Shown here: one piece after another, positions 1 to 64,000 of the stretch
Layout of the letters: each line of letters begins with the position of its first letter
How positions within the stretch are numbered: position 1 is the stretch's first letter
Assembly: GCA_021029095.1 (NCBI GenBank)
Contig: JAJOHG010000041.1
Span: 62,001-126,000 of the forward strand
Origin: Phellopilus nigrolimitatus
Taxonomy: Eukaryota; Basidiomycota; Agaricomycetes; Hymenochaetales; Hymenochaetaceae
Direction of reading: 5' to 3'
DNA length: 64,000 nucleotides
Made by a program: the position numbers and the translations under genes
Notes under the pieces: model-generated
Told to the model about the DNA's origin: nothing
Database searches by the model: none
The model's input: only the letters and a program-made list of their open reading frames with translations

Positions 1-675
1 TCTTGAATTTATTTAAAGCCGCTTACACGTGAGACGGATCACAATTGCGGGGTATACGCGTGCGTTCATGTCTTGCAATTTTTGCGCAACATTCTTCCAT
101 ATGATCAGTTCGTTCCCAGTGGTCTTCGCACATCTTCCTTCACCGCACATCTTCCGCACATCTTCCTTCACCGAAAACTTCCCATTGACTGATCTTCATA
201 ACCCAAATCAAATGATGAAGCTATGCGCAACAGACAGTGTTTTCTAGACCTGAGTTGGTAGGAAGTGGCCATCAAGCACTTCTGACACAGGATATAGATA
301 CTTCTGTGCGCTTTTAGAATTCCTTTAGCGGCTTTCGCTCTTATTTGTTGACAGTGCGCTGTCAATTTTACGGACACTTCCATGCGAGATGTATGCAGTA
401 CAGTTCGGCACCCGAAGCCCTTCGATGATCGCATCACGATGGCTTTGCGACTCCTCGTGTATACGATCAATATCGCGCCGACTCCGATCTTCAGGTAAGA
501 TGTACCACTGAATCTCCGAGCTCCTCACTGAATCCTCGAAGATCATATCAGACTTCTTTTTTTTCTCTTGATCGGCTCTCGTTACTTTAAATGTCTTTGA
601 GATCGTGAGCCCTTCAACGCGTCCCTCGAGTCGACCTTTCAAAACTTCGTTTAAATCTTTTGCACCCATTCCGCT
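1..675. other. Upstream part of segmental-duplication copy A
   Basis: No gene is recognisable. From about position 17 the sequence is clearly similar to 29282-29955, for example the shared stretches around 'gccgcttaca' and 'tacgcgtgcgttcat'. Both lie directly upstream of a DUF6533-type gene, so this is the 5' flank of the duplicated unit and probably contains its promoter. Short ORFs here do not keep their frames between the copies. Confidence 0.6.
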
Positions 676-2298
676 ATGCATTCAATACGCTCTGGTGTCG
701 AGTCTATTGATCCAGGCCTCGTGTCTCTTATCTCCGGAAGAGATATTTCACTCTATACTGAAGTGGCAATGCTAACTCTCTTGGTCTACAATTCCGGTAC
801 GTTTCGCGTCTAGGCCTGAAATACCGACTGTTTCGGATTTTAATGATGTATTATCTTTCAGTTATCACTATGGACAAGGAGGTAAATATGGCCTGCCATT
901 ATCATCTTCGTGTCGAAACTGATCATTGCTTCATTTAGATAAAATACTTTTGGGTACGTCACTTATTTGATATTAGCACGAGGCATATGCTTACTTGCTA
1001 TGTGGAACGAAGAGCTCTCCTCGCAGCTTGGTTAGCTTGGTTTACTTTGCAGTAAATAATATTTTACACTTTATCTCAATACCTAGCTCTAACACATTGC
1101 AGAATTGCTACATCGGAGTTTTTGGAGCTATCTCAGTTATAGCGTGTAAGTCAAAACTTTACTGGCTGATGTAATAAAAGCAAGTCTGTCTGCTGACACT
1201 TCTTTTGTAGCTCAGACTCTTCATGCAAATGAAACACTGTAAGTAATTCCTGACCACTGCGCTATAGCTAACTGTGGCTGACTCTAAATTCCATTTATAG
1301 GTGTAAGCACATGGATTCTGTATTCCAGTCTCTACTGATAATATTTAAAGGCCTCAGCTTACTGTGGATTGAGGAACTAGCTAGTGAGTTTCTCAATCTT
1401 GCACAGAACATTATTTGGCTCATCACAGGAAAGACTGGATGACCATCGTTTTGATTGACTGTAATGTCTCCTCTACTTATAATATTCAATGTATTCATCC
1501 CACACTAATTGTATTACAGATATTCTTCTGATGCGTGTCCTTGCGCTGTACCACCAGGGTGAGCATTCCTAATACTACCAATCACTTCTAATTACTAATA
1601 AGCAATAGACAAGAGGCTATCTGCATTCCTGAGGACTTTATTTGGACTAGGTGCAGCATTTAGCCTGGCTATCATTATATATGACATTGTGTATGAAGAG
1701 AGTAAGAAATTTTGCTCATCCTACAGCAGTATATTCTAACAATGGGTTTCAGTTATTGTAGAGGAACTTGCAGAAGGTGTGACATTTTGTGGAGCCAATA
1801 GAGCCCCTCTAAAAGTGTGGATTGCTTTAATCTGGTTAGTACTGGTGTTCTTGGGAAAGCACTTGGACTGACTTGGAAGCTGGAACAGGGTTCCTCCAAT
1901 GCTGTATGAGACTATTGTAATGGTTCTAGCACTCCATAAGGCTGCAGAACACTGGAGGGAGATGGCTGGGTTCAGTGAGCTTACCCTTGTCAAGGTGCTC
2001 ATCCAAGATCAGGCCATATATTTTATTATGTATTTTTTCTCCTCCATGCATAACCAGTGGTATATGAACTGACCCTTCTAACAGGGTCATATTCTGCAGT
2101 GTTATGGAGATAGTTTCAGACCAGTTGGAAGTCCCAAATGTTGTTCTGGCTAATCTCCTAAGTACTCTGGGAAGGCCCAGCCTTCTCTGTCTTCTTGGGA
2201 GTCACCTGCTGGTCCATCTAAAGGAAGCTGGAGAGAGGGGAGTAAATGAAGGGACAAGCTACAGAATGACAACCATGAGCAACATTGAGTTTTCCTGA
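676..2298 (+). CDS. DUF6533-family multi-pass membrane protein, copy A
   Basis: Predicted multi-exon gene. The start ATG at 676 opens an exon ending at 796. Short exons follow at 862-881, 939-953, 1013-1051 and 1103-1145, all with GT-AG introns of about 50-65 nt. Spliced, they give the N-terminal pattern of basidiomycete DUF6533 proteins: a hydrophobic segment ending LLVYNS, then VITMDKEIKYFW, then SPRSLVSLVYFA. Later exons give ILLMRVLALYHQ, further hydrophobic helices, and a C-terminal exon (about 2095-2298) ending GSHLLVHLKEAGE. An apparent stop near 1870 lies inside a 54-nt intron, so the frame looks intact. The family is a lineage-expanded set of predicted plasma-membrane proteins of unknown function. 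It is the first of three head-to-tail copies here, and exon boundaries are my reading. Confidence 0.72.
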
Positions 2299-4231
2299 TT
2301 TTGTGAAGGGGAATCCAAGGTGATTTCAGTGTTCTGCTTGTTTTAATGGCTTTGCTGACTAATATAATAACAGTCGTGCAGAAGATCTGTCAGATGGTCA
2401 AACATACACTTGCTTCCTATTTGTCATTTTTTGTTTTTGCCTTCTCATTCTACCCCTTATTGAATTGTCATTACAATGTAAAGAATTCTTATTGTGCGAA
2501 GAAATACCAGATACGAGCTCTGTGTATATGTCAAAACATAATGGTTACGGAATACATCAATAGTGCGTATATATTGCTCATTCAGCTTGCAACATTGCAC
2601 CAGGGACGAATGTCGATGGGCCGTGCTAGCTCACCAGGGCAACCGACGCATGCCGTTGACGCCAAGGACAGCGAGAAACACAAGTAGAGGAGGTGGAGTG
2701 AAAGCGAACCGACTCGCATGTGCGTCTTGCGGCTCGGCACTCGCAGTCAGAACTGAGAAAGCTTCGTACACGAGTCCGTACCCCGGACACGATGCCTGCC
2801 CGAGTGGCGCGAACACTAAGGTCCACTTCGCCTGGCCTGTCAGTATGTATACGCGATTATAATCAAAGGGGACTCGGCAGAATTCGATCAGCACCGACGT
2901 TTGAATGCTAGGCTGGAGCATACAGAACCCTGGCAATACCAGATGCGAAACAAAAGCATGCAGAAGCAGTAACAACGCGCTCGACGCAGACACGCGCACG
3001 GCCAGGGAAAGGAAGGACCAGTCAGTTCCCGCGGTGGTGCAGCTTCTCAACCATCCGCTTTGCCCTGCTCTCCCTCTTCCCTTCCCTCCCCGCCGCTGCC
3101 ACTGTCCAAACGCTGCATTCCCTCAAATCTCTGCGCGCCCGCAGCGCGTCTATCCTTGATACCTAGCGCAGCCGCGTGCCCGTTCCCAGTGGCTCATCCT
3201 TTGGCGGCAGCGTCGGCGCGCGCGCGCTCTTCGTGAATGCTTGAGCCGGCGCAGACGGCGTCACGGAGCCGGAGTCCCGTGCACGGGGCCCGCGCGCGGC
3301 GCACTGCTTGGGACGTGGTGGGGCCGGGACAGGATGCGGCTGTTGCTGCTGCAGGCGCGCTCGCGTGATCCGTGTCCGAGTAACCGAAAGCGGCGGCGAT
3401 GGGCCGCTCGGTGAGATGGAGCGGGACCCGCGGGGACGCACGTGCTGCTGGAGGTGGTGGGGGTGGGGTGCGCGGGGCTAGTGAGCGAGGCGCACACCGC
3501 AGTGGAAAAAGGACGCGTTGGGTCTGCCTGAGACGGCGGGTTTGGCGGAGGACATTGGGTCTCCAGCAAGAGAGAGAAAGGGAAGCCGTCAGGATACGAA
3601 AATTTGGAGAGATATGGCGGAAGACAAGAAGAGAGCGCACCCAAATATCGCGCTGTTCGGCTCGCGCGCGCCGCATCGGCAGAAGAGCTCCCGGTGCTGG
3701 AGAAATCGTTCTGGAGGCTCTGCATGGTCGTCGACGCGCTGTCGACGCTCATGTGCGTGTCGGAGGCGGCCAACCATGGCTCGGCGGCCTGGACAGGCGG
3801 GGCGGTTGAGGTGGGGTCGAGTTTCGCGTCGACGGCGTCTGCATCCGTCGTGCCCACAGCTGTCGAAACGCAACGCTGATTGAGAGGCAAGAGTGGAAAG
3901 GAAATACGAGGCCGCTCACGCAGAATAGCGCCTAGAGCGCCCGCGACGCGCTCGGGCAGGCAGGTATGCGCGCGTCGCACGCTGCACGCCCAAATATGGG
4001 ACCTTGGTCTTTCATCTTCGTATCCAGGACGCACCTATCTTTCTTGCTGCGCGCATCGGACGATATTTAGCGGAATGAGAGCGGGCACAGCGATGGAGGT
4101 TGCAGCCGTCGGAGCAATGCGGTCGACAGACACGGCCTCGCTAGCGACAGGAACGAAGCGAGGAACTGGAAACAGAGTGACAGGGGAACTGCTCGGGCTT
4201 CGCGCTGCTGTTAAAGATAGCGAGGGATGTA
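2299..4231. other. Downstream part of duplication copy A, including GC-rich segment
   Basis: 2299-2900 is AT-rich and shows no gene. About 3060-3880 is very GC-rich and is matched at 32690-33500 in copy B and, in part, at 22800-23247. Overlapping ORFs occur on both strands, but similarity jumps between frames when the copies are compared, so I do not call a protein. Position 4230-4231 is the TA target of the first Tc1/mariner element. Copy B carries the unfilled site at 33847-33848. Confidence 0.6.
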
Positions 4232-4253
4232 CAGTCACATGCCAAAAGTTTAT

Positions 4254-4655
4254 GCTAAACCTAATACGCCCCGGCCGGTCACCTAATACGCCCCGGAGCA
4301 AAGTCACGCGCCCCGTCCTCCCATCCTACCCGCCCCGTTCCTACCATCCCCTCTGTAACTCAACAACGGCTGGGCCGTTCAAGACGATAAGACAACCATT
4401 CGAAAGCCCTCGACGAGGGGAGTTCGGCAAAAATACTCGGGTGAGCTGAAGTGTCCTGGTTGGGGTGCTACAACACTAACAGTGTTTGGGGGTTGCTCAC
4501 TGGGCCGACAGAGTGTAACACCACAACCACTGCACATACGGACACCCAAAGGACACCATCTGAAAGCCCCGAGCGCGCTGAGTCTGGGAAAAATACAGGT
4601 GTGTCAACAGGTGCTTTAGATCTTGAGATATTGGGATGACAAGCTTTGTACATTA
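4254..4655 (+). repeat. MULE left terminal inverted repeat
   Basis: It pairs with 20229-20630 in reverse complement with few differences. It contains a direct repeat of a 15-bp motif beginning CCTAATACGCCCCGG (near 4260 and 4282). It also holds two diverged copies of a 'GAAAGCCC...GGCAAAAATAC' block about 180 bp apart. Such subterminal repeats are plausible transposase binding sites (inference). Confidence 0.85.
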
Positions 4656-4876
4656 CGATTAAGGATATTCTAGTATTTCATTTACAATGTAGTTTCTGTA
4701 GGTTTTAAGATATGCTGTAATGATAAAGGAAGGCTATTGTACCATACAAAAAAAACATAGTTCTAGATAGTGCAATAGAACAGGTTTGATTTCTTGATCA
4801 CATTAGGGATTCTTGAGAAGAATCAAGCAGTCCAATATCGTCAGTTCTTTGAGACGTCAGCTAAATGATAAATGCA

Positions 4877-7800
4877 TTAGATGAACAGATCAACCACATA
4901 CTTTGATTTCTTCCTGAATCTCCTAACAGACACTTTGTCATTGAAATGAACAGATGGTTGAAGCCGCAGCTGATCCTCGGCCTCAACTTCTTCAATGTCC
5001 TTAGTATCAGACACAGGAGTGCTCCAAAAGTGAACCAAAGTGTCTGCAGCATCAAGGTCTGCCTCACTATGATTTGTGGGTGTTAAAGAGAAATTGGGTC
5101 GAAGGGATTGAGAAACGAATGGTGGAGTGACTGGAGTATAAGATGTGTCTGGGGTACCGTAAGTAGGGGTGGGCGGAGAGCTTGCAGGGAGTGGACTCGA
5201 TAGCAGTTGCAAATGATTTGCCTGTGCTTTAGGCATTCCCTGTGATATAGGGAAAAGTTGTCGGGGGGCTGGGCTTGGTGACAAGTCAATAAATCCCAAG
5301 TTATTTGAATCGCAAGAGTCTCCAGACGGAGATGGTCCATATTCTTTAAGAAAAATGCTTGCGTGTAAGAGTTGCACGGAAAAGTGTTGCCGTAGATTTA
5401 CCATGTCTGCCTGGTCAAAGCAAGGCAGATCTAGTACGCAGGATAGGACATTAGCCATTACAAAAACACCACAGTCATGACTGTTGCCTTGCTGTGGCGT
5501 CTGAATTAAAGAAATGAGGGGTTGTATTTTGGCACATCACATACTCATTTGGAAGACGCACCTGTAAGTTGACAAAACTCCATTCAGCTGCATTTAAGGC
5601 AGTCTTTCTCTCTAGTTTATGGCGAGCAGTGAGATAGCATAGCATCGTCTTTACAATATTATGAGCTTCACAAAGAAGGATAGGCTTTTTCCCAACTTAC
5701 TTTATGAACCTCCGCAGACTCATCAAAAGCTGGAGTGCGCAAACTATTCCAATATTCAATGTGTTTTGCAACAAAGTCCACCACACATAGAGACCAGTGA
5801 TTCCCTGTCGTCAAGCCTCCTGCATTCTTGACACCTTGTAGGGGTTGCGATATTGGACATAGCATCTTCACAATATTCCCGGTGAACATTCCTTCGCCCG
5901 CATTGATCTGTAAAATTTACAATTGATGATTTAGTCATCTTTCCTATACACTAACCTAGAAAGATAGACGTTACCCGTTTCCCAAACCAGCGTGCAACAC
6001 CAGGATAACCTTTTGAATGTAGCGTATTCATGAAATAAGATGACGTCAGGAGATACATATCTCCAGCGACCATGGAGACCAACGAAATGTAGGCATTGAG
6101 AACATCTCCAGAAATCCACTGATTTACCATATGAAGTCGAGAGAACTCCTTAGGAGAGAGCTCAACTATGTTTAACCACTTGGGTTTAAACTTAACCACA
6201 CTCTTTTTCCTCGACTGCATGGCCTGGACGATCTGTTGTTTTTGTAAATATGTTGTGAGCAGCACTGCAGGCAAGTAGGAAAACGACGTGCCAAGTGTCT
6301 GAAAGTTGGAGGAGGAACCTTCTTCATAGCAGAGTACAATGTAAGCTTGCTAGGTGCTAGCAGACCGTTGGGATCCAGGGGTGTAGGTGTTGGAATGGTT
6401 TGAAGCGCAATAGGTTCTCCCAGTGGTGAGCTAGACGTTGGTTGACTCCTGGCCGTATGGAAAGAATCAGAGGATATTCCACTGGCAGGCTCATTATCTG
6501 TATCATCCTGCAAGCACATTCTAAATGAAAGCTGGCGAGGCTTCAACATAGGTGGCTCTGTAGGCTTTGTCCAGAATGCATGAGCATTCACGACGTCTCG
6601 AGCTAAAGGAGCCCACTAAATGATATTAGATGAGATTAATTTCTCAAATCATAAAGTTTTTGAACGTACGATGGCCTCACGCATATAAGGCTGTAGGCGG
6701 CTGGACAAATTGGAATCCAGAGGAGAAAAGAAATCCATAACAGTGCCACCAGACAGTCCACCCTGACCAGTGCAAAAGTACTCGTTGTAGAGAACTTGGA
6801 TAGTATTCTTCACTTGCTTCTCTGAGAGTGAAGAAAAGACAAAGTCCTCCATAGGAACTTCAAGTATGATCTGAAGAGCAAAGAATATCGCCCAAAAGCC
6901 ACAAGAACTACCAGTAATCTGTGTTCCATATTGTTGCGCAACATTAGCAAGATGCTTATCAGTTAACGATGGCTGCAGTCGTGAGATTTTGTAGTCAGAG
7001 AACAATAATAGCAACGAGCATCAGACGTAAATGGTTTACCGGAATGATAGGTCGACATTTGTGTAAAAAAGCAGCAAGGAATTTCTGCTGTGTAATGTCT
7101 ATCCCTGCGTAAGGATCCTGAAGAGTATTGTGATGATTATTGGAGTGGCTAGGCATGGGTCCAAGAGAATTATGGCAGACGACGAAGCCACTTGAGAGCT
7201 TATGTTCAAAGACCAGATAGTGATGACCATAAAGTGTGAAAAAGAGCACAGTGTCGAGTTTCTCCTTCTTGTTGACAGCAACTAGAAGATCATCTAACAT
7301 ATCTGATTTTGTTGTCAAAGAGCCCGGATTCTAGATGGAGTTTTGTTTAATGGGGACAACATTCAACCCTTAAGCTGCGAGAGAACGTACCGGGTAACGG
7401 ACCCAGTCCTCCTGAAAAAGTTGTCGAGTTTGAATCTTATCCACATATGAAGAGACTAAATTGTCCATGATGCATATGCAGGGACGATTCAGGCAAATGC
7501 AGAGTTGGTTGAGAATTTCTACCATATTAATGATCTCCTCAATGCGTAGCTCATAGTCATCTCGCATCCAAGAGGAGGTTGAATATGTAGCGACTGCTAA
7601 ATCATCTTGCAGGTCCTGTTTAAAGGAAAGACATAGTTTAGGTCAGTACCAAGGCTGCATGTCGGAATGAAATAGATTTCTACCTGCTGATGCTCGTTTT
7701 TTGGATGCCACTTTCCTTGACTATTTGCATGATCAGTGACTTTTTTCTGCGCTCTCTCTAGATGCTTCTTGACCAGAACAGGAGTCATAGTTGGACTGGT

Positions 7801-10800
7801 AATTGGTGACGATGTAGGCTCATGCATCACTTGATGAGCTACTGACTTCACTCGAGACTTGGAGGTTCGAAAACGAATGCTCTGGTCGAATTGGAGTACC
7901 TTGTGGCCTGGAGATCCCAAGTGGTTGTAGATGGGCATTGCATGTGTTCTCCCTTTATGAAGAGGCGATAGCAGCTTTGGTCTCCCCCCCAGAGCCAGAA
8001 TTCCTTTTGTGTGAAATAAATATCAGGAAATAATAAGAATATAACACGTCAAATACAAAAAAATACGTACGGGATGGACTGACAAATGAGTGAAGTGACG
8101 ACTTCTTCATTCTAGGAGTGATCATAGGTGAGGAGCTTGCTTCCAGCTTTGCCAACTCCTGGGTCATAGCGTCAAGGATACGGCTATGTTTCGGGTGCTT
8201 TGGAGACAAAGCATCAAGGTGAAAGGACATTGAAGTAGTGGAGCGAGTGGGTGTGGATTCCAGCTCACTGGTAATCTTTGCCACTTGTACCTGAGCAGGT
8301 TCAGGTTCCCAAGTGTCTCGGGCATCTATACCAGCAGCTTCCAGATTGCTAAGAACAGTGTCTAATGATTTTGACTGGCTGTCGTCGGTAAGCCGACCAT
8401 TGACTTTCCCTTCACTTTTACAGAACGCATTAGCTGCTTGCTCTGCATTCCTATCCTTGGTTGTTTGAACTACAGTGTAAACTGTTTCAGATCATGTTAA
8501 TAAGGTGTGGATTTATCTGCTTGCCTTCCCAATCTTGAACTGGACCATTGGTTGAAAACCAGGTTACAGCCCACAAGTGCGAGCAATACTTTCCTGTGAG
8601 TTGAAAGCGAGAGCAGGCACAATGAGGGCGAGCAATGTCAACTGTGTACTTAAGAGCTTTAAGCTGCCCTCTATAACCCACGAAAGTGTAAGTAGTCGAG
8701 CATTCTCAATATAACTTTGCTTTACTTACTTGACCAGTTTGCTGTAGCAGACGTTATGTATTTTCTTGAACTTGTCTGCCGACACGTACCCATTGGCCCA
8801 CATGTCATGTCCATCTCTGGTGACCTGGATATGGTCCTGGGAGAACCGAGAGGCTCGAGGAACCCAAAAACGAAAATAGGGGAAGAAATCATTCAGAATG
8901 ATAGATGCCAATCTATCGATTCTGCAGGAATATTAAAGGGGACAACGCTAACAAGGCGTTTCATTGACTCACCGTTTGTTCTTTCGATTCTCCAAGAAGA
9001 CTGTGTCAAAGAGCTTGAACGCTGCTTCTGTCCAGTTGTTAGTATTGAGGGGGCCTGTACGAGGTTGTGCATATGGAAGTCCAATATCGGTGGCCATGTC
9101 TACATAACAAATGGCATTAGGCTTTCCCATCGACAAGAAATAATACTGAACACTTTCCTAACCACTCGTCACACCACCAGTTGTCTCGAAAGTACTTCTG
9201 CATAGTCTCAAAAGATCCTTCAAGGCGATGCTTCTCACATGCAACCCTCAAACTGTCTTCAAATATTTGCTGGAATCGTGGAAGTTCGTCTCTGGTGCGA
9301 CAACGCTGCATTCGTCTAAATGCATTCAGGATGTCGGTAGATGCATTGTCGTTCAGTTTTCTGTTGATTGTACGCAGCTGGCCTTTCCTTGTCTGTTCGG
9401 TGGTGGGAACAGAGCTGGTCCACCGTAAGATGGCTTGTATGATGTGAAATTGACAGAGACGTATGCGTGCACCCTTGAACACTGAAATTGTTGTGAGCTC
9501 CATAGAGGCATAATCAACATTTTTACAGGTCTTACCTGATCTAATAGCTATCCTCTCTGCTGCGCTCTTGTCGATCATGAAGATAAATGGAGTCCAGGAG
9601 TTCTGCCTGACAATGTGTTCCGCATTCTTCCTGATTACAGCTTCATCATCAGGAGAACGATCTTTGATGACAACTTGACCTACGTGAGTTAAGAGTCAGC
9701 AATGTTGGTACCAGAGTAAACAATTCAGAATTACCTGAACATATTTCTTTTGCACGTCTCATAATAGCCTTTGCAGTTCCTTCAAGGAATGTGCTGAGCG
9801 TGCTAGCTTGTACGTCCTCAGAGAGAAGTGCAGAGACTATAATTATTAGCAAGTAAGGCCTTGCAGAAATATGTTTATTCAACTCACTTGGGTGCATTCG
9901 ACCATCTTTATTAATTGTCGTAAGAAGGGTCATTGGAGCAAAATTCTCATTCTTGGAACGCCAGGAGGAATCAAATCCGACACCTCGTTCCAATGAATTG
10001 AGGATAGCAGAATCCTTGCAAAATTCATCTGACATGCCAAATGTCAGCTTTAATGCACTTTTTGGATCATGTCGGCTGTACCTGTAAGCCGAATATAGTC
10101 ATAAATAGGATCTTTGGCATTTTTGAGTTGCAAAAGTATACACACATGAAAACTTTGTCTGGGTTTTTCGCAGCCAACATCCCAAGAGCTACAAAACTGT
10201 TTTTAGCCATGCGTCTGCGTCTTCTAAAGGCCGCAAACAAATTGTTTATGTTCTCGTCTGAGGGCTGTCGATAATTTGGCACTTTCCACCCATCCTCCGA
10301 GTCACCAGTCAAGATCTTAGTGAACTCTATAAAATGGCATGTAAGTCGATTAGAGAAGCTTTTAGTCACTAGCAAAGAAAAACCTTTCTTCACTGTCGCA
10401 GGGGTCCCACCAAACTTCTGCACATGATCTGCTGCCAATCGTCGCAGTCTATGTGACCAGACTAACGCTTCTAGTTGAGCTTCATCATGTTCTCCTTTCT
10501 GCCATATCTTTGCAGTGTCTGGCTTATCTGCTGTTATCTCCACCTGATTCATGACTCGTCAGTACATGTAACCACAAGGGGGACATAAAATGCGTTACAT
10601 GCAACTCCACATGACAGCTTCGAGTAGCCTTAGTTGGACGAACTCGCTTCTTTCTTTTCTTTGTGCTTTCCTGTACACCCTCAAAATCATCCATAGAGTC
10701 CGCATCACCACCTTCTTCCTCCCCTCTAGCTTCTTCTCCATTGTCTCCTGTAGTCTCATCCTCTGGATCACTGCCATTCTCTTCATCCATAGAGCGATGG

Positions 10801-11579
10801 CGTGATTTGTCTTCCTCTTCAGCCTCTGCCTGCAGGTCTCGACAGCAGGCCCCAGTGCAATGCATAGTTGCCCGAAAAATGGGTGAGCGATGAGCAATAA
10901 GAGATGCTTTGAATACATCTGAGAGCATGGGGTTCAAATCAGCAATAAAAGTACGTGCACGGTAGTCTTTCGGCCGATCCCCAGGAGACTCCAGCCAGTT
11001 CAACAACACAGAGTTCGTCTTGAGATACTCCTTGGGGTTGTAATCATTTTTCTGCAGTATTTACATTTCAGTTTCAAAGCACAGATTAATTTGTGAGTTT
11101 TGAGACATACCTCATGCTCAAACCAGGCAGCAAGTTCATATGTTTTTATCTCACCTCGGAGCTCCCAGTCAGCAGGATCTCGCATGACCTTGCGCAGATT
11201 CCTTCCTGAGTTTTTTAGAATGGTATCAGGTGAGGGAGAGAGATTCTCAGCCTCAAGTTTATGAGCAGTGGGAGATTGTATTGTAGGATTTTGACCAGCT
11301 GGTCCCCGAGATTTCAGGTGGAGAAGTCGAGCAGTAGATGGACTGGCTTCATTCATGCTCTCCCCCCCATCTTCTACTTGCTGAGCCTGTGCGTCATAGC
11401 TTGCAGGTGGAAGTACCGGGGAGGGTGTGGGCGAAGATGCCTTCTTCACTTTTCGTGGATAATGTTTTCGTTTTGGACGACCTCTGGGGCGAGCTGGTGG
11501 GGGGACTTTATCCTGCAATGTAGATGGGAATTAGAAAGGTATACATAACATTATTACTTTCTTACCAGTCTAGGTTTCA
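4877..11579 (-). CDS. MULE transposase fused to SWIM zinc finger and two Ulp1-like protease domains
   Basis: One long intron-rich gene reads from ATG at 11579 to TAA at 4877. Order of parts: a disordered basic N-terminus (11510-11100) and an acidic region (10830-10600). Next comes the MULE transposase core with WRSKNENFAPM (about 9940-9970), a second Asp in FIFMIDKSAAE (about 9550-9585) and RLCQFHIIQAI (about 9435-9470). A SWIM finger follows, CACSRF...CSHLWA (about 8570-8625). The frame stays open from the SWIM exon through 8484-7955 into the protease region, so I read a single protein. Protease domain 1 has YGHHYLVFEH (7204-7240) and Cys in TGSSCGFWA (6901-6903). Domain 2 has WISGDVLNAYISL (about 6080-6120), NHWSLCVVDF (about 5775-5803) and QGNSHDCGVFV with Cys codon 5471-5473. 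C48 peptidases cleave ubiquitin-like proteins such as SUMO. Two genes instead of one cannot be excluded without transcripts. Confidence 0.78.
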
Positions 11580-12769
11580 TGATAGTTGGATTTAAGTCAA
11601 CAGGTGCAGAGCAGGAAGGTACTGTATCGTCTGCTCCAAGTTGACATTAACGGAACCAAAAAAATTTATTCAACGGAAGCAAATCTTGCTCACTGCAAGT
11701 CCGACATGTCGATCACACTCATTATGACGATGTGTCGATCCTGGCTAGAATTTGGATCGACACGTCGATCCCGACTGAACACTTGGGCCATTCCAATTTA
11801 AAAACTAACTACTACACGCAGACAATCGATAAAGAATGTGTAGATACCTTGAAATGAATACATTCCATATCATACTCGGGGTAAAAAAAGGAGCCAAGCA
11901 ACAATGGAAACCAAAGCACAACAATTTAATTTCTTTTTCGTTTTCGAAAAGACGCGAGTGCTACACTCGAAGAGAGCTCGCATTTAGCTAACTAACCCTA
12001 ACTGCCGGAACGACTTGACTATCGCGAATCCTGATCAACCGAGTTCAGGGACTGCTCCGCCAACGAGAAGACACTCGGTTGAGTGCAATCTGGCAGAACG
12101 GGAGGCTGCCGAACCCCTCTCCGCTTTTGCAGTCAACATCGGCGGTCCATCTTGAAGATCAGGCTCCGCTTGCCGTTATTCTGCTGCGCAAGTGCACACT
12201 AAGCGAGCCCACCGGAGGCATACAGTGGACTCCTCTAAGAAGGACGCCGAGGCGGCCTCGGCGCAGGGAAGAAACTCAGTGTGTTGCGAAAGCCCATCGG
12301 CGACTCTCACTACGGCCATACTGATCGACGTAGCGTGGACTTAGAACACGGAAAAGAGAAATTGGCCGCACCTTCTCCAACTAAGAACGACATGACATTG
12401 TTGAACCGCGCGTACTTATCAGGCGAGGGCTGCCTCCGGAACCGCCAGAATCCAAAGACGACGCGAGTCATAGATCGTCGACTTCGATTGACTTGGAGTT
12501 TCCTTCGACAATGGGCAACCTGTCCTGATCAGCCGAGTCCTGGGACTGCTTTGCCAACAAGAAGATATTCGCAGCTACCTGCTGAGGAGAAGGCTGCCGT
12601 ATCTGCTACGCAGTCTCAAGCTCCCTTACCTCCGCCAAAGTGCTCTCCTCTGCCACCACCTCCTCTTGAAGACGAATCTGACGAAGAAGAACCGCTGCAG
12701 ACGTCGGTTCTTCGTGTTACGAACACACTACATCACACCCAAGATCACACTCCAGACCAGGAATTGCAA
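11580..12769. other. MULE interior without a recognised gene; imperfect direct repeat
   Basis: Probably the 5' region of the transposase gene plus further acquired sequence. About 12033-12075 and 12523-12565 are diverged direct copies, both reading 'cctgatca.ccgagt...gggactgct'. A plus-strand ORF (12281-12982) has a Pro/Gln-rich stretch with the look of a disordered protein (12570-12770), but I recognise no domain. It may be another captured fragment. Confidence 0.4.
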
Positions 12770-12874
12770 TCCCAAATTCTCGCGCTCCCGGTTCGCAGCG
12801 TGCACGAAGTCGACGAGGTAATCCATGCTGGCGATCCACACGACGAGGTCGCCCTCGGGCGGGAACAACACTGG
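12770..12874 (-). pseudogene. Captured fragment of an unidentified gene fused to eIF2-alpha
   Basis: The minus strand reads PPEGDLVVWIASMDYLVDFV and continues for about a dozen residues. It joins directly to the eIF2-alpha fragment after its APPL residues and in a different frame. It does not belong to eIF2-alpha. It looks like real coding sequence, but I do not recognise the gene. Confidence 0.4.
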
Positions 12875-13665
12875 CCCAGCGGCGGCGCAACAAGCTTCGC
12901 CTTAATCGGCACCACCTCTGTGCTCGCCACCTCCCCTGCGTGCAGCACGCGCTTGATCACATCAATACCCGCCTCCGTGTAGCACGTCAGCTCCACGTCC
13001 GCTCGCAACGTGATCGGTTGTGTCGTCAATCGCCGCGCGATAGTGGCCATCAGCTGCGCGAGCGTCGCGCCCGACGGCGCTGGTGTCAGCGAGGCGAATA
13101 ATTTTTCAGGCTCCCTAAGAGATGTGCGTAAGCATTGAAGAACGAGTCTCGAAAGAGGGCAGACACACGTAAGCGCGAGCTTGAAGGCATCGTACGGTGT
13201 CCATACTGCTTCCCCAGCGGCCACACGATTTGGTCGTACAGAGACTCCAAGCGGGCCTCCTCACTGCCGCCCGCCTGGGCCGCGGCCTCCTCCTCCTCTT
13301 CTGCACTCGTAACTGTACCTGCCTCTGCTTTAACCGCCGTGTCCGCTGCCAGCTCCTCCGACGAGGGTTTCAATGCGACATGCCGCAGGATGGAGGCGAC
13401 TGTCTTGGACTTCATGAAGCGCTCCTCGCACTTGGCAATGTCCTCTGGCGAGACACGCCTTTTCGAGAGATCGATATAGCCTGGATGTAGTATATGAAGT
13501 GAGAAATGCGAAGTAAATACATAAATGGATATTGGGGGCTCACCCACCCTTCTCTTTGTCGACACGCATCACCACCACGACCTCGTTGCGTCCGACGCGG
13601 ATGAGCTTCTGGATCGAGCGGATGAGGCGCCGCGATAGCTCAGAAAGCAAGATCGTCCCCATGAG
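12875..13665 (-). pseudogene. SUI2: Captured eIF2-alpha (SUI2) gene fragment, frameshifted
   Basis: The minus strand gives most of translation initiation factor 2 alpha. An exon at about 13549-13662 reads [20 protein letters not shown] then [16 protein letters not shown]. After an intron comes [20 protein letters not shown], then [16 protein letters not shown], then [12 protein letters not shown]. After a second intron (about 13107-13169) comes ATIARRLTTQPITLRADVEL, then CYTEAGIDVIKRVL. A single base is missing near 13198 in the expected 'GHPYDAF' codons, shifting the frame. The gene start and the C-terminus are absent. Retained introns show capture at DNA level. It lies inside the MULE, so it is a passenger copy and not the housekeeping gene. 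Confidence 0.85.
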
Positions 13666-14438
13666 AGGCGGGAGCCGAGAATACAATGTCCATTAGCCAG
13701 GCACTTCAAGACAACAACAATGTGGAAAATTTCCAGGGTTCAATTTGACTCTGGAATGGTACGTACCGCACTTACCTGCAGCACGCAGTTTAGGGCCTTC
13801 AAAGAAGGGACATCGCTTTCGTGCTGCCTTGGATGCGGAGATCACGGAGGGTAATAAAACTCCCGTGTCTCAGGCAATCCGGTTTAAAAGGTATGGGAGA
13901 CACTTCGGAGGCATATGCAACCTGGTGAAAAACCCCATACCCAGGACTCAACTCCAGCCCACCACCACCACAGAACACGGTGTAAGAGTCGAAACTCAGC
14001 ACCTCAACACCAAAGCAACTTCGGGTGTCTCTGTCTGGCGGCAGTGGTGGTGGTGGTGGTGGTAGAGACTTGACTCCAGCCCACCACCACCACAGAACAC
14101 GGTGTAAGAGTCGAAACTCAGCACCTCAACACCGAAGCAACTTCAGGTGTCTCTGTCTGCTGGTGGTGGAGAGCAACGAAACGACGGGGACCAGAGCGAA
14201 AAGTGACACGTGTCGATGTGTGGAAAAAAATGAGTCATCTCATTATCGCCTTTTCGGGATGTTAAATAAGATGCGATCACAATCGTAGTGAAATAAGCAT
14301 TATCAAGTAATTTTTGTACGCTACAACATCCTCCTTCAAGAACATTCAACATTAACAAGAGCTCAACACACAGCGGAGTACGGGGCAACATCCGTGGGAC
14401 TGGTGAAACTACCTTGCACTGGCAAAGGACTCGACAAA
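13666..14438. other. MULE interior with a 123-bp tandem duplication
   Basis: 13944-14066 and about 14067-14165 are close tandem copies that include runs of CCA and TGG triplets. The last part (about 14343-14438) is the separated end of the WW-like gene fragment, which continues at 18020 on the far side of the foldback element. No other gene is seen. Confidence 0.6.
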
Positions 14439-15235
14439 CACTTCAGGTACCCCTCCTGGGGTACCCCTCTTAGGGTTAACCCCTGGGTTTGGGAATCTGC
14501 CCTAAGAGGCCCCAAAAGTGTGGTCCTTTCCCAAATCGACTTGGGAGGTCCAAAATAGGCATGGGAGACCATGGGACACCCCAATGGGTGGCCCAAATGA
14601 ACATGTCCCAGCCCAACCTGAGTACAATTTTTTCTGTGCTCTATGTAGTTTCCTATACTGTTTGCCTGGTGAACTGTATATATAGGAAAGTGTATGGTGA
14701 TCACCAATTGAAGTGATAACTGAGCATTTGACATGGAAGCACACAACAATACCAAAGCAACAGCAGCAAGCCATTTTAATATATAGCATACAGGACACCC
14801 TTAGAAACACAGCTACTGTATGCCCTTATAGTCTGCCATCCAGCTGTTCTTGAATTGAGAGCTTATGTGGCCAGTAGAATTTATTTGGGGCAACCCATGG
14901 GCAGTCTGGGTCACCCAAGACTACTTATGGGCCACCCAAATATTTTTGGGACATCCCAAATGATTTGGGTGGCCCAAATCGATTTGGGCCATTCAAGGGA
15001 ATGCTTGGGTGGCCCAATGCATTTTGGGCGACCCAAGAGCTTATCTTAATCTATAGAAGGAATTCAAAAGCTTCTCTTGATAATAGAAGCCCCAAAGCTT
15101 ATCCTTATCAGGTGAAATTCCAAAGCCTTATCCTTATCAGGTGATGCCCCAAAGCTTATCTTAATTAGATGAAGCAGCCGCTTTTGTTACTTTCTGCTTT
15201 GTACAATTCCTTACTTTGTACACTTCTGACCTCAC

Positions 15236-15610
15236 GCACTTTTGTTACTTTTGTACACTTTCACCAGTACTTTTTGTACACTTTTTGATCGCTTTTTGTA
15301 CACTTTTTGTACACTTTTTGTACACTTTTTGACCGCTTTTTGTACACTTTCTAAACAACTTTTTGTACACTTTTTATACACTTTTTGTACACTTTTTGAC
15401 CGCTTTTTGTACACTTTTTGACCGCTTTTTGTACACTTTTTATACACTTTTTGTACACTTTTTGTACACTTTTTGTACACTTTTTTAACAACTTTTTGTA
15501 CACTTTTTGTACACTTTTTGTACACTTTTTTAACAACTTTTTGTACACTTTTTGTACACTTTCTGTACACTTTTTCACCAACTTCTTGTACACTTCTTGT
15601 ACACTTTTTG
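15236..15610 (-). repeat. 11-bp tandem repeat array, left arm
   Basis: An array of TTTTTGTACAC units (plus-strand sense), about 30 copies with occasional variants such as TTTTTGACCGC and TTTTTATACAC. The exact reverse complement lies at 16840-17214. The long Lys/Cys/Val-rich ORFs through it result only from the repeat phase. Confidence 0.85.
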
Positions 15611-15626
15611 TCTGAAAATGTCTTGG

Positions 15627-15974
15627 AGTCAATCTGTGGGGTTTAGTGTTCTGTTAATAGCATAGCAAGTTCTGCTTCAATTGTGATGCCCTTATATTCG
15701 AAATGTATGCACTGATAAGCTCTACACTATGCAAAAACAAACACACAGATTGGTGCAGTATTGGTAGTGTGAGAGGCAAACAGATCCTAAAAGCCCATAG
15801 AGGTGAACTTAGATGACCTGTTTCCCTCTTGCTCTACCAATATTGCATCTATCTGGGTGTCTGTTTTGCATGCTATAGAGCATGACGGTGCACACATTTC
15901 AAATATAATATCATTGCAATCGAAGTAGAACTCGTTATGCTATCAGCAAATTAACTGAAACCCGCAGATTGACT
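15627..15974. repeat. Older diverged inverted repeat inside the foldback arm
   Basis: 15627-15783 and 15818-15974 are reverse complements at roughly three-quarters identity by eye, with a 34-bp loop. Because the whole arm is itself inverted, the same structure recurs at 16476-16823. The ~157-bp unit is therefore present four times in alternating orientation. Confidence 0.7.
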
Positions 15975-16839
15975 TGTGGTATGCCCTATTTCAGTGCAGT
16001 TTAGTGCTCTTACCTGATACTCTTTCACATATGTGGTAGAGTTACTGGACACTTTACAGGCTTTGACAATGTCATAGAGTTAATGGAGCACTGAGATTCC
16101 AGATTATGGTTTCATATAGAATTCAAAGCTACCCTTCCATTCAGTTCTGGATGTAATCATAAGATAGTACTTGTGTAAACACAGTAACTTAGTTTTCTTG
16201 GCAATTACTTTTACAATTGAATCTCAATCCTTCATGACTTCATGATCTGACAAGACTGACTTATTGAAACTCATCCTACATGTGTCTTTAAAGTCAAATA
16301 GTAGTTACTGCTAGAGATATAAACAAACAATAAGTCTCACATTGTATCATTCTAGGATGATCTAACATTATCAGAGCACATAGCCAACTTCATTCGATAC
16401 TCCAGTAACTCTACCACATATGTGAAAGAGTATCAGGTAAGAGCACTAAACTGCACTGAAATAGGGCATACCACAAGTCAATCTGCGGGTTTCAGTTAAT
16501 TTGCTGATAGCATAACGAGTTCTACTTCGATTGCAATGATATTATATTTGAAATGTGTGCACCGTCATGCTCTATAGCATGCAAAACAGACACCCAGATA
16601 GATGCAATATTGGTAGAGCAAGAGGGAAACAGGTCATCTAAGTTCACCTCTATGGGCTTTTAGGATCTGTTTGCCTCTCACACTACCAATACTGCACCAA
16701 TCTGTGTGTTTGTTTTTGCATAGTGTAGAGCTTATCAGTGCATACATTTCGAATATAAGGGCATCACAATTGAAGCAGAACTTGCTATGCTATTAACAGA
16801 ACACTAAACCCCACAGATTGACTCCAAGACATTTTCAGA

Positions 16840-17214
16840 CAAAAAGTGTACAAGAAGTGTACAAGAAGTTGGTGAAAAAGTGTACAGAAAGTGTACAAAA
16901 AGTGTACAAAAAGTTGTTAAAAAAGTGTACAAAAAGTGTACAAAAAGTGTACAAAAAGTTGTTAAAAAAGTGTACAAAAAGTGTACAAAAAGTGTACAAA
17001 AAGTGTATAAAAAGTGTACAAAAAGCGGTCAAAAAGTGTACAAAAAGCGGTCAAAAAGTGTACAAAAAGTGTATAAAAAGTGTACAAAAAGTTGTTTAGA
17101 AAGTGTACAAAAAGCGGTCAAAAAGTGTACAAAAAGTGTACAAAAAGTGTACAAAAAGCGATCAAAAAGTGTACAAAAAGTACTGGTGAAAGTGTACAAA
17201 AGTAACAAAAGTGC
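16840..17214 (+). repeat. 11-bp tandem repeat array, right arm
   Basis: Mirror image of 15236-15610, reading GTGTACAAAAA on the plus strand. Each unit carries a GTAC palindrome spaced about one helical turn from the next, so repeated sites would lie on one face of the DNA (inference). Confidence 0.85.
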
Positions 17215-18019
17215 GTGAGGTCAGAAGTGTACAAAGTAAGGAATTGTACAAAGCAGAAAGTAACAAAAGCGGCTGCTTCATCTAATTAAGATAAGCTTTG
17301 GGGCATCACCTGATAAGGATAAGGCTTTGGAATTTCACCTGATAAGGATAAGCTTTGGGGCTTCTATTATCAAGAGAAGCTTTTGAATTCCTTCTATAGA
17401 TTAAGATAAGCTCTTGGGTCGCCCAAAATGCATTGGGCCACCCAAGCATTCCCTTGAATGGCCCAAATCGATTTGGGCCACCCAAATCATTTGGGATGTC
17501 CCAAAAATATTTGGGTGGCCCATAAGTAGTCTTGGGTGACCCAGACTGCCCATGGGTTGCCCCAAATAAATTCTACTGGCCACATAAGCTCTCAATTCAA
17601 GAACAGCTGGATGGCAGACTATAAGGGCATACAGTAGCTGTGTTTCTAAGGGTGTCCTGTATGCTATATATTAAAATGGCTTGCTGCTGTTGCTTTGGTA
17701 TTGTTGTGTGCTTCCATGTCAAATGCTCAGTTATCACTTCAATTGGTGATCACCATACACTTTCCTATATATACAGTTCACCAGGCAAACAGTATAGGAA
17801 ACTACATAGAGCACAGAAAAAATTGTACTCAGGTTGGGCTGGGACATGTTCATTTGGGCCACCCATTGGGGTGTCCCATGGTCTCCCATGCCTATTTTGG
17901 ACCTCCCAAGTCGATTTGGGAAAGGACCACACTTTTGGGGCCTCTTAGGGCAGATTCCCAAACCCAGGGGTTAACCCTAAGAGGGGTACCCCAGGAGGGG
18001 TACCTGAAGTGTCGACAAA

Positions 18020-19970
18020 CTAACAACGGGCGATGTCTGACCGCTTCCCTCCGTATGCATTGCCCGCGGTCCAGTCGGCAGGTTGTCCATGCTATCGTGC
18101 CGATCACCCTCAACCAGCCGTTCACTATACATGGGTCCGCTGTTTTGCGGAGGAACAAACTTCGATCGTGACGGACCATCCACATCCATCGGTTCTGTAC
18201 TACGATTCCTGTCCGACCGGTGGTCCGTTGGTCTGCCGCCATCGAATGTCCGACTGTCACGTCTGGTCAACCTCGAAGGCTGCTGGTTGTAAGAAGCTGG
18301 TCCAGCAGGCGGTAATTGACGTCTGTACAAATCGGTGGGTTCACGGAAGTCAGGATCGATCGTCGGACGGGGTTGATTCCTGAGGCGCGGACCTGAAGGA
18401 ATAAGAGCTCCATTGTTAGTAGACCTGCCGTCGATATTCCCGTATCGTGGTCTGTCAGGCAACCCATTAAACGCACGATCTAAAAACGCGCTGCTTTCCA
18501 GGCCTCTGTTGTTTAACAGTGGAGGTGGGCCAGGCGGAGGGTGCCTTTGCTGTCGGAAATCTTAAACAAGGTGTAAGAAAGGGGATTCGGCACCAAGGCA
18601 CTCATGCAGACCACGGCGAACGAAGAGCGAACACATACTGTTGTTGTTCCCGCGATACTGCTTTTGGTCGTCTCTACCACCAGGGTAAGAGGCCGAAGGA
18701 AAGGGTTGGGACAGGACTACGCGAACGGTCTCGACGAACGTGCGTCGAGTCTGCTCGGTCGTCAAGCCTCCGTCTCTTCGCATCAACGCCCATGTTCATT
18801 TTCGGTGTGTACTCGGGCTCGCGCGGCCGGCGCGGAGGGGCGTCATAGGTTACCGGAGACGCCTCTGCATCGCGACGGCTTTGCGTAGGCGCGTTCCATG
18901 CCTGCCGCTGGGCCATACCGCTCTGCTGAAAGGCAGCTCTGCCGCTACCCTGACGGGTAAACGATCCGCGACTTGCAATAGGTCCATCGAAAACGGGGAC
19001 CGTATCGTTGTTAGTGAAGTAAGGCTCTCGCTCTCGGACACGCGGCTGCGGCGATCGGGACCTGTACCCTATAGATGCGTAGAAGTAGAATTGGGAACTG
19101 ATGGAGATGTGTAAGAATGGCACAAAGGGAAAGAGCTGCAAAGCCTAGACCATGACAGGACAGGGAACGCCAAGACACGCGAATGGAGAGGTGATGCGGA
19201 TAACGTACTTCTATGAGACGGCGCTGCAGCATCCCTGTGTGAGGCGGAGGATCTTTGAACTCGTTAATGATAGTATGGAGTTTGCGTCATCCCTATAATC
19301 ATTCACGAGGTGTTGCGATCGGTTCGTTGCATCTTGCATAGGTCCTGAGTTGCAATTCATTCCCCGTCCTCGGTCAGTTCGTGCTGTCCCTTGACGCGTT
19401 ACCCAGCTTGGAGGAAGCTTGTCAGAATCCCTGCCAGAAGGCTTTCAGCCGTTGGCAAGTCTTCTGATGCCCTGAGGGCGTCTGGTGCCGGACATAACAC
19501 TTGCAGCCATGAAGTTCGAGTGGGATTGAGTACGAGCACGGAAAGAAGGCCCAGTTGTGACAACCGGCTTAGGCGGCAACACGTGCATCAGCGGTGCTTT
19601 CAGAGATTGCGACTGCACGCGGCGGACAGGTGTCAGACATGCAGTAGATGAGTCGTAGGAAATTTTCACTGGCGAAGAGGCTCAGGTGGCAGATGGGCAT
19701 CGTTCGCGTTGCGCTTAGGTGTCGCTTTACATGAAAGAACCCCCGCAGCACTAGGAGGCGAATCCTGGCCGCGAGTTCCATCATGTCATCCTCCTCGCCG
19801 CTGATGGGGACGACATCGTCGCCGTCGCACATACTCGTCGTGCGGAGGAGACTTTCACCTTCGAAACGTCACCTGCTTTATTGCGTCTGAAAAACACATG
19901 TTTCTGAATACTCACCGAAATGCTCATCCTCCTCACCTCCCCAATCGAGGACCTCGACATCTAGCGCCAT
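18020..19970 (-). pseudogene. Captured fragment of a disordered, probably WW-domain protein gene
   Basis: The minus strand starts at ATG 19970 with MALDVEVLDWGGEEDEHF followed by a good donor site. Separate stretches then read DGDDVVPISGEEDDMMELAA, HVLPPKPVVTT and DSDKLPPSWVTR. After these come Arg/Pro/Ser-rich tails (about 18670-19075 and 18020-18462) that include TEPMDVDGPSRSKFVPP. 'LPPSW' after a proline-rich linker resembles the start of a WW domain, but the rest of that domain is missing. Stops and frame changes break the gene. The final exon is cut by the foldback element and resumes on its left side (14343-14438). Identification is tentative; the coding character is clearer than the family. 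Confidence 0.5.
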
Positions 19971-20228
19971 CCGCATTCCCAATTATCCTCGAGGTCGATC
20001 GGTCCGGAAGCTACGAAGACATCGATTGTTGAAAGACTGCCAATTTCGGCCCTGAAAAATAGACACATTTACCTCTTACAGTCTCTCGCAGTGCTCAAAG
20101 ATACTCACCTGTATCGATTTTGTGAAGAAAAACATCTTGAAATGTGTAGAAAGCGACCAATGTGCCCTCAAACCTTGCTAAGCGATATCGGGCGGACACC
20201 CGCAATCGTTCCCACGCGTATACTAGAA
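19971..20228. other. MULE interior next to right TIR
   Basis: It probably holds upstream or intron sequence of the captured WW-like gene, judging by intron-like pyrimidine tracts near 20060 and 20110. No recognisable coding segment. Confidence 0.35.
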
Positions 20229-20630
20229 TAATGTACAAAGCTTGTTATCCCAATATCTCAAGAACTAAAGCACCTGTGGACACACCTGTATTTTTCCCAG
20301 ACTCAGCGCGCTCGGGGCTTTCAGATGGTGTCCTTTGGGTGTCCGTACGCGCAGTGGTTGTGGTGCTACACTCTGTCGGCCCAGTGAGCAACCTCCAAAC
20401 ACTGTTAGTGGTGTAGAGCCCCAACCAGGACAATCCAGCTCACCCGAGTATTTTTTCCGAGCTCCCCTCGTCGAGGGCTTTCGAATGGTGCTCTTATCGT
20501 CTTGAACGGCCCAGCCGTTGTTGAGTTACAGAGGGGATGGTAGGAACGGGGCGGGTAGGATGGGAGGACGGGGCGTGTGACTTTGCTCCGGGGCGTATTA
20601 GGTGACCGGCCGGGGCGTATTACTACACGC
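20229..20630 (-). repeat. MULE right terminal inverted repeat
   Basis: Reverse complement of 4254-4655, including the same internal direct repeats. It is followed at once by the second copy of the 9-bp target duplication AAAGTTTAT (20631-20639) and then the continuation of the Tc1 #1 TIR. Confidence 0.85.
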
Positions 20631-20639
20631 AAAGTTTAT

Positions 20640-21838
20640 GCCGGGTGTGACATCCATGTAACTCTCGAAAAGTTTTTGCTCCATTACTCCACAACCACAA
20701 AATATATTGCCAATCTAATACTTGGTGGATCCTCCTCTGACCTCCAGTACCTGCTCCATGTGTTTAGGCATGCTAGAAATAAGGTAATTAATTATTTTAA
20801 TGACAATCTTCTCACACTCCTTCAAAAGTGCCCTCTTTAATTCCTCCTTGTTCTGAGGGGTTTCTAGTCTTTTCTGATTGCAATTTTTGTCAGATACGGA
20901 AGATGTCCAATGGGGTTCATGTCTAGTGATTGAGCCAGGAGGGGAAATGGCTTCAGGAAATTGCTGTCCTTGATTATTTCTGCTGCATTGAATTTGTGAA
21001 TTGGTGTCCCATCTTCCATGACCTTTACAACCCATTTCTACTCATAAAATGCCAAATAAATGCCCCAGAGGGATCTTGTTATGATCAATTCCACATAAGC
21101 ATTGCTCTTTTGTCTAACCTTGGGCATAAAAATGAGTGGGCCTTCTTTTTATATGCAATGCACCCTCAAATCATAACATTTGACCTTCCTGGCTGCCAGG
21201 CACTTCTTTTCAAATTCCTATTTGAAGTCTTTCCATACTTAAGGGGTCCTTGAGCTATTTAAAAGCTTTGCTGGTGATTTGTCTGTCTGGGTGACTCTGT
21301 GCTGTTCCTCCTTTCCATGGGGTATCATTGTGGTTCCTCATGCAAGCCATTTCTTCTTATGCTTATCAATAATGGAGTGATTTTTTGCATGAATAGTGTG
21401 AATAAATTCCTAAGTGACAGTTTGAAACACTCTGGACAGCCCTGGGGGCTGCTGGGGAGGAGAGGCTGACATTGGAAGTATGGGTGTCATCAACCAGTGT
21501 TTAGCATCTGTTGCCATCAAATTACCACTGAAAATTATGCAAACCCCTGTTCTTGATTTTTTTCAGACATCCACTCCTGGGTATGTTATTGACGTGGCCT
21601 CAATTTTGGTAGTTCCAGAGAACCTGACAGACAGTCAAATCAGAGCACTGGATGGTATAGCAATTTGAGACCAATCTAGATAAGAACTGGATGAAATAAC
21701 TATGGAATTACATTCAGCTGGAGTAAGGTATCACTCTCCAAGTTATTTGGACACAATTGAATCAGTGGTTTTTGTGGTATGAGGCAAAGTTGTTGAAATG
21801 TGACGTGACAACCGGCATAAACTTTTGGCATGTGACTG
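20640..21838 (-). pseudogene. Degenerate Tc1/mariner transposase (element #1)
   Basis: The minus strand contains broken pieces of a Tc1-type transposase. Near 21575-21640 lies a helix-turn-helix segment with VNNIPRSGCLKKIKNRG. Further on are DDE-domain remnants and a C-terminal stretch reading ELKRALLKECEKI then SSMPKHMEQVLEVRGGSTKY (about 20715-20830). Multiple stops and frame changes mean no active protein. The nucleotide sequence is closely similar to Tc1 #2 (for example 21560-21640 against 23440-23560 in reverse), so the two belong to related families. Confidence 0.75.
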
Positions 21839-21840
21839 TA

Positions 21841-23249
21841 CATCAAGGAGATGGAGGAGAAACGAGGACAAGCGCAACACACCGTGTTGACATGCAGGCC
21901 TTCGCAGCGATGCGCTTTTCTATATTCGATATGAGGCTCGGCGGCTTGCCTATCCACCCATTGTAGCTAACTAAATGACCGTTTCAATCGGGTTGCTTTG
22001 CTCGAGAGCGAGAAAATAGAATACTCACGTTGCTGCGACAAAGTGTCTTGGCCGGTCAAAAGCTGCTTTCTGAGAAGGCCGGCCGACCTGTGTACTGTAT
22101 AACCGCCTGGTCGAATGGCGTCAACAACCCTTGAGTGTTTGATAGGCTAGCGAGTAACGCGAAAGAAAACGGAAGTAGATCGACTAACTCTAAGGCGCCC
22201 TCGATGGCGCAGCTTTTGGTGGACAGGTTTACGCGTCGCCGCACAATAATCGCATTTTCTTTTTATATTAGTATAAATATACGAACTCCGTCAGCAGCAT
22301 CTCCAACTCGAAGAAAGAGATGGGACGCACGCTAGCTCATTTCTCGACGGGCAGAAGCGTGAGAAACAACGGAGGCTCGGCGGCCGGCTTGAGATACCGG
22401 CTGAAATACCGCGATGACGTCATCGTTTGGACCCAGCTCGTCCCTACGAAACACACGCAGCTCGCTCTCGTCTAACTCTCATCGAACGACCTCGCCGCCT
22501 GCTGAGTTGTCGTGCGGAGGAGCTCGAGGCTGGGAGCGATCGAGCTTGATGTCGTGTACAGCACGCGGGAGGTGGAGACGCAGCAAGTGCGCCGTGCGGG
22601 TAGAAGACGTGAATGACGACGACGCGGTCAGAGCCGAGAGGACTTGGATGACAGGTCCTAGGAGTGTTATGCATCGTCCGTTGTGAGAAATACGAAGCAG
22701 GAGGAAAGGCGCTGGGAGGAGGTTGTTCTCACCGTACGTCCTTCGTTTTCTAGGACAAGAGTGTGCATTAACTTTTCACTTAGGCGCCCCCGTCGATTTC
22801 TGTTCCTGCGTGCGTTTCTCCGAGCTCGGACGGGATGAGCAACGCGGCCGCTGGACGCGGCAACATTTGGGAGTCCAGGCGGTAATCGGCTGAGAGCTCC
22901 GTTAGCCGAGCACCGTAAACGCTGGCACACGTAGACGGCGTTGCGGAGCCGGGGACCCCGTCCGCCGCGGGCACAGCGCGTTTTGCACGCTCATCGGAGG
23001 GCGTGGCGGATTGATACCGGTGACGGCGGCATGGCGCGCTCGGTGCCGGGGAGCGGGGTGGCGGCGGATGTTGATGTTACTGTTGCTGCTGCAGCTGCGA
23101 ACACGCTCGCGTTGTCTGTGGCCGAACGGTCGGAGGCGGTGAGCACGGCGCGCTCGGAGTTGGGGAGTGCCGGGCGGTCGAGATGGAATCGAACTGCGCG
23201 TCGACAGGCGGGTCGATGTTGATGGAGGTCATAACGGACAGCAGGTGTA
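21841..23249. other. Continuation of duplication copy A between the two Tc1 elements
   Basis: 21860-22760 matches 33880-34760 of copy B, for example the shared 'ccacccattgtagctaactaa' near 21956 and 33962. From about 22800 the sequence resembles the GC-rich segment of the unit (3060-3880 and 32690-33500), so a further partial unit begins here. That segment is cut at 23248-23249 by Tc1 #2. No gene called. Confidence 0.6.
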
Positions 23250-23870
23250 CAGTCATGTGACATAAGTTTATTCCGGTTCTCATGCCTCAATCCGACAACT
23301 TTGCCTCATATCACAACAACTGCTGATTCAATCATGCCCAAACAACTTGGAGAATGTTAACTCACTCTGTCTGATTGTCATGCTGTAGTTAAATTAGCTA
23401 ATTCTTATCTAACTCAGCCTTAAATTGCTAAGCTGTCCAACACTCTGATTTGACTGTCTGTCAGGTTCTCCAGAACTACCACAATTGAGGCCACATCAAT
23501 GACATACCCAGGAGTGTATGTCTGAACAAAATCAAGAACAGGGGTTTGCATAATTTTAAGTGGTCACTTGATGGCAACAGATACCAAACACTCATTGACA
23601 ACACCCATAACTCCAACATCAGCCTCTCTTCCCCAGCAGCCCCCAGGACTATCCACAGGGGTTAACATTGTTACTTGGTAGGGCTCATCACGAGTCCACC
23701 CGTGGGTTGACCCGGACCCGTTGGCGGGTCACCCGTGACGAAAAAACCTCGACCCGGATCCGCCTTGACCCAGACCCGTTGGGACACAGATCCACGGGTC
23801 ACCCAATTCCCACGGTTCCAGGTCACGGGTTTGATCGCGGCCCCTGCGGGTCATCTTGACATGACTTTGC

Positions 23871-25530
23871 ACGGTGCCGCTGTTCAGGCTCACCGGTGAC
23901 ACTTCCGAGAAGACTCAGGACCTCCTTCTCCTCGATGTCGCGCCGCTCTCGCTCGGTATCGAGACCGCCGGCGGTGTCATGACCGCGCTCATCAAGCGTA
24001 ACACGACTGTCCCGACGAAGAAGTCCGAAATCTTCTCGACGTACGCGGACAACCAGCCCGGTGTCCTTATCCAGGTCTTCGAGGGCGAGCGTGCGCGCAC
24101 GAAGGACAACAACCTCCTCGGCAAGTTCGAGCTTTCTGGTATCCCTCCTGCGCCGCGTGGTGTTCCTCAGGTTGAGGTCACCTTCGACATCGACGGTATC
24201 CTTAATGTATCCGCCTCGGATAAGACGACCGGAAAGTCGAACCACATCACGATCACCAACGACAAGGGTCGTCTTACGAAGGAGGAGATCGAGCGTATGG
24301 TCAGCGACGCTGAGAAGTTCGAGGGTAAGCTCATATTCAGTTCTATCGTCCATATTGAAATCTGACTATATTTTCTTTATAGCTGAGGATGAGGAAGCCG
24401 CTTCGCCCATCACTGCCAAGAACGGTATACGTGAGTGTAACGGGCTGCAGTGCAAACCTAACGACTCGAGAACGAGTCTCAGCCAGATAGACACTGAGGG
24501 ATATCGTGTGTCTCCGATCCAAAGGGGATAAACAGACGCGATGAAAACTGACGCGGAGCGAACGCCGGTCGAGGCGAGAGACAGCGAGAGCGTGAGGAGT
24601 GCCGCAGGCGCACTAAAGACTGAGAAACGAAAGCGCGAGCTAATGAACTCGGCGATGAGATACACTGACTCGGGCCGTGGAGAAAATGAACTAAATGGTC
24701 AATACTGGGAACACGAAGGGGGTGCGCAAGCTGCCCTCACTGAGGTGCAGCTCTGAGCCTAAATACAGGATCGGCTAAACTACTCGGTCGTCTACTATCT
24801 GAGGTCGATGCGCCGATCCTAACCCTGCTCCTCCCGTGATATGTCCCCTACTTCTTCTGCGCCGTCGGCGAAGCCGAAGCGAGGGTTCGTACCGCGAGGT
24901 TTCTTCGGCTATCTGAACTGACCGAGGCGAGCTCCGAGATCGAGCGGGTATGGATCGGCTGCCGAGCGACACTCGTCATGTGCTGTGACTGATAGATCGC
25001 GAGCCGTTTCGGACGCAAGTAGGGACAGCCGAGGGTTCTCGGCGTCGAAGAGTCGCCGAGGGCCGAGTTCGTCCCTGATCCTCTGGGCGAGAGTCCGGCG
25101 GGCTGCTCCACTTGTACGGCAGCGCCAGCGAGGGGGCTGTCTGTACAACGGCCTCGAGTCCTATGCGTAAAACCTGCGCAACTCGATCATGGATGAGAAG
25201 GCGAAGGACAAGTTCGACGCGGACGACAAGACGCGCCTCGAGACTGCAGTGAACGAGGCAATTTCGTGGCTCGACAACTCGCAGGAGGCGTCGAAGGAGG
25301 AGTACGAGAAGAAGCAGAAGGAGCTCGAAGGCATCGCGGGCCCGATCATGCAGAAGTTCTACCAATCTGCAGGTGCGGGTGGAGTGCCTGGCGCGGACGG
25401 CTTCCCGGGTGCGGGCGGATTCCTTGGTGGCCTGGGGGCTCCTGGCGGCTTCCCAGGAGCCTGTGGCGCTCCGGACGCGTCAGAGGATGGTCCCAGTGTC
25501 GAGGGAGGTCGACTTATTGTGATGCGGACG
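23871..25530 (+). pseudogene. Captured cytosolic Hsp70 gene fragment (C-terminal half)
   Basis: The plus strand reads [20 protein letters not shown] and continues through the substrate-binding domain, ending [18 protein letters not shown] (exon end 24324). An intron follows (24325-24382), then AEDEEAASPITAKNG. The lid resumes at 25152 with LESYA, a stop, and [20 protein letters not shown]. The Gly/Pro-rich tail ends in a frame-shifted version of the cytosolic EEVD signature near 25495-25515. Defects: a small deletion near 23890 before the GDTSEK codons, the in-frame stop near 25168, the tail frameshift, and a ~720-bp insertion (24426-25146). The ATPase domain is absent. Confidence 0.88.
24426..25146. 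other. Insertion inside the Hsp70 fragment, flanked by AACGG
   Basis: The coding sequence breaks exactly between the Asn-Gly and Leu codons. AACGG is present on both sides (24421-24425 and 25147-25151), so a 721-bp block has been added with a 5-bp direct repeat. The block has no obvious inverted ends and no recognisable gene. It could be a small insertion or a modified intron. Confidence 0.45.
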
Positions 25531-25768
25531 AACCGCATCCGTCTACCTATTTTCCTCATCAATTCAATAGCGTCCCCGGCCCAGCAACTACCCAGGTTGG
25601 CAGGGATATCTGTTCATCGGTGAGTGCATCGCTATTCTCCCTAAAGTGCGCCGCTGAACGATAACGTCGACGCGTCCGACAGAAAGTGCCGCAGTGGGAT
25701 GTGCCAGGACAAGCTCCGGGCGCCGCGCAACTAGCTCCCCCGATGCGAGTACGACGACAATGATGATG

Positions 25769-26557
25769 GTGCGGGCAGCCTTACACGCCAGCTCGCGGAG
25801 ACAGCGGTCGGTGTCCGCAAGATGAGCAAGCAACTCGGTTAGTCATATTCTTTGGCTTGGCGATCTCGTCATTTGGTTGCAGAGGGTGTGCTACGGTGCG
25901 GTTTCTTTCCTCCATACACTATTGTGTTCTCTTTTCTGGTTCGAGTACTTACTGATCAATGTATCCTGCAGGCCGCGCTCGCGTGCGCTCGAACATCCAA
26001 AATGTGCTCATCATCACCCAGGTGCGGGACAACAGCCTCATCAAGCTCACGCACGAGCTCGCGCTCTACCTGATGCAGAAGCCGCGCTACGGCGGGCGCG
26101 GGCTCGTCGTGTACGTCGACAACCAGCTGTGCTACAGCAAGCGCTTCGACGCGGCCGGCATCGAGCACGAGCACCCCGAGCTCTTTGTGCCCTTCCCGCG
26201 GCGCCGGAGCTCGAGCAGCAACTCGCTCGCGTCGATGGCGAACGGCGCCGGCAACGGCAACGATGCGGAGTTTCAGACGAACCCCGAGGGCCAGCTGCGC
26301 TACTGGACGAGCGAGATGTGCAACAAGAGCCCGCACCTCCTCGACTTTGTCATCACTGTGCGTGTCTTCTTACCCCCCACGCTTCGCGTCCGGCTGGCTG
26401 ACACCCCGGCTGTAATAGCTCGGCGGCGACGGCACTGTGCTCTTCACGTCGTGGCTCTTCCAGCACATCATGCCGCCTGTGCTGCAGTTCGCGCTCGGCT
26501 CGCTCGGCTTCCTCACGAACTTCGACTTCGCGGACCACCGCGCGGTGATGGCCGCGC
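25769..26557 (+). pseudogene. Captured NAD kinase gene fragment
   Basis: Three exons on the plus strand. The first (ends 25837) reads LTRQLAETAVGVRKMSKQLG. After a 134-nt intron the second (25972-26357) reads RARVRSNIQNVLII and then SLIKLTHELALYLM. After a 61-nt intron the third (from 26419) reads LGGDGTVLFTSWLF, the GGDGT nucleotide-binding motif of ATP-NAD kinases, and then FALGSLGFLTNFDF. The intact enzyme phosphorylates NAD to NADP. Here the sequence ends shortly after LTNFDF and runs into SEC24 sequence, so the NAD-binding C-terminal half is missing. Introns are retained. Confidence 0.85.
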
Positions 26558-26639
26558 TTCACTCAAAACGGCGGCAGTATGCAGCAGGCGCGACGCAGGC
26601 ATACTACGGCGGTGCGGATGGTTATGACGCGGATACAGC

Positions 26640-27241
26640 GCCAGGATGCCGCCTGCGCCAGGTGTGGTGCCGGGCACGCAACCTGCTCCAGGTGGGCAAC
26701 TCTTCACGCTCAGCCTTGTCGGCGAGAGCCAGTTTGCGGGGCGGCAGACTCAGCAGTCGTTCCAGTCCGCCACACTTGAACACATCAACGCACCGGGCTT
26801 CGGTAGCGGCGCACCCGTGCATCCACCTGTGCAGCCGGGATACCAGCGGAAGATGGGCATGATGACAGACCAGTTCTCGCAGATGGGGCTCGGAGGCAGG
26901 CAAAAGCCACACGTGCTGTATACCACAAAGCTACTGATGGTCCCGCCTGACCCGCACGAACTGTACGCGCTGCCTCCTGAGTTCCACATACTGCCGAATG
27001 CGTGCATCTCACCATTGCCGCACGCGAATGCGGACCCATCTTACCAGCGCTGCACAATCAATGCAGTTCCGACGACCCTCGCGCTGCTCGACAAATCCAA
27101 ACTACCTCTTGGACTCGTCCTCACGCCGTGCCGCTCACTCAAGGAGGGTGCTATTCCGGTCCCACTCGTCACCGACACTGTCATTGTGTGCTGCCGCTAC
27201 TGCAGGACATCGTTTGTGTAGTTCATTGATGGTGGCAACCA
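26640..27241 (+). pseudogene. SEC24: Captured SEC24 (COPII coat) gene fragment
   Basis: The plus strand from about 26646 reads a Pro/Gly-rich N-terminal region followed by conserved SEC24 sequence: TTKLLMVPPDPHELYALPPE, PNACISPLPHANADPSYQR, LALLDKSKLPLGLVLTPCRS and VPLVTDTVIVCCRYCRTSFV. A stop codon (27219-27221) follows, then FIDGGNQW in the same frame. This corresponds to the beginning of the SEC24 zinc-finger domain. Trunk, gelsolin-like and cargo-binding regions are absent. It joins the NAD kinase fragment without a spacer. Confidence 0.87.
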
Positions 27242-27480
27242 ATGGTACTGATGTACATACCTACATACACACAAGATATAATATTGCTACTCTATCCTTG
27301 AAAACCTGTGTGTACTACCCGCAGGTTTTCAAAAAACACAATTTCTCAACCCGGACCCGTGACAATCCGTTTCCCACGGATCACCCGTCAACGGGTGATC
27401 TGTGAATACGGATCAGCAGTCCGGGTTGAATCACGAGTCTCCACGGGTATCAAGGACTCGTGATGAGCCCTATTACTTGG

Positions 27481-28230
27481 GCATATATTCACACTATGCA
27501 TGCAAAAAACCCACCCTGAGTGACAAGCATAAAAAGAAATGGCTTGCTCAAATAACCACAATTTTACCCCATGGAAAAGAGGAATGGCACAGAGTCATCT
27601 GGACAGTAATATCACTGTAAATCTTTGGAAGAGCTACAGGATCCCTCTAGTATGGAAACACTTCAAGGAAGAGCTTGAAAAGAAGTGCCTGGCAGCTACT
27701 GTTAGGTCAAAAATGTCAAGAGCTATGATTTGAGGGTGCATTGCATATAACAAGCAGGCCCACTCATTTTTATGCCTAAGGATAGCCAAAAGAGCAATGG
27801 TTATGTGATGTTGATCATAACAGGATCCCTCTGGGGCATTTATATGTAATTTTATGAGGAAATGTGGCTTGTAAAGGCCATGGGAGATGAAGCATCAAAT
27901 CATAGATTCAATGCAGGGAAAACAATCAGGGACAAAAATTTACTGGAGACATTTCCCCACCCAGCTCAATTAGTAGACATTAACCCCAGTGAAAATCTTT
28001 GGTATCTGACAAAAATCCCAACCAGAAAAAGACCAGAAACATTCCAGAACAAGAAAGAATTGAAGAGGGCACTTTTGGAGGAATGCAAAAAGATTGACAC
28101 TAAAATAATTAATTCTCTTACTTTTAGCATGCCTAAACATGTGGAGCAGATAATAGAGGTCAAAGGAGGAACCACCAAGTGTTGGATTGATAATTTATTT
28201 TGTATTTGTGGAGGAATGAAGCAAATAAAT
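27481..28230 (+). pseudogene. Degenerate Tc1/mariner transposase (element #2, 3' part)
   Basis: The plus strand reads fragments of the DDE domain, including INPSENLWYLTKIPTR then ELKRALLEECKKIDTKI then MPKHVEQIIEVKGGTTK. 'NP.ENLW' is the conserved Tc1 signature. The 5' part lies at about 23440-23670, before the nested insertion. Stops and frame changes show it is inactive. Confidence 0.8.
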
Positions 28231-28284
28231 TTCGATGAGTTCATGATTGCCACACCCGGAATAAACTTATGTCACATGACTGTA

Positions 28285-29281
28285 CGTATCGGCCGTTTTG
28301 TCTGCCTTGAGCTAACGTTTCGCCCAGCTTCGTATGCTTCTCTGGGTATCTTGGGGCGTCTTGCATCGTCGTTGATAGGAACGCCTGCTCTACCTGACGT
28401 CGGCGAAACTTTGACACCTACAGCTGCCTTTCTGACATTGCCGGATATGCTAGAGTATACTTTGCCTGCTGTGTGTTAAATATGTTTGTGAGGTATCACT
28501 GCTTTCTGCTGTTTTAACATATCGCGCCGTGCGTCTCTTTTGTACAAGATTTCTCTTTTGCTACTGTGGCCCGACTCTGAGCCCTTGGCCTGACACGCAA
28601 CTCGTCTATCTCATCTTTTTTTCTCGGCTAAAGCAGGACGCTGCCGCAAGCATCTGCTCGGCTGTGTCCCCCCTGAAGCAAGACGTACATATCTGAATAC
28701 CCCGCCATCTTTGACGTTTTGCAAACAGAGCACTCGCCTCTATGCCTAGTTTTAAACTTCCCGACGCGAAAGCCCATCCAGCCGCATATTTACGCACCCG
28801 TGCTCCAGCGCACCGAATCTTTGGATACGTGTTCGATACAGTTCGGTTTCGTGTATTCTTACATTGCACAGACTTCTCACCTCATGCATAGTCCTCTTGT
28901 TACTTGCAATATCGTCAATTTATATGTGGGTACCCGGGAGGGCGTCTTCTTGAAGCTACAGAAACTCGTAGATGCGTTGTGGGCATCAACTAGAAAGGAC
29001 AGCCTGCCTTGTAAGTCCGATCTTCCTGTTTCCTCGGATCGCGAGTAAGGAAAAGCAGCTGACTGGTGATCAAAGATGAGCTGCAATCGTCAGACGCAAA
29101 TATTTATGTTGTATCAGCATCAATCACTCTTCAACGTGAAAACTTGTCTGAGTTAGGTATACATCTGTGCAATGAGGTTTCCAGCACGGTTACTTGATCG
29201 CATTTTGATGGTGCGGTGTACTCTTTCGTATCTGGTAACCTGTCTTTTCTTTTCTGCTGGCGAATCTCACGAGTCTATCTA
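28285..29281. other. Interval between duplication copies A and B
   Basis: No gene, repeat or transposon end recognised. Only short ORFs without domain character. Confidence 0.4.
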
Positions 29282-32200
29282 GAGCCGCTTACATTTGAGT
29301 CGGATCACACAATTGAGGGGAGTACGCGTGCGTTCATATCTTATGATTCCTGCGCAACATTATTTGATATGAACATCTCATTCCCAGCGGTATTCGCACG
29401 TCTTCCTTCACCGAAAAAGTCCCATTTACTGCTCTTTATAACCCGAGCCAAACGATGAAGCTATGCGCAACAGACATCGATTTCCAGATCGAAGTTAGTA
29501 GGAAGTGGTCATCAAACACTTCTGACACGCAGGACAGGATATAGATGGTTCGCCAGCATACTTCTGTGCGATTTTAATATTTCTTTAGCGGATTTCGCTC
29601 TTAACTGTTAATGGTGCCTTGTTAATGCTATAGAGACACTTCTTTGCGAGATATATGCCACACAGTTTGGTACCGAAGCCTTTCCATGGTCGCATCATGA
29701 TATCTTTACGACTCCTCGCGTATATTATTAGTATCGCCGCCATTAAACGCCGCTGACTCCAATCGGCAGTATGATGTATCACTGAATCTCCAACCTCCTC
29801 GCTAAAGCCTCGAAGATCCTATCAGACTTTTTGTCCTGTTGACCGGCTCTCGTTACTTTAAATGTCTGAGATCGTGAGCCTTTCGACGCATCCCCCCCCC
29901 CCCTACCTAGTCGACCTTTTGAAACTTCGTTGAAATCTTTTGCGCCCGTTCCAATATGCATTCCATACGCTCTGACGTCGAACCTGTTGTTCCGAGCCTC
30001 GTTCCACTTTACATCTCAGAAATAGATATGTCACTCTACACTGGAGTGGCAATTCTAACTCTCTTGGTCTATGACACGTGTACATTTTGCTTCTTCGTTG
30101 GTATGTCGAATTCAAATGACAAATTATCTTTTAGTTATCAACATGGACAAGGAGGTAAATAGGGGCTGGCATTATTGTCTTCATGTCCAAGCTGATCATT
30201 GCATCATTTAGATAAAATACTTTTGGGTACGTCATTTATTTGATATTAGCATCAGCCATATGCTTACTTGCCGCGCGGAATGAAGAGCTCTCCTTGCAGC
30301 TTTGTTAGCTTGGTTTACTTCGCAGTAAATAATACTTTACACTTCTTTTGATAACTAGCCCTGACACATTGCAGAATCGCTACATTGGGATCCTTGGAGC
30401 CCTTTCTGCTATAGTGCGTAAGTCAAAACTTCACTGCCTGTTATAATAGAAACAAGTCTGTCTGTTGAAACTTCTTTTGTAGTTGAGACTCTTCAAGCAA
30501 ATGAGACACTGCAAGCAGATTCCGATCACTGTACTATAACTTACTTTGGCTGACTCTAAATTTTATTGATAGGTGTAAGCACCCAGATACTGCATTCCAG
30601 TCTCTACTGATAGTATTGAAAGGCCTTGGTGTTATCTGGATTCAGAGCCTGTCCAGTGAGTCTCTGAGCTTTGCACAGAACAACATCTTGCTCATTGCAG
30701 GGTAGACTTGATGACTGTCCTTTTGGTTGACTGTAATGTTTCTTACAATATGCAATGTATTCATCCCACACTAATTTCCTGACAGATATTCTTCTGATAA
30801 GGGTCCTTGCACTGTACCACCCGAGTGAGCACTCCCAATACTGCCAATCACTTCTTATGTTTAATAAGCAACAGATAAGAGGATAGCTGCATACCTGAGG
30901 ACACTATTTGGACTGGAGGCAGCATTTCTGCTGGCTGTCCTTATATATGCCACCATATATGAAGAGAGTAAGCATATTTGTTTGTCCTACAGTGGCATTC
31001 TCTGATCATGTGTTCCAGTTGTTGTAGGGGAGCTTGTAGAAGGCATAACAGTCTGTGGAGTCAATAGAGGTTCTCCAAAAGTGTGGAATGCTTTATCCTG
31101 GTTAGCACTGCTGTTCTTGGGAAAGCACTTGAACTAACTTGGAAGTTGGAACAGGGCTATTCCAATGCTGTATGGGATTATCCTAATGGCTCTAGCACTC
31201 TATAAGGCTGCAGAACACTGGAGGGAGACAGCTGGCTTCAGCCAGTTCACCCTTGTCAAGGTGCTGATCCAAGATCAGGCTATTTACTTTATTATGTATT
31301 TTTTTTCATGCATAACCAGTGGTATATAAGCTGACCATTCTAACAGGGTCATATTTTGCAGTGTTGTGGAAATAATGGCAGACCAGTTGATTATCCCAAA
31401 TGTTCTGGCGGCAAGTCTCCTAGCTATTCTGGGAAAGCCCAGCCTTCTCTGTGTCCTTGGGAGTCACCTGCTGGTCCATCTGAAGGAAGCTGGTGAGAGG
31501 GGGGTCAATGGAGGGACCAGCTACAGGATGCAGACCATGAGCAATATTGAATTTTCCTGATTTTGTGAAGGAGATTTCAAGGTGGTTGCATTGTTCTAGC
31601 TTTCCTCACTAATCTAATAACGGTTGTGCAGAAGATCTGTAGGGCATCCAAACACACATGTACTCCTATTTAATGTGTTATTTACTTTTGCCGTCTCATT
31701 CTGCTCCTTATTTAAATGTCATTGCAAAATAAACAACTTTCGCTATGCAAAGAAACACCACTTTGTTTATACATACGAGCTCGGCGCAATCGTCCCCCTC
31801 TATAATCATATGTCAAAACATAATAGACATATGCGGTTAGCCCAATACATCAACGGTGCGCATGTATTGCTCATTCGGTTTGCAACAGTGCACAGGGAGC
31901 AAATGTCGATGGGCCATGCTGGCTCACCAGTGCAGCCGACACATCACGCTGGAGCAAAGGACAGTGAGAAAGACAAGGACAGGAGACGACTGAAAGCGAA
32001 CCGACTTGCATGTGCGTCTTGACGCTTGGTGGATAAGGAATTGTCGTACACGAGCCCACACCCTGCACGCGATGCACGCTCTAACGGCGTGGAGACTAGC
32101 GTCCACTTCGCACGTCCTGTGCAGCGCCTTCGGGAATATGTAATTTCAGATCAAACCTGCGCAGCTGTGCCGGCATAGTCCCCTTCTTGCGCTGACCTCG

Positions 32201-34900
32201 ACTGTGTGCACTCCGACCGCACGAGCGTCCTCATTGAGCTAGACGCGTTGCGACTCGCGTCCCCCCATCTATCTCAGTCCCGGCTCCGCGGTTTGTGTTT
32301 CGGAGAATATTGTGTTCTGTGGGCTGTAATTACTCACGTTCTACTTTCTGTTTGTGTATAATCAACCCCCGAGGGGAATATTTTGAAAGGCTTACCGAGA
32401 ACGCGTGTGGAGTTGCAAAGCAAAGCAAACATTAGTGGGAAGATACGGCGAAATTTGTGATCGCGGCTCCATTAGCGAATTACGGAGTCGGTACGTAGGC
32501 GTAATTATAATCAAAGAGGACTCGGAAGAATTTGGGTAACACTGACGTTTGAATATTAGCAGGAGGAGACCCGACGCGAAACAAAAGCCTGCAGAAGCAG
32601 TAACAGCGCGCGCGGCGCAGACACTCGCACGGCCAAAGCAAGAGGCGACCAGTCAGCTCTCACGGCGAAGCAGCTTGTTGATCACGTTCCTCTTTGCCCT
32701 GCCCTGCCCCCTTCCCTCCCCTCCCCGCCGCTGCCGCTGTCGATACGCTGCATGCCCTCAACGCCCTGCGCTCTGGAAGCGCGTCTATCCTCGACGCCCA
32801 GTGCAGGCGAGTTCTCGTTCCCAGCGGCTCATCCTTCGGCGGCAGCGTGCGTGCGCTCGTTCTTCCTGAATGCTTGCACCGGTGCAGACGGCATTGCGGA
32901 GTTGGGGCCCCCGTCCGCCGCGGGCACACCGCGCGCGGCGCCCGGGAGCGTTGCGCTCCTTGGGGACGTGATGGGGCCAGGGCCGAAACGGCGCACATGG
33001 TGCCGGGGGAGCGGAGCGGCTGTTGCTGCTGCAGGCGCGCTCGCGTCATCCGTATCCGAGTAACCGAAAGCGGCGGGAATGGACCGCTTAGTGTAATGGA
33101 GCGGGACCCGCGGGGTCATGCTCGCTTCTGGAGGTGGTGTGGATGGGGTGCGCGGAGATAGGGTGCAGGGCTCGCGCGCCGGTGGAAAATGGCACGTTGG
33201 GTGTGTCTGAGACGGCGGATTCGGCAGTGGACGTCGGGTCTGCAGCAAGAGAAAGAAAGGGATGCCGTCATAATACAAAAATGGCGGAAGACAAGCAGAG
33301 AGCGCACCCAAATACTTTGCGAAGACGACCTCAGCGGCCCCGCGCCGGATTTCGTTCTTACGCATTGTCAACGCTCGTGCGCGTGTCAGAGGAGGCCAAC
33401 CGCGGATGGCCGACTGGACAGGCCGTGCGGCTGAGGTGGAATCGAGCGCGTCTCGACGGCGTCTGCGTCTGTCGTTCCCACAGCTGATAAAACGCAAACC
33501 CGATTCAGAGGCGAGAGAGTAAAGGAATTACGAGGCTGCTCACGCAGGATAGCGCCGACCGCGCCCGCGACGCACTCGGGCGGATATCCGCGCGCCGCGC
33601 GCTGAACGTCCAAGTACGGGTTCTTGTCTTTCATCTTCGCCTCCAGGACGAATCTATGTTTCCTGCTTCCCGCATCAGACGGACGATGTTTAGCAGAAGG
33701 AGAGTGGCCGGAGCGACGGAGGTTGCTGCCGTCGGAGCGATCGAGAAACACGGTCTCGCTAGTGACAGAAACGAAGCGAAGACGTGGAAATAGAGCGAAA
33801 GGGGAATTGCTCTGCCTTTGCGCTGCTGTTAAAGATAGCGAGGAAATACATCAAGTAGATGAAGAAGAAAGGAGGACAAGCGCTCGTACCGTGTCGACAC
33901 CCAGGCCTTCGCCGCGATGCGCTTTTGTGTATTCGATATGAGGCTTGGCGGCTGGTCTATCCACCCATTGTAGCTAACTAAACAAATGATCATATCAATT
34001 AGCTTGCTTTTCTTGAGAGTGGGAAAATGAAATTCGCACGTTGCTGAGCCAAAGCGTCTTGCCCGGTCAAGAGCTGCTTTGTGAGAAAACTGTACGTCCT
34101 GTGTACAACCGCCTGATCAAATGGTGCGAAAAACCAAGAAAGTAAATAAGCATCTGATTGCAAAACGAGCAACGCGAAAGAAGAAGAAAGTAGATCGACT
34201 AAATCTAAGGCGCCCTCGATGGCGCAGCTCCTGTCGGACAGGCTGACACAACACCGCACGGTCATCGTATTTTCTCATTCTATAAGTCCAAACATATTGC
34301 CTCCATCAGCAGCGACATCTCGAACTCGAAGAAAGAAAAGGGACGCACGCTAGCTCCTCTCGAGACGGGCAGAAGCGGGAGAAATAACGGAGGCAAACAG
34401 AGAGCGCACGGCGCTCGGCTCGCCCGGCTTGAGTTACCAGCTGAAAGACCGGTGCTGACGTCATCGCTTGGACGACGACCGGTCTGCGCTCCAGCTCATC
34501 CTACGAACTCACAGTTTGTCTGATTCGCTCATAGATCAAACTCGCTGTTGAGGCTGGGACCTATTGAGCTTTACGTCGTGCATGGCGGAGACGCAGCAAG
34601 TGCGCCGTGCAGGTAGCGAGACGCAGTCTGGGCCAAGAGGAGTCGGAGGACAAGGCCTATCCGCTCAACTTGGAGTTTCATATGTTGCCCGTGGAAAACA
34701 GAAGCGGAGGGAAAGGCGCTGGGAGGCGCTTGTTCTCTCCGTACGTCCTTTGCTTTCTAGAACAAGGGCGGTGTCGGTCAGCAGCGGCAAATGTCTCTTC
34801 TGCCGACCGGGTTCCCTAAACTCGCCGGCACGCTCGGTCGCCGACAGCACAGCGGCGACCTCGCCATCGCCTTCGATCGACACCAGACAGAGGTTTTTAA
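29282..34900 (+). repeat. Segmental-duplication copy B
   Basis: Similar in the same order to 17-4231 plus 21841-22770. It contains the 5' flank (29282-29955), the DUF6533-type gene (29956-31560), the GC-rich segment (about 32690-33500), the uninterrupted Tc1 target region (33835-33865) and the downstream flank to about 34760. Divergence is visible throughout, so the duplication is not very recent. The right boundary is approximate. Confidence 0.75.
29956..31560 (+). CDS. DUF6533-family multi-pass membrane protein, copy B
   Basis: Same exon pattern as copy A. Exon 1 starts at ATG 29956 and uses a shifted donor (acgt|gtacat) that keeps the frame as TFINMDKE. The following exons give IKYFW, SPCSFVSLVYFA and NRYIGILGALSAI, closer to the usual family pattern than copy A. 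The last exon ends at 31560 with the same C-terminal motif, GSHLLVHLKEAGE. As in copy A, an apparent stop in the middle falls within a short intron. I see no disabling change. Function unknown; predicted membrane protein. Confidence 0.7.
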
Positions 34901-37183
34901 AACACGGAGACTGGAAGCGGGGCTCGGGCTTTCTTTTTGCATACGTGAGTCCGTCGTCTTTCTCGTCTTTCTCGACCTCGCGCTCACCGTCTTCAAGTTG
35001 TTCTTTTGTAGACATATGTACTTAATCGACCAAATACACCCGCCCATCACCTATGCATGCGTATCGCGACTCTTCTGCTTGTCAAAACCTCCAGGATGTG
35101 TTTTTAAGTCCATACCGAATGCGGAGCGTGTCAACCGCGCGCAGCAGGAACATGTAGTGTTCTCTACTCCATGCAAATATTCGGTATGTGGTACCTATTG
35201 CCATGATGTGTGATTATTTAATTTACCGTAATCCCCATCTTACTGAACGAAGTCGACATATCTGGGATCTCGTCAGATCCGCGAAGTGCGTACGATCTCT
35301 TTTCTCCCTCTTCATCAGCCTATACCCATTCACAGATCTTGCCCTTTCTAAGCTCACGCAATCCATTCAGCTCGCTTGCCGGGCTCCCCCACTGCCCATC
35401 CTCAGCCCACACCTAAATCCTCGCCTTTCGGGCCTGTTTTGGGAACGCACTCGTTCTGCAGGTCTATGATTATTTCTAATATAGCGCGGTGATCGCTCGC
35501 GTCGAGAGTGTCTGACAGCGGAATGCGAGCCGCATTTGCTTGGGTGCGGAAAGCACGTAGTGCGAAACTAGGTATATTAGGATTCTCGTTGTATATGCTT
35601 CTCTTCTACCCGTCTCTGAGCGTTCTGCCCGGCGGTTTACAGTCCAGCCGCGCGCGCGTACGTGCCGTCATTTGAAAGCACAAAGAAGTCACTGCCTTTG
35701 GGGACTATAGGGGCCGCCCCCTTTAGCATCAACAGCGGGCATCCGTGGAGCAAGCGTTATTGGTCCAGATCTTCGTTAACCTTGCTCATCACCGCCAGGC
35801 GCTGAAACGCCGAGTGCTCTTATGCCGCGCGGGCTTCCGCTCCTCTTGCAAGTCTCAAGTCGTACAGACAACATACAATTCAGCACAGACCTCTCGCGGT
35901 CTACTGCTTTTTGAGTGGCCGGTCGAGATTCCTTGCGCAGGGAGCGCGCGGCATTTTGATCATCCTTCTTCAAAGTACGAATACGGCTTCTCTTGGTTCT
36001 GACGACCGTATCCTCAAGTTTGCCCACTCTAGGAAGCTGAAGTGCAGGCGGGAGATAGCACGAGTTGCGCGCATGGTCTAGGGAGAGCGGCTCATCGGTT
36101 GACTGGGATCGGAGTTGGTTGTCTCGATGCTGGCGCGCTCGCACCCTTGAGCAGATATGCGTCTTTTCGGTGACTTGGTGAAGTATGCTGGAATCAATTT
36201 TCTGTTTGTCAGACCCTCAGATATCCACCAGGATCAGGGAAGATAGACCTGTTAGTGCAGGAGTTTTGGTATCGTCCCATTTGCCCCGGGATCCGTATAC
36301 CGGTGAGCACGGTCAGCCTGGCTCCCTTTCTGGCTCGATGATATCGCGATATTCGTTTGAGAGTATGCGATCCCTAACTTAAAGTTACGTGTCATATGAG
36401 TCCTCACTGGAGAGATTGTGAGTTTCGGCTTTGTCCGCAATCACCAATGACCAGATCGGCTCGTCTACTTTCCCCTTTTGCGGGCTTATTTGCGTTCGAT
36501 CTACGTTGTGACGTTGCGTCCACATATCTTTATGGTCTCTCGTGCATCTGAACTCGACCTACACTTGTTCCATCTTCATGCAAATGATAGATCTCACACA
36601 GCGGCATAGCCCGTGTGCTCCCCGTCCTTCTGGCAATAACTTCTGTGCATACAAGTAGACCTCCGATGCGGTTTTCGAGCGAGGCTATGAATGCATTTCA
36701 GTTCAGTGCGACTGCTCTTCTTGCCGAGCTCTCGGAGTGTCTGGGCATCCATGCTATTCCCATCCTGTTCTTGAAATCCGCGAATCGAAGTGCCGTTTTT
36801 GACCGCACACGGAGGGCGCGTAATTCCGTCCCTCTATTCCTAAACGAGTCATCTCCTGCGATCCCCGAACACGCCTCTCCGGGAAGTTAGAGTTCTGGTG
36901 CTCTGTTGAGTCCGATCGCATCTCAATCAACACAAAGAATAAGCTGTTTCACCTCGCTTTGTTACGGATTCGAGCTTCGAATCGCGATATCAATGCTATC
37001 TTGCTCTCCTGCAGTTCCATTTCGCCATCAAGAATGTGGGTCGCATCATAACTCCGTCGAAGCTTTTATACTTCTGACCGGCTCTGTTTTATTTAAATGT
37101 CTCTGAGATTGCAGGGCTGTTTCGATACGTCCTCCCGAGTCGACCTTTCGAAGGCTTGACAAACATTTTGCACCCGTTCCACT
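31561..37183. other. Non-coding or unrecognised interval between copies B and C
   Basis: It includes the copy-B GC-rich block (32690-33500) and downstream flank to about 34760. 34760-36950 has short ORFs on both strands with no domain I recognise. A minus-strand ORF at 34665-35015 is charged and could be a remnant gene, but only its last part has a counterpart (22670-22760). From about 37100 the 5' flank of copy C begins. Confidence 0.45.
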
Positions 37184-37856
37184 ATGCATTCCATACGCTC
37201 TGACGTCGAGTCCGTTGATCCAAGCCTTGTCCCACTTTTCATCACAGAGATAGTTATCGAACAATACGCTCTAGTGGCAGTTCTGACTCTCTTGGTCTAC
37301 GATACCGGTAAGCTGCGCATTTTGGCTTGAGGAACCAGCTATTTTTTTTTTTCGCGTTCGAATGACTTATTATCTTTCAGTTATCACTATGGACAAGGAG
37401 GTAACTAGGTCCTGGCATTATCATCCTCATGACTAAATCAATCATTGTGTCATTTAGGTTAAATACTTTTGGGCACGTCGTTTACTTGATATCAGCACGA
37501 TGCATATGCTTACTTTCTATGTGGAATGAAGAGTTCCCCTCGCAGCTTTGTTAGCTTGAGTTACTTCGCAGTAAATAATATCTTACCATTTCCTCTGATC
37601 AACTGCTTTAACACATGGATTTAGAATCGCTACATTGGCTTTCTTGGAGCTATCTTACTTATAGAGTGTAAGTCTGATCTTTACTTGGTATGTGCGAAAC
37701 AAAGAATGCCCACGGACACTTATCTTATAGACAATACTTATCAAGCAAATATTACACTGCAAGCAATTTATGTCCACTGTACTACAGCTTACTGTGGCTA
37801 ACTCTAAACTCTGTTTATAGGTGTAAGCACCTGGCTACTACATCACTGCCTCTACT
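37184..37856 (+). pseudogene. DUF6533-family gene copy C, truncated by a retrotransposon
   Basis: Starts at ATG 37184 with the same first exon and splice pattern (VYDTVITMDKE, VKYFW, then NRYIGFLGAI). It runs in register with copies A and B until 37856, where the LTR of the Ty3/gypsy element begins inside the exon that starts CKH. The downstream half is not found after the element, because the far LTR is itself truncated and followed by unrelated repeats. The gene is therefore destroyed. Confidence 0.78.
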
Positions 37857-38362
37857 TGTTACGGAGTAACAGGGTCTTGCCTAATGGAGCGAGGAGCGTG
37901 ACTGTGGACAGTGATGTGACGAGTGACGTGAGGCTTGACTGTGACAAGGCGACGATGGCTATGGCAAGACTGTGAAGCGCAGAGCGCAGGACTATGAAGA
38001 GCAAGGGCGATGAATAGCAAGACTATGCTAGCTACTGAACAAGGAGGTCAAGCTGGGGCTTAAGGTCCCAGCAATGTACCTATATATACTGTGAGGCTGA
38101 CTATGATGTCAGCGGAGCTGTGGAGTCATGCGCAGCATGACATGAGGGGAGCGTGAGGGAAAGGCCCGTAAGGGGCATGTACAGTGGAGCATGGAATGAG
38201 GCAGTGGAGCGTGGAGCGGGGAGCACCTAGGAGGGGCGCGTACAATGAGGAAGGGGTCAGGCCATGAACTAAGGGAAAGGTAATGGAAAGGTGAAGGGCC
38301 TGACTAAGCAAGGAAGGAATGATGTAAGGGGGATCGTGAGGTAAGCAAGGTAAGTTCTAACA
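37857..38362 (-). repeat. 3' LTR (complete)
   Basis: 506 bp, bounded by TG/CA. The end distal to the coding region carries a small near-palindrome, GTTACGGAGTAAC (37858-37870). It interrupts the exon of DUF6533 copy C. Confidence 0.9.
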
Positions 38363-38377
38363 TTACCCCCTCTTTAA
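38363..38377 (-). other. Polypurine tract
   Basis: On the element strand this reads TTAAAGAGGGGGTAA and directly abuts the 3' LTR, the expected place for the plus-strand primer of reverse transcription. Confidence 0.8.
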
Positions 38378-38767
38378 GGCCGACAGTTCGCCGAAACTGT
38401 CAAAGAAAACAAAGAAAGGCGAAAAGAAAACGCAATAAGGCGAAATAAACGCCAATAAGCAGTTACAATGCGCGTGAAGGAAGTCAAAACTGAAAAGTGA
38501 AAGAGAAAACTCAACAAGAAAAAGCGAGACGAGACGAGACATGACCGTGCCGGATTCCGAAAATCTCCAGCCGTGAAGGTTTCTCAGCATCACCAACAAG
38601 CAGAAGGTTTCGAGCGAGCCTACAACTTCAAGAAGGGTTTAACGAAAGCAATAAAGCTCACCCAAAACGTTGGACCAGGTTTGTCAGCGTCACCTGAAAG
38701 CAGAGGGTTTCACGAATCTGTTCCCACAACGACCTCTTAGTTTAACGTCATCGCGGACGTTCTGCCC

Positions 38768-39634
38768 CTAATAATGACGGTTCGTGTGCGGGCAGTTAGT
38801 CGAAGAATGTCCTGGGGCGAGTCTGTCGCACCATCCGCATTGGTAGCGGATGCAATCCTGTTGCCGATGTCCGTCTTGGCCGCATGTGAAGCACCTGATG
38901 ACCCGAGGTGAGAATTGTGTCCGAACTCGAAGCGGGGTTGCCGTGGAGTTCTCAGGGGAATTGCGCCGGTTGAGGTGTCCTTGGATCTCCTGAGGCGACA
39001 TCTGAGAGAACGGGACGTCACCCATCATGGACTGCGTGAAGGGATTGACTGCGCGCCGGAAGGGACGAGCCGTGGGTGGAGTGACCGGTGGTGATGTTCC
39101 GGCAATGAATTCATCGGGGGGTGACGGAGACGGTGATGGTGCGGCGGGAGGTGGCGGAGTCGACGGTGGAGGGACCGGAAGTCCAGGTGGGGGCGAGGTA
39201 AGGTCGATGGCACCAGTGGCTTCGTCGATGGGAAAGCGGTCATTCGAGGGTCGATAGTCGTCCAGGACAGCGAGTACACCAGCATCGAGGGCTCCTTCCA
39301 AGATTTGCCGAATTTGCCGGCGAGCCGTAGACTTTGCCTTCTCGTTTTCGTCGCGCAGTTCATCGATATGTTCACCCATACGATTGGCGATAGCGAGGTT
39401 CTGCTCGGCTTGGTCATGGGCCTTCTGCCAGCGGACGAGATCGGGCCGTTGAGAGTCTCTGATGGTTTGACTGATCGGGCTGACAAGGCCGGGATCGACG
39501 AAGACATGACGGAGGAAAGAGCGATCGTTGGCGAATTCGAGGTTGGGCCGGTTGCCAGAGACGGGGAGCCGAGTATGAGGTGCCGGGAGCGGATCAAAGG
39601 TGTTCAGGCGCCTCGGGGATCTCTGTGGCGGCAT
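38768..39634 (-). CDS. Retrotransposon ORF4: coiled-coil-like protein with two zinc knuckles
   Basis: The likely start is the Met at 39634 (MPPQRSPRRLNTFDPL), giving 288 residues; the frame is open further upstream. The middle has a charged helical stretch (EQNLAIANRMGEHIDELRD) that could form a coiled coil, then a Pro-rich linker. The C-terminus has a canonical CCHC knuckle, CFTCGQDGHRQQDC, followed by a variant knuckle CGWCDRLAPGHSSTNC (CX2CX6HX4C). Zinc knuckles bind nucleic acid. The position after pol is unusual, since knuckles normally sit in gag, and this element's gag also has one. It overlaps ORF3 by about 41 bp. Function unknown. Confidence 0.7.
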   Translation of the reverse strand: MPPQRSPRRLNTFDPLPAPHTRLPVSGNRPNLEFANDRSFLRHVFVDPGLVSPISQTIRDSQRPDLVRWQKAHDQAEQNLAIANRMGEHIDELRDENEKAKSTARRQIRQILEGALDAGVLAVLDDYRPSNDRFPIDEATGAIDLTSPPPGLPVPPPSTPPPPAAPSPSPSPPDEFIAGTSPPVTPPTARPFRRAVNPFTQSMMGDVPFSQMSPQEIQGHLNRRNSPENSTATPLRVRTQFSPRVIRCFTCGQDGHRQQDCIRYQCGWCDRLAPGHSSTNCPHTNRHY

Positions 39635-39950
39635 CGCGATAGACAGGGACAGGGTCGAGGTCAGGGATGAGGTCTTCAGGGGGAACAAATTGTACGGGTA
39701 TGTTGCGTGCAGGGACGGCTCGGGATAGACGGTTGGGCCTACGGCTAGGTGGGATGGATCGGAAGACAATGTGGAGGATCTGTTGTTCGAGGACGTCGAT
39801 GCCGAGGCGGATTACGAGGCGATGGTCGTCGGGGTAGTTGGTGTGGTCGATGATGAACTGGAGGAAGATAGGGGTGGATTCTCCGATTTCGAGGGCGAAG
39901 GTCCAGTTGACAGAGGGTAAGTGCGGTAGGTGGAATGGGAAGTAGGGCAT
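39594..39950 (-). CDS. Retrotransposon ORF3: small protein of unknown function
   Basis: 118 residues, beginning MPYFPFHLPHLPSVNWTF and containing EIGESTPIFLQFIIDH. It starts 33 bp after the pol stop codon and its end overlaps the ORF4 start in another frame. The compact spacing and protein-like composition suggest it is translated, possibly by reinitiation or after splicing. No known domain recognised. Confidence 0.5.
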   Translation of the reverse strand: MPYFPFHLPHLPSVNWTFALEIGESTPIFLQFIIDHTNYPDDHRLVIRLGIDVLEQQILHIVFRSIPPSRRPNRLSRAVPARNIPVQFVPPEDLIPDLDPVPVYRDAATEIPEAPEHL

Positions 39951-39983
39951 GAGACAGTGGAAGTGGGAGCTGATGGACGATGT

Positions 39984-42900
39984 TTAGAGTCGATGGGTCT
40001 TTTTATAGTTGTTGAGGAGTTTTTTCGCATTTTTGAGGTCCGATTCCTTCTGCCACGAGTTGTGGAGCGATGACCATCCTTTCCAGGACACGAGGTATTG
40101 TCTTCGGTTCTTTGGGAAACGATGACGTAGTATTGCGTCAACCTCATATTCTTCTTCTCCATTGACAAGGTCAGGTGGTGGCTCCGCGTGGGTAGGTCCG
40201 TGGGTATCGGTCTCCACATAACGAGTCAGGAGGGAGGCATGGAAGACGTTGTGGATTCGCCATCGGACCGGTAGAGTCAGGCGATAAGACCATGGGGATA
40301 GCACGTCCTTGATTTCGAAGGGACCTTCGCGTTTAGGGGACAATTTCTTGTATGGAGAGGCGATGTCAAGGTTCCGGGCTTCTAGCCAAACTTTCTCCCC
40401 TTTCTTGAAGGGTGTGAAATTCCGAGTCATGCGGGCAGCCATGTGCATGTGAGCAAGCTCATGCGCAGCAAGTGCTTCTTCTCGGAGGGCTTTAAGGGAG
40501 CGAAGGCGTTCTTCTACCGAGGGGTGATCGGAGTTGGGGTCTGCAGCAGGGATGGCGATTGGTTCGTACCCCATAAGGAGTGAGAATGGGGAGCGTTTTG
40601 TGGCAGAATGTTCACGCTGATTGTGTGCGAACTCGATATCAGGCAGGTGATCAGCCCAGGTTTCGGGATGGCGTCCACAATAGATTCGAAGGTATGCTTC
40701 GACTTCTTGGTTTACTCGCTCCGTTTCTCCGTCTGTTTGAGGGTGGAATGCGGTGGATAGGGCTGATGTGATATTGAGCTTTTTGCAAAGCTCCTGAAAT
40801 ACTTTGGAGGCAAATTGGGGTCCTCGGTCGGAGATAAGTTTCTGAGGTAACCCAAAGCGCCGGTAGACGTTGTCGTGATACAATTGGGCAGTTCCAAGGG
40901 CATCAATGGTTTTGTTGCAGGGGGAAAGGACGATGCCTTTGGAAAGGTTGTGATCGACAGTGACGAATAAGGAGTCGTAGCCATTTGATTCGGGGAGTCC
41001 GGTGATAAAGTCCATGGAGACTGTGGAAAACGGATGCGCATTGGGTTCAGCAGGGATCGGATGGAGGGGTGGGACGGTGGGATGTGTGTTGATCTTCATT
41101 TGTTGACAGATCGCGCAACCATTGACGAATTTCTTGACAAAGATGTACATTCCTGGCCACCAATAATGTTGTTTGAGCAATGCGAGGGTTTTGTATATTC
41201 CAGGGTGTCCCATGACAGGGGTGTCGTGGTACAGTTGTACTGCACGTCGGCGAAGTTCGATGTCGTCTGGGATGTAGGCCTTCTGTTTAAAGAATACAAT
41301 GCCATCTTTCTCTGTCCAATCGGCAAGGGAAGACCGAAATGGTGGAATACCGGCTGATCGGATGATATTGAGAGCTTCATTGGCAAAGTTGTCTTCCTTG
41401 GTGCGAAGAATTAGATGGGTCTTAAAGTCGAATGTAGTCGTGGCCACGAAGACGGATTCGGGTAAGAGTGGGGGGTCATCGGGTTCTGATTTGCCATCAA
41501 TCAGGTAGTCAGAGCGTCGAGACATGGGATCTGTGGTGTTGTCTTTTCCTGGTGCGTATTGAATGTGGTGGTCGAACTGGGAGAGAAATAGACTCCATCG
41601 TGCTTGGCGGGGTGAAAGACGGCGGGCCGCACGGAAATAGGTAAGGTTCTTGTGGTCGCACCAGATGGTTATCTTATGGGGTGCACCCAATAGATAGTGT
41701 CGCCAGGCCTCAAGTCCGCGGATGATCGCCAAGAGTTCTCGATCATAAATCTCATAGCGTCGTTGGGTGTCGTCAAACTGTTTGGAGATGAAACCACAGG
41801 GATGGGGTTCGCCGTTCGAGTCGAGTTGTTTAAGAGTGCCAGCCGATGCTACACCAGAAGCGTCGGTTTCCAGGATGAATGGCCGAGTTTTGTCAGGCAT
41901 CTGGAGAATGGGTTTCTCAAGGAATTTGCCTTTGAGCCGTTGGAATGCATTCTCATGTACGTCTGACCATTCCCAGGTGGTTTTCTCCCTTTTTAGTACG
42001 TCCAATGGTGCCGCAATTTCTGCATAATGGTCGATGAATTGGCGATAGAAGTTGCAGAACCCTAGGAAGGAGTGGACTTGGGTTTTGTTCGTCGGTGTGG
42101 GCCATTGCGAGATTCCAGCCAGTTTGACAGGGTCCATGGAAACTGAGTTTTCCGAAATGATAAGTCCAAGATATTCTACCTGTGTGGCTTCGAAAACACA
42201 TTTCTCCGGTTTGAAGTATAAGTCGGCATCTTGTCCAATGGCGAGGACTTTGCGGGTGCGTTCGCGAAGTGTAGGGATGTCCGAGGCCATGATGAATATG
42301 TCGTCCATGTAGATGAGGACCCATCCTTCCAGCAGAACGGTTCGGAAGGTATCATCCATGAATGCTTGAAAAGTCGCTGGTGAATTGCAAAGTCCAAAAA
42401 ACATGACCATGGGTTCGAAGAGTCCTCGATTTGTTTTGAATGCTGCCTTCCATTGGTCGCCGTCTTTAATCCGAATATTGTTGTATCCCCATCGTACATC
42501 CAGTTTGGTGAAGTATTTTGCGCCCTGAATTTTGTCTAATAGTTCAGATACTAGGGGAATCGGATAAGCGTTTTTGACTGTTCCTTCGTTGAGTTTGCGA
42601 TAGTCCTGGCATCCACGCAATTTTCCGTCCTTTTTTCCGACGAAGAAGAAAGGTGAGGCCATGGGGGAAGAGGATTTGCGAATATAACCTTTCTTCAAGT
42701 TGTCGTCAAGGAAGTCATCCAGAGCTTTTTGTTCCGTGGGTGCCATGGGATAGACTTTGCAGTCTTTAGGTTGGAAATCGGGTTTTAGGACGATGGCGTG
42801 GTCATAGGTCCGGACTGGAGGAAAACGTTCGGATGCCTTCTGTTCGAAAACCTTTAGGAGCTGATGGTAGTGTGCTGGTACAATTTCTTCAAGGGGTTTC

Positions 42901-43483
42901 TGTTCCTTGGCAGCATTGGCACGTTGTGCAAGATCCATGGCGGTGTTTACCTTTGCGCGGATGTTGAGAGTGATTTTTGCGACAAAAGATCGCTCTTCGG
43001 GTGGGGCATAGGATTCGCATCGGGCAAAAGATAGGGATCGTGGATTTTGCTTAGGAATGTCCAGAGTGCGTTTCTCCCAATCGATTTTGGGGTTGATGCG
43101 ACGTAGCCAAGGAAGGCCCAGGATAGCGGTTTCTCTTCCAAGGGAGGTAACAAGAAAATAAATTGGGATGAGTTCTTCGCCGATCGCAATGAATCGCCAA
43201 GTGAAACGACTGATTTCTCCTTCGGAATTGGGAGTTCCGTCAACATTAAGGACTTGAATGGGTCGACGCAGAGGTTTGGTGGGGATTTGGTGTATGTCCA
43301 CAAAGGTGGAGTCGAGGAATTGTCCTTCTGCGCCGGAGTCTATGAGGGCTGTGGTTTCGACGATTTCTTTTCTCGAGTGGATGCCGATGGGAATTTTCAT
43401 AGAATTGTGGGCATGTTCGGCTATGATTACAGGAGAAATCGAAATACTAGGCAGTGCAGACGTCGATGCTGGCTGCCTTCTTA
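39984..43483 (-). CDS. pol: Retrotransposon Pol: protease, RT, RNase H, integrase, chromodomain
   Basis: The first in-frame ATG is at 43400 (1138 residues), but the frame is open back to the gag stop, which fits entry by -1 frameshifting. Numbering from that ATG: aspartic protease motif LIDSGAEGQFLD (about 20-30); reverse transcriptase with YMDDIFI (about 365); RNase H start LETDASGVASA (about 507); integrase zinc-binding HHCC region (about 695-760); catalytic core with MDFITGLP (about 793), ISDRGPQFA (about 857) and the Glu in DGETERVNQE (about 890). A chromodomain lies at the end (YEVDAILRHR...YLVSWKGW, about 1070-1130). Chromodomains direct integration to particular chromatin. No internal stop. 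Confidence 0.93.
43450..43477 (-). promoter_or_regulatory. Possible frameshift-stimulating hairpin
   Basis: Six nucleotides after the slippery heptamer the element strand reads GGCAG, then 18 nt, then CTGCC. A second CAG/CTG pair inside the loop could extend the stem. The spacing is right for a -1 frameshift stimulator, but the stem is short and a pseudoknot was not evaluated. Confidence 0.4.
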
Positions 43484-44944
43484 AAAACCCTCGAGGTCCA
43501 GGTTGTCGAATGCGGATTTGCGTTCTTCTTCAGAGAGGTTGGCCAGGATGGCGCGAATGCGGGCCGAAGGGGGTTCTTTAGCGGGTGTCGAAGATTCGGC
43601 ATGCTGGGCAGGCGCTTCTGTGGTTGGGGTGCTGCGGATGCTGCGCCTCGGGGGGTCGCGATGGAACATGATCTTGTAGTTGCTGCCAGCCCTCGTGGTT
43701 CGATTGTCAAAGGCGAATCGTCGACTGTTGGGAGTGTCGAATTTCTGACGGCATTCGCGCGCCAGATGTCCCTTCTTCCCGCAATAGAAGCAAAGTCCGT
43801 CTGTCTTGCGACGATCTCTCTCCTCCTTAGAGACTCGTCCAATTTCCATGGCGTTGGGATCGGTTTGCTTCCCAGAAGTTGGCTCCCAGGCTGCGCCGCT
43901 GGAGCTGCGTTGAAAGCCTTCAGGGTCAGTCTTCTTCGTCAGGTTGTTGCCTGGGCTGGTACCAAAGCCCCAGACCAACGCTTGTCGCGCGTGCTTGAGC
44001 TCAGCTTGGCGTCGTAGGTTCTGTTGGGCTTTGCTGGCTTCGGTGTACCATCCTTCAAGTGTGGTAGGTTCGCCTCGATTGTAGATCTTGTCTGCAATGC
44101 TGGATTTGAGACCTCGGCGGAAGTACTCGATGAGGGGTTCCTCTTGGGTGAACCCGGCTTGGAGGGCGAGACTCTTGAATGTAGCGATGAAGCCGTCGAC
44201 ATCGTCGTCCTGTTTGCAATTGGCGATTGCAAATGACGCATCCTGTTTGGCATTGACAGGGAGGAACTGGGCGTCGAAGGCTTTGGCGAAGTCTGCCCAG
44301 GTTCCATATTCTGCTGTGTCCGTGTATGTCTTGTACTTATTACTGGCGAAAGTGGCGGCTGAACCAGTCTTCATGAATGAAAGGACGAACGTGATTTTGT
44401 GCAGATCGGTCTTGTAGATGTCCTTGTTGCCTCGTAGATAGGCCTGGCAGGCATCCCAAAAGTATTGGGCATTGCTGCGCTTGCCATCGAAGTCAGGGGG
44501 CTTGGCGAATGCGATTTCTTTGGTGCTCATGGTGGGACTTGGCGTGACGGTCGGTACTGTGGTTTGTGGTGGAGTATTTGGTCGAGTAGGAACGTGAGGT
44601 GGTGCAGTGGAATTGTCGTCAAGCGATGTTTGAGATAACGATCGAGTGATTACGTCAACAGGATCGATATGCTGTGGTGGCGTTGGTATTTCAATAGGTC
44701 GACTTGAATGTTCGCGGGGTCGGACGTTTTGGAGGATTCCAAATTCGTGGTAACGGTATAAAAGTTCGGTGTGTGGATCGCCTCCTTCAAGAAATACTTT
44801 CCAGGCAATTCGTCCGTCCGATCTCCTTCTGAGGGTGAGTGGATAGGTTCCCGCAGTTGGGTAGGGTTGATCGGTGGGCCAGACCGCGTTAGCGGGGAGT
44901 TTGGGTAGGGTAGAAATTTTGTCTAGACGTTGATACGTCGACAA
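43481..44944 (-). CDS. gag: Retrotransposon Gag with CCHC zinc knuckle
   Basis: 487 residues from ATG 44944 to TAA 43481-43483. The central part resembles the retrotransposon capsid fold (NAQYFWDACQAYLRGNK, then FAKAFDAQFLPVNAKQDASF and GFIATFKSLALQAGFTQEE). The C-terminal part has one canonical knuckle, CFYCGKKGHLAREC. Gag forms the virus-like particle and packages the RNA. The start lies 22 bp from the 5' LTR boundary. Confidence 0.92.
   Translation of the reverse strand: MSTYQRLDKISTLPKLPANAVWPTDQPYPTAGTYPLTLRRRSDGRIAWKVFLEGGDPHTELLYRYHEFGILQNVRPREHSSRPIEIPTPPQHIDPVDVITRSLSQTSLDDNSTAPPHVPTRPNTPPQTTVPTVTPSPTMSTKEIAFAKPPDFDGKRSNAQYFWDACQAYLRGNKDIYKTDLHKITFVLSFMKTGSAATFASNKYKTYTDTAEYGTWADFAKAFDAQFLPVNAKQDASFAIANCKQDDDVDGFIATFKSLALQAGFTQEEPLIEYFRRGLKSSIADKIYNRGEPTTLEGWYTEASKAQQNLRRQAELKHARQALVWGFGTSPGNNLTKKTDPEGFQRSSSGAAWEPTSGKQTDPNAMEIGRVSKEERDRRKTDGLCFYCGKKGHLARECRQKFDTPNSRRFAFDNRTTRAGSNYKIMFHRDPPRRSIRSTPTTEAPAQHAESSTPAKEPPSARIRAILANLSEEERKSAFDNLDLEGF
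43484..43490 (-). promoter_or_regulatory. -1 ribosomal frameshift heptamer G GGT TTT before the gag stop
   Basis: In the gag frame the last codons are GGT TTT TAA. The heptamer GGGTTTT fits the X XXY YYZ rule, and slipping back one base reads on into the open pol frame (TTA AGA AGG ...) without a stop until pol ends. This makes a Gag-Pol fusion the likely route of pol expression. Confidence 0.75.
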
Positions 44945-44965
44945 TCAAAAGAGAGCTTGACCTAA

Positions 44966-45311
44966 TGTTACGGAGTAACAGGGTCTTGCCTAATGGAGCG
45001 AGGAGCGTGACTGTGGACAGTGATGTGACGAGTGACGTGAGGCTTGACTGTGACAAGGCGACGATGGCTATGGCAAGACTGTGAAGCGCAGAGCGCAGGA
45101 CTATGAAGAGCAAGGGCGATGAATAGCAAGACTATGCTAGCTACTGAACAAGGAGGTCAAGCTGGGGCTTAAGGTCCCAGCAATGTACCTATATATACTG
45201 TGAGGCTGACTATGATGTCAGCGGAGCTGTGGAGTCATGCGCAGCATGACATGAGGGGAGCGTGAGGGAAAGGCCCGTAAGGGGCATGTACAGTGGAGCA
45301 TGGAATGAGGC
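44966..45311 (-). repeat. 5' LTR, truncated
   Basis: Matches 37857-38202 base for base by eye. The remaining 160 bp of the LTR (its U3 end) is replaced at 45312 by unrelated tandem repeats, so no target duplication can be checked on this side. The 15 bases before it (44951-44965) are where the primer-binding site should be; no standard initiator-tRNA match is obvious. Confidence 0.88.
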
Positions 45312-46010
45312 ACATCAGGAAAATTACCAAAGCTATACAGACCTATATAGGACTATATAGAAAATATAGCTCCATAGTGCTCCATAGATATCCCCCCCTT
45401 ATATAGCGCTATATAGGAGCCCGTAGTGCCGTAGTCTGTAGGTCTCCATAGCTCTGTAGTGCCGTAGTCTGTAGGTCTCCATAGCTCTGTAGCACTGATG
45501 CCCGTAGGACTGAAGTTCATAGCTACATAGGTATATAGTACGGTAGGCCCATAGCACTGAAGGTCGTAGTCACATAGCACTGTAGGCCCGTAGCACTGAA
45601 GTTCATAGTTACATAGGTATATAGTACTGTAGGCCCGAAGCACTGAAGGTCGTAGTCACATAGCACTGTAGGCCCGTAGCACTGATGGTCAATAGCTCTG
45701 TAGGCCGTAGCTCTGAAGTTCATAGTACTGTATCAAATGTGCGTATGAATTTGAACCCGAAAGCTACAAATATTGATGCACGGCGAGCTAGTCTATTCGA
45801 GCACTAGACTATCTAATAGACAACGGTATGAATACTGTCCTTGAACCCGTAGTCGCAGAGGCTAATTGTCAGAAATCACTACCGGCATCGTCGAGTTCGG
45901 CATCCGATGACGGTACGTATATCGCAGCAAGTTGTTTGTGACTTCCGCCGTAGGAACTGCATTTCTCTCTGCGGACGATGTGAGTTACAGTCCATCAATA
46001 GTGAAAACAT
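45312..46010. repeat. Short tandem repeat block
   Basis: A perfect 33-bp doublet lies at about 45426-45491 ('gccgtagtctgtaggtctcc...'). A ~86-bp unit is tandemly duplicated at about 45528-45700, itself made of shorter 'TAGCACTGTAGGCCCG' and 'TACATAGGTATATAG' words. 45730-46010 has no clear feature apart from the end of the next gene. Confidence 0.7.
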
Positions 46011-48669
46011 TCAAGAGAACACGCACATTCCTTCCTCATAAACTTCCCTCTGCCAATCGGCCAACATGTCTTTCTTCGTCGACGAGTGCGAGAGCTTGCG
46101 TAGTTGACTGACCAATTCTCCGTATACTGAGGCATACGATTTCTCATCGAATATAATTTCGACGCGCTCACCTTTGGCATATTCGCTCAAGCTATTGTGA
46201 AGCTGTGTACCAATGGTCAGTATATTACACCCTGTAGTAGTTTCAGGGCCTACCGCGAGCACTGCCAATGCGATGGTTCCGAAAGGGATCGGGTTGAGCC
46301 AATCTTGCTGCACGAAAACGAGAGGTGCGGGTTTACTGGCGGTGTTGAAGGCAAAGCGGTGTATCAACATTTTAATCGCTGGATGACCGAACGGCATGCC
46401 GTCTTTCCCGTCTTTATTGTCCTGGAAAATAAAGTTAGCGTGCGCGTCCTTGTCGTATACATGCAAATCGATGACTTGCTTTGTTCGCATATGCGTAATC
46501 GTTCTTCGGGTCCTCTTCCGTGCCAATAAGTGCTTCTACCTTCGAACGGACAGCCGCGAGGCGCTTACGCTCTTTCATTTTCGGCGTAAGATGAGCATAC
46601 TGGGGGCCATTTAAGTCCGGTGGGTGTATGTCGTACTCGCTTGTGACGATGGCCTTCGCTAATACTTTAATCTTTCCCCGCATGCTCCAGGGTTCTTTCG
46701 CCAACTTCACACCATGATCTCAGCAGTGTCTTTTTTGGGGGAGTTGAAATACACGTACCAGAGACTTGAATGCCGGGCAGTATCGCGGATACTTTTCCTC
46801 TGAATAAATAAATAAAATTATAAAGTAAGCTATGGTTCATTCAACGATTAACTCACCGTCCTGCTCGTAAATATCCACACAAGCGTCTCGAAAGCACTTT
46901 TTGCTAATATCTCTTACATTGGCAGGTGACATGAACGCATCATATGTAAAGCAGAACAACCTCAGGTAGTATGTGGCGCTCTCCAGAACGGACTTTGTTG
47001 GGCCCGTGTAGTATCCTAGATTATTATCCCCTTCCTGCCTTTCTTCATCTAATGCATACCCATCAGTATACGACAACACCAGCTCAGCCGGATACCGCAG
47101 CACTCACCTTCGGCATTACGGCGGGTCGTGCGCCTCCTGCGTTGCTTCTTGACAACCGGTTGTCTTTGCCCCTCCAACTCAGAGTCACTATTCATGGATG
47201 GTTGTACCGACCTCTTTCCCTGACGCTCGCTAGCTGCTTGGACCTTTCTCACTTCCGGAGGGGCAGCCTGTGCGAAGGAATCAAAGCAGCCTGCTTCAAT
47301 GAGACTTGGGAACTTACCTGACCTGACTGCGCCTGCCGCCCATTCGATTCCTTTCGAGTGACCTTGGTTTGAGACACCGTGCTCTCCTTGCGTGCCACGA
47401 AGGTTTTCAAGCCTTTGTCTTGCTTGCGTGCGTGTCCTTCGGACTTTGTCTTCTCACGATGTTTCTCTAGAACGTCTTTCCCCTGCGCAGACCGCGCAAT
47501 TTGTTGATCGAGGTCCTTTGAATGCATATGAGCATGGTCTATCCCTTGAGTATGGAACGAGACTTGCCATTGCATCATCAACTTCTTCATTTTCCTCGTC
47601 ACTGCCAAAGAAAGACTCCTCGTCGGAAGACTCGACAACACATCGCCCCTTACCTTTTGTCTTCGTTTGTTTCTCCACAGTGTCCGACTCAGCATCGCGG
47701 AGATGTCCATCCCCGTTTTCTTCATCAGATCCTCCTTCACCAGCATTAGGCCTTCCCGGTTCCGAAAACTCGTTGTCGAAGTCGCGGACGATCTTATCGT
47801 AATCACCGACGGACGCAGCCAAATCGTTCGCTAGGTTGTAATTTGCCATGGTAATATCTTCGTCAGCACGTTTATCCGACAGGCTCACTACTTCCATCTC
47901 CAAAGGTGACCTTCTTTCCATGTTGTCAGTGTCAGCCGAGTTAGCAGGAGGATCGAAAGCCTCGCTTTCATTCTCGATAGTGGCTTTTTTTCCATTCTGC
48001 GTCGGCCGGTCCATCGTTTGACTGACACTTGGAATAGGTACTGTCGCAGTGGATATGTCGTCCTCGGATACCACCCGGTTTGTATTGCCACGAACCTTTC
48101 AGATATGTCAGTAGACGTGCAGTCTCACACTGCAGACATGCTTACAGCTTCGACATTGGGCCGCCAGTTGGACAATGGTTTGAGCTTTGGATATGTATAA
48201 GACAACGCTTGTTTTCTCGTGTCAAGACAATGCTTACAGGTCTTGGTTTAGGTTGAGCTCGTGTCTGCTGAGCGTTTTTTGGTTTCTCGTTCGTTGCCTA
48301 GTGAGTATATGGACCTTGTTGGATAAAGCTATCTCAGCAGAAGTTCCACTCACGACGGTCGCGCCTTCCGATTCCTCCACAATATTTGCAATGCCATCCT
48401 CCTTGCCATTATTCGTGGATGTCCGCGCCAGGTGAGGTGAAGTGTCGCCGCCGTTGTTTTGTGTACTGCTGCGGGTAGTGTAGACACGTTTTTCACCTGT
48501 GTAGACGTTAGCCTTAGTATCTCCATCCCTCTTCGCCCTTATCTTACTATTGCCAGCAGCTTTTCCTTCAAGTTATATTGATAAGCATCTCGTGCATTGC
48601 AATAGGATTAACATACCTGATTTATTAGTAGCACGATTTTCATCGTTAGCGGCTTTCTTGCGAGCCATC
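46011..48669 (-). CDS. DUF6532-like domain protein
   Basis: Start ATG at 48669 (MARKKAANDENRATNKS), with about nine exons. The N-terminal half is acidic and disordered (GSDEENGDGHLRDAESD and similar), followed by a Lys-rich stretch with KKQRRRRTTRR. The C-terminal half matches the pattern of fungal DUF6532 domains: TKSVLESATYYLRLFCFTYD, then DGMPFGHPAIKMLIHRFAF, then SEYAKGERVEIIFDEKSYA. Two apparent frame changes are resolved by GT-AG introns of 59 nt (near 47555-47615) and 62 nt (about 46480-46550), so I read an intact gene. DUF6532 is a domain of unknown function common in Agaricomycetes. It starts 277 bp downstream of the JmjC-like gene on the same strand. Confidence 0.65.
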
Positions 48670-48946
48670 TGGAGCTCAGTGGTCGGTGTTGCCAACAAGA
48701 CGTGTCGATGTTAAGCGAACACGAGAAAAAACCAACTGTGAGAAAATCAGTGAAAAATCACGTGTCACTTCAAGTATGAATCTTCCGGAAGAGATCGACA
48801 CATGTCAGACTTCTTTTGTTGACGTCCAATTTTTGAGACTGGGTCGCAAAGTCATGAAAATAGCAGTAAATTAGAGAATAGAAGATATCACTATACTCAA
48901 CATTCGCCGCTACCCGTACAAGCCCAATGAATCAACGCTCCATCCA

Positions 48947-51900
48947 TCATTCTGGCCGCCCTCGCTCATCTCCTTTCTGCTGTGTCTGCTGCCTGTGTCG
49001 TTCCAGTATCCTTGAAATGACGCCGTCGACTTTGAAATGGCAAGACCGTTTGTGGGGAAGTCCGCACATGCATATGCAAGTGATGTGCTTTTTCTTTTCA
49101 GTCTTCTCCATATTCCCATTCATCTGATTCAATAAATCCACCAGAGAGGCTAAATCGTCTTCTGCACTTTGCATTTCTGTCTGAAAATAAGCTCCGGGAA
49201 ACGCCATCAAGTCCACTACGAAAGTTCGAACAACAATGAGCGTGCGTGCGAAATCAGCTTTGAATTGCAAAGAATCTGTCCACGACTTTTCATTTGGGTC
49301 TTCTGGAAGTTCAGGTCCCAACTGGTCTAGATGGCGAACGATAACGAGAAGATATGAGAGTTGCGCCATGTCAGGAAAGCGATCTGCTACTCTTTAACGA
49401 TTCAGCATCAGTTACTTGACTTTAATTTAAGAAACGCACGTGTCTGTCTCCTAATGTTCGATAGGTAAATATCCACGAATCCCACCAATGCCTTGAGGAG
49501 AAGTAACGGCATGCGAGTGTGTTCTGTGTTCGTAATCCATTTTCCATGGTAGTGCTCAATGACCATTGCTCTGAGGGTTTGACCGAACAGGCCCGTAAAG
49601 TAGAAGTGCCCACCGACAGCGAAGCAATCTTCTAAAGTGATAACACTGTGAATTGTACCAGGATGCATGATCCTAATTGCATTCTTGATATTCAGTTTGA
49701 GAACTGAACATGAACCAAGGTGTACGTACAGGTCGTCCCCGGGCTGCAGGTACACAGCTTCCCAGTCTGATTCGTTGGGAATCCATCCTCTAGGGCCGGG
49801 TAACATATCGGGGTTCGTCGCGATAAGCCACTCTTTGCTTCCAAGAACCATATGGATGATACTGCACCCCCCACCAGCATCCATGTGGGTTTCTGAGCGT
49901 GCGGACTGCAAAGCAAGTAACCCCCAATGGCTTCCTAGCGAAGTCGGCCCTAACTCTGTAAACCAATTGAACGTGTCTTGGAAGATAAACTTTGAGCAAT
50001 CGTCAAATTCGCTGAAGACCTCCCTCAGCACTTCACTTATTCGATACGCAGCTCACTCACGTGAAAAAACCGAATCCAGGCAATGGAATGTCTAGTGCGT
50101 TCAGACACTGAGCACCCAATTTACTCGTCGCCCCTGGCGTTTCCGCGAGTCTCTTCTCATCTTCCATATTATAGATATATTGGAGCATGGCGTCAAGTCT
50201 AGCAAAACGTATATTGGCGTTCGCATCGTTAACAATCGGAACGGTCATATCTGCGAAATTTAATTAGTCAACAGCAGCATCCTTATGCTAATGAACGTAC
50301 CGTGAACCTGGCGAGGCTGAGCAAGGTCCAATAGACCATCAAAGCCTGGTGATGACCAGTCCTTAATTTCAAATAATGGCGTGCGTGGAGGTCCGCTGAT
50401 GTGCACGTTCCTCGTTTTGAAGATATCTCGACGCCGTGCAAAATCTAGTCTTTCCCAATCCTCACGCAGTATTGAAATCGTCTGGTTCGGTTTCCCTTTA
50501 CTGTCTCTCAGCAGCATTGTACGCTCGATAAACCCTTTCCGCTGCAATGATATGTCATGAGCATCATTTATTTAAAGGCAACTGCGGAACTCACCATGCT
50601 CGGCCAAATCGGAACGTTTATCGTAGCACGCAAAGAGTAATCATAATGTAAGGCATTAAGGTCAAAGTCTTCAGAGTCGCGTGGAGACTTCTCGTGCTGA
50701 ATGGGCTCTTCGGAATGGACACCCACACCCGCATCTGCTTTTGACAAGTCTGGAGATTGAGTTTGAGACTTCTCGTGCTGAATGGACTCTTCGGAATGGA
50801 CACCCACGTCCGCATCTGCTTTTGACAAGTCTGGAGATTGAGTTTGAGAATTCAGAGGCGTGAGCTCTGAACCAAAAGGTGAAACTGTCCGTGTCCGATA
50901 GCCTGCGCTCTCATCCTTTTTCGGATCGCTAGACGAGTCCTCTGGAGCGAGAGGATCGCTAGGCGGGTCCTCTGGAGCGATAGGATCGCTAGGTGGGTCC
51001 TTTGAAGCGATAGGATCGCTAGGCGGGTCCTCTGGAGCGATAGGATCGCTAGGTGGGTCCTTTGAAGCGATAGGATCGCTAGGCGGGTCCTCTGGAGCAA
51101 TAGGATCGCTAGGTGGGTCCTTTGAAGCGATAGGATCGCTAGGTGGGTCCTTTGAAGCGATAGGATCGCTAGGCGAGTCCTCTAGAGTGATAGAAGCGAA
51201 TGATTCCAACGATCTCAAGACGGAGTAAATATGAATTGGGCAAAACTCGACGGCCTGTGGGAAGGGTGGAACATCAGTCACAATACACATCATAATCCTG
51301 CGATACGTACAGCAGGAGGAGGTTTCGAAAAATCTACCAAGTCGTACTGGGGTCTCCGACCACTAAACGATATGTTTTTGTTTGACTCATCATTTTCGTC
51401 GTCGGAGTCATCAATGTGTCGCCGTTTCTTCGGCTTAGATGTCTCATCGTTCATTTCGATGTCGTCCTCTGATCCTCGCTTGTTTTTTCCCCTTCCAGCA
51501 AGCCAGTCTTCCGATCCATCTTTCTCTGATGTTAATTGTGAGCGATCAGACATCTCTCCCTCCTCATCTGATGCGACTTCCGGCTTCTTGGTTCGCTTCC
51601 TGTTTCGGTTCCGAGTCAGCTTCCCCGGTTCTCCACCCAGGCCACGTTCAACACCTTTCTTCTCGCGGTTGCTGCGTCGCGTCTCGCCGTCTTCAAGTGA
51701 CTCGGTATTGGCGTCATAACCCGACAAAGGCGAAGTCTTCTTCGCTCCCTCGGAGGCGAGTGCGGATGCTAGCCACGGGGGATTTTCATCCGTGAGGCTT
51801 ACTTTTACGAGTGCCAAGATGTCAATGATTTCATGGCTCTTCGCTCTGGATCGCTTGCCGATCCCCTCGACTAACTTTGTAAGATTTCGTATCGTGCGGA

Positions 51901-53544
51901 AGCCTATTGGTTGTGTTTCCTGTGCATGCCTGAAAGACTCAGCTAGGTCAACTTCAATGACAGCCTTGTCGTCGCACGAAACTTGATTTGACGGAGTTAG
52001 AACACCATCTTCACGCCATTTCTCGATTACTGGCCCCATGGATATTTTGAAATAGGAACGTCCTTTCAGGACCATTTGGATGAGAACTTTGAAGAGGTCG
52101 CGTTCGATATAGCGGCGGGACCGATCGTCATTGAGAGTAGGATGCGTAATTAACTGGAAAAAGTGATTTAGAAAAGTGGGAAAAGCCAAAAATGTACTAA
52201 TGCACACCTCAGCAAGGTGCGATAGGCCAACTTTGCATTTCCCAGTTGCCGTGATTTGTAGTTTACTGAGCAACACGATCGGTGAGATTCCTGCCAACGC
52301 GTAGAGTGGACGAAGTAGGTCATAATCTGCTAGTCCTGCGATTTCTCTAGGAAGATGTCCACAGTTCTCACTGATGCTATCGGTGAGAAAATAATACTTC
52401 AGAGTAGACACTAGACACAGTCACTTACGCTAAGTAATCAGTCAATCTTTTCTTCGGCATGGCTCCCGAGCCATTTCCGCTCGTAGCATGGCCCATAGCA
52501 CCGTTATTGAGAGTAGGGGAGACTGTCCCAGGAGTATCTGACGACGGCATATGTCTTCCTTCGTCCGACGCGCGCTAAAACAGAGGTAATTTAGAAAAAC
52601 AAACGACGCACGTCAATTGTTTCACCGAGGAAAAAGAAAAGGAGGGAGATGGCGAGGGAAAGAAGCCGGATATGATTCGAATGAAAAATTACAGAAATTG
52701 AAACGAAATGTAAGAGGCATAGAAAAAAGCTTACCAGCGAGATAGCGAGTAAACCGAGAGCAGCCCAGCAGAAGTTATTCTCTACGAGGTTTACGTGCGC
52801 AGCTGCGGAAGTTTGCTCTGTCCCTCGCACAAGAGACTCTACCACACCACGCATCCCGTGCCGGCTGGACTCGGTGTCAGAGTCAGTGGTAGACAAGGTG
52901 TTGTTGTCCATAAGCCGGGAGATGACCAATTGGCCATCGTTTCCAGCCGGGCCAATGGCCAATTGACTAGCGTTTTCTTCGGTTATATAGGCGGGCTCCG
53001 TTTCCATACCTTCAGATTCGCTCGCGACCCAAGCAGTAACGAACGCCGATGTTGTGTCGGTCCAGTTCCGATAGATCTCCCACATTCGTTCAGCTTGCTT
53101 TGGGATCGCACTTGGTTGCGTGTACGATGAGTGCGCAATGCGGAGAATTGGACTAGGTGTGTGGCACGATCGTAAAGCCCAGTCGACCTTGTCGAAGAGC
53201 ATAGCTTGGAGGATTCCGTGGTACCACTCGGTGCATCCAGCAGCCGTGACAGATGCGCGGGCGAGCGAGCGATCGTTTGGATGGGTTGCTTTCAGACTTG
53301 CCATGAGCGACGCGTTAAAGGACATCGTTGTCCGATAGAGACGTGAAACGATCCCAGCAGCAGTCAAAGGCCCATGGTCAGAGATAGGGGGCGTTGACCA
53401 TGACGCTGGCAAGCAGTAAAAGGGCGCTGATGCACCAACAGGTGTAAGTAGGAATGCGATGGGAGTGCACTTGCCAGCCTCGTCGACTACACACCGCTCA
53501 CGAACGAACTCATTGAGGACGCTGATAGCTGTGACGGTAGACAT
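48947..53544 (-). CDS. JmjC-like dioxygenase-domain protein with a 9-copy internal repeat
   Basis: Multi-exon gene ending at 48947. The JmjC-like core (about 49408-50040) shows SETHMDAGGG, supplying the His and Asp iron ligands, then LGSKEWLIA, and MHPGTIHSVITLEDCFAVGG with the distal His and the usual GGHFYF ending. Known JmjC proteins are Fe(II)/2-oxoglutarate hydroxylases, often histone demethylases; the substrate here is unknown. Upstream exons hold a basic, probably nuclear region (KPKKRRHID near 51400) and nine 10-residue repeats. The exon at 52551-52427 (MPSSDTPGTVSP) splices in frame to the ORF starting near 53544-53601 across a ~155-nt intron, so that ORF is probably its 5' exon. A TATA box at 53616 favours Met 53544 over 53601. 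Two genes instead of one remain possible. Confidence 0.62.
50923..51192 (-). repeat. 30-bp coding minisatellite, nine units
   Basis: 270 bp, made of nine units encoding variants of (K/E)DPPSDPIA(S/P) in the JmjC-like gene. Units alternate between two types (tcctctggagcg and tcctttgaagcg on the plus strand), suggesting expansion as dimers. Confidence 0.9.
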
Positions 53545-53615
53545 GCTGTTAGACGAAGGGCGGGAATAGATAGGTTGTGGGTGGTAAGTGACAAGAGACA
53601 TGATGAAGGTGCAGG

Positions 53616-53623
53616 AATATATA
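53616..53623 (-). promoter_or_regulatory. TATA box of the JmjC-like gene
   Basis: The minus strand reads CCTATATATTCC. It lies only 15 bp before the ATG at 53601. Transcription starting about 30 bp downstream would skip that codon, which makes the in-frame ATG at 53544 the better start. Confidence 0.45.
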
Positions 53624-53889
53624 GGCTGTGTGGGCTGAGATGCGGGAGGAGATGTACTAAGACACGAGTTGCCGCAAAGTTATTAAGCCGCGTGCATCAC
53701 GTCACAAACACGTGACTGGATTCTTCCAGAAATCTTAGCCTATTCAATAATGCAAGGTAGTCCATATGGGACAATGCGCTATAGATAATTCAAATTACAA
53801 AGCAAAGTAAAAAGAAAGCTCAAAAGCGTACATACTATTGCAAGACAGGGAATGGGGAAAATAACGAAGTGTTAAATGAAACCTCCAGG
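53624..53889. other. Interval without recognised feature
   Basis: Upstream of the JmjC-like gene on one side and the broken end of the UFD4-like locus on the other. Nothing recognisable. Confidence 0.4.
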
Positions 53890-54186
53890 CCAGTTCCACC
53901 TTTAAACGGAGATAACTCATCCAGGTATAGCTTTTGATGGACTATGATAAGCCGTGAGTAAAGACCGTTCTCGATCAAAGAAGAGACAGTTGAAAGCACA
54001 AACCTTCACCGTTTTCAGAGGTTGCAAACTCGGGGAGCACATCAACGAGCCCGCTTTGTAGAAGCTCGAAGCTCGAAACAGACGTGTGGTGAGACGACAA
54101 CAGGTGGGCAAGCCCTTGCAGCGTCTCGCGCAGCTGCTCGTCGCTTGTGTCATTCTGCTTCATTACAACGACGAGATGGCGAAGGC
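53890..54186 (-). repeat. Duplicated UFD4 armadillo segment, copy 1
   Basis: Encodes KQNDTSDEQLRETLQGLAHL and following residues. It pairs with about 57335-57612, at roughly 90% or higher identity by eye, including intron sequence. The copies mark the two breakpoints of the rearrangement. Confidence 0.85.
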
Positions 54187-57100
54187 ACGTGAACATCGCG
54201 TCTCCGTCAGCTTGAACGTCGTTCGACAAGTACTTGAACCGAATGACTCGGGCTCGCAGGGCGTAGGCGTCTTCGGGATACAGTCGTCGCCTACTTGATG
54301 GCGCTGATCCTGGTACAGGGGGACAGGCGCTACCGGAATCTCAGGAGCAGCTCCATCCGAGTCTTCGTTTTCTTCCTTAAGCTTTTCCTTTTCCTTGTCT
54401 TTTGTCCGAGGAGGAAGGGGACGAGCTGCGAGCTGTTCAATCTCTTGCAAAACACCTCCTCTTCTGTTTGACGCCCTGTAGTCTGTAGGAGCTTTACTAA
54501 TAAGAAGCTCGACCATTTGCAGACCTCCGATCATAAGATTCGGGTGATCCTTAGCAGACAAGATAGAGCTAGCGAAGCTTACGATACTATCGTTCTAGCA
54601 AGATAATTTCAGTATCAGTTAAACCAAATTTCACTTGGCCACTTACTTTCATGGTTTGCCTCAAATGTTCCTCGTCTTGGGAGCAGATCGCCTTCAGCAG
54701 CGATTCCAGCGATTTAATCCTAATAGGGAAGAGACACTAGCGGCATAGACGTCTACCAAGATAGGAAGAACCAGGTTAACGAAGCGGTTGACAACCTCAG
54801 GGTGACTCATCTTCTCCAGGAGTCGAAGGCCCACCAGTCGGCGTGTGCGCACGCGAAGAAGATGGTGACTGGCAACCAGGAAGCGACGAGAGCGCACTTG
54901 CCTCTGCCGCTCGTGCCGCAGCGCGATCGGCCTTCGCCTTTGCCTTGATCATGCGATGGAGCGCCTTCTCCGAATATCCTTTGTGGTCGAACGTTCCGTC
55001 TTTCAAAAGAATCAACATGTGTATTCAACAGCAAGCACAACCGCCAGAAATAATACCTTGACGTCATCTGATCCAAAAGGCTCGATGAACGCTTGGAGTT
55101 TGGCCAAAGAACTCGCCAGCGTGGGGTCAACATACTTTGAGACAGATTAGACGTGTCCAACGATCAAATATGTAAGATACAAAAACAAGACTCACTCTCA
55201 GACTAGAAACGGTCAACGGCACTTCCTCTCCAAGAACCATTTTTAAAAAGACTTTGTTGAACGGCATGTCAATGATACGAGAGTCGAGCATTGCCTTTGC
55301 AATGAATTGACCGACGATTCTAAAGATGTAGGTGCGTTTCTCTCCCCCGTTGGCAGTGGCGTCGGAAGACCCTACCGAAGCAGGAAAAAGTCCAGTAGGT
55401 GATTCAAGTATGTTGTGTCGGCAGCCCGCCAGATCTTCAGGTCACGTCTCGCAAATTCTCGGGAAACCATGGAGTAGAACTCTAGCGTAGGCCCCAGCCC
55501 AGTTCCAACCTCATCAAAATATTCGACTTCTTCGTTCCCTCGGGCGCCTGCAGAGGCAGAAAGTTCGTATCTCAAGAAAGCACATTCTTGAGTCCGCCTT
55601 CAAAGTGTTCGAGCTTTACGGGTCATCGTTTTCGATACTCGGTGTCGTCACATCGTGAGCTCGACCGAGCTCGATTTTGGCTTTGCCACTTCAGGATTAG
55701 GCGTGCATAACCAAATGGAATCGACTGCAGGAATGAGAGAACGGGAATAAAAATGGGAAGTGCAAAGGAAGATCCATGGCCCACTCTGGAAGACAGGCGC
55801 TACGAAAATAAAAAATAAAAAAATAAGAAAGCGTATACAGAAGCAGTGCTGAGACATACCTTGCTACAATCAGCGGTTCCTCTAGTTTCCGTGTCAGCTT
55901 AGCAGTCAACTTGTTGTTGATGAAGGCCTTATCAGAGAGTGGCTGAGCGTTGAAAATGCTATTATCAGGGATTTGGGCATTCAATTTGTGCAGAACACGT
56001 AAGAGCTTCAGTATCTTCGAGTGCGGAGCATCGTCTGGGAGGGAGGCGAGTGAAGAAATAGGTAATCTCGCTCTCGATGGGGGCTCAGCTGCGTCTTGAT
56101 AAGCAATTGTAAGGGAAACAAGAAAGATTGATAAGCATTTTCCAACTCACTCTCAGCAATCTGTCGAGGTCCTGTCACTTTCTTGTACTTTACAGTATAC
56201 ACGCCCTGCCAGATCATGCTTGACGGCACAGTACCGCCTGGCGATTTACGGGTTTCGTGATTGTGGACTGCCCCGTAGATGGTCGTGTCTAGAGGGACGA
56301 CGTGGTCATCCATGGTGATCTCTAAGTGCCAGTCGCTAGCTTTGTTTTTTAGGGCAGCGGCGTAGGAGGGTTTTTGAGTCGACAAGCTTGAAGACGGGCC
56401 CGCAGCACCGGCAATTGGGCTAGGTGTCGCTACACGAGTGCTATCAGGAGTCTGTGCTTCTACTTTCGAGCCATCTGTAAGATGGTGTCAACATAAGCAT
56501 AGAAGAGGTATCACCAAACCCTTACCATCAGCCACGGACAGAGTGACAGCCTTTTCTGCAGCACCGTCGTCGTCATCCAGGTCTTCGTCGAACACCTTCG
56601 TACGAAACGAATTCTCAACAATCAGAACGACAAACACCCTTCAGAAAGTTACGTACCTCGGCATCTACCTCAGCATTCATAAAGTCACCCGAGTTCTCAT
56701 CGTCCTCATCATGGATGCCCGATCCACTTCCAGTGGCTTCTCCCGAAACCTCCTGTGCATTAACCTTGTCTTTAGCCGGCGGGGCAACCGCGACAGTAGA
56801 CGTCGAAGCAACAGAAGCAGGTGCAGCCGGCGCAGACGAACTTGACGCTTGCGCGTTGGTGCTCTTGGCCAAAGATCCTGTAGATGATTTTGCACTGAGA
56901 CGAAGGCTTCGACGTCGCTCGGGCTTCGAGTCGAATGAAGCGAGCGCGCTACTGGCATTAGTTGCCTGAAGCGGCGGCGGCGGTCCGCTGAAAGATGACG
57001 ATCCAGGAATCGCTGATGTCCCAGTGGCTAGAGCATCGGACAGGAAATGTCCAGTAGCAAGCGCGGCGAGCATCCCAGACAACCTTGAACCACACATCGA

Positions 57101-57334
57101 CGACAGGAGACCAGATAATTGCGGACGTAGGTAGTCGTTCAGTGCCTGGAAAGTTGCAATAGCGTGGATTGAGACAACTATATTGCTACTTCCGACACGC
57201 GGAGTTTCCGAGCCCTCCTCAGCGATCAAACGAAGACGTATTTGACGGGCTAGGAGCGACGGAGAGTTACGCTTCGAGTCTATCGGACACCTCAGCTATA
57301 CAAGACGATGGACCAGACGAAGGCTTTCCGCCCT

Positions 57335-57612
57335 TGAAAGAAGTCAACTCTTCCAGAAGAAGCTTTTGACGGACTATGATAAGTCGTAAGTAAAGGCCGT
57401 CCTCGATCAGAAGAGACAATTGAAAGCACAAACCTTCACCGTTTTCAGAGGTTGCAAACTCGAGGAGCGCATCAGCGAGCCCACTTTGTAGAAGTTCGAA
57501 GCTCGAAACAGACGTGTGGTGAGACGACAACAGGTGGGCAAGCCCTTGCAGCGTCTCGCGCAGCTGCTCGTCACTTGTGTCATTCTGCTTCAGTACACCG
57601 ACGGGATGGCGT
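57335..57612 (-). repeat. Duplicated UFD4 armadillo segment, copy 2
   Basis: Same segment as 53890-54186. On its upstream side it is joined directly to VWPIIRH, skipping the middle region that now sits at the downstream end. The junction lies in a short shared CGCCATC. Confidence 0.85.
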
Positions 57613-59141
57613 ATGATGGGCCAGACGTCCTTAATCATCGGCAGGTTATCCACCGACGCATTGCGACAGCAGTTGGCCGCAGCCTGCAGTGCTGTGCGCT
57701 GAACAGCGATTGAGAAGAAATCCAGAAAAACTTAAAAGGGCAGCTAGGCCACCCTCGCGCACGATCGCGCTGGGTTACTCTTCTGAAATCTTCTCTAACG
57801 TCTACGAAAAGTTTTAAGCAGATGTACGAGAATGCTCGGTTTATAAGGAAGCTTACGAGTAAAGTCTGTTCAGCTAGATCAATGTACGAGATCTCAAGCA
57901 ATTTGCTGCAGAGAACAGGAATTGCGCCATAGTACACTAGAGTGTGACCACAGCCAGGAAGAGCCTCCATCAGGATAGCAAGACATCTACAAGCAGTAGC
58001 TGAGCTTCTAGGTTCTCGTCACCAGGGAGGGTGCCACCGGCATTCATTTGGAGCGCTGCGGCAAGCGCCGCATCGTCGTCGTTGTTCTCATCGTCGTCGT
58101 CGTCACCCTCATCTTGAGCCGCTTCACCGCCAGTAGCCCCGAGAATACGAACGAGCTCCCTGATAAATCTTTCGACTTGGAAAGAACCTGCGAGTGTATC
58201 CTCAGTACTGATACTAAGAAGTTCACTGAGCTCTTGGAGTGCAATGAGCTTCGTCGTCGGATCAGCCGAGGGCTTGATATTGTTAAGAAGAGTTCGTAGA
58301 CGGGCGTTCAGCTGGGTCATATAACCCCAAGCCGCGAGAAGTCGAACATCGCCATCGTCTCCTCGAGAGTCCGGCGAGAATCTGGCGACGCCTCGGCTGG
58401 CGGCTGAACCGCCCTTTCTTCATCATGATGCTCATCGTCACTCTTCTCCGCATTCTCGTCACCATCGCGATGGTCCTCCTCCTCATTCATGGGTTCCTCG
58501 TCATCATGCATCCCCACACCGTAATCGACATCCATCATCTCTTCCTCGTCTTCAAGTCGCGAAAGTCTAGGTGCCGCCACGACTTTGGCCTTATAAGAGC
58601 TGGACGGACGTTACCTCTTCGGGGAGCTGGGTGTCGACTTGTCTTCCGAAACAGAGTCACGATTTGCGCGTTTCTTGCCCTTCGGATCTTTGGTGTTGGG
58701 TTCGTTGATGATTAAGGACGCAGCGGTTGGCGGAAGAGTGGCGCGACGCGTCCTGGAAAGCGGAGTCAGCGATCCCGCTCAGAGTAAGGTAGGAGCCGTA
58801 AAGTTAATTTGCTTACCTCTTGCTTGCACGAGTGGGTGCAGATGGAGAATCGGTAAGAACTTCTTTGGCCTTACTTTTACCAGCGTGGTCACCGGCGCGT
58901 CTCGGCATCGCATCGGAATGCCAGCGTCCCTCAAATTTCAAGTAAGAGACGAGCGGCGTACAGCAGTTTATTCGGTCGGTTGCTCGTCCTTCTCCCGTTC
59001 TCTCTCTTTCTCCTTTGCGGCTTTAAGACGTGTGCTTGCGCGGGTAGGCGCCCTCTCACTGTGGTTTGCGTTCGATGAAGACGATGCAGCCTGCGTGTGG
59101 GACGATGAACTCGACGCTGCCTGATGTCGTTCGAGGTCCAT

Positions 59142-59879
59142 TGAATTCAGGCCACCATCGACCTAACCGGCTAGTTCGCGAAAGACTTAACGAGGGTGGT
59201 GGCAGCAGAGGCGGCGACGATGACGATGACGAGAGGGTGATGATGGTGAAGAAGAAAGGACTTAGAAATTTCCTAAGGAGGCGATTTTGTAAGTTTATTT
59301 TCCTTACGTCAGGAATCGTAACAAACAACACTTGTCTTGTCCTGTATAAATATACGCAGCACTCAATTGAACCTTTAAATATTTCTGCTACTGGCCCTAT
59401 GCAACCCCACAAGTGCCTTCTGGGCCCGTGTGCAAAACACTGCGCCGCATCAGGATTAAAAGGGTCGAGATCACGATCGCGAGGGAGCGTACAAGTCGTG
59501 TTCATGAGTGCAAGCAAGATGGGCGAGACACTGTAACAAGCGTGCTATACACGCATCAAATATGATTGGTATGAAGTCAAAACATATCTTAGAGAGAAAG
59601 GATACTGAATGACTCATTGAAACGAACACCACGGCTCAGGAAATTGCTTGTCGACATGTCAGGATCAGAACCGAACTGCGCGAAAGCCGCTATTTCACTG
59701 CGCAGAGAAGTGCAGCAATACAGTACAGAGATTCATTCTAGGAGTCTTGGGATAGCAAAGTCACATAGCGCGGAAGCAACAAGGAATGAGGACAAACTAG
59801 TGAGGACAAACGGAGTGCGATACACGGAGCACAGAAACAACAAGCAAAAGCAACTGCAGACAAAGAAAAACACGACTTT
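59142..59879. other. Interval without recognised gene
   Basis: 5' flank of the UFD4-like locus and 3' flank of the first small paralog. It contains GA-rich stretches. A minus-strand ORF at 59056-59517 overlaps the UFD4 start and is judged a shadow. Confidence 0.4.
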
Positions 59880-60324
59880 TTAATTGGGAAAGATCCCAAA
59901 GTAGACAAATTTGCCATTCTATATTGTGAGGTGAGTAATTGCAATGGTAAAAAATAGGAAAAATGCGAGCTTACAGACAAACGTTCCTTCTGGAAATAAA
60001 CGTGTTTCGTTTCCTGATTGACGGTCGGCTCCCCATTGTCCAGGGCCCAGACATAATAGTCGACGGTCAGGTGAGGCCGCATATCGTTCCGGAAGGCATC
60101 AGTACGTCCTCCGGTGTGTACAGACGAGCTGTAGTGCTGATTAGCTCATGCATTTGTCAGATTAGTCATTTGATTACGTAAACTCACCGAATGTCCACGC
60201 GAATGAGTGCGGAACCGAAAAGGTCATCGCCCCGGCGGAGAACAGCCTCCTCGCAAAGGCCACGTTGATAAAGTTTTTTGCAATAGATCTTTGGGTATTC
60301 CCAGGCAAGGCCGACTTGAGACAT
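59880..60324 (-). CDS. Small protein of unknown family, paralog 1
   Basis: Three exons: 60324-60188, 60128-59975 and 59918-59880, giving 109 residues. The middle acceptor is CTACAG at 60129-60134; using it restores the frame matching paralog 2. Conserved features are a W-E-(Y/H)-P start, CEEAVLRRGDDLFGS, RNDMRPHLTVDYYVW and a C-terminal FVYFGIFPN. Intron positions are identical to paralog 2. No known domain or signal peptide seen. Confidence 0.6.
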
Positions 60325-60793
60325 TTAGAACAAGTAAGAAAAACGAGCAAAAGGTGTTAAGCAATGTCGCTGAGCGCGTGGACGAAGACAAGGAATACGA
60401 GGAGCAACACAGTCACAAGAAAAGCAGAAGAAAACGGTGAGCTACTACACATTCAGCACGTAGCACGGTACTGACCTCGTATTCAGTTCCAGACAATATC
60501 TTAGGACAGACGCCTCTTCGTCGACGTCGTGAATGCTCGAAATTATTGCTATCGAGATTGCGCAGCACGAGCAAAAGGCTGGCTCTCGCTATAACAGGTC
60601 CAAATGATTTATTCATTGTACACCTCTGCTGTACTCTCAGCCAACGCATACTGTACGCCCTCATTCGAGCTTCTTTACAACTTTCTGATCTTTATATAAA
60701 AATTCTCTGCAAGACCGACACACAGCAAGAAGTGACTCATGTCACGTGCCGACTGTGCAGCGACCTTCACGTGCATTTTGTAGCATCACGTGT
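60325..60793. other. 5' region of small paralog 1
   Basis: Contains 'agcacgtagcacggtactgacct' (60450-60480), which recurs at 62090-62110 upstream of paralog 2. The shared GTCAGTACC on the gene strand looks like a splice donor of a conserved 5' non-coding exon (inference). Confidence 0.4.
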
Positions 60794-61231
60794 ATGTGTA
60801 TGACTAATCTTACGCATTCGGAACATGACATATCACCGCCTCTGCTCGGTCTACCTCCCGAACCGCGTGACCGTGGATATGGGTGCTCTCCTGCCGGGCC
60901 ACCTCCGCAGATGAACGGTAACAGTGTTGGTGTGAAGCCCGGACAGTCTGGCGCGCCTTCACAGCATTCACCACGCGGGTATTCGTCTCACTACGACCTT
61001 TCGGCGGCATTCCCAATACCATCCGATACTTGGGAACGAGAACGGCGCGAAAATAAGGAGCGTGAGCGCGTGCTCCCGAGGCGAGATTACGACAGACTGG
61101 GGCAGCCACCGTCTGCATCGAACTTCAGTCATGCACACTCGCAGTCTCGCGGACCGGCTTCGATAACAGAAAATGCTGTTCTTCCGAGCAAAGACGACAG
61201 AGTTTCTGGGCAAGGTTCATCTTGGAAATAA
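60794..61231 (+). CDS. Disordered protein ORF between the two small paralogs
   Basis: Starts at MCMTNLTHSEHD and ends in TAA after GQGSSWK. Pro/Ser/Arg-rich with a charged stretch, TWERERRENKERERV. The composition looks like real coding sequence of a nuclear or regulatory protein, but the ORF lacks any domain and is oriented opposite to its neighbours. It may be a fragment of a larger gene moved here. Confidence 0.4.
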   Translation: MCMTNLTHSEHDISPPLLGLPPEPRDRGYGCSPAGPPPQMNGNSVGVKPGQSGAPSQHSPRGYSSHYDLSAAFPIPSDTWERERRENKERERVLPRRDYDRLGQPPSASNFSHAHSQSRGPASITENAVLPSKDDRVSGQGSSWK

Positions 61232-61493
61232 ATGAGTAAACATTATGTCGAGCTCAATACACTTACCTAATTGCTCAGAGATCCGGAAGCATATGCGCCT
61301 ACACGGCACCGAGCAGTAGAGAAATACGTATGATTTTAGGCGGCTCGGGTCAGAGAGGTCACAAAGCGCGAAAGCAACAAAAACAAGTCAAACTAGCGAG
61401 ACCACATGGAGTGCAATGAACAAAACATCAACATGCGATACAGCGAGTACAGATATAGGAAGCAAGAAAAACTGCAGACTTGAGGAGGCGTGA

Positions 61494-61945
61494 TTACTTA
61501 AAAAAATACGGAACGATCGGCAGGTAAACGAACCCTCCATCCTATATTGTCAGGTCAGAAATCACAAAGCAAAAAACAAGAAAATCTGAGCTTACATTGA
61601 GAAAGTCCAACCTCCAAAACCACACGTGCCTGACATAATCCACGACATCCGGGTCCCCTCCACCCACGGGATCAGTCCAGACGTAGAAATCGACCGTGAG
61701 GTGCGGCACCATATCGTTCCCCGGGACGTTGTTTGCTCCGCCATCATGTACGGTAGAGCTTTTATCTTAAGAACATGGCTAAAATGCCGTCAGATTAGGT
61801 TAACTCACCGAATATCAGCGCGAATAAAATCGGAGCCGAAGTTATCTTCGCCGTATCTGAACACAAGCCACTCGCAAATGCTACGTTGGACATCGTGCTG
61901 CGAATACGACTCCGGGTGCTCCCATGCAACGCGTGTTTCCGCCAT
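61494..61945 (-). CDS. Small protein of unknown family, paralog 2
   Basis: Three exons: 61945-61809 (137 nt, the same length as in paralog 1), 61758-61596 and 61541-61494, giving 115 residues. Motifs: MAETRVAWEHPESYS, CEWLVFRYGEDNFGSDFI, PGNDMVPHLTVDFYVW, VWFWRLDFLN, and FVYLPIVPYFFK at the end. The conserved intron phases and 5' flank show a tandem duplication of about 1.6 kb. Function unknown. Confidence 0.65.
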
Positions 61946-62725
61946 TTGGAACGTATAAGAAAGGAGAGCGAAAAAAAATAGCAAAGTAATTTCGCTGCGC
62001 ACGCGGACGAAGACGAGGAAAAGCACGAGCTGCGGAACCAGGAAATCACAAAGAAAGCAAAAGAGAAACGTGAGCTGCAGTGTTTGCAGCACGTAGCACG
62101 GTACTGACCTAGTATGCAGCACTAGAAGAAACCCGTACTCAACAGTGTCCTCGAGTTGCTCGTCGACGTTTGAAATTGCCTCAGTCGAGTTTGCGCAGCA
62201 CGAATTCGCGCAGCACGAGAAACGGTTTGCCTGTCGCAAGAACTTGTCGAGCTCAACTCCAACTCACACCTTTTTGCTACTAACAGCTGAAACATATTTC
62301 AATTGAGCTTTCTAGCATATCTCGTTCTTCATGATTTTTCTTTAGCATGTCAACACGCGACCAACTCACTCATGTGATGCGTATGGATCTTCACGTTCAC
62401 GTTGCTGCGCAGCTGTGCTCAAATGCAATCGCGAGACTGACCTGCCACTGAGCTGCCATTGTTAAGGCAAATAAATGGTATACTCGCAGGTCAGAGATTG
62501 CTACACGTAGTCGAGGTACAACTTCCAAGACACGCACTGCGGCACAGCACCGTGCAGTTCAATTCGAGTCATAAACGAATACCCAGTACTCAACTCATAC
62601 CCAGTACTCAACTGGCAAATCTGATGTATCTGCAGCTCCATCCCTGTTCTTCTACGTCTGAAGGTTAACATGTTCCAGCATGTAAGTACGTGCTCCTCTC
62701 GCAAATAAGCGTACATATGTAGAAT
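61946..62725. other. 5' region of small paralog 2 and 3' flank of the Plavaka gene
   Basis: 61990-62240 resembles 60370-60600. The rest shows no gene. A direct 16-bp doublet 'cagtactcaactcata / cagtactcaactggca' lies at 62583-62613. No transposon end was identified for the Plavaka element. Confidence 0.4.
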
Positions 62726-64000
62726 TTAATATACTTCCTGGAAGGTTGTTTTGTCCGCAAAACAATTCACGTAGAACTGCTTTGCCAATTCAACAGCAGT
62801 GTCGCACGTCCAATTTTCAGGACAATTTTCACCATATCTGGGAATAAGCTCCACTGGTCTCCAGATGTCATCCAAACGAATGATAACTCCCTTCCGACTT
62901 CCGTCAGACCGGAGACGACGTTCAACGCGGAACATTTCAATATTGTCGTCCGCTACATGTGCTATTACTCCATCCTTTTGTTTTGAAGTCGAATTTCGTG
63001 CGGGTTGAAATACCTGTACGTATGCAAGAGGCACGCTGTCTTTCCGGAGATCATGATATACGCCTTCAAAAAGCAAACGAACTTGTCCAACGAAATGCCC
63101 TTGTTGTCTAGTCAATAAATATTCATCTCGCAGTCGATGTAGAGCTGTCATCACCTTTTATACCTTGCACCTTGGAATCGGGACTCTCTTTGCAGAGTAC
63201 GAAATTATATCTTCCGAGTGGCAGGTTTTTTGATGGTGGAGTAGCAAGAACTTTGACCTTGGGCAAGGCACTATCTTCATCTTGAGGATGCCTCAATTGC
63301 ACACTCACGTTCCACCACGTGTGCATAGTGTTGAACGGCAGAAGCACCCGAAGTCCGTTACGATCTACTCCAAAGTCAGCGGACTTGAAATACTGGATGA
63401 GTTCTTTGCGAAGGTCCGGGATACCGTAAAGAGCCATAGCCGCTATCAGGCCGAGATGTCTCTGTGAATGCCGTGAAGGAATTATGATCGCAGTTGTATC
63501 GTTACAAATTGCCCTTTTGTGTTCAAAATACGATGGAACAGTCGCGGGGAGAAATATGTTTACGAGATGCTCGTACGTGGATTGGCGCATGTGTCTGTCG
63601 TCCGATGTTATCATATTCGAGTGCCGTCGTTCAGCAGCAGTTGTTCCTGCAGGAAAGTCTGCAGTCGCGTCCGTCTGACATTTATTCCATTCCAGAAGCC
63701 AGTCGAATAAGCGCACGCGCTCTTGTCTATCGAGGAACCTGCACATTTGTGATGCATATTCCTTTCGGTTCGTGGACCTATAAGGGATCTTTGCCATCTC
63801 TATGTGACACCGTTCAGTCTGGTCACTTGAAAATTGTGCAACAGATCCGAGGGCTTTAATAAGTCGTTCCACGTTTTGCATCAGCTCGAGTTTCGGAATG
63901 TTGAATTTCCCCTTCTTCATCTTTCCGTCTCGTACTCCTGCCTTGCTCAAGGCAACCTTATTATCGTGAAATTGCTTCAGTGCATCCCGAAGGTAGGACA
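62726..64000 (-). CDS. Plavaka (CACTA-related) transposase, C-terminal part
   Basis: The gene enters from beyond the window end. Visible exons: about 63176-64000 with KMKKGKFNIPKLELMQNVER, TERCHIEMAKIPYRSTNRKE and MCRFLDRQERVRLFDWLLEW; after a short intron (about 63125-63175) the last exon ends at 62726. That exon contains HFVGQVRLLFEGVY, IIRLDDIWRPVELIPRYG and TAVELAKQFYVNCFADKTT. This is the typical C-terminal region of fungal Plavaka transposases, whose catalytic core would lie outside the window. The visible frame looks intact. Confidence 0.82.

Follow-up and report, generated by a model that had tools for sequence, protein, structure and literature searches.

Host gene fragments, one nested within another, in a probable hAT-type DNA transposon of Phellopilus nigrolimitatus

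In the window, that is the whole stretch of 64,000 nucleotides of Phellopilus nigrolimitatus DNA analysed here, we delimited a mobile element at positions 23679-27472. As an earlier reading made from the sequence alone had claimed, it is bounded by perfect 19-bp inverted repeats and flanked on both sides by the same 8-bp target duplication. The space between its ends holds the C-terminal half of an Hsp70 gene, part of a NAD kinase gene and the 5′ end of a SEC24 gene, the parents of which are all present in the genome. The features are the following, in positions of the window:

23671-23678, no strand: target-site duplication, left, TTACTTGG, 8 bp, present once in the empty site
23679-23697, plus strand: terminal inverted repeat, left, 19 bp, TAGGGCTCATCACGAGTCC
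23679-23869, plus strand: transposon-derived left end, with subterminal CCCGTG/ACCCGG repeats, resembling a resident hAT end
23870-24425, plus strand: Hsp70 fragment, first part, with an intron at 24325-24382; PF00012; 97.5% without gaps in the alignment to the C555 parent
24426-25146, no strand: unrelated 721-bp insertion inside the Hsp70 fragment, with AACGG on its flanks; missing from the sibling C290
25147-25520, plus strand: Hsp70 fragment, second part, extending to the 3′ end of the gene, with one in-frame stop
25535-25742, plus strand: SEC24 fragment, 5′ part, made of upstream sequence and the first coding part; the start ATG is now ATA
25746-26551, plus strand: NAD kinase fragment, within the SEC24 fragment, with introns at 25838-25971 and 26358-26418
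26552-27245, plus strand: SEC24 fragment, resumed past the NAD kinase insertion, recognised by alignment
27249-27472, plus strand: transposon-derived right end, shared over its whole length with C1 (other cargo) and over 177 bases with C434
27454-27472, minus strand: terminal inverted repeat, right, 19 bp, perfect reverse complement of TAGGGCTCATCACGAGTCC
27473-27480, no strand: target-site duplication, right, TTACTTGG, 8 bp

The window contains 15 pairs of perfect arms of at least 14 bp with equal 8-bp flanks, 14 of them within one long palindrome and the remaining one being the element; 20 block-shuffled windows gave no such pair. Genome-wide, the 16-bp core of the ends has 83 matches with at most one mismatch, whereas its reversed control has none. 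The first 122-174 bases of the left end are common to elements with other cargo, and its final stretch before Hsp70 is found only in Hsp70-carrying elements. No transposase domain was detected with Pfam in the six frames of the element, in agreement with the initial reading. Its one minus-strand Pfam match is NAD-GH, antisense to Hsp70, which we take to be spurious there. Pfam gave no match in 3 kb of each flank, and Rfam gave none over positions 23400-27800 of the window.

The HSP70 (E 5e-53) and NAD_kinase (E 2e-10) Pfam matches both exceed their cut-offs, while the second HSP70 stretch, with 17 bits against a cut-off of 20.6, lies below. The SEC24 piece has no Pfam match and was assigned by alignment to the host gene, whose locus encodes the zf-Sec23_Sec24, trunk and beta-sandwich domains. 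Without gaps, the NAD kinase fragment is 92.0% (C177) or 92.3% (C112) identical to its parents and the SEC24 fragment 88.2% to its parent. The second part of Hsp70 is less parent-like than the first (90.7% with gaps; 94.4% of 160 bases). An excised intron was considered as the cause of a 78-bp gap within SEC24 and rejected, the edges of the gap not fitting a splice. The three fragments share one orientation and keep three introns, one in Hsp70 and two in NAD kinase, all with intact splice sites; this retention indicates that the capture was made from DNA. The identity of the three genes, each aligned to its parent in the genome, their common orientation and the retained introns had all been correctly recognised from the sequence. 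The proposed end-to-end joining of the fragments has to be abandoned, since NAD kinase sits within SEC24 and Hsp70 is split by the 721-bp insertion.

An exact empty site lies at C555:407996-408326, with 100% identity over 331 letters. The search that found it returned 26 places, 20 of which span the junction, two being the window's own flanks and four being one-sided. Moreover, a second full three-gene copy, without the 721-bp insertion, lies at C290:50642-53700 and is flanked by its own target duplication, ATACAGAT. As this copy stands at another locus with a duplication of its own, the three gene pieces moved together; combined with the empty site, it establishes that the element is mobile along with what it carries. 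Both observations contradict the view that the block is a chimeric pseudogene born of ordinary rearrangement, to which transposon ends were added later. The parents are indeed host genes, and the fragments contain introns and one in-frame stop, as this view would have it, but the cargo junctions are also common to elements at different sites, and we find such an origin hardly credible.

The element has many relatives. Among the 83 end matches, 15 belong to eight complete gene-carrying elements, chosen for their closely spaced ends and available sequence, ten make up, going by coordinates only, five pairs of 377 bp, and 58 are unpaired. Identical 8-bp flanks surround all eight gene-carrying two-ended elements and both short ones (456 and 375 bp). 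The two ends of C113, like those of C278, differ from each other by one mismatch. Above the Pfam cut-offs, the sibling cargo includes PBD in C179, UCH in C1, and Hsp70 with the SEC24 zinc finger and trunk in C278; below them are a kinase in C179 and WD40 in C434, C605 being the same element as C434. C113 has no Pfam match, and its SEC24 was recognised by DNA alignment. Because siblings carry SEC24 uninterrupted or pieces of other genes, we are dealing with a gene-capturing family. The search for siblings with the same inverted repeats and other cargo, recommended in the sequence-only reading, thus succeeded, each having its own 8-bp duplication. With the exact empty site and the second three-gene copy, these siblings bear out its Pack-type interpretation and rule out that no other elements share the ends.

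Comparison of the siblings also informs the order of the captures. At the point where NAD kinase was inserted, C113, C36, C111 and C46 are uninterrupted, as is the SEC24 gene itself. The left junction with Hsp70 is common to the window copy (C346), C290, C619 and C278, and the right SEC24 junction to C346, C290, C113 and C36. Despite the shared Hsp70 junction, the Hsp70 pieces of C619 and C278 are only 92.9% and 92.4% identical to the parent, so that the identity gradient is a weak clock. Likewise, SEC24 in C36 matches the parent gene better (90.6%) than it matches the window copy (86.2%), and its shared ancestry therefore rests on the shared junction.

By the similarity of its ends, which is clear for the left end only, the element is a probable member of the hAT superfamily. 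First, the ends start with TAGGGCTC, as in one resident transposase-coding hAT family. Second, the left end aligns collinearly with the 3′ terminus of an element of another resident family, a PF05699 element at C217; none of 400 shuffles reaches its score of 34, and 3 of 400 reach the score of 30 obtained with the C555 copy of the PF05699 element. For the right end, the similarity to hAT ends is slight (scores reached by 13, 64, 235 and 245 of 400 shuffles), and the left end shows none to a second hAT family (132 and 146 of 400). No autonomous hAT with these ends was found in the 635-contig draft assembly: of seven PF05699 places and six protein matches, the latter obtained with a degenerate hAT as query, none lies near a listed end. 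The hAT affiliation that had been claimed is supported by the likeness of the left end to a resident hAT, and is weakened by the failure to find an autonomous hAT with the same ends and by the abundance of KDZ transposons. The 9.9-kb interval C605:4492-14351 was considered as an autonomous candidate and rejected; it consists of a 2.2-kb C434-type element and a 7.6-kb insertion, whose ORFs we take to be those of a Gypsy retrotransposon.

The 8-bp duplication, found in 10/10 two-ended elements, fits hAT and also other superfamilies, and is not specific. Mutator-like elements make target duplications of about 9-11 bp and usually have long inverted ends, and Helitrons have neither inverted ends nor target duplications. 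With its 8-bp duplication and 19-bp ends, the element fits neither a Pack-MULE nor a Helitron. Zisupton and one Dileera family are described as producing 8-bp duplications (PMC12730594), with which the duplication of our element also agrees. It could then belong to this KDZ group, as a gene-capturing Zisupton or Dileera that depends for its movement on one of the genome's many KDZ transposases. Indeed, the genome contains 73 KDZ stretches against seven PF05699 hAT places, and in C146, C168 and C417 KDZ places lie, by coordinates only, 6-14 kb from facing unpaired ends of the family. However, none of the eight complete gene-carrying elements contains a KDZ place, and a SEC24 piece beside the facing ends in C146 and a piece like the C179 cargo in C417 make both look gene-carrying. 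As the TAGGGCTC start and the alignment of the left subterminal region with a resident hAT end also speak against it, we regard a KDZ origin as unlikely.

We thus propose that the element is very probably a non-autonomous DNA transposon that captures genes and most likely belongs to the hAT superfamily, with pieces of host genes, copied from DNA, occupying the space between its ends. It would have lost its own coding part and retained about 170-190 bp at the left end and 224 bp at the right. The SEC24 5′ piece would have been captured first, and a 0.8-kb NAD kinase piece would then have been copied into it, with the loss of a few bases. The Hsp70 3′ piece would have been gained beside the left end, its order relative to NAD kinase being one that we infer. 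A transposase encoded elsewhere, presumably a hAT acting in trans, would have acted on the ends and carried the entire unit to two sites or more. The captures themselves may have arisen by faulty gap repair with template switching. More broadly, it is likely that a plant-style Pack-hAT family exists in this fungal genome and forms multi-gene chimaeras through successive nested captures, in which each further piece is copied into earlier cargo, and that relatives in intermediate states survive in the same genome.

The capture of gene fragments by inverted-repeat elements has been studied mostly in plants. Plant Pack-TYPE transposons, including Pack-hAT, are likewise non-autonomous, with inverted ends and captured coding DNA (PMC8903248). 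That study is plant-based, and its main text lacks the stem 'fung', whereas our element comes from a fungus and carries three genes, one of them nested. Gene capture by fungal hATs is already known from two reports (PMC6710886, PMC3538342); these published cases concern a histone H3-like gene and keep the transposase wholly or partly. The hATs with histone H3 of Pseudocercospora fijiensis and relatives are comparable as fungal hATs with 20-bp ends, an 8-bp duplication, a housekeeping gene and host-mutated copies. As described there, the full-length elements have a hAT domain, one gene type, an intronless capture (from a transcript or retrocopy) and CpA decay (PMC6710886), whereas the present element has no transposase, three genes, retained introns and CpG decay. 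The hAT with a histone H3-like gene of Pyrenophora tritici-repentis is also a fungal transduplication with long autonomous-looking and short non-autonomous forms; in this ascomycete, the short form is reported to keep the hAT dimerisation domain, with one captured gene type and an ORF of unknown function (PMC3538342). The gene-capturing Helitrons of Pleurotus ostreatus are, like ours, mushroom transposons with captured gene fragments, but are described as rolling-circle elements (PMC4289320), while the present one has inverted ends and an 8-bp duplication.

The novelty lies in a hAT-like family, devoid of transposase, that takes up several genes in steps, with nesting. In the open-access literature we found no fungal transposase-less hAT with several genes, an absence that is not proof. 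Such elements can assemble patchwork gene copies step by step. Since elements that have a captured piece and elements that lack it coexist in one genome, the order of capture can be read, and its mechanism (breakpoints, filler, target loss) is directly testable.

Finally, the copies differ mainly in a way that suggests methylation. Between the window copy (C346) and C290, 38/49 differences are CpG transitions by the stricter count (40/49 by the looser one), against 21/62 in a comparison of two NAD kinase gene copies that are probably alleles. Silencing by cytosine methylation may account for this decay, which points in that direction rather than to the exon shuffling or the small RNAs against essential genes suggested from the sequence. 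Pieces of housekeeping genes lie here in DNA that seems to be mutated as transposons are, and one may ask whether this affects the parent genes. A decay of this kind, as expected of silenced transposons, argues against a domesticated chimeric gene, in which the fused pieces would be expressed and maintained as a novel protein, as do the in-frame stop of Hsp70 in both copies and the loss of the SEC24 start codon in the window copy. Even with the intact splice sites of the three introns and eight overlapping ORFs in its favour, we consider domestication very improbable. The dN/dS values of the fragments against their parents (Hsp70, 0.03-0.08; SEC24, 0.36-0.38; NAD kinase, 0.05-1.33 by exon) are not taken as evidence of selection, because the fragments may derive from an allele unlike the parent used for comparison, and because CpG decay falls preferentially on synonymous third positions. 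The eight overlapping ORFs all start with ATG and have at least 100 aa; one of 222 aa crosses from NAD kinase into SEC24, and another, of 191 aa, lies within SEC24.

We identified the gene-carrying element at 23679-27472 in contig C346 as one copy of a transposon family, with one captured gene piece lying inside another in this copy. The sequence-only reading had described a perfect 19-bp terminal inverted repeat, an 8-bp target duplication and no transposase, and all three are borne out by the sequence and by a Pfam search, which found no transposase in any of the six frames.

Features of the window element
23679-27472, both termini: perfect 19-bp inverted repeat
left and right flanks: 8-bp target duplication TTACTTGG
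~23870 to 25520, plus strand: Hsp70 piece (junction alignment to parent)
between Hsp70 and SEC24 pieces: filler, ~14 bp (junction alignment)
25535-25742: SEC24 piece, first part, beginning in the gene's upstream region (junction alignment)
25746-26551, plus strand: NAD kinase piece (junction alignment)
26552 to ~27245: SEC24 piece, resumed (junction alignment)

An empty-site query, made of 185 bases of left flank and 148 bases of right flank with a single copy of the 8-bp duplication, was searched against the genome (56.4 Mb, 635 contigs). It matched 26 places, 20 of which cross the junction; two are the window's own flanks and four are one-sided. The top empty site, C555:407996-408326, is identical over 331 letters (100%). 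Thus, the element inserted cleanly into a repeat of which empty copies survive.

On the plus strand, Pfam recovered Hsp70 (profile 379-518, with a further stretch at 532-599 under the cut-off) and NAD kinase (79-125). The parent genes were located at ~C555:614729-616900 for Hsp70 (its 3' part with an apparent frameshift in this assembly), at C57 for SEC24, and at both C177 and C112 for NAD kinase, these two being 97.7% alike and probably alleles. One intron in Hsp70 and two in NAD kinase are kept with their GT and AG, indicating that the source of capture was DNA; in Pseudocercospora, by contrast, the captured histone H3 is intronless (PMC6710886). The three gene pieces and their introns were read correctly from sequence, but they are not joined end to end: NAD kinase sits inside the SEC24 piece, which lost only a few bases at the insertion point.

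The order of capture can be followed through related copies. Indeed, the NAD kinase site is unbroken in the SEC24 gene and in the SEC24 pieces of C113, C111, C36 and C46. C113 is a complete element with its own duplication, CATGCAAT; it has no Pfam match, its SEC24 being identified by DNA alignment. The SEC24 piece of C111 is 1.6 kb distant from a left end, in C36 the right-end region is present with no intact end seen, and no element ends were seen at the C46 piece. The junction between SEC24 and the right end is common to C346, C290, C113 and C36, and that between the left end and Hsp70 to C346, C290, C619 and C278. The unbroken site and the shared junctions together indicate that SEC24 was captured before NAD kinase. 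Hsp70 may have been captured last, which would fit the gapless identities to the parents (97.5% for the first Hsp70 part, 92.0% for NAD kinase and 88.2% for SEC24). This clock is weak, since the second Hsp70 part is 90.7% identical with gaps (94.4% over 160 bases), C619 and C278 share the Hsp70 junction at only 92.9% and 92.4% identity to the parent, and the C36 SEC24 is nearer to the SEC24 gene than to the window copy.

A second copy of the three-gene element, C290:50642-53700, has the same ends, the same order of gene pieces and its own duplication, ATACAGAT; the three-gene cargo has moved along with the element. A third, C619:80260-82228, is truncated: the gene pieces follow in the same order, parts of the interior are missing, and no right end turned up in the sequence read around it. 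C290 lacks 721 bp present at 24426-25146 of the window copy and flanked by AACGG, which is a later insertion. The 721-bp family starts with TATACGTGAG and ends with CTGTCTGTAC(A), with a ~5-bp flanking duplication in the window and no clear inverted ends; it also occurs at C224:310950-312226, as two copies head to head, and at C35:14213-15335, in another end of the window-element kind.

With up to one mismatch allowed, the end core matches the genome at 83 places, against none for the control. Identical 8-bp flanks were found in 8/8 gene-carrying elements with both ends read, and likewise in two short elements. Siblings with other cargo, which the sequence-only reading had proposed to search for, exist. 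C179 carries PBD above the Pfam cut-off, a kinase below it (28.2 bits vs 31.7) and a SEC24 piece from a different part of the gene; C1 carries UCH, and C278 carries Hsp70 with the SEC24 zinc finger and trunk (both Pfam). C434 has WD40-like matches, every one under the cut-offs, in a sequence that we take to resemble coatomer beta'; C605 is its second copy, at a different site and with an insertion. Matches to the cargo of C434 (up to 91%, beyond its own copies) and C179 (up to 94%) are candidate parents or further elements.

Five end pairs lie exactly 377 bp apart (C90:214794, C112:1810082, C446:191514, C624:96932 and C630:18825) and, from coordinates, are probably short elements of the family. 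Nine family ends share an identical flank, AGCTCCAC (C38:8517, C518:8637, C533:183883, C567:37573, C605:47677, C13:196578, C13:349177, C135:395834 and C335:123950, the last bearing its complement). Eight of them have, no more than 3 kb from the end, an Hsp70 piece that matches the window's at 84-85% in its first part; in C135 the piece is ~15 kb off. These places are probably an element within a larger repeat. SEC24 pieces 76-78% like the window's continue into the right end in C154, C235, C334, C445, C446, C468 and C552. A variant end similar to TAGGGCTCACCATGAGTCC occurs in C235, C445 and C446, flanked by TGCTCCAA in the first two and with a single-base difference in C446.

The genome has seven places with the hAT transposase domain PF05699, at least one with internal stops. 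One resident hAT family, with ends TAGGGCTCCGCAACG, gave no signal against the window element in a shuffle test. In the other, a stretch of one end (18-84) aligns with 30-93 of the element's left end, at almost equal distance from the tip; the score was reached by 0/400 shuffles for the C217 copy and 3/400 for the C555 copy. For the right end, similarity to hAT ends was not clear (13/400 at best), and no PF05699 transposase lies near the listed ends of the family. KDZ transposases are far more numerous (73 stretches), 8-bp duplications are also made by Zisupton and one Dileera family (PMC12730594), and by coordinates unpaired ends in C146, C168 and C417 face KDZ places 6-14 kb away; yet gene pieces adjoin two of these three ends, and we consider it improbable that the family is KDZ rather than hAT.

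With hAT as the favoured assignment, the closest precedents are plant Pack-hATs (PMC8903248), ascomycete hATs carrying histone H3 (PMC6710886, PMC3538342) and gene capture by mushroom Helitrons (PMC4289320). A short non-autonomous form among the histone H3 elements retains the hAT dimerisation domain (PMC6710886, PMC3538342), whereas the family described here has no transposase. Our searches of an open-access library on gene capture listed no hAT-like family that lacks a transposase and holds multiple gene pieces nested stepwise.

The C346 and C290 copies show 49 differences over 3,059 aligned bases, 38 of them CpG transitions (divided 16 and 22 between the copies), against 21/62 for the probable NAD kinase alleles (Fisher p ~8e-6). 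The pattern is the same in other recent repeat pairs (14/18 in C38/C567, 5/6 in a hAT pair), and C434 and C605 differ at 15 positions, ten by CpG transition; the share is lower in an older hAT pair (62/297) and in the 721-bp insertion (2/6). The simplest reading would be that transposon DNA was methylated and then deaminated. CpG observed/expected is 1.12-1.31 in parents and 1.12-1.13 in element copies, undepleted overall in both, and therefore neither shows the parents to be affected nor marks the copies. An in-frame stop within the Hsp70 piece of both C346 and C290 and the loss of the SEC24 start in the window copy speak against a working chimaeric protein, although ORFs of up to 222 aa persist.

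Elsewhere in the window, 14438-18012 is a perfect inverted repeat with arms of 1,612 nt, themselves holding further repeats, and a spacer of 351 nt; it may represent a fold-back element or an artefact of the assembly.
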